Part shown: positions 1 through 64,000 of the stretch, one piece after another
Layout of the letters: every line of letters begins with the position of its first letter
Numbering within the stretch: position 1 is the stretch's first letter
Origin: Bacteroidota bacterium
GTDB taxonomy: Bacteria; Bacteroidota; Bacteroidia; UKL13-3
NCBI GenBank assembly: GCA_947457395.1
Contig: CANGVA010000002.1
Location: 180,675-244,674, forward strand
DNA length: 64,000 nucleotides
Direction: 5' to 3'
Translations under genes and position numbers: made by a program
Notes under the pieces: generated by a model
Seen by the model: only the letters and a program-made list of their open reading frames with translations
Database searches by the model: none
Told to the model about the DNA's origin: nothing

Positions 1-720
1 AGGCTGATACATTTTTAATTCATAACGCGTGGAAGTATCTGATGTTAAAACAGGATTGTTTACAAAAGCTATTGCTTCATTTTTATCATACTTAAGATTT
101 TTATTATCATCCGCAAAAGCAATTAGTCTAAATTTTTTATCAGGCAGGTTATATAACCTAAAAAATCCAGCTTCTTTGCTTTTGGCAAAATATGCGGGTT
201 TAGTTAGGTATATTGAAGAGTCAGAAAAACCATTTATTGGGTATAAACACACATTCATATTTTTCTTTGGCTCGTTGTTTTCTGCCCAAACTATTTTACC
301 AGAAATGTTTAGGGTATCTATGGTGCTTCCGGTTGAAAAAACATAACGATAATCTCCAAGAACATTACCCTCATGATTATCGGCAAGTGAATTACCAAAA
401 TTAATCGTATAGGTTGTGTTTGGTTTCGGTGCCGATCTAAATCGTATGATAAGATTTTTTCCACTTATTTCATATTCCGGCTTTTCTTCCAGCGGTGGAG
501 AAATTACGATCTGTTCTTCCGGGCTAATCAGTTGTATGTATTCATCAAATCCAACCACAATTTTATTGGAATTAAATCCCGCTTTTGCATTGGATGGAAC
601 CTCTTTGGTCACAACCGGAGGTTGTGTGTCTTTTGCTCCACCCGTTGGCGCAACAACTTGAGCACAACCGCAAATGATTGCTGCTATCCCTAAAACAAGT
701 ATGATATTAAGCCTACTCAA
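1..720 (-). CDS. Ig-like (SbsA/Big_5-type) domain lipoprotein, C-terminus beyond the window edge
   Basis: Reverse strand open from a TTG at 720 to the window edge; hand translation LSRLNIILVLGIAAIICGCAQVVAPTGGAKDTQPPVVTKEVPSNAKAGFNSNKIVVGFDEYIQL... with a lipobox-like CGC and the PTGGxxDxxPP motif typical of Bacteroidota Ig-like proteins. Not in the ORF track because it lacks ATG and is truncated. Confidence 0.75.
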   Translation of the reverse strand, partial: MSRLNIILVLGIAAIICGCAQVVAPTGGAKDTQPPVVTKEVPSNAKAGFNSNKIVVGFDEYIQLISPEEQIVISPPLEEKPEYEISGKNLIIRFRSAPKPNTTYTINFGNSLADNHEGNVLGDYRYVFSTGSTIDTLNISGKIVWAENNEPKKNMNVCLYPINGFSDSSIYLTKPAYFAKSKEAGFFRLYNLPDKKFRLIAFADDNKNLKYDKNEAIAFVNNPVLTSDTSTRYELKMYQP

Positions 721-727
721 CTGTTAA

Positions 728-1618
728 TTAAACATTTTTAACCACAAATAGTAAGCTAGAGTAGTTGCCGCTAAACCAGGCATTTACTGTAGATACCAAG
801 CCGCTTGCTGCTCCGCGCAAAAACGCTCCACCACTTCCCCTGTGTACTTCGCTTCGCATGCTTATGTAAGGCGCGTCAAAAACCAGTGCACGTGTTTGCA
901 CAACCTTAAAACCATGTTTTTGCATAAGCAATGAAAAGCTGATCTTGTTAAAATGGTACAAGTGGCGCGGTACATCATACCCGTCCCAATGGGCGCCATA
1001 ATACTTTGCGTCCCAACTACTGCTATTAGGAACCGCTATAAAAAGTGTTCCGTCTTTTTTCAGCAACCGTTTCAGCTGCTGCATTCTTTCGTTAAGCGCA
1101 TGTACATGTTCCAAAACATGCCACTGTGTTATGGCATCAAAGGAATTGGGTTCAAAGGAGTCCAGCTCGCTTTCTTTTCTAACTATTATGCCAAAATGTT
1201 GCTTAACATAGGTTACCGCCTCATCACTTACATCAACCCCTACTGGCTTAAAAGACCCATCTTTATGCAGCGCGTTTAGGAAATACCCCAACCCGCACCC
1301 CAAATCCATTATATCTCCTGATGGATGAAAAGATTTGATTAGTTTAATTTTGCGGCCAATGCTATAATCTCGCACCACATCATATACCTTATACATGAAA
1401 CTAAAACCCTCTTTGCTTCCCGCATGAGAAACATAACGATCGCTTTGGTAATAAGGACCAATTTCCCGTACGGATGGTCTGGGGTTGGTAAATAAAAAGC
1501 CGCAATCTGCACACCTGAACAAATCAAATGTTTCTGCGCTGGCCACAAAGTCTGTACAAGAAATTTCTTTGGCAAGATGGTTTCCGCCACAAACAAGACA
1601 AAAGGAAAGATGTTCCAT
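728..1618 (-). CDS. class I SAM-dependent methyltransferase with N-terminal CxxC zinc-ribbon-like segment
   Basis: Motifs CLVCGG...CADCG, DLGCGLGYFL, WHVLEHV. Confidence 0.85.
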   Translation of the reverse strand: MEHLSFCLVCGGNHLAKEISCTDFVASAETFDLFRCADCGFLFTNPRPSVREIGPYYQSDRYVSHAGSKEGFSFMYKVYDVVRDYSIGRKIKLIKSFHPSGDIMDLGCGLGYFLNALHKDGSFKPVGVDVSDEAVTYVKQHFGIIVRKESELDSFEPNSFDAITQWHVLEHVHALNERMQQLKRLLKKDGTLFIAVPNSSSWDAKYYGAHWDGYDVPRHLYHFNKISFSLLMQKHGFKVVQTRALVFDAPYISMRSEVHRGSGGAFLRGAASGLVSTVNAWFSGNYSSLLFVVKNV

Positions 1619-1655
1619 TGCGGCAAATTAATAAAATAATCTGCAGTAAAACCGC

Positions 1656-3518
1656 TTAACGACCCAAATGCACCAGCAATACAGAAATATCCGCTGGTGA
1701 AATGCCGCTTATTCTAGCCGCTTGCCCAAGTGTAACGGGTCTTTGCTTGATAAGTTTTTCGCGCGCCTCTAATGAAATTGACTTTACTGTATTATAATCA
1801 AAACCATCTTTAATTCTTATTTCTTCAAGCCTGTTCATTTTATCAACCATCTGTTTTTCTTTTTCCAAGTAGCCCTCATATTTCATCAAAACTTCGGCTT
1901 GCAAAACAGCATCCTCTTTAAAACCTTGCAGAAATTCATTTACCTGTGGTAAGCGCTTTAGGTTTGCCATATCAACTTGCGGGCGGCTTAATATCGCATC
2001 AAGCTTATAATTTTGTGGTATTGGTGCGGTGCTCAGTTCTGCCAGTAAGGGGTTTATATCGGTTGGTATAACAGAGGTTTTTTTAAAGTATGTGACTATA
2101 TCTGCAGTCTGCTTTTCTTTTTCTTCCACAGCATGCATCCGTAATTTACTAGCTAATCCTAGCCTATACCCTTTTTCGGTTAGTCTGATATCAGCATTGT
2201 CTTGTCTTAACATAATTCTGTATTCGGCCCTGGAGGTAAACATGCGATAGGGTTCATCGGTGCCTTTGTTAACAAGATCATCTATGAGCACGCCTATGTA
2301 TGCTTCAGATCGTTTAAGAACAAAGTCTTCTTTTCCTGCCAGTTTACCATGGGCATTTATGCCCGCAATTAGCCCCTGGCATGCTGCCTCTTCATAGCCC
2401 GTAGTGCCATTAATTTGGCCGGCAAAAAACAGGTTTTCTATTAAATGGGTTTCAAGGGTAAGTTTGAGTTGCGTTGGGGGGAAATAATCATATTCAATGG
2501 CATATCCAGGTCTGAAGATTTTGGCATCTTCAAATCCGGGTATTAGTCTCAGCGCTTTTATTTGAACATGATCAGGCAATGAGGTGGAGAACCCGTTTAC
2601 GTATATTTCAACTGTGCTCCAACCCTCGGGTTCTACAAAAATTTGGTGGCGCTCTCTTTCGGCAAAACGATTTATTTTGTCTTCAATTGAAGGGCAATAC
2701 CTAGGCCCAAGCCCTTGAATTCGGCCTGCATACATGGGCGATTCATCAAAACCGGTTCTCAATACCTCATGAACAGCTTCGTTGGTATAGGTAATCCAAC
2801 AGCAACGCTGGTTGGAAACGGGTGTGGTTAGACTACTATAAGAAAACCTTCCCGGGTTTTCATCGCCATCCTGTCGCTCCATTTTGTCGTAGTTCAATGA
2901 TCTTCCATCAACCCTTGGTGGAGTGCCCGTTTTCATCCGGCCACTCTCAAAACCCAATGAAACAAGCTGTTCGGTTATCCCTGTTGATGACTTCTCTCCT
3001 ATTCTTCCTCCGCCAAATTGTTTGGTTCCAATATGAATAATTCCGTTAAGAAAAGTACCGCTTGTAAGTATTACGGCCTTGCAGCCTATTTTTTGCCCCA
3101 TTCCGGTAATTACACCACAAACCTTTCCTTTATCAAGCACGAGCTCTTTTACCATGTCTTGCCAGAAATCTACATTGGGCGTAGCCTCAAGAATTTCCCT
3201 CCAGTATTGGCTAAAAAGCATTCTATCGTTTTGGCTTCTTGGGCTCCACATGGCAGGACCCTTAGAGCGGTTTAGCATGCGAAATTGAATAGTAGATTTG
3301 TCTGAAACGATACCTGAATAACCCCCAATTGCATCTATTTCCCTGATAATCTGGCCCTTCGCGATTCCTCCCATGGCCGGGTTGCAGCTCATTTGAGCAA
3401 TTTTATTCATGTCCATGGTGATAAGCAAAACCCGGGAGCCAAGATTAGCAGCAGCAGCAGCAGCTTCACAACCCGCATGCCCTGCACCTACTACAATGAT
3501 ATCATAGTCAATAAACAT
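1656..3518 (-). CDS. mnmG: tRNA uridine-5-carboxymethylaminomethyl(34) synthesis enzyme MnmG (GidA)
   Basis: 620 aa; N-terminal YDIIVVGAGHAGCEAA FAD motif, MSCNPAMGGIAKG, GQINGTTGYEEAACQGLIAG. Confidence 0.97.
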   Translation of the reverse strand: MFIDYDIIVVGAGHAGCEAAAAAANLGSRVLLITMDMNKIAQMSCNPAMGGIAKGQIIREIDAIGGYSGIVSDKSTIQFRMLNRSKGPAMWSPRSQNDRMLFSQYWREILEATPNVDFWQDMVKELVLDKGKVCGVITGMGQKIGCKAVILTSGTFLNGIIHIGTKQFGGGRIGEKSSTGITEQLVSLGFESGRMKTGTPPRVDGRSLNYDKMERQDGDENPGRFSYSSLTTPVSNQRCCWITYTNEAVHEVLRTGFDESPMYAGRIQGLGPRYCPSIEDKINRFAERERHQIFVEPEGWSTVEIYVNGFSTSLPDHVQIKALRLIPGFEDAKIFRPGYAIEYDYFPPTQLKLTLETHLIENLFFAGQINGTTGYEEAACQGLIAGINAHGKLAGKEDFVLKRSEAYIGVLIDDLVNKGTDEPYRMFTSRAEYRIMLRQDNADIRLTEKGYRLGLASKLRMHAVEEKEKQTADIVTYFKKTSVIPTDINPLLAELSTAPIPQNYKLDAILSRPQVDMANLKRLPQVNEFLQGFKEDAVLQAEVLMKYEGYLEKEKQMVDKMNRLEEIRIKDGFDYNTVKSISLEAREKLIKQRPVTLGQAARISGISPADISVLLVHLGR

Positions 3519-3545
3519 CTGAAAAACAATAATTTATATATTTAA

Positions 3546-3561
3546 GGTTCCACGTGAAACA
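3546..3561. promoter_or_regulatory. parS-like ParB-binding site 1
   Basis: ggttccacgtgaaaca; matches TGTTNCACGTGAAACA except the first base; in the mnmG/ybeY intergenic gap. Confidence 0.75.
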
Positions 3562-3568
3562 TGGAAAA

Positions 3569-4030
3569 TCAGCGAAGCAAAGATAAGCAAACATCCTCTT
3601 TCTTTCTCATTTTTTCCTTTTCGGCTTTGCTTTTGTCTTTGTAACCGCAGAGGTGTAATATTCCGTGAATCATGACGCGTTTGAGTTCCACGTGAAACGT
3701 TTCCTTTAGTTCTGCCGCATTTTCTTTGACACGCCCCTTGCTTATGTAAATATCCCCGGAAATTAAATTATTTTCAGTGAAGTCAAAGGTGATGATGTCG
3801 GTGTAATAATTGTGATTAAGAAATTCTCGGTTCATTTCAAGTAGGTGATTATCGCTACAAAAATTAAAAGAGATTTCTCCAAATGATTTCCTTTCTTCTT
3901 TAATGCAAAGGGCAATCCACCTTCTTAGTTCCTGCTTGTTGCGAACGAATGGCTTCACATCAATAAAATTAAAAGAGATGTGACTATTTGAGGAGGGTAA
4001 CGAACCCGGATTTTGTTTGTTTTTTACCAT
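3569..4030 (-). CDS. ybeY: endoribonuclease YbeY (16S rRNA maturation)
   Basis: HGILHLCGYKDK zinc motif (HGxLHLxGYDH-like), DIITFDF, GDIYIS. N-terminus overlaps the upstream gene, so the exact start is uncertain. Confidence 0.93.
   Translation of the reverse strand: MVKNKQNPGSLPSSNSHISFNFIDVKPFVRNKQELRRWIALCIKEERKSFGEISFNFCSDNHLLEMNREFLNHNYYTDIITFDFTENNLISGDIYISKGRVKENAAELKETFHVELKRVMIHGILHLCGYKDKSKAEKEKMRKKEDVCLSLLR
3684..3699. promoter_or_regulatory. parS-like ParB-binding site 2 (inside ybeY)
   Basis: agttccacgtgaaacg; perfect GTTNCACGTGAAAC core. Confidence 0.7.
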
Positions 4031-5786
4031 TGGGGCTAATTATATAAAACTTATAATAGTAAACACCACCAATACAACTATTACCAGAGGCGTCTTTACC
4101 GTCCCATCCGCCCGAAATGTCTTTTTGGGAAACAATAAGCCCCCCCCAGCGGTCAAATATTTCCATAGATGAATTTGCGTAATCAATATAACTTCCTTCT
4201 GGCCGGAATATCGTATTTACCCCCCCTGGCCGGAATGCGTTTGGTACATAAACCACCATTTCACCAATAAGACAATCTGAAAAGCTCTTGGCCGAAACCG
4301 GATCGGCTGGTGCCGGAAGGGCTTGAACGGCTTCAACAAAATAGCACAACCCAAAACTCCCCACGTTTTCGGGGAGTTGGTTGTCTACATACATGCTATC
4401 CGTTCCTGGAACAGAATCAATTAATATATAGCTTCTTTTCCCAAAATCATCATCTGTACCCCTGTAAATACGGTATATGGATACACCAGCCGGCCAACCA
4501 AAATACCTATTCCAGGTAAGTGTATTTTCGTTACTATTGGACACAACTTTAAGTACCATTTGGGGCATTACTACATTATTTTCATACAGAATATTACATA
4601 AATTAACGCTTTCAAGTCTGAAATGTAACTCATCTTCTCTGTCGGGAGTCATAAACACATGAGAAATGCGCCCGGTCTGCCCAAGGCTAGAAATGGATGC
4701 TATATTCGAAAATGTACCCCTATTTGCAGAAGCATTATACCAAATATTGATTTGCTTAGATTCCTCGTTGTTCACGATGAGTAAATCAGCCTTTAATTCA
4801 TCAGCATCCGGGTTTACAGCGCTTATATTAATTAAAAGCGTGTTTGTGGGCTCTTTTCGGCCCCTTGTTTGCAAAGTTAGTTGAGATGAAGTGGAGCTGA
4901 CCGAAACGCTTGTATCTCTGTAGGCTCGAACAAAAAAATCATTGACATCGCCAAGTAAAATGGGTAATTGGTAGCTGTTTAAATTACCTGGTAATGAATC
5001 AATTAACTTATATCCGGCACCATTTATTTGCCTAAAAATATAGTAATATCTTACCTTGGGCCAGCCCACATAGTGGGTCCATTGCAGACTTGCTGTTTTT
5101 TTACACGTATCTACGCTTCCGCTTAAATATATGGTAATGTGCGGATTAATATTAAAAACTTGTGGCCTTGTGTTACAACTATCTATTGATGTTATATCAT
5201 ATTTTAACGGCCTAAGTCTAGGATCAGAAAAGAGATTATTATCTGTTGCAAAAGTATCTCTAAGCACACCAGAAACGACCTCAACCCACTTAATCGCCAA
5301 GCTGTCATAAAATAACAGGTATCGGAAAAAGTCTGGTGTGGGGCTTTTTCTCCACCCAATCTTAACCCTGTTCGTTGGTATGTCTACGCTAACAGAGTCT
5401 AAAAATAGTGTATCGGGAGGTGTGTCGTCTACTCCCATTGTATCTGAAAATGAATTATTTGTAGAACAAGAATCCAGATATTGAATAAAATAACGCCAAT
5501 TGGTGGTGGTGCCAATCGGATTTGCGCCCAAGTGCATATATGAATCGGCCGATTTTATGCTGAGCGAATCAATTAATAGGAAAGGCCCGCTGTTTCCATT
5601 TCGCCCCCAAACGTAGTATGTTCTGAAGCGCTGGCATGTATCGTTTGATGGAAAGAAAAACATAGAATTATTTGGCCCAACCCTGCATACCCGCCTCATT
5701 TTTGGTGGTTCTGTACCCCATACACCCATTGCAAAATGGAGCAACAACAAAAAAGTGTATAAACTATTTCCCCGCAACAACTTCAT
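3984..5786 (-). CDS. secreted protein with gliding motility-associated C-terminal (CHU_C, T9SS type B) domain
   Basis: C-terminus VYVPNAFRPGGVNTIFRPEG...MEIFDRWGGLIVSQKDISGGWDGKDASGNSCIGGVYYYKFY...GFVTLLK; N-terminal signal peptide. Confidence 0.9.
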   Translation of the reverse strand: MKLLRGNSLYTFLLLLHFAMGVWGTEPPKMRRVCRVGPNNSMFFFPSNDTCQRFRTYYVWGRNGNSGPFLLIDSLSIKSADSYMHLGANPIGTTTNWRYFIQYLDSCSTNNSFSDTMGVDDTPPDTLFLDSVSVDIPTNRVKIGWRKSPTPDFFRYLLFYDSLAIKWVEVVSGVLRDTFATDNNLFSDPRLRPLKYDITSIDSCNTRPQVFNINPHITIYLSGSVDTCKKTASLQWTHYVGWPKVRYYYIFRQINGAGYKLIDSLPGNLNSYQLPILLGDVNDFFVRAYRDTSVSVSSTSSQLTLQTRGRKEPTNTLLINISAVNPDADELKADLLIVNNEESKQINIWYNASANRGTFSNIASISSLGQTGRISHVFMTPDREDELHFRLESVNLCNILYENNVVMPQMVLKVVSNSNENTLTWNRYFGWPAGVSIYRIYRGTDDDFGKRSYILIDSVPGTDSMYVDNQLPENVGSFGLCYFVEAVQALPAPADPVSAKSFSDCLIGEMVVYVPNAFRPGGVNTIFRPEGSYIDYANSSMEIFDRWGGLIVSQKDISGGWDGKDASGNSCIGGVYYYKFYIISPNGKKQTKSGFVTLLK

Positions 5787-7035
5787 AAAGATCTTCGTGT
5801 TTCAAATATTTATTTGCCATTTCTTGAAGAGATAACGAGGTGGTGTTTTTAATTATTTCAATAAATTCATTATAGTATTCTGCGCTTAGACCATAATCTA
5901 TTAAAATTCTTTGACGGCTAGCCTGTTCAAACACCCCATCCAGGCTTCTCAGAAAAGAACCCAACATATAATTCTTGGCGGTATTTAATTCTTCTTCTCC
6001 AACCGCTATGTTACGAAGCCGTTCCAGCTCTTTATATATTTCTGAAACACCAAGATCAACTAGCTCATTGTTAATGTCGGTTTCAATATAAAATACTCCA
6101 TCATAAAGGTAGGATTCTAGAGCGGAATAAATTCCATAAGTAAGACCCTTTTCCTCTCGAATGTTTGACATAAGCCGAGACCCAAAATACCCACCAAGAA
6201 TTAAATTTAGCAATTGCATTTTCCTAAAATCCGGATGATTCCGGTTAAATAGTTTACGCCCTATTCTAATGGTGGATTGTACCGAACCCCCTTTATGAAT
6301 TTCAATTTTCTGTGCCCGTTCCTGTGGGGGTGCGTATTCAAATATAGATTGGTTATGCCGGCCGAAAGTAGAGAGCACATCCGTTATTTTATCAATAACA
6401 CCGATACCCACAGACCCTGAAGCCATAATGTATTTTAGCTTGCGCCTGTAGTGCATCTCATAGAAAGAAACCAGTGTTTCACGTGAAATATTTTTTATAT
6501 CATGTTGATAAACAGGGGCTCCATATGGGTTTTTGTTTCCAAAAACAGCCTCAAAGAATGATCTTCTTGCAAGGTAAGAGGTTTTGCTTTCGTTCACCAA
6601 CAAACGCTGTACAGCATTTTCTTTTTGGGTTTTTATTTCCTCCTCGCTATAGCTGGCATGGGATAAAATATCAACTACAAGAGGCAGACAAGATTCTAGG
6701 TGTTTAGGCAGGCAAAACAGGGTAAGAGTTGCATCATCGTTTCCTGAGCGGTTTTGCAAGTACGCACCATAAAAATCAAGGTGCTCAGCCAGTTCTTTAG
6801 AAGTGTAGTGGGTGGTTCCTTCAACCAATAATGTGTTTGTTGCGCTTGCCACATATGGCGCAGGTTGAAGACGAGCGCCTGCATCAAACACAAACTCGAT
6901 CTTCAGCACCTCAACATTGGGGTCATTCACGGAATAAATTTCAACCCCGCTTGCTATCGTTGAGCAAACTGCCGGAGTTATTTGAACCTTATCAATTTCC
7001 CGCACGTTTGGGGCCGATATTCTGTTAATTGGCAT
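5764..7035 (-). CDS. M16 family peptidase-like protein, probable non-catalytic partner
   Basis: M16 fold features (KGLTYGIYSALESY, IRIGRKLF, LGGYFGSRLMSNIREEKG) but no HxxEH motif. Confidence 0.88.
   Translation of the reverse strand: MPINRISAPNVREIDKVQITPAVCSTIASGVEIYSVNDPNVEVLKIEFVFDAGARLQPAPYVASATNTLLVEGTTHYTSKELAEHLDFYGAYLQNRSGNDDATLTLFCLPKHLESCLPLVVDILSHASYSEEEIKTQKENAVQRLLVNESKTSYLARRSFFEAVFGNKNPYGAPVYQHDIKNISRETLVSFYEMHYRRKLKYIMASGSVGIGVIDKITDVLSTFGRHNQSIFEYAPPQERAQKIEIHKGGSVQSTIRIGRKLFNRNHPDFRKMQLLNLILGGYFGSRLMSNIREEKGLTYGIYSALESYLYDGVFYIETDINNELVDLGVSEIYKELERLRNIAVGEEELNTAKNYMLGSFLRSLDGVFEQASRQRILIDYGLSAEYYNEFIEIIKNTTSLSLQEMANKYLKHEDLYEVVAGK
6475..6490. promoter_or_regulatory. parS-like ParB-binding site 3 (inside the M16-like gene)
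   Basis: tgtttcacgtgaaata; a single mismatch (C to t at position 15) to TGTTNCACGTGAAACA. Confidence 0.6.
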
Positions 7036-8266
7036 TTTTATTTATATAAAATAGGGTAGAGCAGTTTTCGGGTTTAAGCATATCTGTTCCTGCTGCTTTA
7101 AGTGTGTTTAAATTCACCGCCAGATAATGCTCCACCTCTTTGTTTGCAATTTCAATATCGCCTAGCATTTCACAATATGCTAGTTTCATGGCCCTGTTCA
7201 GCACACTTATTTCATTAAAGCGTATGTTGGTTTCTGTTTTATTTTTTACTTTCTGCAACTCCTTTTCTGCTATATTTTCTAACGCCCATTGCAGGGTTTT
7301 TTCTATTTCTTTATTTGCTTGTTCGTGCGTGATGTTTTTCATCAGTTTACCCTCAATTATAAACAAACCGCGATCAACATCACCCGATATATAACAATCA
7401 AGTTCAGAGAATAACCGTTGTTTTTTAACAAGTTCCTGATATAAGATTGCCGAGCGCCCGGAACCTAGCATGTCTGATAATAAATCTGCTTCGTAATATC
7501 CATTTTCCATGCGAGCTGGCATATGGTATGCTTTAACAATAGCATGCAGCGGCACATCTGCCTCAATGCCCTGAAAACGGGCCGCTGTTTGCTTTGGCTC
7601 TTGCCCATAGCTTGGTTTGCGCACCTCTCTGGTCGGTATGTCTGCAAACCATTTTTGGCAAAACGCCTTTGTTTGTTCAAGGTTGATATTTCCGGCTACA
7701 ACCAGAATGGCATTATTAGGAGCATAGAAAGAGAAAAAGAAGTCCTTTACATCATCCAGTGTTGCTGATTCAATATGGCTTATTTCTTTGCCAATTGTTG
7801 GCCAACTGTAAGGATGAACCTTATAGGCCAAGGGGAGCAACTTTAACCAAATGTCTCCATACGGTTGGTTCAGGTAACGTTCTTTAAACTCTTCAATTAC
7901 CACATTGCGCTGCACATCCAGCGAATGCTCATTAAAATTAAGGCTCAGCATACGGTCGCTTTCTAGCCAAAAGCCCGTTTCAATATTTTGCTGCGGCAGT
8001 GTGAGGTAATAATTGGTAATATCGTTGCTGGTAAAAGCATTGTTTTCTCCACCGGCTTTTTGCAGGGCATCATCATAATCCGGAATATTTACTGATCCCC
8101 CAAACATGAGGTGTTCAAATAAATGAGCAAAGCCGGTTTTATTAGGCAGCTCATTTTTTGAGCCAACCTTATAAAGAATGTTTAATACGCAGAGTTTGGT
8201 ATTGGGATCGTGGTGGTGAATGACCGTAAGCCCATTTGGAAGAAAAAAACGCTGATAGTTGATCAA
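7025..8266 (-). CDS. M16 family zinc metallopeptidase (catalytic)
   Basis: GFAHLFEHLMFGGS (HxxEH) and downstream VIEEFKERY. Confidence 0.93.
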   Translation of the reverse strand: MINYQRFFLPNGLTVIHHHDPNTKLCVLNILYKVGSKNELPNKTGFAHLFEHLMFGGSVNIPDYDDALQKAGGENNAFTSNDITNYYLTLPQQNIETGFWLESDRMLSLNFNEHSLDVQRNVVIEEFKERYLNQPYGDIWLKLLPLAYKVHPYSWPTIGKEISHIESATLDDVKDFFFSFYAPNNAILVVAGNINLEQTKAFCQKWFADIPTREVRKPSYGQEPKQTAARFQGIEADVPLHAIVKAYHMPARMENGYYEADLLSDMLGSGRSAILYQELVKKQRLFSELDCYISGDVDRGLFIIEGKLMKNITHEQANKEIEKTLQWALENIAEKELQKVKNKTETNIRFNEISVLNRAMKLAYCEMLGDIEIANKEVEHYLAVNLNTLKAAGTDMLKPENCSTLFYINKNAN

Positions 8267-8536
8267 TTACTTGGGTGTTTTATGCTACAAGGCAAATTTA
8301 CCCTGTTTTTTTGCATTAGAGCGCGTCAGCGGTGCGGAAAACACAAATGGTGCCCCAGGCCTAAATAATTTAATAGACACAAAATAAATGGGTCGAATTT
8401 AATACACTCATTAGCAGCCACTTTGGTATAAAATACAAGCTTTTGATGTGCACATGCGTTGAAAACTGTCAATAACCTTAAGCACTTGCGGGATTAAGTT
8501 AAACAAGGCATGCTTAAAAAATAACATACCTTTGCC

Positions 8537-9760
8537 ATGAAGATGAAAAACAGAAAACAAACCCAGGGAGCAAAAAAAACTTCCGGAAAATTTGGTCAGG
8601 CAAAAACAGGTGGCCGAAACAACAAAAAGAGCAATAGTCGATTTACGGAGGAAAAAAGGGGCCCATTTAAAAAATCCAGACCTGCAATTTCTTCAAAAAA
8701 TAAAGCAGAACAGGATGGCGTAAAAAGCAGATTTGGAAAGCCTGCAGAAAAATCAAGCCGCACCAATACCATAGATAAAGCCAAAGCACGTTTGGCCGAC
8801 AAAAGAACATCTCCCAAAAACGAGAAAGAAAAGCCATTTAGCCGTAATCGTACAAATAAACAAGGAGATGGTCGCAAATCATTATTTGATGGCGGCAGAG
8901 ACAAACAGGTTGAAAGAAGGGGGTCGGAAAAACGAAGCTTTACAAAAAAGAGTACCGATAAAAAATTTACGTATAAAAAGGGGTATCAAAAATCATATGA
9001 AAAAAAGCGCAAAGAAACGGATGTTGCAACGGAATCTTTTGACGGTGAAATCAGACTAAACAGGTATTTGTCCAATGCGGGTGTTTGCTCCAGAAGAGAA
9101 GCAGACGAGTTGATAGCAGCGGGTCTTGTAAGTGTAAACGGAGTTACTATTACAGAGCTTGGCTCAAAAGTAAAGCCAGGCGATGAGGTGAAGTTTAACA
9201 ACGAGCGTCTATCAACCGAAAGAAAAGCATATATTATTATGAACAAGCCTAAGGATACAATCACATCCTTAGAGGATCCGGATAAAAGAAGAATAGTAAC
9301 CGATTTACTCATTGGACATGATTTGCCAAGGGTTTATCCGATAGGCCGTTTGGATAGAAACACAACAGGTGTGCTGATTTTAACAAACGATGGCGAATTG
9401 TCACAGCGGCTCATGCATCCAAAATACGGCATCCAGAAAGTGTATAAGGCAACACTCAACAAAAACTTTAAAGGCGAGCACCTATGGGAGCTTGCCAACG
9501 GCTTGGAATTAGAAGATGGATTTATGAAACCCGATGCGGTGCTTATGCCTGACCCTGCCCAAAAAAACGAAGTGATTGTTGAACTGCACAGCGGCAAAAA
9601 CAGAATTGTTCATAGGCTTTTTGAGACTTTGGGTTATTCGCTTGATAAGCTGGATCGCGTAGTGTATGCAGGCTTCAACAAAAAGGGCATGAAACGCGGT
9701 GAATGGCGAGAGTTAAATGCAAGAGAAGTATCACAGTTAAAAAAACAAGTGCAGTTGTAG
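8537..9760 (+). CDS. RsuA/RluB-family 23S/16S rRNA pseudouridine synthase with long basic N-terminal extension
   Basis: S4 domain RLNRYLSNAGVCSRREADELI, catalytic GRLDRNTTGVLILTNDG, KVYKATL, NRIVHRLFE; about 165 aa Lys/Arg/Ser-rich N-terminus. Confidence 0.93.
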   Translation: MKMKNRKQTQGAKKTSGKFGQAKTGGRNNKKSNSRFTEEKRGPFKKSRPAISSKNKAEQDGVKSRFGKPAEKSSRTNTIDKAKARLADKRTSPKNEKEKPFSRNRTNKQGDGRKSLFDGGRDKQVERRGSEKRSFTKKSTDKKFTYKKGYQKSYEKKRKETDVATESFDGEIRLNRYLSNAGVCSRREADELIAAGLVSVNGVTITELGSKVKPGDEVKFNNERLSTERKAYIIMNKPKDTITSLEDPDKRRIVTDLLIGHDLPRVYPIGRLDRNTTGVLILTNDGELSQRLMHPKYGIQKVYKATLNKNFKGEHLWELANGLELEDGFMKPDAVLMPDPAQKNEVIVELHSGKNRIVHRLFETLGYSLDKLDRVVYAGFNKKGMKRGEWRELNAREVSQLKKQVQL

Positions 9761-9817
9761 GCACATGCAGATTATTCAAATAAAAAATTAATTTCGTACG
9801 CTAATTTATTTTAACAA

Positions 9818-10033
9818 ATGAACACGTTACTTTTTATTGGAAATCTTGGTGGTGGCGAGTGGATTCTGATTATTCTGGCCATACTGTTATTGTTTGGCGG
9901 TAAAAAAATTCCTGAATTGATGCGTGGCGTGGGCCAGGGCATCAGAGAATTTAATGATGCCAAAAAGAATGTAAAATCTCAGATAGAGGAGGGCATGAAA
10001 GAAAAAGACAAGGCCAAGGAAGAAAGCAAATAA
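9818..10033 (+). CDS. tatA: Sec-independent protein translocase TatA/E
   Basis: 71 aa; GGGEWILIILAILLLFGGKKIPELMRGVGQGIREFNDAKK. Confidence 0.95.
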   Translation: MNTLLFIGNLGGGEWILIILAILLLFGGKKIPELMRGVGQGIREFNDAKKNVKSQIEEGMKEKDKAKEESK

Positions 10034-10036
10034 TTC

Positions 10037-11446
10037 GTGAAAAGATATAATAGTCTTAATGAGATAAATGCCGATATGCAGGCAGGCAAGATCACCATGC
10101 GTGGTCTTGTTTCGTATTATCTGGATAATATTGAAAAACAAAAAATGCTGAACGCCTTTTTGGAAGTGTGGGCGGAAGAAGCGTTGCTTGCAGCAGAGCG
10201 GGTTGAACAAAAAATAAAAAATGGCACCGCAGGCAAACTTGCCGGAATGGTAATTGGCCTGAAAGATAATATCTGTTATAAGGGTCATTGTGTTTCTGCC
10301 TCATCAAAAATCCTAGATGGTTTTCAGTCTGTTTATTCCGCTACTGTGGTAGAAAAATTGCTGGCCGAAGACGCCATCATTATTGGTCGTTTAAACTGCG
10401 ATGAATTTGCTATGGGCGCATCAAATGAAAACTCAGCTTTTGGCAGGGTACTTAATGCAGCCAACCATGATCATGTTTCCGGAGGCTCTTCCGGAGGGGC
10501 TGCAGTTGCTGTTCAGGCTGATTTGTGTTTGGCGGCACTCGGATCTGATACGGGAGGTTCTGTTAGGCAGCCAGCCGCATTTTGCGGTGTATATGGACTT
10601 AAACCAACTTATGGCCGTGTATCGCGTTATGGCCTTATAGCCTATGCTTCATCTTTTGATCAGATTGGTCCGCTTACAGCAAGCATATCCGATATGCAGC
10701 TTATTATGCAGGTAATAGCAGGCAAGGATTTAAATGATGCCACTACATCTGCACAACCGGTACCAAACTTTACTACTTGCATGCCCCGGCTTAAAGCAAA
10801 AATTGCGGTGATGAAAGAAGGGTTATATCATAATGGGGTAGATGCAGAGGTGAAAAAAGCGGTAGAAGAAACCATTGAAAAACTAAAGACAAACGGTCAC
10901 CAGGTAGAGGAAATTAGTTTTCCGCTGCTGGATGTGCTTGTTCCTGTATATTACGTACTTACTACAGCAGAGGCCTCATCCAACTTGTCTCGTTTCTCCG
11001 GATTGATGTATGGCTATAGAAGTCCGCAGGCAAAAGACCTGGAAGATACTTATAAAAAATCGCGTAGCGAGGGTTTTGGCCCTGAGGTAAAAAGAAGAAT
11101 CATGCTAGGTACCTTTGTTTTGTCGGCCGGTTTTTTTGATGCTTATTACAGCAAAGCACAGCAAGTGCGCAGGTTGGTTCGTGAAACCACAAACCATATT
11201 TTTGAAAAATTTGATTTTATTCTTTTACCCACCACACCAACACCGGCATTTAAAGCAGGTGAAAAATCAAAAGATCCCATAGCCATGTACCTTGCGGATA
11301 TTTTTACAGTGCATGCAAATATTGCCGGAAACCCGGCTGTTTCTATTCCTTGTGGCACACACAGCAACGGATTACCGATGGGTGTTCAGCTTATGAGTAA
11401 AAATTTTACGGAGGCCGAGCTGCTTGCTTTTGCCAATACACTTTAA
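10037..11446 (+). CDS. gatA: Asp-tRNA(Asn)/Glu-tRNA(Gln) amidotransferase subunit A
   Basis: Amidase signature VSGGSSGGAAVAVQADLCLAALGSDTGGSVRQPAAFCGVYGLKPTYGRVSRYGLIAYASS; GTG start. Confidence 0.96.
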   Translation: MKRYNSLNEINADMQAGKITMRGLVSYYLDNIEKQKMLNAFLEVWAEEALLAAERVEQKIKNGTAGKLAGMVIGLKDNICYKGHCVSASSKILDGFQSVYSATVVEKLLAEDAIIIGRLNCDEFAMGASNENSAFGRVLNAANHDHVSGGSSGGAAVAVQADLCLAALGSDTGGSVRQPAAFCGVYGLKPTYGRVSRYGLIAYASSFDQIGPLTASISDMQLIMQVIAGKDLNDATTSAQPVPNFTTCMPRLKAKIAVMKEGLYHNGVDAEVKKAVEETIEKLKTNGHQVEEISFPLLDVLVPVYYVLTTAEASSNLSRFSGLMYGYRSPQAKDLEDTYKKSRSEGFGPEVKRRIMLGTFVLSAGFFDAYYSKAQQVRRLVRETTNHIFEKFDFILLPTTPTPAFKAGEKSKDPIAMYLADIFTVHANIAGNPAVSIPCGTHSNGLPMGVQLMSKNFTEAELLAFANTL

Positions 11447-11465
11447 TCCTGTATCAGAACTTGTG

Positions 11466-12710
11466 ATGAAAAAATGCTTTTTATTTTTCAGCCTTTTATA
11501 TCTTTTGTTGCCACTCAGCGGATACTGCCAGATTAAAGCTGGAAGCGAAGAGATTTATCAGGCAAGGCTTGCTGCACTTAAATCACCCGTTGATTTAAGC
11601 TATCACCCCGAAGTAAAAAAGCATATTGATGCGTATTTGGAAAATCCTGAAAAAACAAGGGAAATTATAGGAATGAGTAAGGTTTATTTTCCAATGATTG
11701 AAAAGGCACTCAAACAAAAAAACCTACCAATCGATTTAAAATATCTTGCCGTGTCGCTTTCAGGGTTGGATCCGCTTACCCAAAATCCTTATGGCGCAAC
11801 AGGCGTTTGGATGATGATGTACAACGTTTCAAAGATGTATAAGCTAAAGGTAAATTCTTTTGTTGATGAAAGAAAAGACATCAGAAAGTCAACCGCGACA
11901 GCTGTTACGCATTTTAAAGATTTATATAGTATTTACCGGCAATGGCCATTGGTTATTGCCTCATATGCCTGTTCTCCGGTTATGCTAAATAAATGTATAC
12001 GCATGGCAGAAAACAGCCTATATTTTTGGGAAATTTATCCTTATATACCAGAGAACACCCGTGAGGTATATCCGCGTTTTGTGGCAGCAGCATACATCCT
12101 TAACTACTACAAAGAACACGGCATTAGGCCCATATACCCCGAACTCTATACAGAAAATGATAGTGTTCTTGTAAACAAGTGGCTTTCTTTTCAGCAAATT
12201 TCTGCAACCATTGATATTCCGCTGGAGCAGCTAAGAAAGCTTAACCCGGTTTTTAAGAAAGATATAATTCCTTATAATGTTGATGGATACTGGATATATT
12301 TACCAAAAACAAAAGGAAAATTATTTGAGTTGCTTAAAGACTCTGTATACAACCCGTTGCCAAAACCAACCGAATTTGCACCAACTATTATTCAACAAGC
12401 CCCGGCAGATTCTACATCGGTGCAAGATGCAACAACAGCAACCACACAGCCAATAGCAGAGAAAGAGACGCTTAAGTTTGATAAAAAGAGGGTAAGCTAC
12501 ACGGTAAAAAAAGGAGATATGCTGTCCGATGTTGCCGATTGGTTTGATGTAACCCCAAAAGAAATAAAATCATGGAACAAGCTTAAGTCAGATAAACTCA
12601 AGCGCGGCCAGAAACTAACGATTTGGGTTAAGGCCAGCAAAACCGGATACTACAAGCGGATTAATGGCATGAGTGCCACACAAAAAAGAAAGCTGAAAAG
12701 AAAAGATTAA
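11466..12710 (+). CDS. MltD-like lytic-transglycosylase-fold protein with C-terminal LysM domain; catalytic motifs not conserved
   Basis: Signal peptide MKKCFLFFSLLYLLLPLSGYCQ; SLT-like DLKYLAVSLSGLDPLTQNPYGATGVWMMM; LysM VSYTVKKGDMLSDVADWFDVTPKEIKSWNKLKSDKLKRGQKLTIWV. Confidence 0.85.
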   Translation: MKKCFLFFSLLYLLLPLSGYCQIKAGSEEIYQARLAALKSPVDLSYHPEVKKHIDAYLENPEKTREIIGMSKVYFPMIEKALKQKNLPIDLKYLAVSLSGLDPLTQNPYGATGVWMMMYNVSKMYKLKVNSFVDERKDIRKSTATAVTHFKDLYSIYRQWPLVIASYACSPVMLNKCIRMAENSLYFWEIYPYIPENTREVYPRFVAAAYILNYYKEHGIRPIYPELYTENDSVLVNKWLSFQQISATIDIPLEQLRKLNPVFKKDIIPYNVDGYWIYLPKTKGKLFELLKDSVYNPLPKPTEFAPTIIQQAPADSTSVQDATTATTQPIAEKETLKFDKKRVSYTVKKGDMLSDVADWFDVTPKEIKSWNKLKSDKLKRGQKLTIWVKASKTGYYKRINGMSATQKRKLKRKD

Positions 12711-13222
12711 TCAAAAAAATCTTCCGGCTTAGGAACTCTGAACACCAAAAAATTGGTTCCCAAAAAATTTAGAATTGCATTTACAACGATAGATGCTGCA
12801 TTAGAAACTGTGGTATCATATTTATAAGCCCAGCCAGACAGGTTGCTCATTTGCAAATGGTCTAACACCCAGTAAACAGGCTGGTGCAGACGCAACAGGT
12901 GATCGCACGTATAATTAAAAATAAGATACACCACAAAGGTTGCAGCATAAACAATCACATATTTCACTAGGTATTTTTCCCCGTCATCGGTTCGGTCTAC
13001 GTACGTCCAGAATTTATTAAGGGTAAACCCAACAAAAAATCCTATAACATAGCCAATGGCTTTGCCCAAAAGATTATACTGCGGAAACTGCATGGAAAAA
13101 ACCCAGAAAACAAACAAGCTAACCAATGCGCTGGCTGCACCAACAAAACAGAATTTGATGAATTTATGAAGAAAGGGATGCTTTCTTACTTGTTTGCGTA
13201 TGGAATGAAAAACCCCCGACAT
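12707..13222 (-). CDS. GtrA family membrane protein
   Basis: FIKFCFVGAASALVSLFVFW...YNLLGKAIGYVIGFFVGFTLNKFWTY, four TM segments. Confidence 0.88.
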   Translation of the reverse strand: MSGVFHSIRKQVRKHPFLHKFIKFCFVGAASALVSLFVFWVFSMQFPQYNLLGKAIGYVIGFFVGFTLNKFWTYVDRTDDGEKYLVKYVIVYAATFVVYLIFNYTCDHLLRLHQPVYWVLDHLQMSNLSGWAYKYDTTVSNAASIVVNAILNFLGTNFLVFRVPKPEDFFD

Positions 13223-13266
13223 GTTGCAGCAAAATTATAATAATGTTGCTCATATCAAACCCAAGT

Positions 13267-13983
13267 TTAAAGGCGGCCCTCGTCTGCAAAACTGTAATAG
13301 GTTTTTTCTCCTATAATAATATGGTCTATCAAATGAATATCAAGCAAGTTTGCAGCTTGCTTTATTTTATCCGTTAGCCTCACATCTGCCTCGCTGGGCT
13401 TAACCGAGCCGGACGGATGATTGTGGCACAGAATAATACAGGAGGCCAGCTCATCAATGGCGTAACGCATAATTATTTTCGGATCGGCTACGGTGCCGCT
13501 TACTCCGCCTTCGCTAATCCGTTTGGCACCAATAAATTTGTTTGAACGATTGAGCAGCATTACCCAAAACTCCTCATTTTTCAGGTCGGCCAGCATGGGC
13601 TCAAAGTATTGGTATGCATCTTTGCTTGAGGTAAAGGCATTGCGCTGCAGCGGTTCGGTTTCTTTTCTTCTTCGGCCAAGCTCCAGCGCAGCTGCAATGG
13701 TAATGGCCTTTGCTGTGCCAATGCCCTTCACTTTCTGCAATTCCTTTACACCCAACTTTCCCAACTCGTTTAGGTTGTTGTTGGCCAGTTTAAGCACTTG
13801 CCGCCCTAAATCAAATGCGGTTAACTCACGCGTGCCGGTGGCAATAAGTATGGCCAGCAGCTCAGCATCGCTTAATGAAGCCTTGCCTTTCATCAATAGT
13901 TTTTCACGTGGCCTGTCATCTTCTGCCCACTGCTTAATACCTAACAGTTTCGACTCTTCACTCATCCATAACGAAAGTAGCAA
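13267..13983 (-). CDS. radC: RadC family DNA repair/JAB-domain protein
   Basis: RPREKLLMKGKASLSDAELLAILIATGT; JAB motif LCHNHPSGSVKPSEADVRLT; DHIIIGEKTYYSFADEG. Confidence 0.95.
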   Translation of the reverse strand: MLLSLWMSEESKLLGIKQWAEDDRPREKLLMKGKASLSDAELLAILIATGTRELTAFDLGRQVLKLANNNLNELGKLGVKELQKVKGIGTAKAITIAAALELGRRRKETEPLQRNAFTSSKDAYQYFEPMLADLKNEEFWVMLLNRSNKFIGAKRISEGGVSGTVADPKIIMRYAIDELASCIILCHNHPSGSVKPSEADVRLTDKIKQAANLLDIHLIDHIIIGEKTYYSFADEGRL

Positions 13984-13988
13984 CCTGA

Positions 13989-14624
13989 TTAATGAAGAAA
14001 AAATAATGCTACAAAAAATAGCAATTGCAACAAATAAAGTATGGGCGCAATTGGGTTTTTGGTGTGTATATGAAGTTTAAAAAACAAGAAGTTAAATGCA
14101 AATGAAAACGCAAACCAGGCGGTATAATTTTGCATGGGAACCACATTGTTTTGCCAGTACCAGAAATCAAAAGCAGGAGCCACCTGTTCTATAAAAAAAT
14201 CTACAACAACCATTAAGCCTGCACCTATGCCGGAGAGCAATACCGGGTTGTTTTGTTGGCCACCAGCAATTTTGGTAGCAACAACAGAGGAGCAGTAGCT
14301 TAACAATAACCAGTTTATGCCGATAATAACGGGTACATCGAGTAACTTTATTCCCAGATTGTTTCCATAAAAATAATGGCCAAAAATGCGACCCGTTTCT
14401 ACCCCTGCCCACTCAATAATAAAGCCGCAAACAAAAACCACCAGTGCATAAACGAGCAAAGCTCTTTCGTTTATCGGATGAAACGCAAATAAAATGCCTG
14501 CGCTAATAAGTAGATTTATGGGTGTTAGGTGCATAACCTGCCATTGGCCTGTAATAGTGCCAACTGCGCCAACAGCATAAAGTATCAATAAAATTAGAAT
14601 AGCAGCAGCTTGTCTTTTATTCAT
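13989..14624 (-). CDS. carotenoid biosynthesis (CruF/DUF422-like) membrane protein
   Basis: Multi-TM protein with FIIEWAGVETGRIFGHYFYGNNLGIKLLDVPVIIGINWLL, a signature of the CruF-type 1',2'-hydratase family; overlaps a crtI/crtD-like gene. Confidence 0.8.
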   Translation of the reverse strand: MNKRQAAAILILLILYAVGAVGTITGQWQVMHLTPINLLISAGILFAFHPINERALLVYALVVFVCGFIIEWAGVETGRIFGHYFYGNNLGIKLLDVPVIIGINWLLLSYCSSVVATKIAGGQQNNPVLLSGIGAGLMVVVDFFIEQVAPAFDFWYWQNNVVPMQNYTAWFAFSFAFNFLFFKLHIHTKNPIAPILYLLQLLFFVALFFLH

Positions 14625-16096
14625 GCATCATCTTCGTTTATGAGTTGAGCTACAATGCGTGCGCTGTTTAGGCAAAGCGGTATGCCACCACCCGGGTGCA
14701 CGCTGCCCCCGCAAAAATACAAACCATTTATTTTGCTGCTAAAATTTTTATGACGCAAGAATGCAGCAAACATATTATTGCTGGCATTGCCATAAAGTGC
14801 TCCTGCAAAACTTCCGGTTTTTTGCTCAATGCTTCGTGGGTCCAGCACAGATTCATATACAATCAATGGCTCAATTTCTGTATGCAGCAAGCGAGATAAT
14901 TTTTTAATAATCTGCTTTTTTGCTTTTTTTATTTCGTCATCCCATTCTTGTCCGCTGTTGTTTGGCACATTAATCATCACAAACCAGTTTTCGCAACCTG
15001 CCGGTGCGTCTGCTTGGTTGTATTTAGAGGTAATGTTTATATAAACCGTTGGGTCATGGTAAATACTTTTTTTATTAAACAGGCAATCAAACTCTGCTTC
15101 ATAGTCCGATGAAAAAAACACATTATGCAAATCCAGTTGCGCAAACGTACGGTTAATGCCCCAGTAAAATATAAGCGCAGAGGAAGATTTTTCCTGCTTC
15201 AGAATTTTTTCGGGCGCCTTATGCCCGGGCAATAACCTGCGATAGGTTTGATGAACATCGGCATTGCTCACCACATAATCGGCCGCTATTTCTTTGACGT
15301 TTGCCACAATTCCCGAAGCCCCACTTTTATTAGTAAGTATTTGATGCACGCGCGCATTAAAATAAAAGGTTACGCCAAGCTCTTTTGCCAGCCTATAAAG
15401 GCTTTGTGTAATTTGGTGCATGCCACCAACAGGAAAAAAAGAGCCTATGCCATGCTCCAGGTGGGGTATCATATTAAGCAGGGCGGGCGCTTTATATGGA
15501 CTGCTACCATTGTAAGTGGCAAAGCGATTAAAGTATTGCACCAGATAAGGGTTTTTTAGCGCCTGTTTGTTTTCGTCATTCATACTGCCCCAAAGCCCAA
15601 TTCGCCATGCGTTTGCAATACCCTTTAGGGTTTGACGGTTGGTGTAGTTGTTTAACCGATGCAGGCTGTGCCTTATAAAAATAGGTGCAGTAAGCTCATA
15701 CCTGAACTTTGCCTTTTTCAGGTAATTAAAAAAAGGTGAAACATCGCTTATGCCCAATGCCGATTTTAATTCGGCCGCCATTAAATCCTGATCATGGTAG
15801 GCTATAAAACGCACACCATCATCAAAAAAATAGCAACATGTTTTTTCGAGTTGTAAGTAATTAAAATAATTAACAGGGTTTTTTCCGGCAAGTGTAAACA
15901 ATTCATCAACCTGGTGGGGCAAAGTAAACAGGGAAGGGCCGGCATCAAAACGAAAACCATTGCCGGTTATCTCAGATAATTTTCCTCCCGGATATGCATT
16001 GGCTTCATAAACGGAAACACGATAGCCTGCGCATGCCAGCCTAATGGAGGTGGCAATGCCCGCGATGCCCGAACCGATGATGATGATGTGTTTCAT
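14621..16096 (-). CDS. CrtD/CrtI-type phytoene/carotenoid desaturase family oxidoreductase
   Basis: IIIGSGIAGIATSIRLACAGYRVSVYEANAYPGGKLSEI; C-terminal LYFCGGSVHPGGGIPLCLNSARIVA. Confidence 0.9.
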   Translation of the reverse strand: MKHIIIIGSGIAGIATSIRLACAGYRVSVYEANAYPGGKLSEITGNGFRFDAGPSLFTLPHQVDELFTLAGKNPVNYFNYLQLEKTCCYFFDDGVRFIAYHDQDLMAAELKSALGISDVSPFFNYLKKAKFRYELTAPIFIRHSLHRLNNYTNRQTLKGIANAWRIGLWGSMNDENKQALKNPYLVQYFNRFATYNGSSPYKAPALLNMIPHLEHGIGSFFPVGGMHQITQSLYRLAKELGVTFYFNARVHQILTNKSGASGIVANVKEIAADYVVSNADVHQTYRRLLPGHKAPEKILKQEKSSSALIFYWGINRTFAQLDLHNVFFSSDYEAEFDCLFNKKSIYHDPTVYINITSKYNQADAPAGCENWFVMINVPNNSGQEWDDEIKKAKKQIIKKLSRLLHTEIEPLIVYESVLDPRSIEQKTGSFAGALYGNASNNMFAAFLRHKNFSSKINGLYFCGGSVHPGGGIPLCLNSARIVAQLINEDDA

Positions 16097-16235
16097 GTAA
16101 TGATTAAACCCTGTTAATAGGTTTATTTATTTGATTTAGCTCGTTTTTAAAGTCAACAAATTTCAACTAAACATTTTTTATTAAACAATTTTGTAATAAA
16201 ATCTTTTAATATGATATACCCATCATCACTATTCA

Positions 16236-18665
16236 ATGAAAAAGCTTACACTACTTTTCTTCATAACCTTGTTACAAGCAAAAGTGTTTGCTCAAAAAAG
16301 CGGTATCATTACCGGCCAGGTTAAAGACCGCAACACGCAGGAGCTGCTTATTGGGGCAACGGTGCTGCTTGAGGGCACAGGTCTTGGTGCACAAACAGAT
16401 GCCGATGGGCGATTTAAGATAAGTGGCATACCTCCAAAATCATACAACGTGCTGGTTCAGTACGTGGGGTATAAGCCAAAAACCATTTTTAATGCCGTGG
16501 TTACCACGGGCAATATTCTTAATTTTAATATAGAGTTGGATCCTGAATCTAAAAATTTGAATGAAGTGGTGGTGCGGGGGCGCACCTTTGGCAAAAAAAC
16601 TGAAACACCCCTGTCGGTTCAGAGCCTTACTGCCGAAGAAATTAGAAGCAACCCCGGTGGTAATTTTGATATATCGCGCGTTATTCAAGCTTTGCCAGGT
16701 GTGGGGGGCAGCACAGGTGGTGCCGCGTTCAGAAACGATATTATTATACGCGGTGGCGGACCCAATGAGAACGTCTTTTACATTGATGGGATAGAAATAC
16801 CTGTTATTAACCACTTTACTACACAAGGCAGCACTGGCGGGCCACAGGGCATCTTAAATGTTAGTTTTATAGAAGATGTAACACTAAGTTCAAGCAGTTT
16901 TGGTGCCCGGTATGATAACGCACTTTCTTCGGTAATTGCATTTAAACAAAAGGAAGGAAACAGGGAGCGGTTACAGGGCAATGCCAGGTTAAGTGCATCT
17001 GAGTTTGGCCTAACACTTGACGGGCCGCTTACTAAAAACACCACCTTTCTTGCATCGGCCCGCAGAAGTTATTTGCAATTTTTATTTCAGGCAATTGATT
17101 TGCCCATCAGGCCCAACTACTGGGATTTTCAATACAAAACAACCACACGCATTAATGACAAAACAACACTTACCACCTTGGGTGTAGGCGCCATAGATGA
17201 GTTTAGTTTTGCTGTACCTAAAGAGTCAACACCTGAAAAGGAATATGCCATTCGTTCAAACCCTATTATAAACCAGTGGAACTATACGGTTGGCGCATTG
17301 GTAAAAAGGCGTATGAATAATGGCGTGCTCAATATATCGGCCAGCAGAAACATGTTCGAAAACAGGCTTGACAGGTTTGAAGATGGCAGGCATAATGAAG
17401 AGGCTTTTCGTGTATTGAAAATCAGGTCACGCGAAATTGAAAACAAATTCAGGCTGGATATAAACAAGTATTTGGGCAAATGGAAATATAGTTATGGTGG
17501 GGCCTTTCAATATGTTAAGTTTAGTAACGAAGGGTTTACGCGTATTAGAAACGCTGTTAAAGGCGCAAGCGGTGTAGATAGCATACCGGCTGTAAGTGTT
17601 GGACTTAACTCGGACATTGAGTTTTTTAGATACGGTTTTTTTGGCGAAGCAAACCGCAAGATAATGGACAACAGGCTTTCCCTAACTATAGGTTTACGTG
17701 CAGATGGAAACACCTTTACGCAAACCGGTAACGAGTTTTGGCGCACCTTTTCTCCCCGCTTTTCTGCAAGTTATGCCCTAACAGAGCAATGGAATATTAA
17801 TGCAACCGTTGGGCGCTATTACAAGTTGCCAATATATACCGTATTGGGGTTTAGAGATGCCACGGGCAATCTGGTAAATAAAGACAATGATTACCTGGCA
17901 GTAAACCATTATGTGGCTGGCATAGAATTTTTGCCAACAAACGCCACACGCATAACGGTAGAAGGTTTTTATAAGCAGTATAGCCAATATGCAGTGTCGG
18001 CCGCTACCGGTATATCCCTAGCAAACCAAGGCACAGAGTTTGGCGCTATTGGCAATGAAAAAACAATTAGTTCCGGAAAGGGCCGCGCTTATGGTGCCGA
18101 GGTTTTTTTTCAGCAAAAGCTCACCAAAAATTTTTATACCACTGTTTCTTATACCTTATTTGTGAGCAGCTTTAGTGGAGCAGATGGCCGTTTTGTTGCA
18201 TCAGCCTGGGATAACAGGCACCTGCTTTCTGCCATTGCCGGCTATAAACTGCCGCGTGGCTGGGAAATAGGCGTTAAGCATCGGTTTGCGGGTGGATCGC
18301 CCTATACACCGTTTGATATGGCTGCCTCACAACAAAACTATTTGCTAACAGGAACAGGGTCTTTTACTTATGGCGATTTAAATACATTGAGGCTTGGTGG
18401 TTTTAACCAAACCGATATCCGGGTTGATAAGAAGTTTAATTTTAAACGCATTACGCTGGATATATTCCTTGATATTCAAAATGTAACCCGTAACTCAAAC
18501 CCGGCAACGCCCCAATACACATTTCAGCGCACGGCAGATAATAGTGGTTGGGCCACGACCGATGGAAAACCAGTGCAGCAAAATGGTAGCAATGCCATTC
18601 CGCTTGTGCTAAATAATGTGAACGATACTTTTCTGCCCACCTTTGGCTTCATTGTGGAGTTTTAG
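16236..18665 (+). CDS. TonB-dependent receptor with carboxypeptidase-like regulatory domain
   Basis: Signal peptide, GIITGQVKDRNTQELLIGATVLLEGT plus plug LPGVGGSTGGAAFRNDIIIRGGGPNENVFYIDGIEIP and C-terminal aromatic FGFIVEF. Confidence 0.93.
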   Translation: MKKLTLLFFITLLQAKVFAQKSGIITGQVKDRNTQELLIGATVLLEGTGLGAQTDADGRFKISGIPPKSYNVLVQYVGYKPKTIFNAVVTTGNILNFNIELDPESKNLNEVVVRGRTFGKKTETPLSVQSLTAEEIRSNPGGNFDISRVIQALPGVGGSTGGAAFRNDIIIRGGGPNENVFYIDGIEIPVINHFTTQGSTGGPQGILNVSFIEDVTLSSSSFGARYDNALSSVIAFKQKEGNRERLQGNARLSASEFGLTLDGPLTKNTTFLASARRSYLQFLFQAIDLPIRPNYWDFQYKTTTRINDKTTLTTLGVGAIDEFSFAVPKESTPEKEYAIRSNPIINQWNYTVGALVKRRMNNGVLNISASRNMFENRLDRFEDGRHNEEAFRVLKIRSREIENKFRLDINKYLGKWKYSYGGAFQYVKFSNEGFTRIRNAVKGASGVDSIPAVSVGLNSDIEFFRYGFFGEANRKIMDNRLSLTIGLRADGNTFTQTGNEFWRTFSPRFSASYALTEQWNINATVGRYYKLPIYTVLGFRDATGNLVNKDNDYLAVNHYVAGIEFLPTNATRITVEGFYKQYSQYAVSAATGISLANQGTEFGAIGNEKTISSGKGRAYGAEVFFQQKLTKNFYTTVSYTLFVSSFSGADGRFVASAWDNRHLLSAIAGYKLPRGWEIGVKHRFAGGSPYTPFDMAASQQNYLLTGTGSFTYGDLNTLRLGGFNQTDIRVDKKFNFKRITLDIFLDIQNVTRNSNPATPQYTFQRTADNSGWATTDGKPVQQNGSNAIPLVLNNVNDTFLPTFGFIVEF

Positions 18666-18723
18666 CAAATAGCCAAACTTTTGTCTAACTTGTATGTTCT
18701 AAAAATTAAACAAACCACCGTTT

Positions 18724-20226
18724 GTGAAAAAAGCTATTGTCATAGGATCAGGAGTAGCAGGCCTTTCTGCCGCGTCATATCTGGCTAAGATGGGAATGCA
18801 GGTTACCGTGCTTGAAAAAAATAATCAGGCCGGAGGTAGGGCAAGGGTGTTTGATGCAGGTGGCTTTTTGTTTGATATGGGACCAAGTTGGTACTGGATG
18901 CCCGATGTTTTTGAAAAATTTTACAATGATTTTGGTCATACTACGTCTGACTTTTATAACCTAAAACGGCTTGACCCATCTTACCGGGTTTTTTCTAAAA
19001 ACGGAGAAGCAGTAGATATACCTGCCAATATGCAGGAGTTAGAGCAGTTGTTTGAGCGTTTTGAAAAAGGCAGCAGCCTGCGCCTAAGGCAGTTTTTAAA
19101 AGAAGCAGCGTATAAATATCAGGTTGGCATTAATGATTTAGTTTATAAGCCTAGTTTAAGCCTCCTGGAGTTTGCCGATATGCGGCTGCTTAAAGGGCTG
19201 CTAAAAATGGATGTGCTTACAAGCATGAAAAAGCATATCCGGCAATTTGTTTCGCACCCCTTCCTGGTTGAGTTATTGGAGTTTCCTGTATTGTTTTTGG
19301 GCGCTATGCCCGGCAACACACCTGCGCTATATAGCCTAATGAACTATGCCGACATGAGCTTGGGAACCTGGTATCCTATGGGTGGCATGCACCAGATAAT
19401 TAAGGCTTTTGAAAGCATAGCCACAGAACAGGGTGTTTCAATAAAGCTAAACCACGAGGTAACGAAAATAGAAACCGAGGGAATGACCGCCAAAAGGGTT
19501 GTTACTACCCAGGGTGTTTTTGAGGCCGATGTAATTGTAGGTGCAGGAGATTACCGCCATATAGACCAGCACCTGCTTCCGGCCGAGAAAAGAAATTATA
19601 CCGAGCAATACTGGAATTCAAGAAAAATGGCACCTTCGTGCCTTTTGTATTATGTTGGGCTCAACAAAAAATTAACCAATCTTAGGCACCACAATTTGTT
19701 TTTTGATGCAGACTTTAATGCCCATGCCAAGGAGATTTATGAAAACCCTCGCTGGCCAAGTCAGCCTTTGTTTTATGCCTCTGTTCCCTCTGTTACTGAT
19801 GCCACGGTTGCACCCAATGGACAAGAAAACTTGTTTTTATTAATACCCGTAGCGCCCGGGCTTGAAGATACCGATGAGGTAAGAGATAAATATTTTGATA
19901 TGCTAATGAATAGGCTTGAAAAACTAACAGGCAATGCAATAAAACAGCATGTGGTATATAAAAGATCTTATGCCTTCAGAGATTTTGTAAACGATTATCA
20001 TTCCTTTAAAGGCAATGCATATGGGCTGGCCAACACATTAAGCCAAACAGCCATACTAAAACCCAGCTTAAAAAGTAAAAAAGTAGCTAACCTGTTTTTT
20101 GCAGGCCAACTTACCGTTCCGGGCCCGGGTTTGCCGCCCAGCATCATTAGCGGCAAAGTGGTGGCAGCGCAAATAGAAAAAGAATTTTTAACAAAGGCAC
20201 ATGCTAAAAGCATGGCTGCACATTAA
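18724..20226 (+). CDS. crtI: phytoene desaturase
   Basis: AIVIGSGVAGLSAASYLAKMGMQVTVLEKNNQAGGRARVF; C-terminal LFFAGQLTVPGPGLPPSIISGKVVA; GTG start; directly upstream of crtB. Confidence 0.93.
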   Translation: MKKAIVIGSGVAGLSAASYLAKMGMQVTVLEKNNQAGGRARVFDAGGFLFDMGPSWYWMPDVFEKFYNDFGHTTSDFYNLKRLDPSYRVFSKNGEAVDIPANMQELEQLFERFEKGSSLRLRQFLKEAAYKYQVGINDLVYKPSLSLLEFADMRLLKGLLKMDVLTSMKKHIRQFVSHPFLVELLEFPVLFLGAMPGNTPALYSLMNYADMSLGTWYPMGGMHQIIKAFESIATEQGVSIKLNHEVTKIETEGMTAKRVVTTQGVFEADVIVGAGDYRHIDQHLLPAEKRNYTEQYWNSRKMAPSCLLYYVGLNKKLTNLRHHNLFFDADFNAHAKEIYENPRWPSQPLFYASVPSVTDATVAPNGQENLFLLIPVAPGLEDTDEVRDKYFDMLMNRLEKLTGNAIKQHVVYKRSYAFRDFVNDYHSFKGNAYGLANTLSQTAILKPSLKSKKVANLFFAGQLTVPGPGLPPSIISGKVVAAQIEKEFLTKAHAKSMAAH

Positions 20227-20239
20227 TCCCATTAACACC

Positions 20240-21076
20240 ATGAAAGAATTATTTGATTCCGTATCAATACGCACAAGTAAAATGGTAACCAACGCCTATA
20301 GTACATCCTTTTCTTTAGGCATAAAATTTTTAGCTAAAAAACTGCACAACCCTATATATGCCATATACGGTTTTGTAAGGTTTGCCGATGAAATAGTAGA
20401 TACTTTCCATGATTTTGATAAGGCCCTGCTGCTGGAAGAGTTTAAGAATGAAACCTGGACCTCCATAGAAAGAGGCATAAGCCTCAATCCGGTGCTTAAT
20501 AGTTTTCAGCAGGTGGTAAGGCAATACAATATTGACCCATGGTTAATAGAAACATTTCTGAATAGCATGGAAATGGATTTAAATAAACAGGCGTATGATC
20601 AAAAAGGTTATGAGGAATATATTTTGGGCTCCGCAGAAGTGGTTGGCCTAATGTGCCTTAAGGTATTTGTTAATGGAGATGATAAACAGTATAAAGAACT
20701 TACACCTTATGCTATGAAACTTGGTTCTGCGTTTCAAAAAATCAATTTTCTGCGAGATTTTAATGATGATGTACAACAGCTGGGCCGCGCCTACTTCCCT
20801 CAACTGCAACACAAAGCTTTTAATGAGGAAACAAAAAAAGAAATTGAGGCAGATATACAACACGATTTTTATTTGGGCCTTGAAGGCATAAAGCGTCTTC
20901 CTAAAGATGCAAGGTTTGGTGTGTATGTTGCTTATATGTATTACTCAAACCTTCTCAAAAAAATAATGAATATGCCGCCCCAACGCATCATGAAAGAGCG
21001 TGTAAGAATAAATGATAAAAAGAAGGTGGCCCTGTTTTTTGGTTCTTATCTCAGGCACAGTTTTAATTTATTATGA
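20240..21076 (+). CDS. crtB: phytoene/squalene synthase family protein
   Basis: AIYGFVRFADEIVDTFHDFD, LGSAFQKINFLRDFNDDVQQLGRAYFP (aspartate-rich motifs). Start set at the internal ATG 20240. Confidence 0.93.
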   Translation: MKELFDSVSIRTSKMVTNAYSTSFSLGIKFLAKKLHNPIYAIYGFVRFADEIVDTFHDFDKALLLEEFKNETWTSIERGISLNPVLNSFQQVVRQYNIDPWLIETFLNSMEMDLNKQAYDQKGYEEYILGSAEVVGLMCLKVFVNGDDKQYKELTPYAMKLGSAFQKINFLRDFNDDVQQLGRAYFPQLQHKAFNEETKKEIEADIQHDFYLGLEGIKRLPKDARFGVYVAYMYYSNLLKKIMNMPPQRIMKERVRINDKKKVALFFGSYLRHSFNLL

Positions 21077-21579
21077 TCAGAATTGCTACACTGATGATTC
21101 TTTTAACATCATTGCTAATCAATGTTGAGGCCATATCCATTCCGGACGCCCGCAAGGCTTATGATGAGGCGGTTTACAAAGCAAGTGCCGGTAAAACCTT
21201 TCTGGCTCAGGCAGAAAAATTAAATCCAACAGAACCATTAATCATGGGTTATGTGGGCGCAGTAAAAATGATTATGGCCAAGCATTATTTTAATCCCTGG
21301 GCCAAACTCCACTCATTCAACCAGGGAAGAGAGTTGCTGGAAAAAGCATTGGCTGCGCAGCCCCAGGGTGTTGAGCTGGTTTTTCTGCGTTTCAGTATTC
21401 AATCTAATTCTCCGGGATTTTTAAATTATAACCAGCATCTGGCAACCGATAAGGCTTTTCTGCTTGCCAATATTGTTTCGCTTAAAGACAAAGTGCTCAA
21501 AGAGAAAATATCTAACTACCTGCTATCAAGCGAAGCGCTTACCCCTGCAGAGAAGCAAAAAATTCAAGCAGCGTTATGA
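21073..21579 (+). CDS. secreted protein of unknown function, translationally coupled to crtB and idi
   Basis: 168 aa ORF with signal peptide; ATGA-type overlaps with crtB (21073-21076) and idi (21576-21579). Confidence 0.85.
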   Translation: MIRIATLMILLTSLLINVEAISIPDARKAYDEAVYKASAGKTFLAQAEKLNPTEPLIMGYVGAVKMIMAKHYFNPWAKLHSFNQGRELLEKALAAQPQGVELVFLRFSIQSNSPGFLNYNQHLATDKAFLLANIVSLKDKVLKEKISNYLLSSEALTPAEKQKIQAAL

Positions 21580-22091
21580 AAACAGATGAATTTGTAATAC
21601 TGGTTGATGAGCAGGACAATGAACTTGGGCTCATGGCAAAACAAGAGGCTCATGAAAAAGCCCTGCTGCACCGGGCGTTTTCTGTTTTTGTATTCAATAA
21701 TAACGGTGAGTTGCTTTTGCAGCAGCGTGCATTTAATAAATACCATTCCGGTGGCTTGTGGACCAATACTTGTTGCAGCCATCCCAGAGCCAATGAACGT
21801 ACGCTGGATGCAGCACACCGAAGGCTAATGGAAGAAATGGGTTTTGATTGTGAACTAAAAGAGAAGTTCCACTTTATTTACCGCACACCTTTTGAAAACG
21901 GATTAACTGAACACGAGTTGGACTTTGTTTATACCGGTGAGTTTAATGGTATACCACAAATTAATCCGGAGGAGGTAGCATCATACCGCTGGCTTAAAAT
22001 AGACGACTTGATTAATGAAGTTTACTACCACCCCAACCATTTTACATCTTGGTTCAAAATTATTTTAAAAGAATACCTAAGCAATCTTTAG
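21576..22091 (+). CDS. idi: isopentenyl-diphosphate delta-isomerase type 1 (Nudix)
   Basis: LLHRAFSVFVFNNNGELLLQQRAFNKYHSGGLWTNTCCSHPRANE...RRLMEEMGF; TEHELDFVYTG. Confidence 0.96.
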   Translation: MKTDEFVILVDEQDNELGLMAKQEAHEKALLHRAFSVFVFNNNGELLLQQRAFNKYHSGGLWTNTCCSHPRANERTLDAAHRRLMEEMGFDCELKEKFHFIYRTPFENGLTEHELDFVYTGEFNGIPQINPEEVASYRWLKIDDLINEVYYHPNHFTSWFKIILKEYLSNL

Positions 22092-22232
22092 CTGTTTATT
22101 AGTTGTACGCTTCATAATGATTACGGGCAGCGTGCCTTACTTCAATCTTCTGCAAATGCAGCTTAACAGGTTTAAAAAGTGGCCAAAACACACATCCGCT
22201 CACCAACCACCAAATTTTGTTACTTTCGCACC

Positions 22233-23399
22233 GTGGATGTATCCAACCCCCTAAAAAAAACCATAGGCATTATTGGTGGCGGCCAGCTTGGCCGCATGAT
22301 GATTGAAGAATCACTTAGACTTAACATTGCGTTTAATGTTTTGGATGCACCTGATTGTCCCTGTGCAACACTTGCACAAAAACATTTGCATGGCAAACTA
22401 ACCGATGCATCACAAATTAAAGAGCTGGCTGCCATTTCCGATGTGCTTACGTATGAAATTGAACATGTAAATGTGCAAGCCCTGCTGGAGCTGGAGCAAC
22501 AAGGTAAGGAGATTATCCCATCACCCAAAGTGCTTCAGGTAATACAAGATAAGGGGCTGCAAAAAGAGTTTTTTATTAAGCATCAAATACCAACTGCGCC
22601 TTATCTATTGGTAAACAATCCGGAAGAGTGGCAGCAGGCCATACAACAATTGGGGGGCGAAAAAATGGTGGCCAAAACGCGTACAGAAGGGTATGATGGT
22701 AAAGGGGTGCAAATTTTTAATACAGCAGATATACTTAACTCAAGCAATCATATTCCGTTTACAGAACCGTGTGTACTGGAGCAATTCATTCCATGCCAAA
22801 AGGAGCTATCGGTAATGGTGGCGGTTGATAAAAGTGGCAATGTTGTAACCTGGCCTGTGGTGGAAATGGTGTTTGATGCCAAGGCAAACCTGGTTACCTT
22901 TTTAGATTGCCCTGCATCAATCAATGAAACTGCAGAACAAAAAGCAAGAGCCATTGCACACCAAACCATTCAGGCGTTTAACAGTGCAGGTGTTTTTGCC
23001 GTAGAAATGTTTTTAACGCAAAGTGGAGATATTTTGGTTAATGAAGTGGCACCAAGGCCGCACAATTCCGGCCATCACACCATTGAGGCCTGCTATACAT
23101 CACAGTTTGAGCAGTTGGTAAGAATACTGGCAGGCTTGCCCCTCGGCAGCACAGATTTAATTCAACCCGCAGTAATGATGAATTTGTTGGGCAGCCCAGG
23201 TGTAAATGGCCCATACCTACTTCAGGGGCTTGAAGAGGTAAGTGCCATGCAGGGAGTATATGTGCATTTATATGGAAAAAAAGAAAGCAAGCCTATGCGC
23301 AAAATGGGGCACGTAACCATCATTGCGCTTACACTGGCCAAAGCCAGGCAAACGGCAAAACAAGTGCACCAAACACTTGTGTTTGCATCGGCTATTTAA
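22233..23399 (+). CDS. purK: 5-(carboxyamino)imidazole ribonucleotide synthase
   Basis: TIGIIGGGQLGRMM, KTRTEGYDGKGVQIF, NEVAPRPHNSGHHTIEA. Start set at GTG 22233, downstream of TACTTTCG. Confidence 0.95.
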   Translation: MDVSNPLKKTIGIIGGGQLGRMMIEESLRLNIAFNVLDAPDCPCATLAQKHLHGKLTDASQIKELAAISDVLTYEIEHVNVQALLELEQQGKEIIPSPKVLQVIQDKGLQKEFFIKHQIPTAPYLLVNNPEEWQQAIQQLGGEKMVAKTRTEGYDGKGVQIFNTADILNSSNHIPFTEPCVLEQFIPCQKELSVMVAVDKSGNVVTWPVVEMVFDAKANLVTFLDCPASINETAEQKARAIAHQTIQAFNSAGVFAVEMFLTQSGDILVNEVAPRPHNSGHHTIEACYTSQFEQLVRILAGLPLGSTDLIQPAVMMNLLGSPGVNGPYLLQGLEEVSAMQGVYVHLYGKKESKPMRKMGHVTIIALTLAKARQTAKQVHQTLVFASAI

Positions 23400-23422
23400 T
23401 TATTAAAGTTTTTTGGGGCTTC

Positions 23423-23508
23423 CCCTGATGCATGCACTTGCGCACAGGCCTTATTAGCAACATCAGGGTCGGGCTGTGTGTTGCAAGTCCTCGCCACAAC
23501 AAGTTGTG
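23423..23508. repeat. structured intergenic element (nested inverted repeats) between purK and purE
   Basis: CCCTGATG (23423-23430) pairs with CATCAGGG (23461-23468); CACAAC-AA-GTTGTG perfect hairpin (23495-23508); followed by GCGGGCTTTTCACTGCCATCCCTAA. Confidence 0.55.
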
Positions 23509-23775
23509 TCTGCGGGCTTTTCACTGCCATCCCTAAGCCATGTTTTACAGTGCTTTTGGCCATTAAAAAGTGTTAAATGAATTACATGAGCTTTTAACTA
23601 ATAAAACGCTAGCTTTCTGAGTTTCTGACTAACTAGTTGGGGTTTCTCCCCAACAACGCCTAGTGACCTTTTATCATGATAAAAAAAGTAACCAAAGATA
23701 TCGTGGCTTTGAATAGCATATCCTTTTTCAAATTAAAACCCTTATTTCGCAGTACAATTTTAATTGCAACACACC

Positions 23776-24285
23776 ATGAGCAAAACAGTTGGCATTATAA
23801 TGGGCAGTGATAGTGATCTGGAAGTGATGCAGGAGGCTGCAAAAGTGCTGGAGGCATTTAACGTGCCTTATGAAATAACTGTGGTATCTGCGCACCGCAC
23901 ACCAGAGCGCATGATGGAGTATGCCAAAACAGCCAGAGAGCGAGGCCTTAAAGTAATTATTGCCGGTGCAGGCGGTGCCGCCCATTTACCGGGCATGGTG
24001 GCCTCCGTTACCTCTCTACCCGTTATTGGTGTACCTGTAAAATTAAAAGCGCTAGACGGTATGGATTCATTATTGTCTATTGTACAAATGCCTGCAGGTG
24101 TTCCTGTAGCAGCAGTTGCTATTAATAATGCTAAAAATGCAGGTTTGCTTGCGGTTCAGATACTCGCCACCCACGATGTGCACCTGGCACATGAAATGCA
24201 GAAATATAAAGATAAATTAAAAGAAGAGGTGTTGGAGAAAGCAGCCAGGGTTGAAAAAGGGCCATCATCCATTGGTTTTAAATAA
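23776..24285 (+). CDS. purE: 5-(carboxyamino)imidazole ribonucleotide mutase
   Basis: [56 protein letters not shown]. Confidence 0.97.
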
Positions 24286-24298
24286 CCAGCTATAAGAA

Positions 24299-25123
24299 TT
24301 AAGGAAATTTAGGAAACTTTTTAAAATCTGGTTTACGTTTCTCTAAAAATGAGTTTTTACCTTCTTTGGCTTCATCACTCAGGTAATATAGCAGTGTGGC
24401 ATTTCCGGCAAGTTCTTGTATACCTGCCTGCCCATCCAACTCGGCATTAAAAGCAGATTTAAGCATACGCAAAGCAATGGGGCTTTTATCCATCATTTTT
24501 CTGCACCATTCAATGGTTGTATCTTCCAGTTTTTCCAACGGCACCACTTTGTTAACCAAACCCATTTCAAGAGCTTCCTGTGCGTTATATTGGTCGCACA
24601 AATACCAAATTTCTCTGGCTTTTTTCTGGCCCACAATTCTTGCCAGATAGCTAGCCCCAAAGCCACCATCAAAACTGCCTACCTTGGGTCCGGTTTGTCC
24701 AAAACGCGCATTCTCGGCAGCAATACTCAAATCACAAATTACATGCAATACATGGCCTCCGCCAATGGCCCAGCCAGCCACCATCGCCACCACCGGTTTG
24801 GGTATTCTGCGTATCTGCATTTGTAAATCAAGTACATTAAGTCTTGGTACACCATCATCTCCAACATAGCCACCATGGCCGCGCACGCTTTGGTCGCCAC
24901 CACTGCAAAAAGCATTGCCGCCCTCACCGGTTAGTATCACGCAATATACGTTTTCATCCTGTCGTGCAAGTTCCATTGCTTCGCTCATTTCCTTTACCGT
25001 TAGCGGAGTAAATGCATTGTGTTTTTCCGGTCTGTTAATACTTATTTTGGCAATGCCATCTAAAAAAGAAAATTTAATCTCCTTGTATTCTTTAATCGTT
25101 TTCCAGGGGTGTTTACTTTCCAT
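24299..25123 (-). CDS. menB: 1,4-dihydroxy-2-naphthoyl-CoA synthase
   Basis: Crotonase fold: [80 protein letters not shown]. Confidence 0.96.
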
Positions 25124-25124
25124 G

Positions 25125-26807
25125 TTATAGTAATTTTATTTTTCTGAATGCCTCAAATGCTTTTGCATTGTCCTTCATGCTGGTCTTTATTTCGAGCACA
25201 GCCGCTTTACCTCTTGGGTTAAAAAAGCGGTTTAACATTTGCTCCAAACTGGACAAGTCGCGACAAAAGTAGTATTCCATTTGGTATTGTAAAGCTATTT
25301 GCGCAGCAGTATATGCATGCGGGGTGGTAAAAAGCGCTGTTTGATTTTTGTTTATTCCTGGTCCAGGTATCAGGCTAAAAATACCTCCACCACCATTGTT
25401 TATTACAATTACTCTTAAGTTATCAGGTATTTGTTTAACCCACCAGGCGTGGCTATCATAAAGAAACGCCAAATCTCCCGTAATTAAAACAGTTGGCCTG
25501 TTGTTTACCATTGCTGCACCTACTGCTGTAGATGAACAACCATCTATACCGCTGGTACCACGATTGCCATGCATAATCCAGCTTTGTTGGTATGTGCCCA
25601 GCAAACTTACATACCTGATAACACTGCTGTTGGCCAGATGCAGATCAATCGCATCTGGCAAATGCTTTAAAATGGTGTGTGTAATACCAAGCTCATTATT
25701 TTTATGTGTATTAACAAAGCGGCCTATTTGAACAAGGGCAAGCTCGGCAGTTTGTTGCCACAAGTTTTTCCATGTTGTATTTACTTTTTCTCCTTCTGCT
25801 ATTTTTGAAAGCGCGAGCAGATATGTAGAGGCTTTTGTAAAAATGGTATGTGTAACATTTTGATAGGTGTTTACTGTTGGCTCATGCGTTTGAATGCGTA
25901 TATGTGTGTGCGGCTTTTGTTCTTTTAGCCAAAGCTTTAGTGCTTTTGATAAAACAGGACCACCAAATGAAATGATAAAATCTGGCCTAAGGTTGTGCAG
26001 CAAATCCTTTGAAGCATGGCTCAATAAAAAATCAAAACAATTTACCGTTGCTGTTGCATGCTGGTTTGATAGCAAATCAGTTAACACAACCACCTGTGGT
26101 AACTTGCCTAGCTCTCTTAATGCAGTAAAGAGCGCAGTATCCGGCTCCATGGATCCGGCCAGCACCAATATGCGTGAACTATTTTGCCAACGCTTTTTGA
26201 TATCAGCACTAATTTGTACATCCTTTATTTTTGGGTATACAAGGGTAGGCAACTCAACATGTGCCGCTCTTTTTTTAATTGGCTCATAAAGAGGTTCGGT
26301 TAGCGGTACATTTATGTGCACGGGTCCTTTGCGTAATGGATTATTTGCTTTAAAAATGGCTTGTGTAACAATGCTTGCAGTTTGTTTTAGGTTCTCCTTG
26401 CCATGCGCATAACAAGGTATTTCAAATGATGCAAGCACATGGTTGCCATAAACGTTTTTTTGCACAATCATTTGACCGTCTTGCTGATGGAGCAACTCTG
26501 GGGGTCTATCTGCAGTTAGTATCAGTAAGGGCACCTGCTGAAAAAATGCTTCTGCAATGGCAGGAAAATAATTTAATGCCGCAGTGCCCGAAGTGCAGAT
26601 GAGTACTACAGGCTGCTGCAAATGCCGCGCCATTCCAAGTGCCATATAAGCAGCGCTTCGTTCATCTGCAGCACTGTGGCAGGTAAAATGCACATCAGAG
26701 GCAAAAGCCAGTGTTAGTGGTGCAGAGCGCGACCCCGGTGATACAACCACATGATTGATTTTTGCCTTTCGGCATACTTTAGAAGTAATATAAACGTGTT
26801 TTTGCAC
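25125..26807 (-). CDS. menD: 2-succinyl-5-enolpyruvyl-6-hydroxy-3-cyclohexene-1-carboxylate synthase
   Basis: [54 protein letters not shown] motif [12 protein letters not shown]...NNGGGGIF. Confidence 0.95.
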
Positions 26808-26949
26808 TATTTAGTAAACAACAGCAGGGTGTAAATGTTATCAAGTGTCAAAAATATCGATACAAATGCGTTATGAAAAATAAAATGATTCTCTATTTTT
26901 GGTGCTGCTTTAAAAAAACTGATTAACATTAACTTACCTATTTGAATAA

Positions 26950-27630
26950 ATGAAAAGAGTACTGCTGATATTGTGTAGCATATTTTCTTACTGTGCAATG
27001 GCTCAGGTTCAGGATCCCGCCTCACCGGGTTTTGATATGGGCGCAACCGATTCTACTACTACCCAAAATCCTTTTGCACCTGACGGAGAAGGTAGCGAGT
27101 CTGAACAGCAGGCTCCGGCACCTGTTGTTAAACCCTATGAAAGAATAAAACTAAATGTAGATTCTGTTACCAACCTCATTACCTATACAGGTGTAATTGA
27201 ACAAGAGGAGAGCCCTTCTGATTCATTATACATGCGAGCCAAGAAATGGGCAGAGAAACAGTTTGGCGGAAAACCATCCTACCAAACAGATAAGCGAAAT
27301 CAGAAACTGGTAATCAATGGTTATTTAGAAGCATATTCTTACTCTAACAAATACACAAAAAAATCAATAGGCCGCTATAACTTTAAAATGACGGTTTGGA
27401 TAAAAGAAGGCCGTTACCGTTATGCAATTACTAACCTTGTGCACGAGGGGATTAAAGGAAATGCAGGCGAGGCGACAAGAAATTATTTTGAGTACTATTA
27501 TACCACTACCATCAATGTAAAAGGTAGTGACCAAACCCTGCGTTATGCCGATAAAGAACTAAACAAGATGATAGACGGCTTTGTTAAGGCCATGAAAGAT
27601 CCTGTTTTTGTTGATGAGGAAGATTGGTAG
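26950..27630 (+). CDS. DUF4468 domain-containing secreted protein
   Basis: Signal peptide; VTNLITYTGVIEQEESPSDSLYMRAKKWAEKQFG...RYRYAITNLVHEG architecture. Confidence 0.78.
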   Translation: MKRVLLILCSIFSYCAMAQVQDPASPGFDMGATDSTTTQNPFAPDGEGSESEQQAPAPVVKPYERIKLNVDSVTNLITYTGVIEQEESPSDSLYMRAKKWAEKQFGGKPSYQTDKRNQKLVINGYLEAYSYSNKYTKKSIGRYNFKMTVWIKEGRYRYAITNLVHEGIKGNAGEATRNYFEYYYTTTINVKGSDQTLRYADKELNKMIDGFVKAMKDPVFVDEEDW

Positions 27631-27643
27631 GCAACCAATAATC

Positions 27644-28765
27644 TTATTTTATTAGTGTAATTATTTTTTCTCCCATTTGCGCAGCTATGCCGCTCCAACT
27701 AAAGCGTGCATAAAAAGCTGCAGGTATTACAGGTTGTTTTCCTTCGCTTTGCTTTATCGCATTTGCAAATGCCTGCCACTCAAAATCTGGTACCACAACC
27801 AAATTCTCTCCGCAAATCTGCCGGTCAATACCCTCGGCACCGGTATTGGTAGAAACTACTATTTTATTTAAAGCCAGCGCATCAACTGCTTTGGTTTTAA
27901 TTCCTCCACCATTTAGAATGGGATTTACCACTACATCGGCAGCCAAAACATAATCATCAATGTTTTCTACAAACCCTGCATGTATTATTTGATTGTTTCC
28001 TGCAATGGCAGCAAGAAAATCCGGTTGCGCCCTGCGGCCGCAAACAATAAATACATATTTGTCGGCATCAAGTAATGGCAATACGTTGGATAGCATAACA
28101 TCCAGCGCTTCGCGGTTGGGCGGATAATCCAGCGAACCAAAAAAAAGCAATATTTGCTGATGAGGCTTAATATTGTATTGGATCCTGATTTGTTCAGCTG
28201 CACCATTATCTGCCGGTGGTTCCTGCACGTCTACACCATAAGGTGTAACCAATGTTTTATGTTTATTAATACCGAAGTATTTAATGGCCCTTTCTCGATC
28301 CTCTTCGGTAACAAAAAATACATAATCCATGCTGCGCAGGCACCAGCGCTCATAAACAAATAAGAACCACCACCACCATTTGTTTACCGATTTAAAGCGT
28401 AAAAACTCAATATTATTGGAGCGCATCACCATGGGTTTGCCGCTAAGCATTTTAAGGAAAAACGCCATTGCCCAAAACCAAGGTTGTTCCATAAATACTG
28501 CATCAATTCTTTTGCTTTTAATTAGCCGCAGTAAATCATATACCAAAAACAGATTTAAATATCGCTGTGGTTTAAATTTCACATACGATATCATTTCAAA
28601 ATCAAAACGAAGGTGATCAACGGAACTAAAGGGTTCGCATGTAAAAAGCGTTACACGGTGCTGTTTTCCTAAAGAATTAAACAAGCGCATGGAGGAGTAA
28701 TCTCCGCCACAGGTGGGCGGCAAAAACGGGTAAGGAACAATGGCTAATATGTTTAGCTTTTTCAC
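27644..28765 (-). CDS. glycosyltransferase (GT4-type)
   Basis: Rossmann C-terminal half ILLFFGSLDYPPNREALDVML...VNPILNGGGIKTKAVDALALNKIVVSTNTGAEGI. Confidence 0.88.
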   Translation of the reverse strand: MKKLNILAIVPYPFLPPTCGGDYSSMRLFNSLGKQHRVTLFTCEPFSSVDHLRFDFEMISYVKFKPQRYLNLFLVYDLLRLIKSKRIDAVFMEQPWFWAMAFFLKMLSGKPMVMRSNNIEFLRFKSVNKWWWWFLFVYERWCLRSMDYVFFVTEEDRERAIKYFGINKHKTLVTPYGVDVQEPPADNGAAEQIRIQYNIKPHQQILLFFGSLDYPPNREALDVMLSNVLPLLDADKYVFIVCGRRAQPDFLAAIAGNNQIIHAGFVENIDDYVLAADVVVNPILNGGGIKTKAVDALALNKIVVSTNTGAEGIDRQICGENLVVVPDFEWQAFANAIKQSEGKQPVIPAAFYARFSWSGIAAQMGEKIITLIK

Positions 28766-28989
28766 TTTATTTCCTCGTAATCTACGTATTCGCCAATATT
28801 TTTATTGTTGTCGCCACATTTTGCGTTATTGGTGTCTATATGTATTTCGCCCTCTTTTTTATTTGTGTATTGCGGTTTGCCCGCTTGGTAGGTAAACACT
28901 TTTGATTTAACGGTAACGCCAAATAGCTTTCCGAAGATGAAACGGAAAACCACATAAAATACAAACAGGTATAATAAAAATTTAAACAT
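28762..28989 (-). CDS. DUF4834-like small membrane protein
   Basis: 75 aa with an N-terminal TM helix MFKFLLYLFVFYVVFRFIFGKLFG and acidic tail ending VDYEEIK. Confidence 0.65.
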   Translation of the reverse strand: MFKFLLYLFVFYVVFRFIFGKLFGVTVKSKVFTYQAGKPQYTNKKEGEIHIDTNNAKCGDNNKNIGEYVDYEEIK

Positions 28990-29031
28990 GATACTACTAT
29001 GGCTGTTGAGTTTGCAAAGTTAGCAATTCCG

Positions 29032-29862
29032 CTACATCTGCAAAGCCAGGTGTGTCGCGCTAATTTCGTGCCCAAAAAACAAAGAGCCGTTTTTGTTAAA
29101 GGTATCGGCATCGTCTGTGGTATAAAACCGGCAGGTATTATTTACCGTAAGTTTTTCTTTTATTTCCGGATGCCTGTGCAAATAATCTTTGAGGCTGCTT
29201 GAAACCAATTCACCTTGCGAAAGCAAGGTAATATGTTCCGGCAAAAACGATTTTATCTTAGGGGCAAGTAATGGATAGTGTGTGCAGCCCAATACAATGG
29301 TATCAATTTGTGCGTCTTTATGAAGCAGGTTTTGTATATGCTGTTTTATGTAATAATCTGCACCGGGTTTGTCAAACTCATTGTTTTCAACCAGTGGTAC
29401 CCACATGGGGCAAGCCTCTTGCACCACCTGCATGTGCGGATAAAACTTTTTTATCTCAACCACATATGAATCTGACGCTACGGTTCCTGCTGTAGCAAAG
29501 ACACCTATATGTCCGGTTTTGGAGTATTTGCCAACTATTTCAGTAGTAGGCCTGATGACACCCAGCACCCGTTTGGCAGGGTCTATTAGCGGTAAGTCTT
29601 TTTGTTGTATAGTGCGCAGGGCTTTTGCAGAAGCTGTATTGCATGCCAGTATCACAATTGGGCAGCCCATATCAAACAACTGTCTCACACATTGAAGGGT
29701 ATATTGATGTACGGTATCAAAAGACCGGTTGCCATAAGGTGCACGCGCATTATCGCCCAGGTATAAATAATCGTATTGAGGCAGGTGTTTTACAAATTCA
29801 CGCAAAACAGTGAGTCCGCCATAGCCGGAATCAAATACACCTATTGAGCCTTTTATAGTCAT
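29032..29862 (-). CDS. murI: glutamate racemase
   Basis: IGVFDSGYGGLTVLREF, LGDNARAPYG, ILACNTASA, VLGCTHYPLL. Confidence 0.96.
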   Translation of the reverse strand: MTIKGSIGVFDSGYGGLTVLREFVKHLPQYDYLYLGDNARAPYGNRSFDTVHQYTLQCVRQLFDMGCPIVILACNTASAKALRTIQQKDLPLIDPAKRVLGVIRPTTEIVGKYSKTGHIGVFATAGTVASDSYVVEIKKFYPHMQVVQEACPMWVPLVENNEFDKPGADYYIKQHIQNLLHKDAQIDTIVLGCTHYPLLAPKIKSFLPEHITLLSQGELVSSSLKDYLHRHPEIKEKLTVNNTCRFYTTDDADTFNKNGSLFFGHEISATHLALQM

Positions 29863-29881
29863 AACTACATGAGCAGTAAAT

Positions 29882-32701
29882 CTACCTGCTCAGATACATA
29901 CTCTTTTCTTTGGTCCACTGACGGAAAATGGGGTCTTGCAGGTCTTTGATGAAACGAATGGCTTCACCTGTTGATTTCATCTCGGGCCCTAACTCTTTAT
30001 TCACGCCTTCAAACTTATTGAATGAAAAAACGGGTTCTTTAATGGCATAACCTGTGAGCTTTCTTTCAAAAGTAAAGTCTTTAAGTTTATGTGTGCCCAT
30101 CATTACCTTGGCCGCAATATTTACATATGGAATCTGGTAGGCTTTTGCAATAAATGGCACAGTGCGTGAGCCGCGAGGATTGGCCTCAATCACATACACT
30201 TTATCATTTTTGATGGCAAACTGAATATTCAGCAGTCCGCGGATATTCATTTTATGAGCCAGTTTAATGGCATAGGCCTCCATTTGATCCTGCACAGTTT
30301 TGCTTAGGCTAAAAGGTGGCAACACTGCGCTTGAATCTCCGGAGTGGATACCGGCAGGCTCAATATGCTCCATCATGCCAACAATATGCACATCGGTACC
30401 ATCGCAAATCAGGTCAATTTCTGCTTCTTCTGCACGATCCAGGAAGTGATCAATTAGAACGCGGTTTCCGGGTAAATCGCCAAGCAATTCGATAACTGCT
30501 TTTTCCAGGTCTTCATCATTAATTACAATTTTCATTCCTTGTCCGCCCAAAACATAGGAAGGCCTAACCAATACGGGATAACCAACTTTATTGGCAACCT
30601 GAATGGCTTCTTCTGCGTCTTCTGCCACGCCATAATCAGGGTAAGGAATGCCCAGTTCTTTTAACAAATCAGAGAATGATCCGCGATCTTCTGACAGATC
30701 CATATCAGGGAAACTGGTACCAATAATTTTTATGCCGGCTTCATGCAGCTTTTTTGCCAACTTTAAAGCTGTTTGACCGCCTAGTTGCACAATTACACCT
30801 TCCGGCTTTTCAAGCTCAATAATTTCACGCAAGTGCTCCCAGAATACCGGTTCAAAATATAGTTTATCGGCCATATCAAAATCGGTGCTCACGGTTTCGG
30901 GATTGCAGTTAATCATAATGGCCTCATAACCGCATTCTTTAGCGGCAAGTAAACCATGAACGCAACAGTAATCAAACTCAATTCCCTGCCCAATTCTGTT
31001 AGGGCCCGAGCCCAATACCACAATTTTTTTTCTGTTAGAAACCACACTTTCATTTTCTCCATCAAATGAAGAATAAAAGTAGTTGGTAGGAGAGGGGAAC
31101 TCAGCAGCGCAGGTATCAACCATTTTGTAAACGCGGTGAATGCCCATTTCCTTGCGCAGGTTCCAAACATCATCCTCTGTTGTATCTCCACCAAGCAAGT
31201 GGGCAATTTGCACATCGGTATAGCCTTTTTGCTTCAGGTCAATAAGTAACTGTTTGGGCAAATTTTTTAAATTAAACCTTCTGGTTTGCGCTTCAATAAG
31301 GGCCAGATCATTTATTTGGTTTAAGAACCAGCGGTCAATGCCGGTAATTTTTTCAATGGATGAAATGGGCATTCCCAAACTCAGCGCATCTTTTACGGCA
31401 AATATTCTATCCCACGATGGGTTCTTCAGTTTTTCTACAATTTGCTCCAGGTTACGGCTTTGGTACCCATCTGCGCCCAAGCCGCTGCGCTTAATCTCAA
31501 GAGATTGTATGGCTTTTTGTAACGCTTCAATAAATGTGCGGCCAATGCCCATGGTTTCTCCAACCGATTTCATTTGAAGCCCCAAACGCTTATCAGCCCC
31601 TTTGAACTTATCAAAATTCCAGCGAGGCACTTTTACAATTACATAATCCAATGCAGGTTCAAAGTATGCCGATGTGGTTTTTGTAACCGGATTTTTTAAT
31701 TCATCCAGCGTGTAACCGATAGCAAGTTTTGAAGCAATTTTTGCAATAGGATACCCTGTTGCTTTAGATGCCAGTGCAGAAGAGCGTGATACACGCGGAT
31801 TAATTTCTATGGCAATAATATCTTCATTAGCCGGGTTTACCGCAAATTGCACATTGCAACCACCATGAAAATTGCCAATACTGCGCATCATGTGAATGGC
31901 CATATCGCGCATGCGCTGGTAGCAGGTATCGCTCAGGGTCATTGCGGGCGCTACGGTTATTGAATCACCCGTATGAATGCCCATTGGGTCAAAGTTTTCT
32001 ATCACACAAATAACGGCTACATTATCTGCTTTGTCTCTTAATAACTCCAACTCATATTCTTTCCAGCCAAATACTGCTTTTTCTACCAGCACTTCATGTG
32101 TAGGTGAAGCAGATAAACCTTTTTGCAAAGCAGCATCCAGCTCTTCTTTTTTCAGAACAAAACCGCCACCTGTTCCCCCCAATGTATAGGATGGTCTGAT
32201 AACAATAGGTAAGCCCAACTCCTGTGCAATTTCTTTTCCTTCCAGAAAAGAGTTGGCCGTGCGAGAAGGAGCAACCGCAATACCCAGCTCAATCATTTTT
32301 TGTCTGAAGAGTTCACGGTTTTCTACCGTATCAATGGCTTTTGTGTCTACACCAATCAATCTAACCCCGTGTTTTTGCCAGATACCCAATTCCTCACATT
32401 CAATACACAGATTGAGTGCGGTTTGTCCACCCATGGTAGGCAATACGGCATCAATTTTTCTTTCGGATAGAATTTTATCAATAGAATCAGAAGTAAGCGG
32501 AAGCAGGTACACATGATCGGCTGTAACAGGATCCGTCATGATGGTAGCCGGATTGCTATTAATAAGCGTAACCTCTATTCCTTCTTCTTTTAGTGAGCGG
32601 GCCGCCTGGCTGCCTGAATAATCAAACTCACAGGCTTGTCCGATGATAATAGGTCCGCTTCCGATAATTAATACTGATTTGATGCTGGGGTCTTTTGGCA
32701 T
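29882..32701 (-). CDS. carB: carbamoyl-phosphate synthase large subunit
   Basis: Duplicated ATP-grasp halves: MPKDPSIKSVLIIGSGPIIIGQACEFDYSGSQA and KKIVVLGSGPNRIGQGIEFDYCCVH. Start set at internal ATG 32701; ends without an obvious C-terminal MGS-like domain. Confidence 0.96.
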   Translation of the reverse strand: MPKDPSIKSVLIIGSGPIIIGQACEFDYSGSQAARSLKEEGIEVTLINSNPATIMTDPVTADHVYLLPLTSDSIDKILSERKIDAVLPTMGGQTALNLCIECEELGIWQKHGVRLIGVDTKAIDTVENRELFRQKMIELGIAVAPSRTANSFLEGKEIAQELGLPIVIRPSYTLGGTGGGFVLKKEELDAALQKGLSASPTHEVLVEKAVFGWKEYELELLRDKADNVAVICVIENFDPMGIHTGDSITVAPAMTLSDTCYQRMRDMAIHMMRSIGNFHGGCNVQFAVNPANEDIIAIEINPRVSRSSALASKATGYPIAKIASKLAIGYTLDELKNPVTKTTSAYFEPALDYVIVKVPRWNFDKFKGADKRLGLQMKSVGETMGIGRTFIEALQKAIQSLEIKRSGLGADGYQSRNLEQIVEKLKNPSWDRIFAVKDALSLGMPISSIEKITGIDRWFLNQINDLALIEAQTRRFNLKNLPKQLLIDLKQKGYTDVQIAHLLGGDTTEDDVWNLRKEMGIHRVYKMVDTCAAEFPSPTNYFYSSFDGENESVVSNRKKIVVLGSGPNRIGQGIEFDYCCVHGLLAAKECGYEAIMINCNPETVSTDFDMADKLYFEPVFWEHLREIIELEKPEGVIVQLGGQTALKLAKKLHEAGIKIIGTSFPDMDLSEDRGSFSDLLKELGIPYPDYGVAEDAEEAIQVANKVGYPVLVRPSYVLGGQGMKIVINDEDLEKAVIELLGDLPGNRVLIDHFLDRAEEAEIDLICDGTDVHIVGMMEHIEPAGIHSGDSSAVLPPFSLSKTVQDQMEAYAIKLAHKMNIRGLLNIQFAIKNDKVYVIEANPRGSRTVPFIAKAYQIPYVNIAAKVMMGTHKLKDFTFERKLTGYAIKEPVFSFNKFEGVNKELGPEMKSTGEAIRFIKDLQDPIFRQWTKEKSMYLSR

Positions 32702-32795
32702 GAGCAAATGGTTTAAATGAACCTTCCCCGACAGGCGATTTAACCTATGTCTGAAAATTGGGCAAAAATAATCGAATAATTCAAACCGAAAAGAG

Positions 32796-33659
32796 TTGTG
32801 CATAAAAGATTCGGCAACAGGTTGTATATTTATAGTCGATTTGAAGCAACAGATTTATCAATACAAGAACTCCACGGTTTCCTATTACCGCTATGGCAGA
32901 GGCAAAGAGGTAATCATTGCATTTCACGGATATAATCAGACAGGAGCAGATTTTGCACCCATTGCAGAAGTGCTACAGCATAAATACACCTTCATTGCCA
33001 TTGATTTTTTCTGGCACGGTAAATCGGAGTGGCAGGAGCCACATGATGTTACGGAAACAGACTTGCGTGAACTGGTATTAGCAATTATTGCACAAGAACA
33101 GCTATTGATGAAAAAGATAACGGTTTGTGGCTTTAGTATGGGGGCCAGAATGGCGCGCGTATTGGTGCAAACTATACCTGAAAGTATAGAACGACTGATA
33201 TTGCTATCTCCCCCGACAATAGAATTCAATCAGCTTGTAAATTTTACAACAGGCACGTTGTTGGGCTCATTGGTTTTCAAATATGTTGCAACTAACCATA
33301 GCATGTTAGTTGTTTGGTTGCAACGCCTGCACAGATGGAAAATACTAAACAGATCGGTATATCTTTATTCTTCAAAAAATATTGGCGAAAAACAACGCAT
33401 GACAAAGGTTTATAAAACATGGACTGCACAGCGCAGGCTCAGAACAAACCTTGCCCAAATTGCCCGTTTGGCAAACAAGCATAAAATAGAACTGATATTG
33501 ATTGCCGGAAAAAACGATGCCCTGGTCCCACCTTACAAAATGATTAAATATGTGCGGAATCTATTTCAAAAGTACAAGGTGTTTTTGGTTAGAAAAAAGC
33601 ATGAGCTGGTTACACCTGAAACGATTCATCTACTAAGAAAACTATTGATTGATTCTTAA
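32796..33659 (+). CDS. alpha/beta hydrolase
   Basis: IIAFHGYNQTGADF, VCGFSMGARMA nucleophile elbow, LILIAGKNDALVP. Start uncertain. Confidence 0.85.
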   Translation: MCIKDSATGCIFIVDLKQQIYQYKNSTVSYYRYGRGKEVIIAFHGYNQTGADFAPIAEVLQHKYTFIAIDFFWHGKSEWQEPHDVTETDLRELVLAIIAQEQLLMKKITVCGFSMGARMARVLVQTIPESIERLILLSPPTIEFNQLVNFTTGTLLGSLVFKYVATNHSMLVVWLQRLHRWKILNRSVYLYSSKNIGEKQRMTKVYKTWTAQRRLRTNLAQIARLANKHKIELILIAGKNDALVPPYKMIKYVRNLFQKYKVFLVRKKHELVTPETIHLLRKLLIDS

Positions 33660-33675
33660 GTCTTTTGAAAAATTG

Positions 33676-35676
33676 CTATCTGATGAGTGTAAGCGTTCCG
33701 CTGTGTCGCTTTGTTTGGCCGTTTAAATCAACAAATTCCATAATGTACACATACACACCCGCGGAACAATCATTACCATCAGATTTTCCGTTCCAGCCAA
33801 CTGTGCTTTTATCATCAAACTCATGCACAAGGCCTCCCCATCTGTTCCAGATACGGCAGGTCATTTGTTTATAAAATTCCTTATCATAAACAGGTGCAAA
33901 ATATTCGTTTTCACTATCGCCATTTGGTGTAAACACGTTTGGAATAAAAACCTCGGATGTGCCCGATACTTCTATATATGCAAAAGCAGTGTCTGCGCAT
34001 CCATTGCTGTCGTTGATAATAAGCCGCACTTTAAATTTGCCCGACTGCTTATAAACATATTCCGGATTTTCTATGGATGATTTTCCAATACCATCGCCAA
34101 ACTCCCAGAAATAAATAGGTGAAGAGGATATGCTTTTATTCTGAAATTTAACCGGCAAAGGTTTAAGCCCGTTTAAGGGGCTGGCATCAAATGCTGCTTT
34201 AATATTGTTTACGGTAATTGTTATCGTATCAAAAGCCACGCATGCCGCAGAGCTTGCCTTCAGAAAAAATGTAGTAGTGGTAGGTACAAATACTTTTGCC
34301 GTTTGCAGTTTATTGTTTGCAAATAAGTTTCCGGGTTGCCATTCAAATTGAGTACCTCCAGATGCAGAGAGGGTAATGGAGTCGGCACCACAAATGGTTT
34401 TATCAGACCCTGCGTTTGTTACCAAGGAATTTACCAAATTTACGGTTACTGTATCATAGGTAATGCATCCTTTTTCTGTAGCGGTAAGAATATAATCAAT
34501 TGAATTGTTTGGTTTAGCAAATGGTGTTCCAGCCTGGTAGTTGCTTAAACCGTTAATGGGATTCCAGGATGCGCTCCATGGCCCCGTAGTGCCTATCATT
34601 ACACTATCGCCAGGACAAATTGATTTATCTGCACCGGCATTTGCCGGTGTGTTTTTGATATCAACTAAAATAGAATCATCAACCGAGCATAGTCCTTCAG
34701 AAATTTTGAGTAAATAGGTGGTTTTGGCGGTTGGCTTTACGCGCACATTTCGGTTCAATGAATCCTTCCAGCCGCCAGCCGTTTTCCATAAAAACTTATC
34801 ACCACCCGCCACAGAAAGTGTTGCGCTGTCTCCAAGGCAAATTTGTGTATCTGATGATTTCGTATAGTTAATGCTATCTTTACCAGAGTAGAGCGCCTGA
34901 ATTTCATTTAATGAAATTACCCGGTTATATATTCTGATATCATCAACTGCGCCATCATATTGATTTGCGGGCGCCATTGGATTGCCGGCCACATGACCAG
35001 CCCCAATTGTTATTTCTTGAGTCGAGTTTACACAATTGGTGCCAAAAGTGCCATTTTTCCTTGAGAAAACAGTAGGCAGTCCATTTACGTAAAATGTAAC
35101 CCTATTCGACTCATTCGAGACAGAACCGTCAAACATAAGGGCGAAAAAAAACCATTGGTTTGTAGGAATAGCAGTTGTTGTCTTCCATTCAACATAATCC
35201 CACAAAGAAGAAGTTTTAACAATACCTCGTACAGTACCGTCACTGAAGTGGCTAATGCTCCATTGATCTGGTCCGCTCCCTCCAGCCTGTTTGGCAAAAA
35301 TTAAGCCTGCACCAAACAAGGTATTTACAGAGTTGGTCCTGGCCCAGCCAGTTATGGTAAATTTTGCTACAGGAGTTCTGCAAAAGACCGAATCAAGTAT
35401 ATCCCCTAAACGTATATATTGATTTGTTCCGTTAAATGAGTAAGCTGAATTAGCTTTACCAAATCTATCGCTTATGAGTTGCGGATTATTCATTGCAGTG
35501 CCCTGGAATTTTGCAACCGTCTCATCATGCGGGTTCCCATTTAGCGGCAAACAAAGTACAACCCCAAGGTTTATAGAATCATTTGAAGCGCAACCCAGAC
35601 AATCTTGGGCCTGAGAATTGTAAATAAATACCGGAAAGGTCAGCAAAAGCAGTATGAGCTTATCTTGAATAACCAT
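33676..35676 (-). CDS. LamG/Ig/PKD-containing secreted protein with gliding motility C-terminal (T9SS type B) domain
   Basis: LamG-like LCLPLNGNPHDETV...YSFNGTNQYIRLGD...DDIRIYNRVISLNEIQALY; PKD YFWEFGDGIGKSSIENPEYVYKQSGKFKVRLII; CHU_C EVFIPNVFTPNGDSENEYF...IWNRWGGLVHEF. Confidence 0.92.
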   Translation of the reverse strand: MVIQDKLILLLLTFPVFIYNSQAQDCLGCASNDSINLGVVLCLPLNGNPHDETVAKFQGTAMNNPQLISDRFGKANSAYSFNGTNQYIRLGDILDSVFCRTPVAKFTITGWARTNSVNTLFGAGLIFAKQAGGSGPDQWSISHFSDGTVRGIVKTSSLWDYVEWKTTTAIPTNQWFFFALMFDGSVSNESNRVTFYVNGLPTVFSRKNGTFGTNCVNSTQEITIGAGHVAGNPMAPANQYDGAVDDIRIYNRVISLNEIQALYSGKDSINYTKSSDTQICLGDSATLSVAGGDKFLWKTAGGWKDSLNRNVRVKPTAKTTYLLKISEGLCSVDDSILVDIKNTPANAGADKSICPGDSVMIGTTGPWSASWNPINGLSNYQAGTPFAKPNNSIDYILTATEKGCITYDTVTVNLVNSLVTNAGSDKTICGADSITLSASGGTQFEWQPGNLFANNKLQTAKVFVPTTTTFFLKASSAACVAFDTITITVNNIKAAFDASPLNGLKPLPVKFQNKSISSSPIYFWEFGDGIGKSSIENPEYVYKQSGKFKVRLIINDSNGCADTAFAYIEVSGTSEVFIPNVFTPNGDSENEYFAPVYDKEFYKQMTCRIWNRWGGLVHEFDDKSTVGWNGKSDGNDCSAGVYVYIMEFVDLNGQTKRHSGTLTLIR

Positions 35677-35742
35677 TTACATCAAAAATATTGATTAGAT
35701 ACGAATTTGTTAAAGTTATTGTTTTTATCGATTATTGAGCCG

Positions 35743-36753
35743 ATGAGTAATAAGATAAAATTTGCCATTGCAGGCTGTGGCAGTATAGGCTCTCGCCATA
35801 TTGCAGTAACAGATGCTGAGGAACGGGCAGAGATTGTTGCGTTGTGTGATATTGATGAGCAAAAAGTAAAGGCTTTATCAGAAACCTATGGCGGTATTCC
35901 ATACTTTACGGATTATGAAACCATGCTTGCAAGTTGTGATGCTGATGTGGTAAATATTTGCACCCCGCATGGGCTTCATGCCGAAATGGCTATTAAAGCA
36001 GCTAATGCTAAAAAAAATATTTTGGTTGAAAAGCCCATGGCTTTAAATGTAGCCGATTGCCACCGTATGATAGATGCTGCGCAGGCTAATGGAGTAAAAC
36101 TGATGGTTGTGAAGCAAAACCGCTATAACGTTCCTATTGCTTTAACCAAACAAGCGCTTGATAGTGGGTTTTTGGGACAAATTTTTATGGTCCAATGCAA
36201 TGTATTGTGGAATCGGCATCAGGGATATTACAAAGACTCAAACTGGAGGGGTAGTAAAAAATTGGAAGGGGGAGCTTTACATACACAAGTAAGCCACTTT
36301 ATAGATCTTTTGGTTTGGTGGTTTGGCGATTTAAAAGAAGCTAAAACGCATTTGGAAACAAAAAATCATGATATTGAAATTGAAGATTGCGGACAATCGC
36401 TTGTAAAATTTGGTTCGGGTGTGATGGGATCCATTATTTGGACCACCTGTGTTTATAACAAAAATTATGAAGGCAGTATTACGGTAATTGGTGAAAACGG
36501 CACCATTAAAATTGGTGGCCAATATTTAAATAAAATAGAATTTTGGGATGTAAAATCATATCCACTGCCTGAGGAAATAGAGTTTAATGACAAACCGAAT
36601 GCTTATGGCAAATACCAGGGCACAAGCTCTAACCATGATAAGGTTGTTCATGATGTGGTTGCCGAATTGTTAAATGAGCGACACAATGTGGTTGAAGGCA
36701 ATGAAGGCATGAAAACAATTGAGGCGATAGAACTTATTTATAGTAAATCATGA
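35743..36753 (+). CDS. Gfo/Idh/MocA oxidoreductase, WlbA/GnnA-like (sugar-nucleotide 3-dehydrogenase)
   Basis: IKFAIAGCGSIGSRHIA, LVEKPMALNVADC, NRYNVPIALTK, GYYKDSNWRGSKKLEGGALHTQVSHFIDLLVWWFG, NYEGSITVIGENGTIKIGG. Confidence 0.88.
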   Translation: MSNKIKFAIAGCGSIGSRHIAVTDAEERAEIVALCDIDEQKVKALSETYGGIPYFTDYETMLASCDADVVNICTPHGLHAEMAIKAANAKKNILVEKPMALNVADCHRMIDAAQANGVKLMVVKQNRYNVPIALTKQALDSGFLGQIFMVQCNVLWNRHQGYYKDSNWRGSKKLEGGALHTQVSHFIDLLVWWFGDLKEAKTHLETKNHDIEIEDCGQSLVKFGSGVMGSIIWTTCVYNKNYEGSITVIGENGTIKIGGQYLNKIEFWDVKSYPLPEEIEFNDKPNAYGKYQGTSSNHDKVVHDVVAELLNERHNVVEGNEGMKTIEAIELIYSKS

Positions 36754-37469
36754 ACCGGATAGAAAAGACTGCTATAATTGAAAGTGGCGTTGAGCTTGGT
36801 GATAATAACTATATTGGTCATTATGCTGTTATAAAAAGCGGGACAACAATAGGAAGTAATAACTTTATCGGAAGCCATACCGTAATTGGAGAACTTTGCC
36901 AGCATAGTTTTAAGAAATATGAAATTAATGGTTTTTCTGAAGAAGAGACCCATAAAAGGGAGGTAATAATTGGTTCCAATAATGTTATAAGGGAATTTAC
37001 AACAGTGCATATGCCCACTTCTACTTCCTTTACCAGAATAAGTAATAACTGCTATATCATGGCATACAATCACATTTCTCATGATACCACCATTTATGAT
37101 AATGTTATTTTGTCTAATAACACACAAATAGGTGGCCACACATCTATCCTTCCTTATGCCAATGTTGGATTGTCAAGCGTGGTTCATCAGAGAAGTACCA
37201 TAGGTAGTTTTGCAATGATTGGTATGGGCTCGGTTATTAATAAAGATATCCCCCCCTTTGTTACTGCATTTGGGGCGCCAATCAGGAATGCAGCCAAATT
37301 AAATGAATGGGGTATAACGCGCTATGGATTCGAAGAAAACATTCCGGGCATTAAGGAATATTATAAGTCTAAATCAACCGTTCAAATAAACGATTACGTC
37401 AAAGAACAATTTGAGTTGTTTAAGCAAATAAGCAAGAGGTCTCCTATAGAAATTTTACTGGAATACTAA
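36750..37469 (+). CDS. LpxA-like left-handed beta-helix acyltransferase
   Basis: Hexapeptide repeats; NNVIREFTTVHMPT, IMAYNHISHDTTIYDNVILSNNTQIGGH, SSVVHQRSTIG, VINKDIPPFVTAFGAP follow the LpxA core with the four conserved histidines. Confidence 0.88.
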   Translation: MNRIEKTAIIESGVELGDNNYIGHYAVIKSGTTIGSNNFIGSHTVIGELCQHSFKKYEINGFSEEETHKREVIIGSNNVIREFTTVHMPTSTSFTRISNNCYIMAYNHISHDTTIYDNVILSNNTQIGGHTSILPYANVGLSSVVHQRSTIGSFAMIGMGSVINKDIPPFVTAFGAPIRNAAKLNEWGITRYGFEENIPGIKEYYKSKSTVQINDYVKEQFELFKQISKRSPIEILLEY

Positions 37470-37470
37470 T

Positions 37471-38577
37471 ATGTATGTACCGTTCGTAGATTTAAAACTT
37501 CAATACCAAAACATTCAATCCCAAATTGATAAAGGCATTCAATCTGTAATCAATGAAACAGCTTTTATCAGCGGTAAATATGCTACAGCTTTTGAAGAAG
37601 CTTTTGCTCAGTATCTTGGGGTTAATCATGTAATTGCATGTGCTAATGGTACTGATTCGCTGGAGATATTGCTTAAGGCCTATCAAATTGGCGCAGGAGA
37701 TGAAGTCATAGTTCCGGCCAACAGCTGGATTTCAACATCAGAGTGTGTTACAACGGTTGGGGCCAAATTAGTGTTTGTAGACTCACACCCAACTTTGTAT
37801 ACCATAGATGTAACCAAAATAGAAGAGAAAATAACCCCTCGCACCAAAGCCATTATTCCTGTGCATTTATACGGTTGCCCGGCTGATATGGATACCATTA
37901 TGCAAATGGCTAACAAACATAATCTTATTGTTATAGAAGATTGTGCGCAGGCCCACGGTGCATCTTATAGAGGTAAAACCATTGGCACCATAGGTCATGC
38001 ATCATCATTCAGTTTTTACCCTGGAAAAAACCTTGGGGCATATGGCGATGCCGGTGGCATGGCTACCAATGATGAGGCCATTGCAACCAAAGCGCGGATG
38101 ATAGCAAATCATGGTCGTTTAGGGAAACATGACCATGGTGTGGAAGGCAGAAATAGCCGAATGGACGGAATACAGGCGGCTATACTTACTGCTAAACTTC
38201 CTTATTTAGAGCAATGGACACAAGCACGCATGCAACACGCGCAGCGTTACCTTTCAAACCTGCAACATGCAGGCATTCAGTTACCCGTAATTCCGGATGG
38301 CATCAGGCATGTATTTCATTTATTTGTAGTGCAGGTTCCCCATAGAGAAAAGGTGCAGCAGCAGTTAAAAGAACAGGGTATAGATACAGGTATTCATTAT
38401 CCGATTGCCTTACCTCTGCTTAAGGCATATGCATACATGGAACACCAGCCTAATGACTTTCCTGTTGCTGCAGGCCAAATGGATAAACTTTTGTCATTAC
38501 CGATGTATGCAGAGTTAACGCAAAATCAAATAGATTTTGTATCAGAGAAACTGATGGAGGTCTTAGCCAGACACTAA
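37471..38577 (+). CDS. DegT/DnrJ/EryC1/StrS family PLP aminotransferase
   Basis: VPFVDLKLQYQNIQ, CANGTDSLEILLKAYQIGAGDEVIVPANSW, VIEDCAQAHGASYRGKTIGTIGHASSFSFYPGKNLGAYGDAG. Confidence 0.94.
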   Translation: MYVPFVDLKLQYQNIQSQIDKGIQSVINETAFISGKYATAFEEAFAQYLGVNHVIACANGTDSLEILLKAYQIGAGDEVIVPANSWISTSECVTTVGAKLVFVDSHPTLYTIDVTKIEEKITPRTKAIIPVHLYGCPADMDTIMQMANKHNLIVIEDCAQAHGASYRGKTIGTIGHASSFSFYPGKNLGAYGDAGGMATNDEAIATKARMIANHGRLGKHDHGVEGRNSRMDGIQAAILTAKLPYLEQWTQARMQHAQRYLSNLQHAGIQLPVIPDGIRHVFHLFVVQVPHREKVQQQLKEQGIDTGIHYPIALPLLKAYAYMEHQPNDFPVAAGQMDKLLSLPMYAELTQNQIDFVSEKLMEVLARH

Positions 38578-39567
38578 TTAATAAAGTTCAAAAACGCTAG
38601 CAAGTTCATCACCGAACACAGTCGTGCGTAGCATATTAAATCCGTTCCTTTTTAGAAGCATTGATAAGGCGCTTGACGAGAACAATTGTGTATGATGAGG
38701 AGGCATATACCCCCACCAGTTAACACCGTTTTTTATTGCAGAAGCGCACATTAAATTAGGTGTAACAAACATTATTTTTCCTGAAGGTTTTAGGTTGTTT
38801 TTGATACATTTTATAAAACCATCAAGATCCCAAATATGCTCAATTACATCACTGCAAAAAATGACATCAAATGCCCCGTGTTTTTTAATTTCGGATAAAG
38901 GCTCCTCAATCAGATTAATCTTTGGATATCTGTTTTTGCATGCAGTAGCATAGGTTGTATTTATTTCACAACCCCAAACCGCACATTCCGGATATACATT
39001 GCGCATTAACTCTGCAAAAGTTCCACGATTGCATCCAAGATCCAGGATTGAACACCCCGGAATTATAATTTTACCTAGTTCACCAAGCAGCCATCTGTAG
39101 TGGTTTTCAATGGTACTTAAATTATCATTGCTTGACTGAAGGTTTTTTATGAGTTCAGGGGTAACATCTACCTGTGTCTGCTGTTCATAAGCAAGTAATA
39201 CTTTTTCGTTTATAATAGGGTTGTTTTCAATCCTTGCAGCAAAGCCACTTATAGTAGCACTTTGAAACGATAAAAAACATTCTTGACAAAACGCGTAAGG
39301 GAAGCTAATGTCCAAGTATTCTGTTGGCACAATTGAATAAAAGTCACCAACACTTCCATTCCATTTATTCAGGAAAGTCTCAGAATAAGGGATATCTGAA
39401 ATATGGTAAACGCTGGCACCTTTGCATGCCGGACAAATTCCTGCTGTTCTTAATTCATCAAATAAGGCAATATTTTTTTGCTGCCGAAGCTTATCCCTTT
39501 GAAAATCCACCCATTTTCTTAATTTATTATAAACAAGAAAGGTGATTTTATTGCTTGAAATATTCAT
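38578..39567 (-). CDS. class I SAM-dependent methyltransferase
   Basis: GCSILDLGCNRGTFAELM, FDVIFCSDVIEHIWDLDGF; N-terminal CPACKG. Confidence 0.85.
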   Translation of the reverse strand: MNISSNKITFLVYNKLRKWVDFQRDKLRQQKNIALFDELRTAGICPACKGASVYHISDIPYSETFLNKWNGSVGDFYSIVPTEYLDISFPYAFCQECFLSFQSATISGFAARIENNPIINEKVLLAYEQQTQVDVTPELIKNLQSSNDNLSTIENHYRWLLGELGKIIIPGCSILDLGCNRGTFAELMRNVYPECAVWGCEINTTYATACKNRYPKINLIEEPLSEIKKHGAFDVIFCSDVIEHIWDLDGFIKCIKNNLKPSGKIMFVTPNLMCASAIKNGVNWWGYMPPHHTQLFSSSALSMLLKRNGFNMLRTTVFGDELASVFELY

Positions 39568-39617
39568 ATGGCAAATATGCTACAACAATCAAACATATTA
39601 TTAATTTGCAAAAAATT

Positions 39618-41174
39618 ATGGCCGATTCTGCTCTCGCGATAAAAACAATAAAAAACTCCATACTCAATCTGATTAGTTTTTTGGTTGGTTTAGCCATTAA
39701 TTTTTACCTGCTACGATATGTGGTAGCACAAATCGGAATTGATTCTTATGGTATTTCTGCTTTGTTGTTGGTCATTATTCAACCCCTTACTTTGGCCAAC
39801 TTGGGCTTTGGTGAGGCAACAACCAAATACGTGTCAGAATTTATTCATCTTGGCGATTATAAAAGGGCTGCTACATTTATTCAAACCACTTTTTTCATGA
39901 ACCTTGTTGTAGGATTAACAGGATTTATTCTGATTTTTTTTGGTGGGTATCAAATTTTCATTTACTTGTTTGGTGAGAATATTAAACCGGAGTTAAATGA
40001 AATCATCCAGGTTAGTATAAGATTGGTGGCATTTGGATGGCTGGCCAATCAATGTTGTGCTGCATTCATGGGAATACCGGTTGCACTCCAGCGCTTTCAG
40101 CTGGTTGCCTTAGGCAATATACTCTCCTTAACTACCACAGCAATTCTCACTTATGTCATCTTGCATTACGAAAGTAATTTGTTTGGATACACGCTGGGAA
40201 CCGTAGGTGGTCAGGTTTTTACTTTCCTCTATTGGTTTATAATTGCCAAAAAGCTGTTGCCTTCAGTTAGTTTTATACCCGGAATCCATAAAGAGGCATG
40301 GAAAAATTCATTTAGCTATGGGGGCTGGCAGACCATTGCTCAAATTGGAGGAATTCTTACTCAACAGGCAGAGCGTTTTATTTTAGGTCTTTATCTTGCT
40401 GCAACTTCAGTCGGTGTATATAATGTTGCACAAAATATTGAAAGTAAAATCTATTCAATTGTTTATAAGCTCTCTGAGGTTTTGTTTCCTACTTTTAGTG
40501 CACTCTCGAATGATTCTGCCGAAAGGAAAGCAAACATACTCATCAAATCGAGCTGGATACTAACAACTATTGCAGTTTGCTTGCTATGTTCAATTATACC
40601 AATAGCTCATCCGTTAATTAATCTTTGGATGAAAAATGAGATCATTGCCAAAAGTGGGGAAATTTTGTTACAAACTATGTGTGTTGCAGGGGCTGTGGGT
40701 TCTGCAACAAGCGCAGGCTATTTCTTCTTACTCGGAGTAGGCAAAACACAAAAAATCACTTATATATCCATAATATCGGGTATTGTCAATGTAGTTGCAG
40801 CCATGTTTATTATACCTAAGTTTGGTTTAAATGGCGCAGGTTTTAGTGTACTTCTTGCCGCTATTTCTCAGTTGTTTAGCATAACAAAGGTTATGCATAC
40901 AGCAGTTAAAAATATTATACCATTATCAGCAGTACTGAGTGCTGTTGTTGCGCCTATAATTATTGGAATCTCATGGACAATTTTTTACACTTTTTTACAA
41001 CCATTTCCTGTGTATGGTTGGTTGGACTTGTTCTTCGTTTATTCTCTTGTAGTTGCTAGCTCACTGCTACTAATTTATTTTATTACACGAATGCTGCCCT
41101 ATGGCAAAGCGCATGAGGAGTTGCTATTTAAGCTTTTTGCGCATCTAACCAATAAAATAAAACAAGCAAAGTAA
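39618..41174 (+). CDS. polysaccharide (Wzx/MVF-type) flippase
   Basis: Multi-TM; NSILNLISFLVGLAINFYLLRYVVAQIGIDSYGI and LTLANLGFGEATTKYVSE. Start set at ATG 39618. Confidence 0.88.
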   Translation: MADSALAIKTIKNSILNLISFLVGLAINFYLLRYVVAQIGIDSYGISALLLVIIQPLTLANLGFGEATTKYVSEFIHLGDYKRAATFIQTTFFMNLVVGLTGFILIFFGGYQIFIYLFGENIKPELNEIIQVSIRLVAFGWLANQCCAAFMGIPVALQRFQLVALGNILSLTTTAILTYVILHYESNLFGYTLGTVGGQVFTFLYWFIIAKKLLPSVSFIPGIHKEAWKNSFSYGGWQTIAQIGGILTQQAERFILGLYLAATSVGVYNVAQNIESKIYSIVYKLSEVLFPTFSALSNDSAERKANILIKSSWILTTIAVCLLCSIIPIAHPLINLWMKNEIIAKSGEILLQTMCVAGAVGSATSAGYFFLLGVGKTQKITYISIISGIVNVVAAMFIIPKFGLNGAGFSVLLAAISQLFSITKVMHTAVKNIIPLSAVLSAVVAPIIIGISWTIFYTFLQPFPVYGWLDLFFVYSLVVASSLLLIYFITRMLPYGKAHEELLFKLFAHLTNKIKQAK

Positions 41175-41175
41175 A

Positions 41176-43128
41176 ATGTGTGGTATTGCGGGCATATGGA
41201 ATTTTAATGGGGAGCAAATTGCAGAGCAAAGCATCACGCGATTTACTGACAGTTTAAAGCATCGTGGTCCGGATGGTAGGGGCATTTGGTTTAATGAAAC
41301 ACAAAACCTTGCATTAGGCCACAGGCGCCTGGCTATAATTGATTTGAGCAAAGAGGGCAATCAGCCCATGCATTATGCCGATAACAGGTATCATATCGTT
41401 TACAATGGTGAAATTTTTAACTTCATTGAAATAAAAGAGGAACTCATAGGCAAAGGATATTCGTTTAAGACCAATGGCGATACAGAGGTGATTATGGCTG
41501 CTTACCATGAATGGAGGGAGCAGATGTTGCATAGGTTTAATGGCATGTGGGCAATTTGTATTTTTGATAGCCAACAGCATTCTTGTTTTATTGCCAGAGA
41601 TCGCTTTGGAATAAAGCCGCTACATTACCTGCTAAACAAAGACCGTTTTGCATTTGCATCCGAACTAAAATCATTTAAACACCTGGACGGCTATGTACCT
41701 GCGGTAGATAATGAAAGTGCTGTGCAATTTCTTAAAACAGGTTTTGGCGTAGAATCATCTGCAAAAAGCATGTTCAGAAACGTGCATAAACTGCAAGCCG
41801 GTCACTGCGCCTGGATAACCAACGGAACTATTAAAATTAAGCGCTGGTGGAATACAACAGATCATTTGCAGGCCGTACCATCAGACCTGGATTCACAAGC
41901 CAATCGTTTCAGAGAGCTCTTTTTTGATGCAGTAAGATTACGTATGCGTAGCGATGTATCGGTTGGATGTAGCTTAAGTGGCGGGTTTGATTCTAGTGCA
42001 GTAGTTTCTGCCTTGGCAAGAATGGGAAATCAGCAGGGCAATGAACGAATGGCATCAGACTGGCAGCAAACTTTTGTTGCAACTTTTCCCGGCAAAAGTA
42101 ACGATGAGCGACCACAGGCCGAAGAGGTAATCGCATACAATAAAGTAAAGGGACATTTTTTTGAGGTGAAGGAAGAAGAATCACTTCAAATGATGGATCA
42201 GGTGTTGTATGATTTTGATGATGTATATGTGGGAATACCGATAGCCCCATGGCTAATATACCGAGAACTTAGAAGAAACAATATTGTGGTTTCATTAGAT
42301 GGGCATGGGGCAGATGAACTGCTGGGGGGCTATCTGCATGCCGATGGAGCGTTTTTAAGTAATGCACCATCCTGGATTGGCGGAGTGCAACAAAACATGA
42401 ACCTGCTAAATGCTTACCGGCAGTATACAGGTAAAAACCCTTACACGGGTATTATGCATGCAATTAAAGATAGCTTATCGGTACAACTAACATATCACCC
42501 GGATTTTGAGCATTACAGGCATACACTCAAGACGTTTAAATCTTGGAAAGACCGCTGGGCGCCTTCTTTTTGGCAATCATTTATTCATAAAGATGCCTAT
42601 CATTTACAGACCGATGGTTTTGCGGTTTTTGATGAGGCACCATTAGAAATGGATGAAACCAATCGTAAACTATATCAATTATTTCATGCCGATGTTTTGC
42701 CAACCATTCTGAGAAACTTTGACAGAATGAGTATGGCAAATGGGATAGAAGTTAGAATGCCTTTCATGGATTGGCGGCTGGTAGCTTATGCTTTTTCCAT
42801 GCCCGGCAGCAGCAAAATTCAGAATGGCTACACCAAACTGGTTGCGCGTGAAGCTATGAAAGGATATATGCCGGAAAGCATACGCTCTTCTCGCGTAAAA
42901 ATTGGGTTTAATGCACCTATGCCGGAGTGGTTTAACGGACCTGTTTTCCCATGGCTGATGGAGCAGCTGGATAAACCAAGCGCACTAATCAACCATCAGA
43001 CCCTTAAACAAGAGGCAGAAAAAAGGTATAAAAATAAAACGTGGGATTGGAATAGTACCGGCAATTTCTGGAAGTATATACATTATCTCTGGTTCGAAAA
43101 TAATTTTATTAAAGGTGAGCAAGGTTAG
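41176..43128 (+). CDS. asnB: asparagine synthase (glutamine-hydrolysing)-like amidotransferase
   Basis: MCGIAGIWNFNGEQ Ntn Cys2; FTDSLKHRGPDGRGIW; synthetase PP-loop SVGCSLSGGFDSSAVVSAL; VSLDGHGADELLGGY. Confidence 0.93.
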   Translation: MCGIAGIWNFNGEQIAEQSITRFTDSLKHRGPDGRGIWFNETQNLALGHRRLAIIDLSKEGNQPMHYADNRYHIVYNGEIFNFIEIKEELIGKGYSFKTNGDTEVIMAAYHEWREQMLHRFNGMWAICIFDSQQHSCFIARDRFGIKPLHYLLNKDRFAFASELKSFKHLDGYVPAVDNESAVQFLKTGFGVESSAKSMFRNVHKLQAGHCAWITNGTIKIKRWWNTTDHLQAVPSDLDSQANRFRELFFDAVRLRMRSDVSVGCSLSGGFDSSAVVSALARMGNQQGNERMASDWQQTFVATFPGKSNDERPQAEEVIAYNKVKGHFFEVKEEESLQMMDQVLYDFDDVYVGIPIAPWLIYRELRRNNIVVSLDGHGADELLGGYLHADGAFLSNAPSWIGGVQQNMNLLNAYRQYTGKNPYTGIMHAIKDSLSVQLTYHPDFEHYRHTLKTFKSWKDRWAPSFWQSFIHKDAYHLQTDGFAVFDEAPLEMDETNRKLYQLFHADVLPTILRNFDRMSMANGIEVRMPFMDWRLVAYAFSMPGSSKIQNGYTKLVAREAMKGYMPESIRSSRVKIGFNAPMPEWFNGPVFPWLMEQLDKPSALINHQTLKQEAEKRYKNKTWDWNSTGNFWKYIHYLWFENNFIKGEQG

Positions 43129-44257
43129 GCTTTTTAAAGTTGCATCTTTTTATCCTGAATACCTGGATAGATTATATAAGCTAGATGGGGGTTTATCTGA
43201 TAAACCATACGTTCGGCAGTATGAGAAGATGATGGAGCAAGGCATAGGCTGGGCAGATTACTGGAAAATTAATTTGGAGAAAACAGGACAGTTTTTGGTT
43301 GAGTTGGTTATAATTAATAACGAGTTTGCACAGAAAAAATGGGCACATGAAAACAATGTTTCTTACGATAATCAGAACTGGCTGGAAGAAATTTTCTTAG
43401 CACAGGTAAGAGCTTTTGAGCCGGAGATATTTTTTGCAAATGATTATGTATATGTAAATGCAGCACTTAGAAAAAAGGTTAAGAAACAATGCCCTACCAT
43501 TAAAAAAGTAATAGGCTGGGATGGCATTGGCATGTGCGATGCCAAACGTTTTGAAGGGTGTGACCTAATGTTATCAGGGGGAGAACATTTCTTGAAATAT
43601 TATGCTGCAAATGGATTTAAAACTCATTTGTTTCAGTTTGCATTTGAGCAAACAATTTTGAGTAAGATTGATACTGCGTTTAAAAAATATGATATCAGCT
43701 TTGTTGGCTCGTTAACCCTTAGAAACAACGGTCATCATAATAGACTAAGGGTTTTGGGCGAAGTAGCACGTAAGCATAAGGTTGATTATTGGTTGGCATC
43801 ATTTGATGACAATAAGCCTTATCTTATTAAAAACATACTATTGAAATTAAAGCAGGGTAAGTGGCAAGATGTTCAGGACATCTTTCATCTTTGGCGCATC
43901 AATAAAGGTAATTTATTTGGCTTAGAGATGTATCAGGCACTTGCATATTCAAATATTACCCTGAATTCCCATATTGATACCGCCTTGAATTACGGAGGAA
44001 ATATCAGACTATGGGAAGCCACCGGTGTTGGAGCCTGTCTTGTTACTGATTGGAAACAGAATATGGATTCATTATTTGTTCCGGATGAAGAGGTGGTTGT
44101 TTACAAAACACCGCAAGAATGTGCGGATAAAGTACAATATTTATTAAACAACCCTGATAAAATGCACGCTATAGCGCTAGCCGGACAGAGGCGAACATTA
44201 AACGATTATACATATGAAAAGCGTTTAGCGGATATGATACCCGTATTATTGATGTAA
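43115..44257 (+). CDS. CgeB-like glycosyltransferase
   Basis: C-terminal NITLNSHIDTALNYGGNIRLWEATGVGACLVTDWKQNMDSLFVPDEEVVVYKTPQECADKVQYLLNNPDK, typical of CgeB/Glyco_trans_1_2 proteins. Confidence 0.8.
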   Translation: MSKVRLFKVASFYPEYLDRLYKLDGGLSDKPYVRQYEKMMEQGIGWADYWKINLEKTGQFLVELVIINNEFAQKKWAHENNVSYDNQNWLEEIFLAQVRAFEPEIFFANDYVYVNAALRKKVKKQCPTIKKVIGWDGIGMCDAKRFEGCDLMLSGGEHFLKYYAANGFKTHLFQFAFEQTILSKIDTAFKKYDISFVGSLTLRNNGHHNRLRVLGEVARKHKVDYWLASFDDNKPYLIKNILLKLKQGKWQDVQDIFHLWRINKGNLFGLEMYQALAYSNITLNSHIDTALNYGGNIRLWEATGVGACLVTDWKQNMDSLFVPDEEVVVYKTPQECADKVQYLLNNPDKMHAIALAGQRRTLNDYTYEKRLADMIPVLLM

Positions 44258-45403
44258 TTGGGCCATTTTGATAATGCGCCTGCCAAACTCGCCCATCATC
44301 AATTGATTTTCTTCAAATGCTGCCCTTTCTTTCTGTACATCCGGGCCTGGTTTAAGCTCCTTCAGATGCGTCTCAATTAACTTAGCCAGCCCGTCTGCGT
44401 CTTGTTGTTTAAAATACCATGTATACGGAGGGTTTTGCTCTATATGCACAGGAAAGTCGCTTAAAAAGATGGGCTTACCCAATGAGCGGCCATCTTCTAC
44501 CACTGTGCTCCAACCTTCAAACAATGAAGGCTGTATAATGCCAACACTGCGTCTGATAAGTTGAATCTGATCTTTGCGAGAGATGAAACCAAGTACGATA
44601 AATTGTTCGCTTACTCCTAGTTCTTTAGCTTTTTGAAGCAGGCTAGGATAATAATCCGGATTCCTGAAATCTTCAGTGGCGCCTGTGCAAACCACATGAA
44701 TAATGATGCCCTTTTGTTTTAATGCATAAATAGCATTAATAATCGTAGGATGATCTTTGTGTTTCCAAAACTGGTTACAAACGATGAAGAAAGAATCCGG
44801 TAAGTTAAATTTTTTTTGAGTATCTACAGGGTTGTCTTTAAGCCATTCCTCATTAGCATTGCTAACAAAACGAAGCAAAAATGCATTTTCTTTATACTGC
44901 GGGAAAAATCTGATGTAATCTTCCATGGCATTCTTGCTGCTAAAAGCAAGCACAGGCGACTGGGCTGCCAAATAAGCATTTCGCCTTTCTCTACTATCGT
45001 ATTCTTCAGTTGAGAATAACTGAGGAAGATAACGATATTGGAAATCAGGAATCCATCCGCCCCAGTTAAAAATCCATTTGCGCGGCAGGTTGCCACCAGG
45101 GTAGTAAAAGTCAATTTTTCTGAAATTAAATATCCTTAATCTGAAGAAAGAAGGGATTGCTTTTAATAATTTATAAAATGCCAGATGATAGAAGGTTTCT
45201 TTATAAATATAATCAACCTTGTGTTTTATCTCATCCGGAATATCCTGCAGGTTACGTGTGGCAATGCTCAATTTTATTTTTGTGCGCTCAGCCTTTGGTA
45301 ATTTGGAGAGGGCATGAATCATGTTAAAAATATAAATATTACCTGCATGCCAGTTAGGATCCGCAATTAGGTTTAAGCAGATATGTATTTTTTTGTCGGG
45401 CAT
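44246..45403 (-). CDS. glycosyltransferase family 4 protein
   Basis: FFIVCNQFWKHKDHPTIINAI...GIIQPSLFEGWSTVVEDGRSLGKPIFLSDFPVHIEQ. Confidence 0.9.
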   Translation of the reverse strand: MPDKKIHICLNLIADPNWHAGNIYIFNMIHALSKLPKAERTKIKLSIATRNLQDIPDEIKHKVDYIYKETFYHLAFYKLLKAIPSFFRLRIFNFRKIDFYYPGGNLPRKWIFNWGGWIPDFQYRYLPQLFSTEEYDSRERRNAYLAAQSPVLAFSSKNAMEDYIRFFPQYKENAFLLRFVSNANEEWLKDNPVDTQKKFNLPDSFFIVCNQFWKHKDHPTIINAIYALKQKGIIIHVVCTGATEDFRNPDYYPSLLQKAKELGVSEQFIVLGFISRKDQIQLIRRSVGIIQPSLFEGWSTVVEDGRSLGKPIFLSDFPVHIEQNPPYTWYFKQQDADGLAKLIETHLKELKPGPDVQKERAAFEENQLMMGEFGRRIIKMAQLHQ

Positions 45404-46350
45404 TATCTTGTCCTTTTTTCCTGATCAAAAGTAAAAGCATAGGCAAGCCCCTCTTGTACGCTGAATTTCGGTTCCCAACCGGCTGCTGCTTTTGTTTTTT
45501 GCATAGATGCTTGTTGTTTCAGCCTATCAACTTTTCTCATGCGTGCAGCAGATTGAATGATATCTATGGGCTTACCTTGCGCAATACCCAGCATTTGCAC
45601 AATTTCTTTTACGTTGTATTCATCCTCTCTTCCCATATTAAACACATCAAATGGTTTATCGGACGCAATTCTGCTTAAAGCATATAAACCTGCAGAAGTA
45701 TCCCTTGCATCAATATAACTTCTTTTTGGCTCAAGATTGCCCAGTTCTATAGCACTTTTTCCGCCAAGCAGTTGTTCAACAATTTCAGGAACAAGGTGCG
45801 CATTGGTTTCGCGGCCACCAATGGTATTAAATATCCTTGCCACTACGGCTTGCTTTTTATATTTATTTGCCCAAAGTCTCATCAGGTATTCACCACTCAG
45901 CTTTGATACGCTGTAAATATCATAAGGTATTGTAGGCGTTTGATCTTCAAGCAGCGGTGTATTAACAATATCATACACTGCGCCACTTGATGCAAATACA
46001 ATCTTTTTTAAGCTAGTGCAGGTTGCAGCTGCATTTAAAATATGTTGGGTGCCCTCAATATTAATTTTCAAAGCTTCCTCGGGTTTGTTTTCGCAGGTTG
46101 GTATGTGATGCAATGCTGCTAAATGAAAAATTAATTCAGCCTCAAATGAGGTTATATTTTCATGCACAAAGTCTGTGTCTGTTATATCACCTTCTGCAAC
46201 CAATAGCAAATTGTTATCAGCCGGTAAAAATTGTTTTTTACCATATGAAAAATTATCCATTACCAGCACCTTATGGCCATCGGCTAGCAATAAATCCACA
46301 AGATGTGAGCCAATAAAACCGGCACCACCGGTTACAATTATTTTTTGCAT
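45403..46350 (-). CDS. NAD-dependent epimerase/dehydratase (extended SDR)
   Basis: IIVTGGAGFIGSHLVDLLLADGHKVLVMDN, FASSGAVYD, YSVSKLSGE. Confidence 0.92.
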   Translation of the reverse strand: MQKIIVTGGAGFIGSHLVDLLLADGHKVLVMDNFSYGKKQFLPADNNLLLVAEGDITDTDFVHENITSFEAELIFHLAALHHIPTCENKPEEALKINIEGTQHILNAAATCTSLKKIVFASSGAVYDIVNTPLLEDQTPTIPYDIYSVSKLSGEYLMRLWANKYKKQAVVARIFNTIGGRETNAHLVPEIVEQLLGGKSAIELGNLEPKRSYIDARDTSAGLYALSRIASDKPFDVFNMGREDEYNVKEIVQMLGIAQGKPIDIIQSAARMRKVDRLKQQASMQKTKAAAGWEPKFSVQEGLAYAFTFDQEKRTR

Positions 46351-46352
46351 AT

Positions 46353-47177
46353 TTATTTTGTTGCTATAAATGAATAAAGGCGCCCGGGCTGATTAAACCG
46401 AGATGCTTTTAAATGGGTAAGAAAGGTAAATATATTTTTATTTCTTATGATGCAATTGGCCAAAAAGTTTCCGGTAATACCTGCAAGTGATTCTCTAAAG
46501 AGATTCTTCAGCTGATTCTCTGTAAGGGGTGCATAATTGATAACAGATGCATATGGATGTAAAACCTTTTTTATCTGAAGACCGGCACTTTTTATCGAAT
46601 CCAAGTATTGTTTTAATGTAAATGCATGCTCCCCGCCATATTGTTTATGTAAAGGATGTTGCGCCAGAAAAAGGGCCAAATCTGATTCTTTACTAATTAC
46701 ATGCTCACGGGTAGCAATAAAAATACCGCCCGGTTTTAATACACGTGCAGCCTCCTTGCAAAATTGCTCAAGGTTATGTGCATGATGGAGTACCTGCCTT
46801 ACATACACCACATCAAAAAAATCAGACGCAAATGGTAGTTGCTCGCCAAACGATTCTTCTACTTTAATAGGCAAGTTGTATTTAGATGCAATTGCTTTAA
46901 TGGCCCCTGAACCTACATCATTGCTGGTATCAGGCTCTAGCGCTGTAATTTGTAGGCCTTTTTTGGCAAATGCATAGGATGCAATTCCGCGGCCTGCACC
47001 TATATCCAAAAGTGTTTTAGCATGGGATGGAAGCAGTTGAGCAAGTGCATTAAACTCATCGCTTTGAAAAAAGCGTTCAGCCGAAGCAAATATATCTTCA
47101 TCAAAGTAGTTCTCTAAAATACTTTGGTGGTTAGCCGGGTTGCCTCGCAGTTCTTTAACAGCCTCTTCCCAGGTCAT
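46353..47177 (-). CDS. class I SAM-dependent methyltransferase
   Basis: TLLDIGAGRGIASYAFAKKGLQITALEPD, VVYVRQVLHHAHNLEQFCKEAARVLKPGG. Confidence 0.88.
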   Translation of the reverse strand: MTWEEAVKELRGNPANHQSILENYFDEDIFASAERFFQSDEFNALAQLLPSHAKTLLDIGAGRGIASYAFAKKGLQITALEPDTSNDVGSGAIKAIASKYNLPIKVEESFGEQLPFASDFFDVVYVRQVLHHAHNLEQFCKEAARVLKPGGIFIATREHVISKESDLALFLAQHPLHKQYGGEHAFTLKQYLDSIKSAGLQIKKVLHPYASVINYAPLTENQLKNLFRESLAGITGNFLANCIIRNKNIFTFLTHLKASRFNQPGRLYSFIATK

Positions 47178-47181
47178 GGTA

Positions 47182-48033
47182 TCAATCTTTTATAAATGTT
47201 ATGCAGCATACACAACGGCAGTGGGCTGCGCCATCAGTTCCTTTGCCTTTGCCTGTATGCGGGTTAAAGGAAATAATGTTTTTACATGCTTCAGCAGTTT
47301 CAAACCTCCAGCCGTTCGGGTGGTAGGCCAAATATTCATCTGTAACGGTTCCGGCTTTATGCATCACCTCTTTCATGTGATTTACCATTTCCGCATCAAA
47401 TTGCTGAAAAAACCCATGGTGTTCAAATTTGCCATATGGAAAGGTAAGCAACAATTGGCCTCCCGGTTTTAGTACCCTAATTAACTCATGAATTACTTTT
47501 AGGTATTCATAGCTTTTTGCGGCTTCATTCTCATTTTTTTTCAACTCATAGCCGTAAATGGCATTATCCATATCTACATGCTCAATAGTAGATTGGCAAA
47601 CCACCTGGCTGAAATAGTTAGACCGGAAAGGCATCTCTCTTAAATCACCATAAACATAAGAAATACGTTTGTGGCAAAAGTTATTGTGCTCAGGATAATA
47701 AGTAAATATGGTTAACGCCTCATCTGATAAATCCGGATGAGAGATGATTTCAGTAAAATTAAAAGTAGAACCTGCATCTAAAAATGCCGCTTTATCTTTT
47801 TTGATTTTACTGAAAATCCACGGGTATTCTACCATGCGTTCGTCAAACCCAATACCAAATTCCTGTGGAATAGCCCCCTTATTAAATGCTGCCAATAGAT
47901 TATTGTTACGGATGCTTTGAGCAATTTTTGCCCAGCGTGTATCATTGTATCCATAGCTCCATGGCTTTTTGCCGCTAAGCATATAAACCAGCTTTCTAAA
48001 AGGAACAAGCGTATGTTTAAGTGTTTTTATCAT
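47182..48033 (-). CDS. class I SAM-dependent methyltransferase
   Basis: FSQVVCQSTIEHVDMDN, VIHELIRVLKPGGQLLLTFPYGKFE. Confidence 0.83.
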   Translation of the reverse strand: MIKTLKHTLVPFRKLVYMLSGKKPWSYGYNDTRWAKIAQSIRNNNLLAAFNKGAIPQEFGIGFDERMVEYPWIFSKIKKDKAAFLDAGSTFNFTEIISHPDLSDEALTIFTYYPEHNNFCHKRISYVYGDLREMPFRSNYFSQVVCQSTIEHVDMDNAIYGYELKKNENEAAKSYEYLKVIHELIRVLKPGGQLLLTFPYGKFEHHGFFQQFDAEMVNHMKEVMHKAGTVTDEYLAYHPNGWRFETAEACKNIISFNPHTGKGKGTDGAAHCRCVCCITFIKD

Positions 48034-48641
48034 CCCTGTTTATTTGCGTATCCAATAATTCGCGCAGGACTCCCAACAACGATTGCATAATCGGGCACAT
48101 TCTCCGTCACCACGCTGCATGCCCCAATTACTGCTCCGCGACCAATGGTAACACCCCTAAGCACCGTTGCGTTAAAACCAATCCATGCATCGTCCATAAT
48201 CATCACTTCTTTCTCTTTCAAATCAATATCCTTTTTCGGATGACCATGATGAATAATTTGCTCGGTATGTGTTCTTCTTAATCCGGCTTCAATCGGATGA
48301 GAGATGTTGTCATGAATATTTACCCCATGCGCAATAAGCACATAGTTTCCGATGCTTATATTTTTTGCAGACCAAATTCTTGTGCCTTCACCCACATAGC
48401 AGTAGTTACCAATACATATTTCTCCGCCATGAGCAAATACAAGGAGCTCTCCCCTCATGTGTGTGTTATGGCCAATCCTTACCTGACCTTTGTTTTTTTG
48501 CAGATTTAATATTTTAGCACCCTTGTGCAAATGAGTTGTTGACTCAAAAATGGCATCATTTACATGCCATGCCCTATTCCATTGATTTTGCAGGCGCTGT
48601 ATAGGTATGAGTTTCCAAAATTTGGTTAAAAGTGCCAGCAA
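48030..48641 (-). CDS. hexapeptide-repeat acyltransferase (LbH MAT-like)
   Basis: MDDAWIGFNATVLRGVTIGRGAVIGACSVVTENVPDYAIVVGSPARIIGY. Confidence 0.9.
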   Translation of the reverse strand: MLALLTKFWKLIPIQRLQNQWNRAWHVNDAIFESTTHLHKGAKILNLQKNKGQVRIGHNTHMRGELLVFAHGGEICIGNYCYVGEGTRIWSAKNISIGNYVLIAHGVNIHDNISHPIEAGLRRTHTEQIIHHGHPKKDIDLKEKEVMIMDDAWIGFNATVLRGVTIGRGAVIGACSVVTENVPDYAIVVGSPARIIGYANKQG

Positions 48642-48642
48642 A

Positions 48643-49323
48643 CTATTTAGCTCTTAGTAAAATAATCGAGTCTCTTTTTACAAGTCCAAGGTCAGGTGAA
48701 ACTACATCCCAGCCAGCAGCAGCTGCAGCAGCAGCCATTTCCTTGCTGTTGTTTCTGGGCCACCAGATTTCATCGTCAGGTTTGTTTTTAAATTCAGCAG
48801 GAACTTTGCCTTTTTTCCATCCCCATTGTTCCAGTTTTTCCCAATCACCATACATATGCACGGCATAGGCGCCTTTTTTCATTTTAGGCAAAGCGTTTTT
48901 CAGGATTTCTTTGATATCCGTTAAATTATTGTGGCATAATACCCCGAAAGACCAAAAAAAATCAAATGAATGATCTGGTACAGCACTAAATGAATTATCA
49001 GCAACCTGAATATTGTCCATCCGCATGTTGTATCTCTCCGGGTGAAGCCATTGTCTTACATCCTGAAAATCTAATGTGGTAAGCTTTCCGTTGGGAATAT
49101 ATCGCATAATGGCCCTGCTCCAAGAGCCTCTTCCGGGTCCGAGTTCCAGTACATGAGAGTCGGCCTTAATGTAGGGTACGGCACCTTTCAGAAAAACATT
49201 CCGGTAAGAACCACCTATGATTCGTTCTTCATTAAATCTTCTCCAGTTGGGTATAGCCGACAACACATCCCCGCTGTCGTATCCGTAATAAAATTCTTTT
49301 CTTAACCAATTAATGGTAGGCAT
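48643..49323 (-). CDS. class I SAM-dependent methyltransferase
   Basis: HVLELGPGRGSWSRAIMRYI, FSAVPDHSFDFFWSFGVLCH; Ala7 stretch near the C-terminus. Confidence 0.83.
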   Translation of the reverse strand: MPTINWLRKEFYYGYDSGDVLSAIPNWRRFNEERIIGGSYRNVFLKGAVPYIKADSHVLELGPGRGSWSRAIMRYIPNGKLTTLDFQDVRQWLHPERYNMRMDNIQVADNSFSAVPDHSFDFFWSFGVLCHNNLTDIKEILKNALPKMKKGAYAVHMYGDWEKLEQWGWKKGKVPAEFKNKPDDEIWWPRNNSKEMAAAAAAAGWDVVSPDLGLVKRDSIILLRAK

Positions 49324-49415
49324 TGTAATATTTTATAATAGGTTCGCAATTTATAGATTTTCTGATTATGAATTGAATTGGTAAATTACATTATAAATTA
49401 TTTTGTTTGATAGAA

Positions 49416-49994
49416 ATGAAAATTTTACTGATAGACAACTTCGACTCCTTTACCTATATGCTGAGAGATTATTTGATGCAGGCAGGGGCAACGTGTATGG
49501 TGATAAGAAATGATGTGCTATCTGTGAATGCTGTTGAAGAGATTAAGCCGGACGCCATCGTGATTTCTCCCGGCCCGGGAAAACCTGCCGATGCTGGCAA
49601 GCTCATGGCGGTTTTGCCTTTTCTGGTTGAGCATTATCCGGTTTTAGGGGTATGCTTAGGCCATCAGGCAATTGGAGCGTTTTTTGGAGCTGAATTAGGC
49701 CCTGCAACTCTACCCAAACATGGTAAAGTGGAAACCATATACTGTCTTAATACGCAATTATTTGATGGCATGAACGAATTTTGTGCTACACGATACCATT
49801 CACTGATTTTAACCAACTTAGGAGTGGAGCTTGAATTGCTGGCATGGACAGCGAGTAAAGAAGTAATGGCAATCAAGCATAAGAGCCTTCCTATTTGGGG
49901 CATTCAGTTTCATCCGGAGTCATGTCTAACCAAGGTTGGAATGCAGATTATTCATAATTTTTTAAAAGAAGTTAAAACACTTGCTACGGTTTAA
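49416..49994 (+). CDS. anthranilate/aminodeoxychorismate synthase component II (glutamine amidotransferase)
   Basis: MKILLIDNFDSFTYMLRDYL, ISPGPGKPADAG, LGVCLGHQAIG, GIQFHPES. Confidence 0.93.
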   Translation: MKILLIDNFDSFTYMLRDYLMQAGATCMVIRNDVLSVNAVEEIKPDAIVISPGPGKPADAGKLMAVLPFLVEHYPVLGVCLGHQAIGAFFGAELGPATLPKHGKVETIYCLNTQLFDGMNEFCATRYHSLILTNLGVELELLAWTASKEVMAIKHKSLPIWGIQFHPESCLTKVGMQIIHNFLKEVKTLATV

Positions 49995-50000
49995 TTTTTA

Positions 50001-50008
50001 TATCTTTG
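50001..50008 (+). promoter_or_regulatory. candidate Bacteroidota -7 element TATCTTTG
   Basis: TTG at 49981-49983, 17-nt gap, TATCTTTG, just upstream of the 50034 start. Confidence 0.45.
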
Positions 50009-50033
50009 TTAAATCAGCACATAAGCATACTTG

Positions 50034-50798
50034 ATGGAAATAAACTTAAAACAAGAAGACAAGTTTAAATATATTGAAGAAGGAGAGGGCGAGGTTCTGT
50101 TGCTGCTTCATGGATTGTTTGGCGCATTGAGTAACTGGAAAGACGTACTTAATCATTTTTCACCAAGATATAGGGTTGTAATTCCACTGATGCCAATTTT
50201 TGAAATGAATATCCTTTCATTGAGCGTTGATGGACTTGCTAATTTTATTCATGATTTTGTGGCATACAAGAAGTATGAAAAGGTAAACCTGCTTGGTAAT
50301 TCGCTTGGTGGTCATGTTGGATTGGTTTTTATAAGAAAATATCCCGAAAAAGTAAATACATTGGTGCTAACAGGAAGTTCAGGCTTGTATGAAAGTGCTT
50401 TTGGCGCATCTTATCCAAAAAAAGGGGATAAAGCTTATTTGAGAGAACGTATTCAATTAACATTTTATGATCCGGCATCTACAACTGATGAATTGGTAGA
50501 TGAGGTTTATTCAACCTTGCAGGATAAAGGGAAAGTGCTGCGTATTCTTACGATGGCCAAATCGGCCATACGTCACAATATGAGAAAGGAATTGCCAGGC
50601 TTCAAACAGCCTACGTGTTTAATATGGGGAAAGCAGGACACAATCACTCCACCCGAAGTGGCAGAGGAGTTTCATGCATTGCTGCCAAATTCTGAACTTC
50701 ATTTTCTTGATCATTGCGGCCATGCACCAATGATGGAAAAACCAGCAGACTTTAATAAGATTGTGGATGCTTTTTTATCTAAACACACAGCTTCCTGA
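50034..50798 (+). CDS. alpha/beta hydrolase
   Basis: LLLLHGLFGALSNWKDVL, LLGNSLGGHVGL, CLIWGKQDTITPP, LDHCGHAPMMEKP. Confidence 0.92.
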   Translation: MEINLKQEDKFKYIEEGEGEVLLLLHGLFGALSNWKDVLNHFSPRYRVVIPLMPIFEMNILSLSVDGLANFIHDFVAYKKYEKVNLLGNSLGGHVGLVFIRKYPEKVNTLVLTGSSGLYESAFGASYPKKGDKAYLRERIQLTFYDPASTTDELVDEVYSTLQDKGKVLRILTMAKSAIRHNMRKELPGFKQPTCLIWGKQDTITPPEVAEEFHALLPNSELHFLDHCGHAPMMEKPADFNKIVDAFLSKHTAS

Positions 50799-50804
50799 TA
50801 ATCC

Positions 50805-51467
50805 ATGTTAGTTTCTGAGATATTATCGAATGACATTTTTGCTCTGAAAAAGAACGACAAAGTTTCGGCTGCAAGAATATTTCTTGAAGATTGGGGTCAG
50901 CAACAACTGCCTGTAGTAGACGATAATAATGTACTTGGGTTTATTTATCATGAAGATTTAAATGATGCAAGAGATAATGAACAATTAGACAAGTATATTA
51001 AGCCATATCAAGTAAGGTTGCCACACCTGGAAGACCATCCGTTTGAATTGATTAAACTCTTTGCCCAAACAGGATTTTCTTGCATACCCGTTATGCATGG
51101 CCAGAAGAATAAATTTGCAGGTATAGTTGCCTTAAAGCAGTTGATTCATGCACTGGGAGAGTCATCACTTGCGCAGCCGGGTGCAATTATCAATCTTGAG
51201 TTGAGTGCCAGAGATTATTCGTTAGCAGAACTGTCAAGAATCATAGAGTATAATGATCAAAAAATAATTGGGCTGTTCCTGTTTTCAACAGATAAAGAAA
51301 GCAACAAAATCACAGTTTCAATTAAGTTGAATAATACGGATGTAAAAAGTGTGCTTGCGGCTTTGGAAAGGTTTGGATATGCAATTACCTCTGTTCATCA
51401 GTATTCCGAGTCGCCCTCGGATATGTCGGGCAGGCTTGATTGGCTACTAAAATATCTTAATACTTAA
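50805..51467 (+). CDS. CBS-domain protein
   Basis: Two CBS-like repeats (KVSAARIFLEDWGQQQLPVVDDNNVLGFIYHEDL; FELIKLFAQTGFSCIPVMHGQKNKFAGIVALKQLI). Confidence 0.82.
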   Translation: MLVSEILSNDIFALKKNDKVSAARIFLEDWGQQQLPVVDDNNVLGFIYHEDLNDARDNEQLDKYIKPYQVRLPHLEDHPFELIKLFAQTGFSCIPVMHGQKNKFAGIVALKQLIHALGESSLAQPGAIINLELSARDYSLAELSRIIEYNDQKIIGLFLFSTDKESNKITVSIKLNNTDVKSVLAALERFGYAITSVHQYSESPSDMSGRLDWLLKYLNT

Positions 51468-51470
51468 AAA

Positions 51471-52355
51471 ATGAGAATTGGCATATACGGCAGGATTTAC
51501 AAGAAAGAATTTGCAGAAAAAATTCAGCAACTATATAATTCTCTGCAGCAGCGCGAAGTTGATTATGCTACAGAAGAGCTATTTTTGGCTCAGTGTGTAG
51601 CAAATGGTATCAAAGTTAACCAAACACAAACTTTTGCAGATGCGAATGAAGTGAAGAAGCTCGACTTGGATATGCTGATTGTTTTTGGCGGAGATGGTAC
51701 AATACTGGATACAATGGCATATGTGCACAAAAAGCCAATTCCGGTTCTTGGCATCAACACCGGGCGTCTGGGTTTTTTGGCAGCAGACGCAGAAATGCCC
51801 GTAGACTCGCTGGTTGAGCAAATTTTAAAAGGGCATTATGCTATTGATGAGCGGTCTTGTTTGCAGTTGGTTTCAGGCGGGTCTATGTTCGGAGGCGCAA
51901 ATTTTGCATTAAACGATTTTGTTATTCACAAAAAAGACAGTTCCGCAATGATTACCATACACACCTACTTAAACGGAGAATTTTTGAATTCCTACTGGTC
52001 TGATGGTTTAATTATTTCAACTCCAACAGGTTCCACAGGATACTCCTTAAGTTGTGGAGGCCCAATATTATATCCCGGAACATCAAGCATGCTAATAACG
52101 CCAATTGCACCACATAACCTGAATGTAAGGCCTATGGTTATCTCTGATAATCACATTATAACGTTTGAAATTGAAGGTCGTAGTACGTCATTCCTTATCT
52201 CGCTAGACTCCAGATCTGAAACAATAAATTCAAGCACCCAGCTAGCGATAAAAAAAGCTGATTTTAATTTTAAGATTGCAAGACTAAATCAGGAAAATTA
52301 TCTTAAGACATTGAGAAAAAAGTTGATGTGGGGATTGGATAATCGAAATGTATAG
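51471..52355 (+). CDS. nadK: NAD kinase
   Basis: LIVFGGDGTILDTM, LGINTGRLGFLA, ISTPTGSTGYSLSCGGPIL. Confidence 0.96.
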   Translation: MRIGIYGRIYKKEFAEKIQQLYNSLQQREVDYATEELFLAQCVANGIKVNQTQTFADANEVKKLDLDMLIVFGGDGTILDTMAYVHKKPIPVLGINTGRLGFLAADAEMPVDSLVEQILKGHYAIDERSCLQLVSGGSMFGGANFALNDFVIHKKDSSAMITIHTYLNGEFLNSYWSDGLIISTPTGSTGYSLSCGGPILYPGTSSMLITPIAPHNLNVRPMVISDNHIITFEIEGRSTSFLISLDSRSETINSSTQLAIKKADFNFKIARLNQENYLKTLRKKLMWGLDNRNV

Positions 52356-52387
52356 CAAACCTCCAAAGTCAATAGGCACAAAAAATC

Positions 52388-52417
52388 TTGCATTATTCGA
52401 AATTTTAGCTACTTTTG
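52388..52417 (+). promoter_or_regulatory. candidate Bacteroidota sigma-ABfr promoter (TTG-N19-TACTTTTG)
   Basis: TTG 52388-52390, 19-nt spacer, TACTTTTG 52410-52417 matching TAnnTTTG, 21 nt before the 52439 start. Confidence 0.6.
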
Positions 52418-52438
52418 TCGTTATAAAAATGCCATTAA

Positions 52439-53287
52439 ATGACATCCCTTAGGCTTTTTCTATTATTTATTACACTGACAACCACCTCTATAACTGTATG
52501 TGCACAAAAAGTGGATATTGGAGCGTCTATTGGTGGTGCATACTACTATGGTGATGTGGTTAATGAGGTCACTCCAAGTACTATTAGACCAACAATAGGC
52601 GGTTTTATCAGATACCACTTAACAAGCCGTTTTGCAGTAAGAGCCAATGGTTTGTATGCTAGAATTTCAGGTGATGACAGGTTGAGCACAAGTGAATGGC
52701 AGCAAGAACGCGATTTTCGTTTTTATACCGATATATTAGAGGCCTCCGGAGTTTTTGAGTTTAATTTAATTGATGACCGAAACACAGGTAGAAGAATTAG
52801 AAATCCATATATACCTTATGTTTTTGGAGGGGTAGGAATATTTTATTACAGGCCAGGAACCGATATTTTTGGCAGAGACCAAAGCCTTAGGCCACTGCAA
52901 TTATCAGGAGTAGCCTATAGCGAATATGGAGTTTGTATGCCTTTTGGAATTGGATTAAGGTATTATGCATTTGGCAACTTCTTAATAGGTGCAGAAATAG
53001 GTTTAAGATATACCAATACTTCTTATTTAGATGATATTGGAAACAATGATAGATATGTTGACCCAGCATCTACACCATTTCCGAAAGCTACAGAATTTGT
53101 TTACAATAGGACCGGTGCCAATAGGAACCCCGGAGACTACCGAGGTAAGTTGGGGTTAAGCAACTTCAATTATAACGATTTTTATATGCTTGGAACTTTT
53201 ACCGTTTCATATAAATTAGGTAAGCGCCTTGGAACTAAAGGTCGCAGTTATGGCGGTAAAGCCATTCGTTGTCCAAGGTTCTATTAG
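52439..53287 (+). CDS. DUF6089-like outer-membrane beta-barrel protein, paralogue 1
   Basis: Signal peptide; KVDIGASIGGAYYYGDVVNEV...YTNTSYLDDIGNN; C-terminal IRCPRFY. Confidence 0.85.
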   Translation: MTSLRLFLLFITLTTTSITVCAQKVDIGASIGGAYYYGDVVNEVTPSTIRPTIGGFIRYHLTSRFAVRANGLYARISGDDRLSTSEWQQERDFRFYTDILEASGVFEFNLIDDRNTGRRIRNPYIPYVFGGVGIFYYRPGTDIFGRDQSLRPLQLSGVAYSEYGVCMPFGIGLRYYAFGNFLIGAEIGLRYTNTSYLDDIGNNDRYVDPASTPFPKATEFVYNRTGANRNPGDYRGKLGLSNFNYNDFYMLGTFTVSYKLGKRLGTKGRSYGGKAIRCPRFY

Positions 53288-53347
53288 AAATCCTTCCTAA
53301 GCAGAACAATTTGGCCTTAACCCTAATCACTTTATAGTCAGGAAAAA

Positions 53348-54196
53348 ATGAAGGGCACTTACCTCATAAGATTTGTTTTTCTATTGATGCCATTCTCGCT
53401 TTTCGCTCAAACAAGCTTAGAGTTTGGTGTGTTATTAGGCGGTTCAACTTATTATGGCGACTTAAACGGCCAGCAATTATCTGCTTCTCACGTTCACGCC
53501 TCAGGGGGCATTATCGGAAGATATAATATCAATGAGAGATGGGCGGTGAAGGGCTATTTTGGCTATGGTAAAATTTCTGGCGCAGACTCTATTAGTAAAA
53601 GTAGCAGAGATAAACAACGCAACCTAAGTTTTGTAAGCGATATTTTTGAGGTATCGGCTCAGTTCGAACTTAACCTGATTAAGAATAAAACGGGTTTTAA
53701 TAGTACGAACAAGATTATCCCATATCTTTTTTCCGGCATCGCAATTTTTAATTTTAATCCAAGGGCCACCTACAAGGGAGAGGAATATGAACTTCAGCCG
53801 CTGGGAACCGAAGGACAGGGCACTACTGAATATAATGATCGGGAGAAATATGCGCTAACGCAAATTTCAATTCCTTTGGGCTTTGGATTAAAGAAACGAT
53901 TTGGAAAACACCTTACGTTTGGCATTGAAGCAGGTCTGCGATATACTTTCACAAATTATTTGGATGATATAGGCGGAAAGTTTGCTAATAATAACGTTGT
54001 TAGAAGGGCAAGCGGAGAAGTTGCAGGGGCCTTGGCAGACCGAAGTGCCGAAGTAAATCCATCTGGCTTTCCTACGTTTGCTGAAGGCAGGAGGCGGTCC
54101 AAGAAGTGGATGCCTCTTAATGATATTTATATGCTTGGTGGCGTTACGATTACATACAAGTTTTTTCCTCAGGGCATGAGATGCCCTAAATTTTAA
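53348..54196 (+). CDS. DUF6089-like outer-membrane beta-barrel protein, paralogue 2
   Basis: SLEFGVLLGGSTYYGDLNG...YTFTNYLDDIGGK; C-terminal MRCPKF. Confidence 0.85.
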   Translation: MKGTYLIRFVFLLMPFSLFAQTSLEFGVLLGGSTYYGDLNGQQLSASHVHASGGIIGRYNINERWAVKGYFGYGKISGADSISKSSRDKQRNLSFVSDIFEVSAQFELNLIKNKTGFNSTNKIIPYLFSGIAIFNFNPRATYKGEEYELQPLGTEGQGTTEYNDREKYALTQISIPLGFGLKKRFGKHLTFGIEAGLRYTFTNYLDDIGGKFANNNVVRRASGEVAGALADRSAEVNPSGFPTFAEGRRRSKKWMPLNDIYMLGGVTITYKFFPQGMRCPKF

Positions 54197-54208
54197 CGTT
54201 GTACATAC

Positions 54209-55006
54209 TTGCAGAAGCGAATTCTTACCTTATGCCTTATTGTGGCTATAAATGCCCCTACGTTTTCTCAGGAAATTGAGATTGGAACAACTATTGGCGT
54301 TAGTAACTATTTTGGAGACCTTGCACCAAGTCCGGTTTTAAAAGAAATAAAACCAGCAGGAGCAATTTTCGGACGATACAATATTTCTTCATCATTTGCA
54401 TTTACAGGATCATTCTCGGTAGCCATGGTTTCGGGTACCGATCAAAATTTTAAAGAAAATCAGTATCGCAACCTTAGTTTCCGCTCAAGTATTTATGAGA
54501 TGGCAACACTCGTTGAATTTAACTTTTCTAAGTATGGTGTGGGTGTGCTTGACAAGCGGTACACAACTTATATTTTTCTTGGTCTTGCAGCTACAGGCTT
54601 CAATCCTCAGGCAAATGTAAACGGCACATGGATAAACTTGTCTAATATTCAAACAGAGGGTAAAAGATATAGTACGCTTGCCGTTTCTGTTCCTTTTGGG
54701 ATGGGCTTTAAATGCCGAATGACAAAGCATCTTGCGCTGGAAGGAAATATTGGATTCAGAAGGCTTTACTCAGACTATCTCGATGATGTAAGCGGTACCT
54801 ATCCCAATGTCCTCTCTATATTAGAAAATAATGGAGAACTGGCAGCCTTGTTAAGCGACCGGTCGGTTGAAGTTTCGGGGCAACCTTTTACTAGCAAAGA
54901 AGGCTACAGAAGAGGCAATAGTGATTTTGATGACTGGTATATCATAGGTGGCATCAGTTTAACCTACAGATTTTATAGTAGGATTAAGTGTTCAAGATTT
55001 TATTAA
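54209..55006 (+). CDS. DUF6089-like outer-membrane beta-barrel protein, paralogue 3
   Basis: EIEIGTTIGVSNYFGDLAP...YSDYLDDVSGT; C-terminal IKCSRFY; TTG start. Confidence 0.83.
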   Translation: MQKRILTLCLIVAINAPTFSQEIEIGTTIGVSNYFGDLAPSPVLKEIKPAGAIFGRYNISSSFAFTGSFSVAMVSGTDQNFKENQYRNLSFRSSIYEMATLVEFNFSKYGVGVLDKRYTTYIFLGLAATGFNPQANVNGTWINLSNIQTEGKRYSTLAVSVPFGMGFKCRMTKHLALEGNIGFRRLYSDYLDDVSGTYPNVLSILENNGELAALLSDRSVEVSGQPFTSKEGYRRGNSDFDDWYIIGGISLTYRFYSRIKCSRFY

Positions 55007-55027
55007 TTTCGCGCTTTGTCCTTTTTA

Positions 55028-55777
55028 ATGAGCCAAAAGCAAAACATACTTCAAAATAAACTACCTAAACATATTGCCATCATCATGGATGGTAATGGTC
55101 GTTGGGCCAAGGGTAAAGGCAAGTTTCGCATATTCGGGCATCAAAATGGGGTAAAGGCAGTAAGGGAAACAACTGAAGCCTGTGCAGAGTTAGGTGTAAA
55201 GTACCTTACATTGTACGCTTTTTCAACCGAAAACTGGAGCAGGCCTAAAGAGGAAATCAACGCATTAATGGAATTGTTGGTATCAACTATAAGGAAAGAA
55301 ACACCAACATTGATGAAAAATGGCATTAGGCTCCAAAGTATTGGAAATAAAGAAGATTTACCGGCCAAATGCAGAAAAGAGTTGGAAGAGTCTATTAAAG
55401 AAACAGAACAAAATACACGAATGACCCTTATTTTGGCGTTAAGCTATAGCGCTAAATGGGATATAGTAAATTCGGTTAAGGAAATAGCTAAACAGGTTAG
55501 TTTGGGCCTAGTAAAGCCTGAAGAGATTGATGAAAACATCATAAATAATCATCTTTCAACTGCTGCATATCCGCACCCAGAATTAATGATAAGAACCAGT
55601 GGAGAGCAACGCATAAGCAATTTTTTACTTTGGGAGATTGCCTACAGTGAATTGTATTTCAGCTCCAAGCTCTGGCCTGATTTTACTAAAGAAGATTTAT
55701 TTGAAGCAGTAATTAACTATCAAAACCGCGAAAGAAGATTTGGAAAAACCAGCGAACAAATGGCCCAGTCGGTATAA
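55028..55777 (+). CDS. uppS: isoprenyl transferase (undecaprenyl diphosphate synthase)
   Basis: HIAIIMDGNGRWAKGKGKFRIFGHQNGVKAVRE, LTLYAFSTENWSRPKEE, LMIRTSGEQRISNFLLWEIAYSELYF. Confidence 0.96.
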   Translation: MSQKQNILQNKLPKHIAIIMDGNGRWAKGKGKFRIFGHQNGVKAVRETTEACAELGVKYLTLYAFSTENWSRPKEEINALMELLVSTIRKETPTLMKNGIRLQSIGNKEDLPAKCRKELEESIKETEQNTRMTLILALSYSAKWDIVNSVKEIAKQVSLGLVKPEEIDENIINNHLSTAAYPHPELMIRTSGEQRISNFLLWEIAYSELYFSSKLWPDFTKEDLFEAVINYQNRERRFGKTSEQMAQSV

Positions 55778-58301
55778 AGTTTTTCTTTATCTCCTAATGA
55801 TTTGTGCGGCCTTTACTGCGCCTCAAAAACTATTTGCCCAATCCGATAGTACAACATCTTCAGTTTCTCTCAGCGTTGATTATTCAAGGCCGCAAACCTA
55901 TGAACTCGCTAATATTGTTATTACCGGAACTAATTTTTACGATAAAAGTGTGTTGCAGATTTTATCAGGGCTAACCGTGGGGCAAAAAATAAAAATCCCT
56001 TCTGATGATATTTCTAAAGCTATATCCAACCTATGGAAACAAAAACTTTTTGATGATGTTCAGATTAGGATTTTTGAAATACAAGATGATAAAATAGCCC
56101 TGGAAATATTTTTGCTGGAAAAACCCCGTCTTTCAACTTTTTCTATTAAAGGACTTAAAAAAGGTAAGGCAAATACATTAAGAGAAGAGCTAACACTCAA
56201 ATCGGGTCAAATTATTACAGATAATATGCTAGCAGCAACCCGTACCGAAATAAAACGCCACTTTAAAGAAAAAGGATTTTTGGATGCAGATGCCACCTTT
56301 GAGCAGGAAACAGATGATGCAAGAAAAAATACAGCAAGACTAAAGATAACCGTTAACAGAGGTCCAAAAATTAAAATTAACCAAATTGAAATTGAGGGCA
56401 ACTCTGCACTAACTGATAAAAAAATAAGGAAGCTGTTTAAGGACACCAAATCTCGTCACCGTTTGTTTGCCAAATCAAGGTTTGAAGAGGATAAATTTCA
56501 GGAAGATAAACAACGCATTATAGAAAAATATTTGTCTCTTGGCTATCGGGATATTGATATTGTTTCTGACTCTGTTTACCGCCATGACCTAAAGAATTTG
56601 AACATTAAGATAGTTTTGAATGAAGGTAAGAAATATTATTTCAGGGATATACGATTTATTGGTAATAGTAAGTACACAACCGAAGAGTTGATGAGTATTT
56701 TAAAAATTAACAAGGGTGATGTATATGACCAGTCTGTGTTAGATACAAGATTAAATATGAACCAGAATGGCTTAGATATTAGCACACTATATATGGATGA
56801 TGGCTATTTGTTTTTTAATGTACAGCCAGTAGAGGTATTGGTGGAGAATGACTCCATAGATCTGGAAATACGTATTAACGAAGGTGCGCAAGCCCGAATT
56901 AATAAAGTTACCGTATCAGGAAATACTAAAACAAGTGATCATGTTATTTTAAGAGAGCTAAGAACTAAACCAGGCCAGCTGTTTAGCAGGTCAGATGTTA
57001 CACGCTCCTTGCGTGAGCTTGCACAGGTTGGTTATTTCAATCCTGAAGCATTAAATGTAAACCCTGTGCCAAACCCTGAGGCGGGAACTGTTGATATTGA
57101 ATACAAAGTAGAGGAAAAGCCTAATGACCAGATAGAACTTTCTGCCGGTTGGGGTGCAAGCACCATTGTAGGAACCTTAGGCCTTTCGTTAAACAATTTT
57201 TCTACCAAGCGCATGTTTAATAAAAGAGCCTGGAACCCCATTCCAAGTGGTGATGGCCAAAGGCTTGCCCTCAGAGCACAAACAAACGGAACGTTTTTTC
57301 AGTCATACAATGCATCATTTACTGAGCCATGGTTAGGGGGCAAAAAGCCAAACTCTTTTTCTGCTTCTGTCTTTCTTTCTATACAATCAAACGGACTTAG
57401 TATTGGAGATGCCAGGCGCACCGCGCTATGGACGAGTGGAGCCACCATCGGATTAGGTAAGCGTTTAAAGTTTCCTGACGACTGGTTTACCCTGCAATAC
57501 TCATTAACCTATCAGCGCTATTTTAATGAAGTAAGTGCACTGGGCGAGAGTTTTCTTAACTTCATACCTCCCGGTCCTTCAAACAATTTAAACTTCCGCA
57601 TAGTATTATCAAGAAACTCTGTTGATCAGCCTATATATCCAAGGCAAGGCTCAAACATAACACTGTCTGTGCAATTCACTCCTCCTTACTCATTAATTAA
57701 TGGCCGCGATTATAAAACAATTGATGCTTCAGAGAAGATGCGCTGGCTGGAGTTTCATAAGTGGAAATTTGATGCCACTTGGTATGCTAAACTGGTAGGA
57801 AACCTTGTTTTTATGTCAAGGGTCAATTTTGGTTTTATTGGCCAGTATAATAGAGATGTTGGCTATACTCCATTTGAACGATTTTGGTTGGGTGGATCCG
57901 GTTTAATGGGCTTTAGTTTAGATGGTAGAGAACTGATTGCCCTTCGCGGATATTCAGATAATTCTCTTACACCTTTGGTGTTTAATCCTCAGGCTGGTAG
58001 GGTAGTGCAGCAAGGCGGACTCATCTATAACCGATACACCATGGAACTTAGGTATCCTATTTCTCTTAACCCCTCTGCAACGGTGTATCCGCTTGTGTTT
58101 TTTGAAGCAGGGAAAGCGTGGTCCAGATATGAAGATTTCTCCCCATTTTCCGTTTATCGTTCTACCGGACTTGGCGTTCGGATATTTTTGCCTATGTTTG
58201 GCATGATTGGGCTCGATTACGGATATGGATTTGATGATGTTCCCTTTCAGAGCGCTGCAAACAGAGGAAATATTCATTTTCTGTTAGGGCAGCAATTTTA
58301 A
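55740..58301 (+). CDS. bamA: outer-membrane protein assembly factor BamA
   Basis: POTRA repeats and C-terminal barrel (FWLGGSGLMGFSLDGRELIALRGY...FHFLLGQQF-type end). Start (TTG 55740) overlaps uppS and is uncertain. Confidence 0.93.
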   Translation: MEKPANKWPSRYKVFLYLLMICAAFTAPQKLFAQSDSTTSSVSLSVDYSRPQTYELANIVITGTNFYDKSVLQILSGLTVGQKIKIPSDDISKAISNLWKQKLFDDVQIRIFEIQDDKIALEIFLLEKPRLSTFSIKGLKKGKANTLREELTLKSGQIITDNMLAATRTEIKRHFKEKGFLDADATFEQETDDARKNTARLKITVNRGPKIKINQIEIEGNSALTDKKIRKLFKDTKSRHRLFAKSRFEEDKFQEDKQRIIEKYLSLGYRDIDIVSDSVYRHDLKNLNIKIVLNEGKKYYFRDIRFIGNSKYTTEELMSILKINKGDVYDQSVLDTRLNMNQNGLDISTLYMDDGYLFFNVQPVEVLVENDSIDLEIRINEGAQARINKVTVSGNTKTSDHVILRELRTKPGQLFSRSDVTRSLRELAQVGYFNPEALNVNPVPNPEAGTVDIEYKVEEKPNDQIELSAGWGASTIVGTLGLSLNNFSTKRMFNKRAWNPIPSGDGQRLALRAQTNGTFFQSYNASFTEPWLGGKKPNSFSASVFLSIQSNGLSIGDARRTALWTSGATIGLGKRLKFPDDWFTLQYSLTYQRYFNEVSALGESFLNFIPPGPSNNLNFRIVLSRNSVDQPIYPRQGSNITLSVQFTPPYSLINGRDYKTIDASEKMRWLEFHKWKFDATWYAKLVGNLVFMSRVNFGFIGQYNRDVGYTPFERFWLGGSGLMGFSLDGRELIALRGYSDNSLTPLVFNPQAGRVVQQGGLIYNRYTMELRYPISLNPSATVYPLVFFEAGKAWSRYEDFSPFSVYRSTGLGVRIFLPMFGMIGLDYGYGFDDVPFQSAANRGNIHFLLGQQF

Positions 58302-58311
58302 AAAGGCTTAA

Positions 58312-58857
58312 ATGAAAAAAATAGCATTCATCATATTGGCAATTGCCATTACTTGTTTTGCCCAAGCGCAACGATTTGGATATGTTGATACTGAATATAT
58401 TCTTGATTTAATGCCTGAATATAAATCTGCCCAAAAACAGTTGGATCAGCTAAGCGAAGACTGGCAAAAAGAGGTAGAGAAAAAGCAGCAGGGTATAGAT
58501 AAAATGTATCGCGATTTTCAGGCAGAACAGGTTTTGCTTACAGAGGACCTAAGAAAAAAGCGAGAAGAAGAAATTAAATTGAAAGAGAAGGAGCTGCGAG
58601 ACTTCCGAAACCAAAAGTTTGGTTATGAGGGTGAATTATTTAAAAAAAGGCAGGAATTAATAAAGCCAATTCAGGATCGGGTGTTTGATGCCATACAAAA
58701 AGTTGCCAAACAAAGCGCGCTTGACTTTATATTTGCCAAATCAGGTGAGTTTATTATGCTATACTCCAATGCCAAATACGATAAAAGTGATGAGGTTTTG
58801 GCAGAATTGGGTGTTGCTATAAACAAAACAGATAAAGACACTAACAAGAAAAAATAA
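58312..58857 (+). CDS. OmpH/Skp family periplasmic chaperone, copy 1
   Basis: RFGYVDTEYILDLMPEYKSAQKQLDQLSEDWQKEVEKKQ; coiled coil. Confidence 0.93.
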   Translation: MKKIAFIILAIAITCFAQAQRFGYVDTEYILDLMPEYKSAQKQLDQLSEDWQKEVEKKQQGIDKMYRDFQAEQVLLTEDLRKKREEEIKLKEKELRDFRNQKFGYEGELFKKRQELIKPIQDRVFDAIQKVAKQSALDFIFAKSGEFIMLYSNAKYDKSDEVLAELGVAINKTDKDTNKKK

Positions 58858-58871
58858 GTAATAGTAAAACA

Positions 58872-59417
58872 ATGAAAAGAATCACAACAATTGCATTTGT
58901 ATTGCTGCTGGCAGTGGCAATTACACCCGGAAAGGTACAAGCACAAAAATTTGGCTATATCGAGTTTCAGGATTTAATGACCCAGATGCCTGAGTATAAA
59001 AAAGCAACCGGTGAAATGGAGGCTTTTGGAAAACAGCTACAGGAAGAAATGAAAAAAATGAGCTCAGAGCTTGAGAAGAAGTATGATGAATACCAAAAGG
59101 GCGAAGCTAAGATGAATGATGCCATTAAAGAATATAAGCAAAAAGAATTGAGAGATATTCAGGCCCGTTTGCAAGAGTTTCAGGAAACAGCACAAGAAAA
59201 TGTTCGCAAAAAAGAACAGGATTTGCTTAAGCCTATTGTTGATAAAGCAAAAACAGCCATTGCTGATGTAGCAAAAGCACAGGGCATTGCTTATGTTTTT
59301 GATAGCAGCCCCGGCACACCTCTTTTGTATAAGCCAGAGGGTGATAATTTGATGGCAGCAGTAAAAAAGAAATTAAATATTACCACCATTGCTGAGCCAC
59401 CTGCCCCGGGCAAGTAA
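58872..59417 (+). CDS. OmpH/Skp family periplasmic chaperone, copy 2
   Basis: KFGYIEFQDLMTQMPEYKKATGEMEAFGKQLQEEMKKMSSELEKKYDEYQKGEAKM. Confidence 0.93.
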   Translation: MKRITTIAFVLLLAVAITPGKVQAQKFGYIEFQDLMTQMPEYKKATGEMEAFGKQLQEEMKKMSSELEKKYDEYQKGEAKMNDAIKEYKQKELRDIQARLQEFQETAQENVRKKEQDLLKPIVDKAKTAIADVAKAQGIAYVFDSSPGTPLLYKPEGDNLMAAVKKKLNITTIAEPPAPGK

Positions 59418-59440
59418 GGATTGGAATAAGACAATTAATA

Positions 59441-59469
59441 AGCCACCCGTAAAAAGGTGGCTTTTTTTA
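59441..59469 (+). terminator. rho-independent terminator after the bamA-skp-skp operon
   Basis: AGCCACC-cgtaaaaa-GGTGGCT followed by TTTTTTT. Confidence 0.85.
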
Positions 59470-59482
59470 TGCCAGATCTTGT

Positions 59483-59512
59483 TTTTTGTTGCACAAAAAA
59501 AACCTGTACGTT
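59483..59512 (+). repeat. dispersed repeat copy 1 (tttttgttgcacaaaaaaaacctgtacgtt)
   Basis: Same sequence (one A shorter) recurs at 63904-63932. Confidence 0.75.
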
Positions 59513-59799
59513 CACGCTCGACTCTGTTGCTTAATCTTAGATTCTTATCAGGTTCTATGTAGCTAATTAAATCTTAAGTTAGCTAGCTATATTATTCAGC
59601 GCTTATGCGAATATTATGTAAAATTATTAAAATCAAAGGAACTAAAGGTGGCTGATGTTTGATAATGTTTCAAGTCTTACTTTCTAATCTTGTTCGTATT
59701 TCTTGTTGTTCATTTAAAAATACATAGCATACTGTTTTGTAATTAATAATCCAAAGATTACAAATTATTTTAAACGAAAATAAATATTGACAAAACGCT

Positions 59800-61512
59800 T
59801 TACTCTTTTACAAATCTTATTACTTGCAATAATTTGTTTGCTTCATTAAGCAATTGGATAAAATAAATACCTGTAGGCAGATGGTTGATATTTGCTTTTT
59901 GTATCGTTTTTTCCCAATCCACAGCGTATCGCTTACCTTGTTCATCCCAAATCTGTATGGCACTTACAGGTTTATTGCCTTGTATGTATATTTGATTTAC
60001 TGCCGGGTTGGGATAGAGGGTATAGTTGTGTTGTATAGCGAGTGAATTAACTTGCTTTACGGAAGTGATTACACCATATTGATTGATTTTATAAACCGAA
60101 ATATCAAATGCATGCACTTGCATACCTGGAAATTGCGGATCGTTTAATGGCCCCGGGCTACTGCGTGTGGTTAAAATCATCCCCCCATCTTGTGTGGCAT
60201 TTACCGATACAATTCCTTCGCGATTGCGTGCGGGTATTCTGCGCTCCCATGTTTTATTGAGTGTGCTGTCAAATTGGCTGATGAGTAATAAGCTAGGGAA
60301 AGAATCATATCTCCTTTGCACATTTACCACATCGCCTATTTGCCTGCCGTAATAAATTTTGTTTTCATCCCAATAGTCGAGGCATTGCATAAAAGCAGAA
60401 CTGTAAAGGTCGCCATATAAACGATACATATTAATGCCATCGTCAATGGTATCATAAAATGCTTCGCGTATGTCTTCTACAAAGCTGAAACGGTAGGGAA
60501 TATTGCTAAAATTTCTAAGAGCATGTTGGTTTAATGGTATAATTGCAATCCCCGATTGACTTGGATTATATTGATATAGTGAATCTAAACAAAATCCTTT
60601 TTCACAGTAATAACTACCTGGCCCTACAATGAATAACAAACTGTCTTTAAAATATCGAATATTCTGTCGCCATTGGTAATTAAATACATGCTTTGGGATA
60701 TTATTTGAGTCAATAGCTAGGGGTAAGATACCACCAGCATAAAGTCCTCTCCATGTCGAATCATTTGAATTAAAAAAATTCACTACAGACCCCGTTACGC
60801 CAGATGCTTTCCTTGATTTTAATAAAAAACTATTATATACCCATTCAAAATCCATGGGTAATGTTTGACTTATTGTGATTTTAAGTAAACGACCATCATC
60901 AGTTTTCAAGAAATTTAAAGTATCCCATTGATAAGATATGGCATGTGTTTGCAACTTAAAATGTGCATCAATTACATAAGGAGAACCTAAGCTCGTATCT
61001 GCAATACCAAGTGTGCCAAAATACTCTGCATTTTTTCTGTGTTTTATTTTTATATCATATATCCCTGAGCGATCAATTGGGGAATAGTAGTTGGGAGCCA
61101 TGTAATGAATGTCAAGAAATTCAAACGATGTATCGGTTTGAATATACCCAAAGTGAGTCGGCTTATTATTAAACGTAGGCGCTGTGGTATCAAACGTGCA
61201 AAACACGGTGTATTGGTTTTCTCCGGTTTTAAAAATACCCCCGGCATTATTAATACCCATATCGGGTAGTTCAAGTGTTTTATGGTACATAGGCTGTCCC
61301 TCTATATCCATACGTACCAATACTAAGCTGCCTTTACCATTCCACAGCCACGGGCGGTTTACTGCTGCCATCAGCAACGTACCATCTTCCAATGCCTGCA
61401 CCACACATGGGTAATCCTGCTGTGGGGTGCTGATGCTATCATAAGCAGGTATGCGCTGCGCGTATACCAGTTTTGTGATTAGGAATAAAATTATAATGAG
61501 TTGAATACGCAT
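59800..61512 (-). CDS. secreted protein with T9SS type A C-terminal sorting domain
   Basis: Signal peptide; C-terminus YTLYPNPAVNQIYIQGNKPVSAIQIWDEQGKRY...LPTGIYFIQLLNEANKLLQVIRFVKE. Confidence 0.9.
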   Translation of the reverse strand: MRIQLIIILFLITKLVYAQRIPAYDSISTPQQDYPCVVQALEDGTLLMAAVNRPWLWNGKGSLVLVRMDIEGQPMYHKTLELPDMGINNAGGIFKTGENQYTVFCTFDTTAPTFNNKPTHFGYIQTDTSFEFLDIHYMAPNYYSPIDRSGIYDIKIKHRKNAEYFGTLGIADTSLGSPYVIDAHFKLQTHAISYQWDTLNFLKTDDGRLLKITISQTLPMDFEWVYNSFLLKSRKASGVTGSVVNFFNSNDSTWRGLYAGGILPLAIDSNNIPKHVFNYQWRQNIRYFKDSLLFIVGPGSYYCEKGFCLDSLYQYNPSQSGIAIIPLNQHALRNFSNIPYRFSFVEDIREAFYDTIDDGINMYRLYGDLYSSAFMQCLDYWDENKIYYGRQIGDVVNVQRRYDSFPSLLLISQFDSTLNKTWERRIPARNREGIVSVNATQDGGMILTTRSSPGPLNDPQFPGMQVHAFDISVYKINQYGVITSVKQVNSLAIQHNYTLYPNPAVNQIYIQGNKPVSAIQIWDEQGKRYAVDWEKTIQKANINHLPTGIYFIQLLNEANKLLQVIRFVKE

Positions 61513-61584
61513 AATTTAATATATACAAAGATGCTGCTTTGGAACCCGAAATTCCAAAGCAGCATCTTTAAGTTATGTTAATTG

Positions 61585-63018
61585 TTAAAAAAATTGACCC
61601 AATTGTGCGGGGGTTGGTGGCAGCAAGCGGTAATGCGAAAATTCACCTTCTAAATAATATTCTGTTGCATATAAGCACACATTTCCACCATTGCATACGG
61701 TACCCGATTGGCATAGTCCGGTGTAGTTTCTGTCTTTATTAGGCAATGTGTGATATCCTGTCATTGCATAAAAGCCAGTATTAAAGTGATTCATGCGTTG
61801 GTTGATTCTTGCGTTATTTTTGGTTACGGAAGTTACTGCAATCTCAGGTCGTTTAGCCCAAAAAAAGTTGATGGTAGATTGGTCAACTTTGCGAGCGGTG
61901 CTTAAAGAGTAATCATATTCCTTACCATAATATCCCAGTAGTTTTGAGTGTACCATATTTGACGCTGTCGGTTGTGACGCCCCTGATAATTTGTTAGGAT
62001 TATTACAATCTATTACATCTGTGGTAATTACCGCGCCCATATTTGGGTCATTAGGAAAAAATTTACCTGAAAAGGTAGCAAATTCACTACCCGGTACTAT
62101 AGTGGTTGGAGGAGTCATTACAGGTACAACCCCCTTATAATTTGGAAACCAGCCATTGAGTTGCTGTGCCGGATTGGGCCAATATACAGCACAATTGGTT
62201 AAATAATGATGCACCGCTTTAACATTTTCTAACGAATTATTAAAGGTATTTTGCCTTTGTGTTAGTGTTGTAGATTGGTCTGTATTGGTAAAGACCCACA
62301 TGTAATATTGTTGTTGGTAGGCGGGTATTTGTCCCTGAGACTGCTTGTTTGGGTTTTCAAACCCTTGAAAAGACTGTTGCGAAATCCAAGGTGTAGGTGC
62401 ATTAAATTGTATGCCAATGGGCTTGTAGTTAGCTTCATCTCTAATATCATCTTTTGACCATACTGGACCGTAAGTGAACAAATAATGGGTTTTAACTATC
62501 AAAGTATTATTTGATCCTTCGCCCTCAATGGAAAATGAAAGCCTGTTAAGGGTTTTATTTTCATTGCTTATGCCGCTTCGTATTTGTTTCAATTCATTTG
62601 AAACAGACGCAATGGTGGCACTCAATGCATTGTATGTAATTTGTTTATCTGCATTCAGCGAAAAATTGCTGCAAAAGGAATTAGCAAGTTCATTAGCATA
62701 TGCAATACGTGGGTTTACCATGGCAATATTTAAACTATAATGGAGCAAGGTGATGGCCTCTTCTGTACTCATCGTTTCATTTAAGTCTGCTTGTATTCCA
62801 TTATTCAAATCTATACCTTGATAGGCAGCATAGTTTTTCCAGAGTTTTGCCATTTTTTGTTCCAGTTCATCCTGCTTGTAATATACGAATGCTGTTTGGT
62901 TTCCGGTTGCAGTATTTAATACTGTGTTTTCTGTTTCTTTTTTGCATGATTGTAATGTAAGGACAATAGCCATGCATCCTGCAATGGCTAATTTTAAGTT
63001 AAGTAATGTAGTTTTCAT
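61585..63018 (-). CDS. lipoprotein of unknown function
   Basis: 477 aa, N-terminal MKTTLLNLKLAIAGCMAIVLTLQSCKKE lipobox; no family recognised. Confidence 0.75.
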   Translation of the reverse strand: MKTTLLNLKLAIAGCMAIVLTLQSCKKETENTVLNTATGNQTAFVYYKQDELEQKMAKLWKNYAAYQGIDLNNGIQADLNETMSTEEAITLLHYSLNIAMVNPRIAYANELANSFCSNFSLNADKQITYNALSATIASVSNELKQIRSGISNENKTLNRLSFSIEGEGSNNTLIVKTHYLFTYGPVWSKDDIRDEANYKPIGIQFNAPTPWISQQSFQGFENPNKQSQGQIPAYQQQYYMWVFTNTDQSTTLTQRQNTFNNSLENVKAVHHYLTNCAVYWPNPAQQLNGWFPNYKGVVPVMTPPTTIVPGSEFATFSGKFFPNDPNMGAVITTDVIDCNNPNKLSGASQPTASNMVHSKLLGYYGKEYDYSLSTARKVDQSTINFFWAKRPEIAVTSVTKNNARINQRMNHFNTGFYAMTGYHTLPNKDRNYTGLCQSGTVCNGGNVCLYATEYYLEGEFSHYRLLPPTPAQLGQFF

Positions 63019-63044
63019 ATGTGCTTGTGTTTATTTAAGCACAT
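63019..63044. promoter_or_regulatory. 8-bp inverted repeat abutting the start codon of the lipoprotein gene
   Basis: ATGTGCTT (63019-63026) / AAGCACAT (63037-63044), 10-nt loop, directly upstream of ATG at 63018 (minus strand). Confidence 0.5.
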
Positions 63045-63081
63045 CAATGTTATAAGCTAATTTTCGGTAATTACAAAATAG

Positions 63082-63133
63082 CATACTCCCTAAATGATTC
63101 CTTTTGTAAAATCATACTCTGAAAATGATTCCT
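63082..63133. promoter_or_regulatory. operator-like 21-bp direct repeat pair, 31-bp period
   Basis: catactccctaaatgattcct (63082-63102) and catactctgaaaatgattcct (63113-63133), 18/21 identical. Confidence 0.6.
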
Positions 63134-63174
63134 GCAGTAATTCTATCTATAAATTGGTTGACTGCAGCTAAGGC

Positions 63175-63444
63175 TTGTTTTATATTCGTTTAACTATGAG
63201 TTACGAAATACTTATTCAGCATATCACACATTTTCGTAAGCATGCCCAAATAACACAATTGTATCTTGCGCATAAGCTAGGCTCAAGCGATGAGGATTAT
63301 TATGGAAAGATAGAACGCTGCCAGAAGGAATTAAAACTGCATTGCCTTAAAAAAATATCCCATGAGTTATGTCTTTCGCCTATAATACTGCTGTATATAT
63401 CTGGATACACTTGCTTCACCCCCCCCCAAGAAAATTCCATCTAG
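63175..63444 (+). CDS. XRE-type HTH protein, N-terminal part; ends just after a C9 tract
   Basis: HITHFRKHAQITQLYLAHKLGSSDEDYYGKIERCQKELKLHCLKKISHELCLSPIILL resembles an XRE HTH; frame closes at TAG 15 nt after the C tract. Confidence 0.7.
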   Translation: MFYIRLTMSYEILIQHITHFRKHAQITQLYLAHKLGSSDEDYYGKIERCQKELKLHCLKKISHELCLSPIILLYISGYTCFTPPQENSI

Positions 63445-63472
63445 CACACCCCTACAGGATAACAAAGTATCC

Positions 63473-63853
63473 GTGCCAATTCAGGAAATAGATTATGCCT
63501 TATTGCTCAATAAAATTTGTGTGGTACACCATGATTTGCATGCTGCCCATTTTTATCAGCGTCTGTATAAGGGTATACGCACCTTACGCCATATTCATCA
63601 AATTAACAGCAAACAACTGAGCCGCCACATGAACTATTCTATGAATCATTTTGCGCGCATGGAGCGCGAGAATTGTGAGATTACATTGAAACAAGCTTTT
63701 GTGATTTGTGAAGTATTGAATATATCATTTGTAAAGTTGCTGCTGTTTGCAAATAGCCTCGACTTTTTTACCGATTCAAAGGGTGTTTTTATTTCTTTAA
63801 GCGAGTTGAAAAAACGATATCCTGCTTTTGAAATATGCCTCAAGTCCTTGTAG
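63473..63853 (+). CDS. XRE-type HTH protein, probable continuation of the preceding ORF in the +1 frame
   Basis: GIRTLRHIHQINSKQLSRHMNYSMNHFARMERENCEITLKQAFVICEVLNISFVKLL; its frame is open back to the C9 tract. Confidence 0.7.
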   Translation: MPIQEIDYALLLNKICVVHHDLHAAHFYQRLYKGIRTLRHIHQINSKQLSRHMNYSMNHFARMERENCEITLKQAFVICEVLNISFVKLLLFANSLDFFTDSKGVFISLSELKKRYPAFEICLKSL

Positions 63854-63903
63854 ATGCCTAATAGCTTGTAAAGGATCTGCAGCATCGGGGTAAACTTCTA
63901 CTC

Positions 63904-63932
63904 TTTTTGTTGCACAAAAAAACCTGTACGTT
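63904..63932 (+). repeat. dispersed repeat copy 2 (tttttgttgcacaaaaaaacctgtacgtt)
   Basis: Second copy of the element at 59483-59512. Confidence 0.75.
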
Positions 63933-63945
63933 GCCGCACAGGTTT
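63920..63945. terminator. hairpin downstream of the HTH gene, possible terminator or repeat-associated stem
   Basis: AAACCTGT / ACAGGTTT with a 10-nt loop, followed by ctctcg rather than a long T-run on the + strand. Confidence 0.4.
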
Positions 63946-64000
63946 CTCTCGCTTACGCTCCCCCTGCAGTCTCGCTCCTCGCTAAAATGACCCATCTGGG

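Follow-up and report, generated by a model that had tools for sequence, protein, structure and literature searches.

Putative parS sites beside mnmG near the replication origin of a Bacteroidota bacterium, and their conservation across Bacteroidia

Known partition systems and the three sites of the window

The chromosomal ParABS systems of Bacillus, Caulobacter and Myxococcus (Spo0J/ParB-parS) are characterized by a parS sequence with a 16-bp consensus, present as few sites near the origin. The site bound by Noc (NBS) is told apart from parS by two bases, one of which is an adenine at half-site position 1 (A1) (PMC7383237). In the case of Bacteroidetes, a Hi-C study describes parS clusters at the origin in two gut species, with no known condensin, and reports that in gut bacteria the origins do not always coincide with dnaA (PMC10197239). 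Here we analysed a 64,000-nucleotide stretch of a Bacteroidota genome (the window), in which three sites follow the 16-bp parS consensus and are, as in the chromosomal ParABS systems, few in number and near the origin. Based on their sequence and setting, we predict, with a probability of about 95%, that the three sites are parS and make up an origin-proximal centromere belonging to a chromosomal ParABS system, and that they are bound by ParB. The sites and the genes around them are as follows.

1656..3518, minus strand: mnmG (gidA), TIGR00136, 814 bits; the gene adjoining parS across Bacteroidia
3546..3561, plus strand: putative parS site 1, GGTTCCACGTGAAACA; in the intergenic stretch separating mnmG from ybeY; one of the genome's two perfect cores
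3569..4030, minus strand: ybeY, rRNA maturation RNase, TIGR00043 and PF02130; holds site 2
3684..3699, plus strand: putative parS site 2, AGTTCCACGTGAAACG; in the 3' part of ybeY, codons FHVEL; perfect core
3984..5786, minus strand: gene with a C-terminal CHU_C type IX secretion signal, PF13585
5764..7035, minus strand: M16 peptidase-like gene, PF05193 and PF00675; holds site 3
6475..6490, plus strand: putative parS site 3, TGTTTCACGTGAAATA; in the M16 gene, codons ISRET; hybrid, with A at position 1 of one half

The initial annotation had described three 16-mers at these positions, two with a perfect core and a third with one mismatch, and had placed one within ybeY (3684, FHVEL) and one within the M16 gene (6475, ISRET); all of this was confirmed. 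A scan of the window located perfect GTTNCACGTGAAAC cores at 3547-3560 and 3685-3698, and in the match to TGTTYCACGTGRAACA both of these cores are perfect and site 3 has one mismatch. Site 1 lies between the start of mnmG (3518), which it precedes by about 38 bp, and the stop of ybeY (3569); sites at this position (about -10 to -60 from the mnmG start) recur across Bacteroidia loci. Site 2, on the other hand, is common to only two genomes, that of the window and one of the same genus, in whose copy the core differs at the parS-degenerate base alone.

Rarity of the sites and their position relative to the origin, parAB and dnaA

The cluster had also been claimed to be rarer than chance would allow, and this proved correct: no perfect core arose in 100 dinucleotide shuffles of the window, and when the draft genome was scanned (2,538,974 bases, 34 contigs) the perfect GTTNCACGTGNAAC core was found at window positions 3547 and 3685 only, with no third copy in 2.54 Mb and no match to the reversed motif. 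Besides the two perfect sites, the genome contains seven one-mismatch sites, versus nine for the reversed-motif control, which is chance level; thus, site 3 cannot be established by counting mismatches in this genome alone. Among the seven, however, site 3 alone keeps Y/R at the two degenerate positions, and hence RTTYCACGTGRAAY has exactly three matches in the genome; these span 2.94 kb, and by simple arithmetic with equal base frequencies about 0.15 would be expected. Sites with the A1 change of site 3 in both halves do not occur in this genome. A parS-like match near parB (C9:3857) was rejected, as its Y/R pattern is broken and it lies inside a topoisomerase-like gene. The sites of the window are few and clustered, and not scattered over the genome.

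It could be argued that the motif is due to chance, or is the accidental outcome of protein-level conservation, as two of the three are located within genes and one-mismatch matches occur at chance level genome-wide. The shuffles, which yield no perfect site, speak against chance, and the protein-level variant is contradicted by relatives in which synonymous positions are frozen and Phe and Ser are swapped at the degenerate base (see below), so that this explanation is barely credible.

The proposal that the locus is an origin-proximal centromere region is supported by the contig that contains the window (244,674 bases; 245 kb), on which the cumulative GC skew reaches its minimum at 180-190 kb and mnmG and the sites lie at 184 kb. 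No DnaA-box cluster was found on this contig. For complete relatives, the GC skew was sampled from stretches. In LGM1 (CP075895.1), mnmG maps to 0.15 Mb and dnaA to 0.74 Mb. The stretches sampled there have negative skew between 1.8 and 2.97 Mb, values close to zero from 3.1 Mb onward to 0.19 Mb, and positive skew between 0.24 and 1.64 Mb; mnmG thus falls within the origin zone, and dnaA is located well inside one arm. In G021, the three genes map to 3.086 Mb (mnmG), 0.763 Mb (parB) and 0.985 Mb (dnaA); here the skew is noisy and reaches its lowest value near 0-0.05 Mb, which is 0.15-0.2 Mb away from mnmG. The window's own contig, belonging to a draft genome, thus places the sites near the origin; LGM1 agrees, and G021 does so only roughly.

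The earlier reading also called for a ParB homologue, and this is present. The genome has one parB, outside the window (C9:13108-13998, the same as L022:13108-13998), and a gene for a chromosomal-type ParA directly upstream of it (C9:12302-13102), so that parS has both a cognate ParA and a cognate ParB in this genome. Like its counterparts in chromosomal ParABS systems, this ParB adjoins ParA and combines a CTPase-type N domain, a helix-turn-helix and a dimerisation domain (ParB_N, HTH_ParB and ParB_C), and the solved structures that match it best are chains of ParB, Spo0J and Noc. A ParB homologue was detected in 56 of 58 genomes (this one and its relatives). What did not hold is the expected proximity of the sites to parAB and dnaA: contig C9 holds parAB and contig C24 holds dnaA, neither being the contig of the sites, and in the complete relatives dnaA is about 590 kb from mnmG (LGM1), or parB and dnaA are both hundreds of kb away (G021). 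Unlike in the ParABS systems of Bacillus, Caulobacter and Myxococcus, parS here remains next to mnmG, a long way from parAB and dnaA.

By analogy with other bacteria, the ParB encoded at C9:13108-13998 would be loaded onto sites 1-3, form a closed, CTP-dependent clamp and spread over a few kb; after replication, the ParA encoded just upstream of parB would draw the ParB-bound sites apart.

A second difference from those ParABS systems is that the family to which the window belongs is without Smc-ScpAB. Smc and ScpA are absent from 35 of 35 family genomes (f1, G000-G034), though ParAB-parS is kept, and ScpB is absent from all 17 family genomes searched; among the 58 genomes, Smc and ScpA are present in four. 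The three proteins needed for ParB-dependent loading of Smc-ScpAB are therefore not found together in this family, and since no Smc-ScpAB was found, the usual loading at parS is probably missing and segregation should rest on ParA-ParB, perhaps together with an unrecognised condensin. This combination of a parS cluster at the origin, an origin untied from dnaA and no known condensin resembles the origin domains of gut Bacteroidetes, as portrayed in PMC10197239.

Another interpretation is that ParB does bind the sites, but that its main role is local, in the silencing or timing of neighbouring genes or in marking the origin for division control, and not in segregation. ParB spreading can influence neighbouring genes in other bacteria, and the absence of Smc-ScpAB, a main client of ParB, would also fit a local role. 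However, a chromosomal-type ParA is encoded beside parB, and the genes under the sites differ across Bacteroidia while the zone is fixed, for which reasons we regard a mainly local role as unlikely.

Linkage of mnmG and parS across Bacteroidia and selection on the DNA motif

The linkage was analysed at 131 Bacteroidia loci with a full mnmG, taken from the window, its relatives and named genomes. Perfect sites are present at 100 of these loci, and their absence from the other 31 is partly explained by hybrid sites. The loci contain 224 perfect sites, of which 223 are located inside mnmG or at most 4 kb from it. Upstream of the mnmG start, 127 lie within 250 bp, 22 farther out up to 1 kb and 10 up to 4 kb; seven lie inside the gene, 50 within 250 bp past its stop and seven up to 1.5 kb past it, and one lies elsewhere. 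The reversed-motif control gave no match in 1.3 Mb (80 named loci). Among the 58 genomes, 44 have perfect sites, mostly exactly two, near each other. The arrangement varies: Flavobacteriaceae and Chryseobacterium typically have one site per mnmG end, Pedobacter and Cyclobacteriaceae have two sites upstream of mnmG, and arrays of 8-9 sites are present in some Flavobacterium and in a Terrimonas. None of the titles and abstracts found for parS with mnmG or gidA mentions this linkage.

Since site 1 precedes the mnmG start by about 38 bp, and most Bacteroidia sites are just upstream of this gene, the palindrome might be taken for a transcription factor operator for mnmG or ybeY, and not for a centromere. 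Sites are, however, also located just past the mnmG stop and inside the mnmG, ybeY, CHU_C and M16 genes, they form arrays of up to nine, and the motif is the exact parS consensus in a group of genomes in which 56 of 58 encode ParB. An operator is therefore very improbable, and we rejected both this and the chance reading on the basis of the shuffles, the exclusivity of the sites within the genome, the codon freezing and the placement of the sites.

Several other observations were made at these loci. Sites inside mnmG recur over the same codons (VSRxT, VPRGT) in different lineages, at +384 in L118, L123 and L157 and at +1479 in L065, L078 and L136, and were either inherited or gained repeatedly. 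At L081 (G039), L082 (G041) and L070 (G048), parS sites exist but do not adjoin mnmG; in two of the three they adjoin a methyltransferase matching the gene after mnmG, as if mnmG had been relocated. L118 (titled Azovibrio) and L134 (titled Limnohabitans) carry betaproteobacterial names and Bacteroidota-type mnmG-parS loci, and are probably mislabelled or contaminated MAGs.

Returning to the window and its relatives, the initial annotation had supposed that the sites constrain the codons over which they lie. This holds for the M16 site, in seven genomes, and more strongly for a site in the relatives' CHU_C gene, which is located between ybeY and the M16 gene. This fourth parS (L030-L057) lies about -940 from the mnmG start, equivalent to about 4.4-4.5 kb in the window; in the genus of the window it is lost (YFGWP), and the ybeY site is present instead. 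In the CHU_C gene, TATTYCACGTGGAAC is kept in 20 of 22 genomes of the clade, at the residues Y-(F/S)-T-W-N. Among the 20 genomes keeping the site, TAT, ACG and AAC are invariant codons, the site is the most codon-conserved of 473 windows in the gene, and the amino acid over the degenerate base of the motif alternates between Phe and Ser. The longest invariant nucleotide run in the gene among these 20 relatives is CACGTGGAAC (10 nt, the next being 5). Likewise, no invariant run in the M16 gene of the seven genomes with the site is longer than TTTCACGTGAAAC (13 nt, the next being 8), although in a ranking by mean codon identity this site is one of several top windows. Frozen synonymous positions, together with an interchange of Phe and Ser at the degenerate base, are the opposite of what protein-level selection produces. 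As judged from these alignments, selection acts on the DNA motif at the M16 and CHU_C-gene sites.

Hybrid half-sites and ParB specificity

In the clade of the family that includes the window, the surroundings of mnmG contain 41 one-mismatch sites, 35 of them with adenine at half-site position 1, and the 158 kb at greater distance contain none. In the other group of the family there are 21 perfect sites but no A1 sites, and at other Bacteroidia loci two of 29 are A1. At the loci examined, neither A1 in both halves nor an NBS-like site was encountered. It might be thought that the hybrid form is a mere compromise with coding; this was rejected because hybrids are also found in the intergenic site upstream of mnmG.

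The A1 of site 3 and its kin is a feature shared with NBS, and the ParB of the window has the permissive K184 (Caulobacter numbering). Unlike in NBS, position 6 of the sites is parS-like and only one half is changed, and unlike in Noc, the ParB has R173 and G201, not Q173 and R201, and its score with the Noc model is below the cut-off. The ParB of the window is not a Noc. The RTKG form of ParB has been described as promiscuous (PMC7383237). ParB position 172 is N or K in the A1 clade versus D or E in the other group. This association may amount to one phylogenetic contrast, that is, to a single evolutionary event. Residue 172 was not upheld as a sufficient cause, as G047, G043 and G035 have N or K and mnmG loci without GTTYCACGTGRAAT sites. 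The recognition helix of the window's ParB (VSKNRTTVSN) carries S and N at positions occupied in most ParB by G and D/E/S; within the family, the S is common to the same genus only.

A tentative idea, which we would sooner doubt than endorse, is that in this one clade of a family without Smc-ScpAB, a ParB of relaxed specificity regularly uses hybrid parS in the centromere, as a natural intermediate between parS and Noc sites, associated with N or K in place of D or E at the ParB residue preceding the arginine by which base 1 is read.

In summary, the element itself is of an ordinary kind and firmly identified as parS; its setting is unusual and deeply conserved, and one site variant is lineage-specific. 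The mnmG linkage, the codon freezing and the hybrid sites are features noted here; PMC10197239 covers two species, and none of the three features appears in the excerpts considered. The combination of mnmG and parS offers a simple origin marker for draft genomes of Bacteroidia, in which dnaA misleads. The sites within genes provide a case in which a DNA motif dictates amino acids, with a switch between Phe and Ser at the degenerate base, and the hybrid sites constitute a testable natural case of drift in ParB specificity. For the family of the window, the centromere would be one that is held in place despite distant parAB and dnaA, in genomes without a recognisable Smc-ScpAB.
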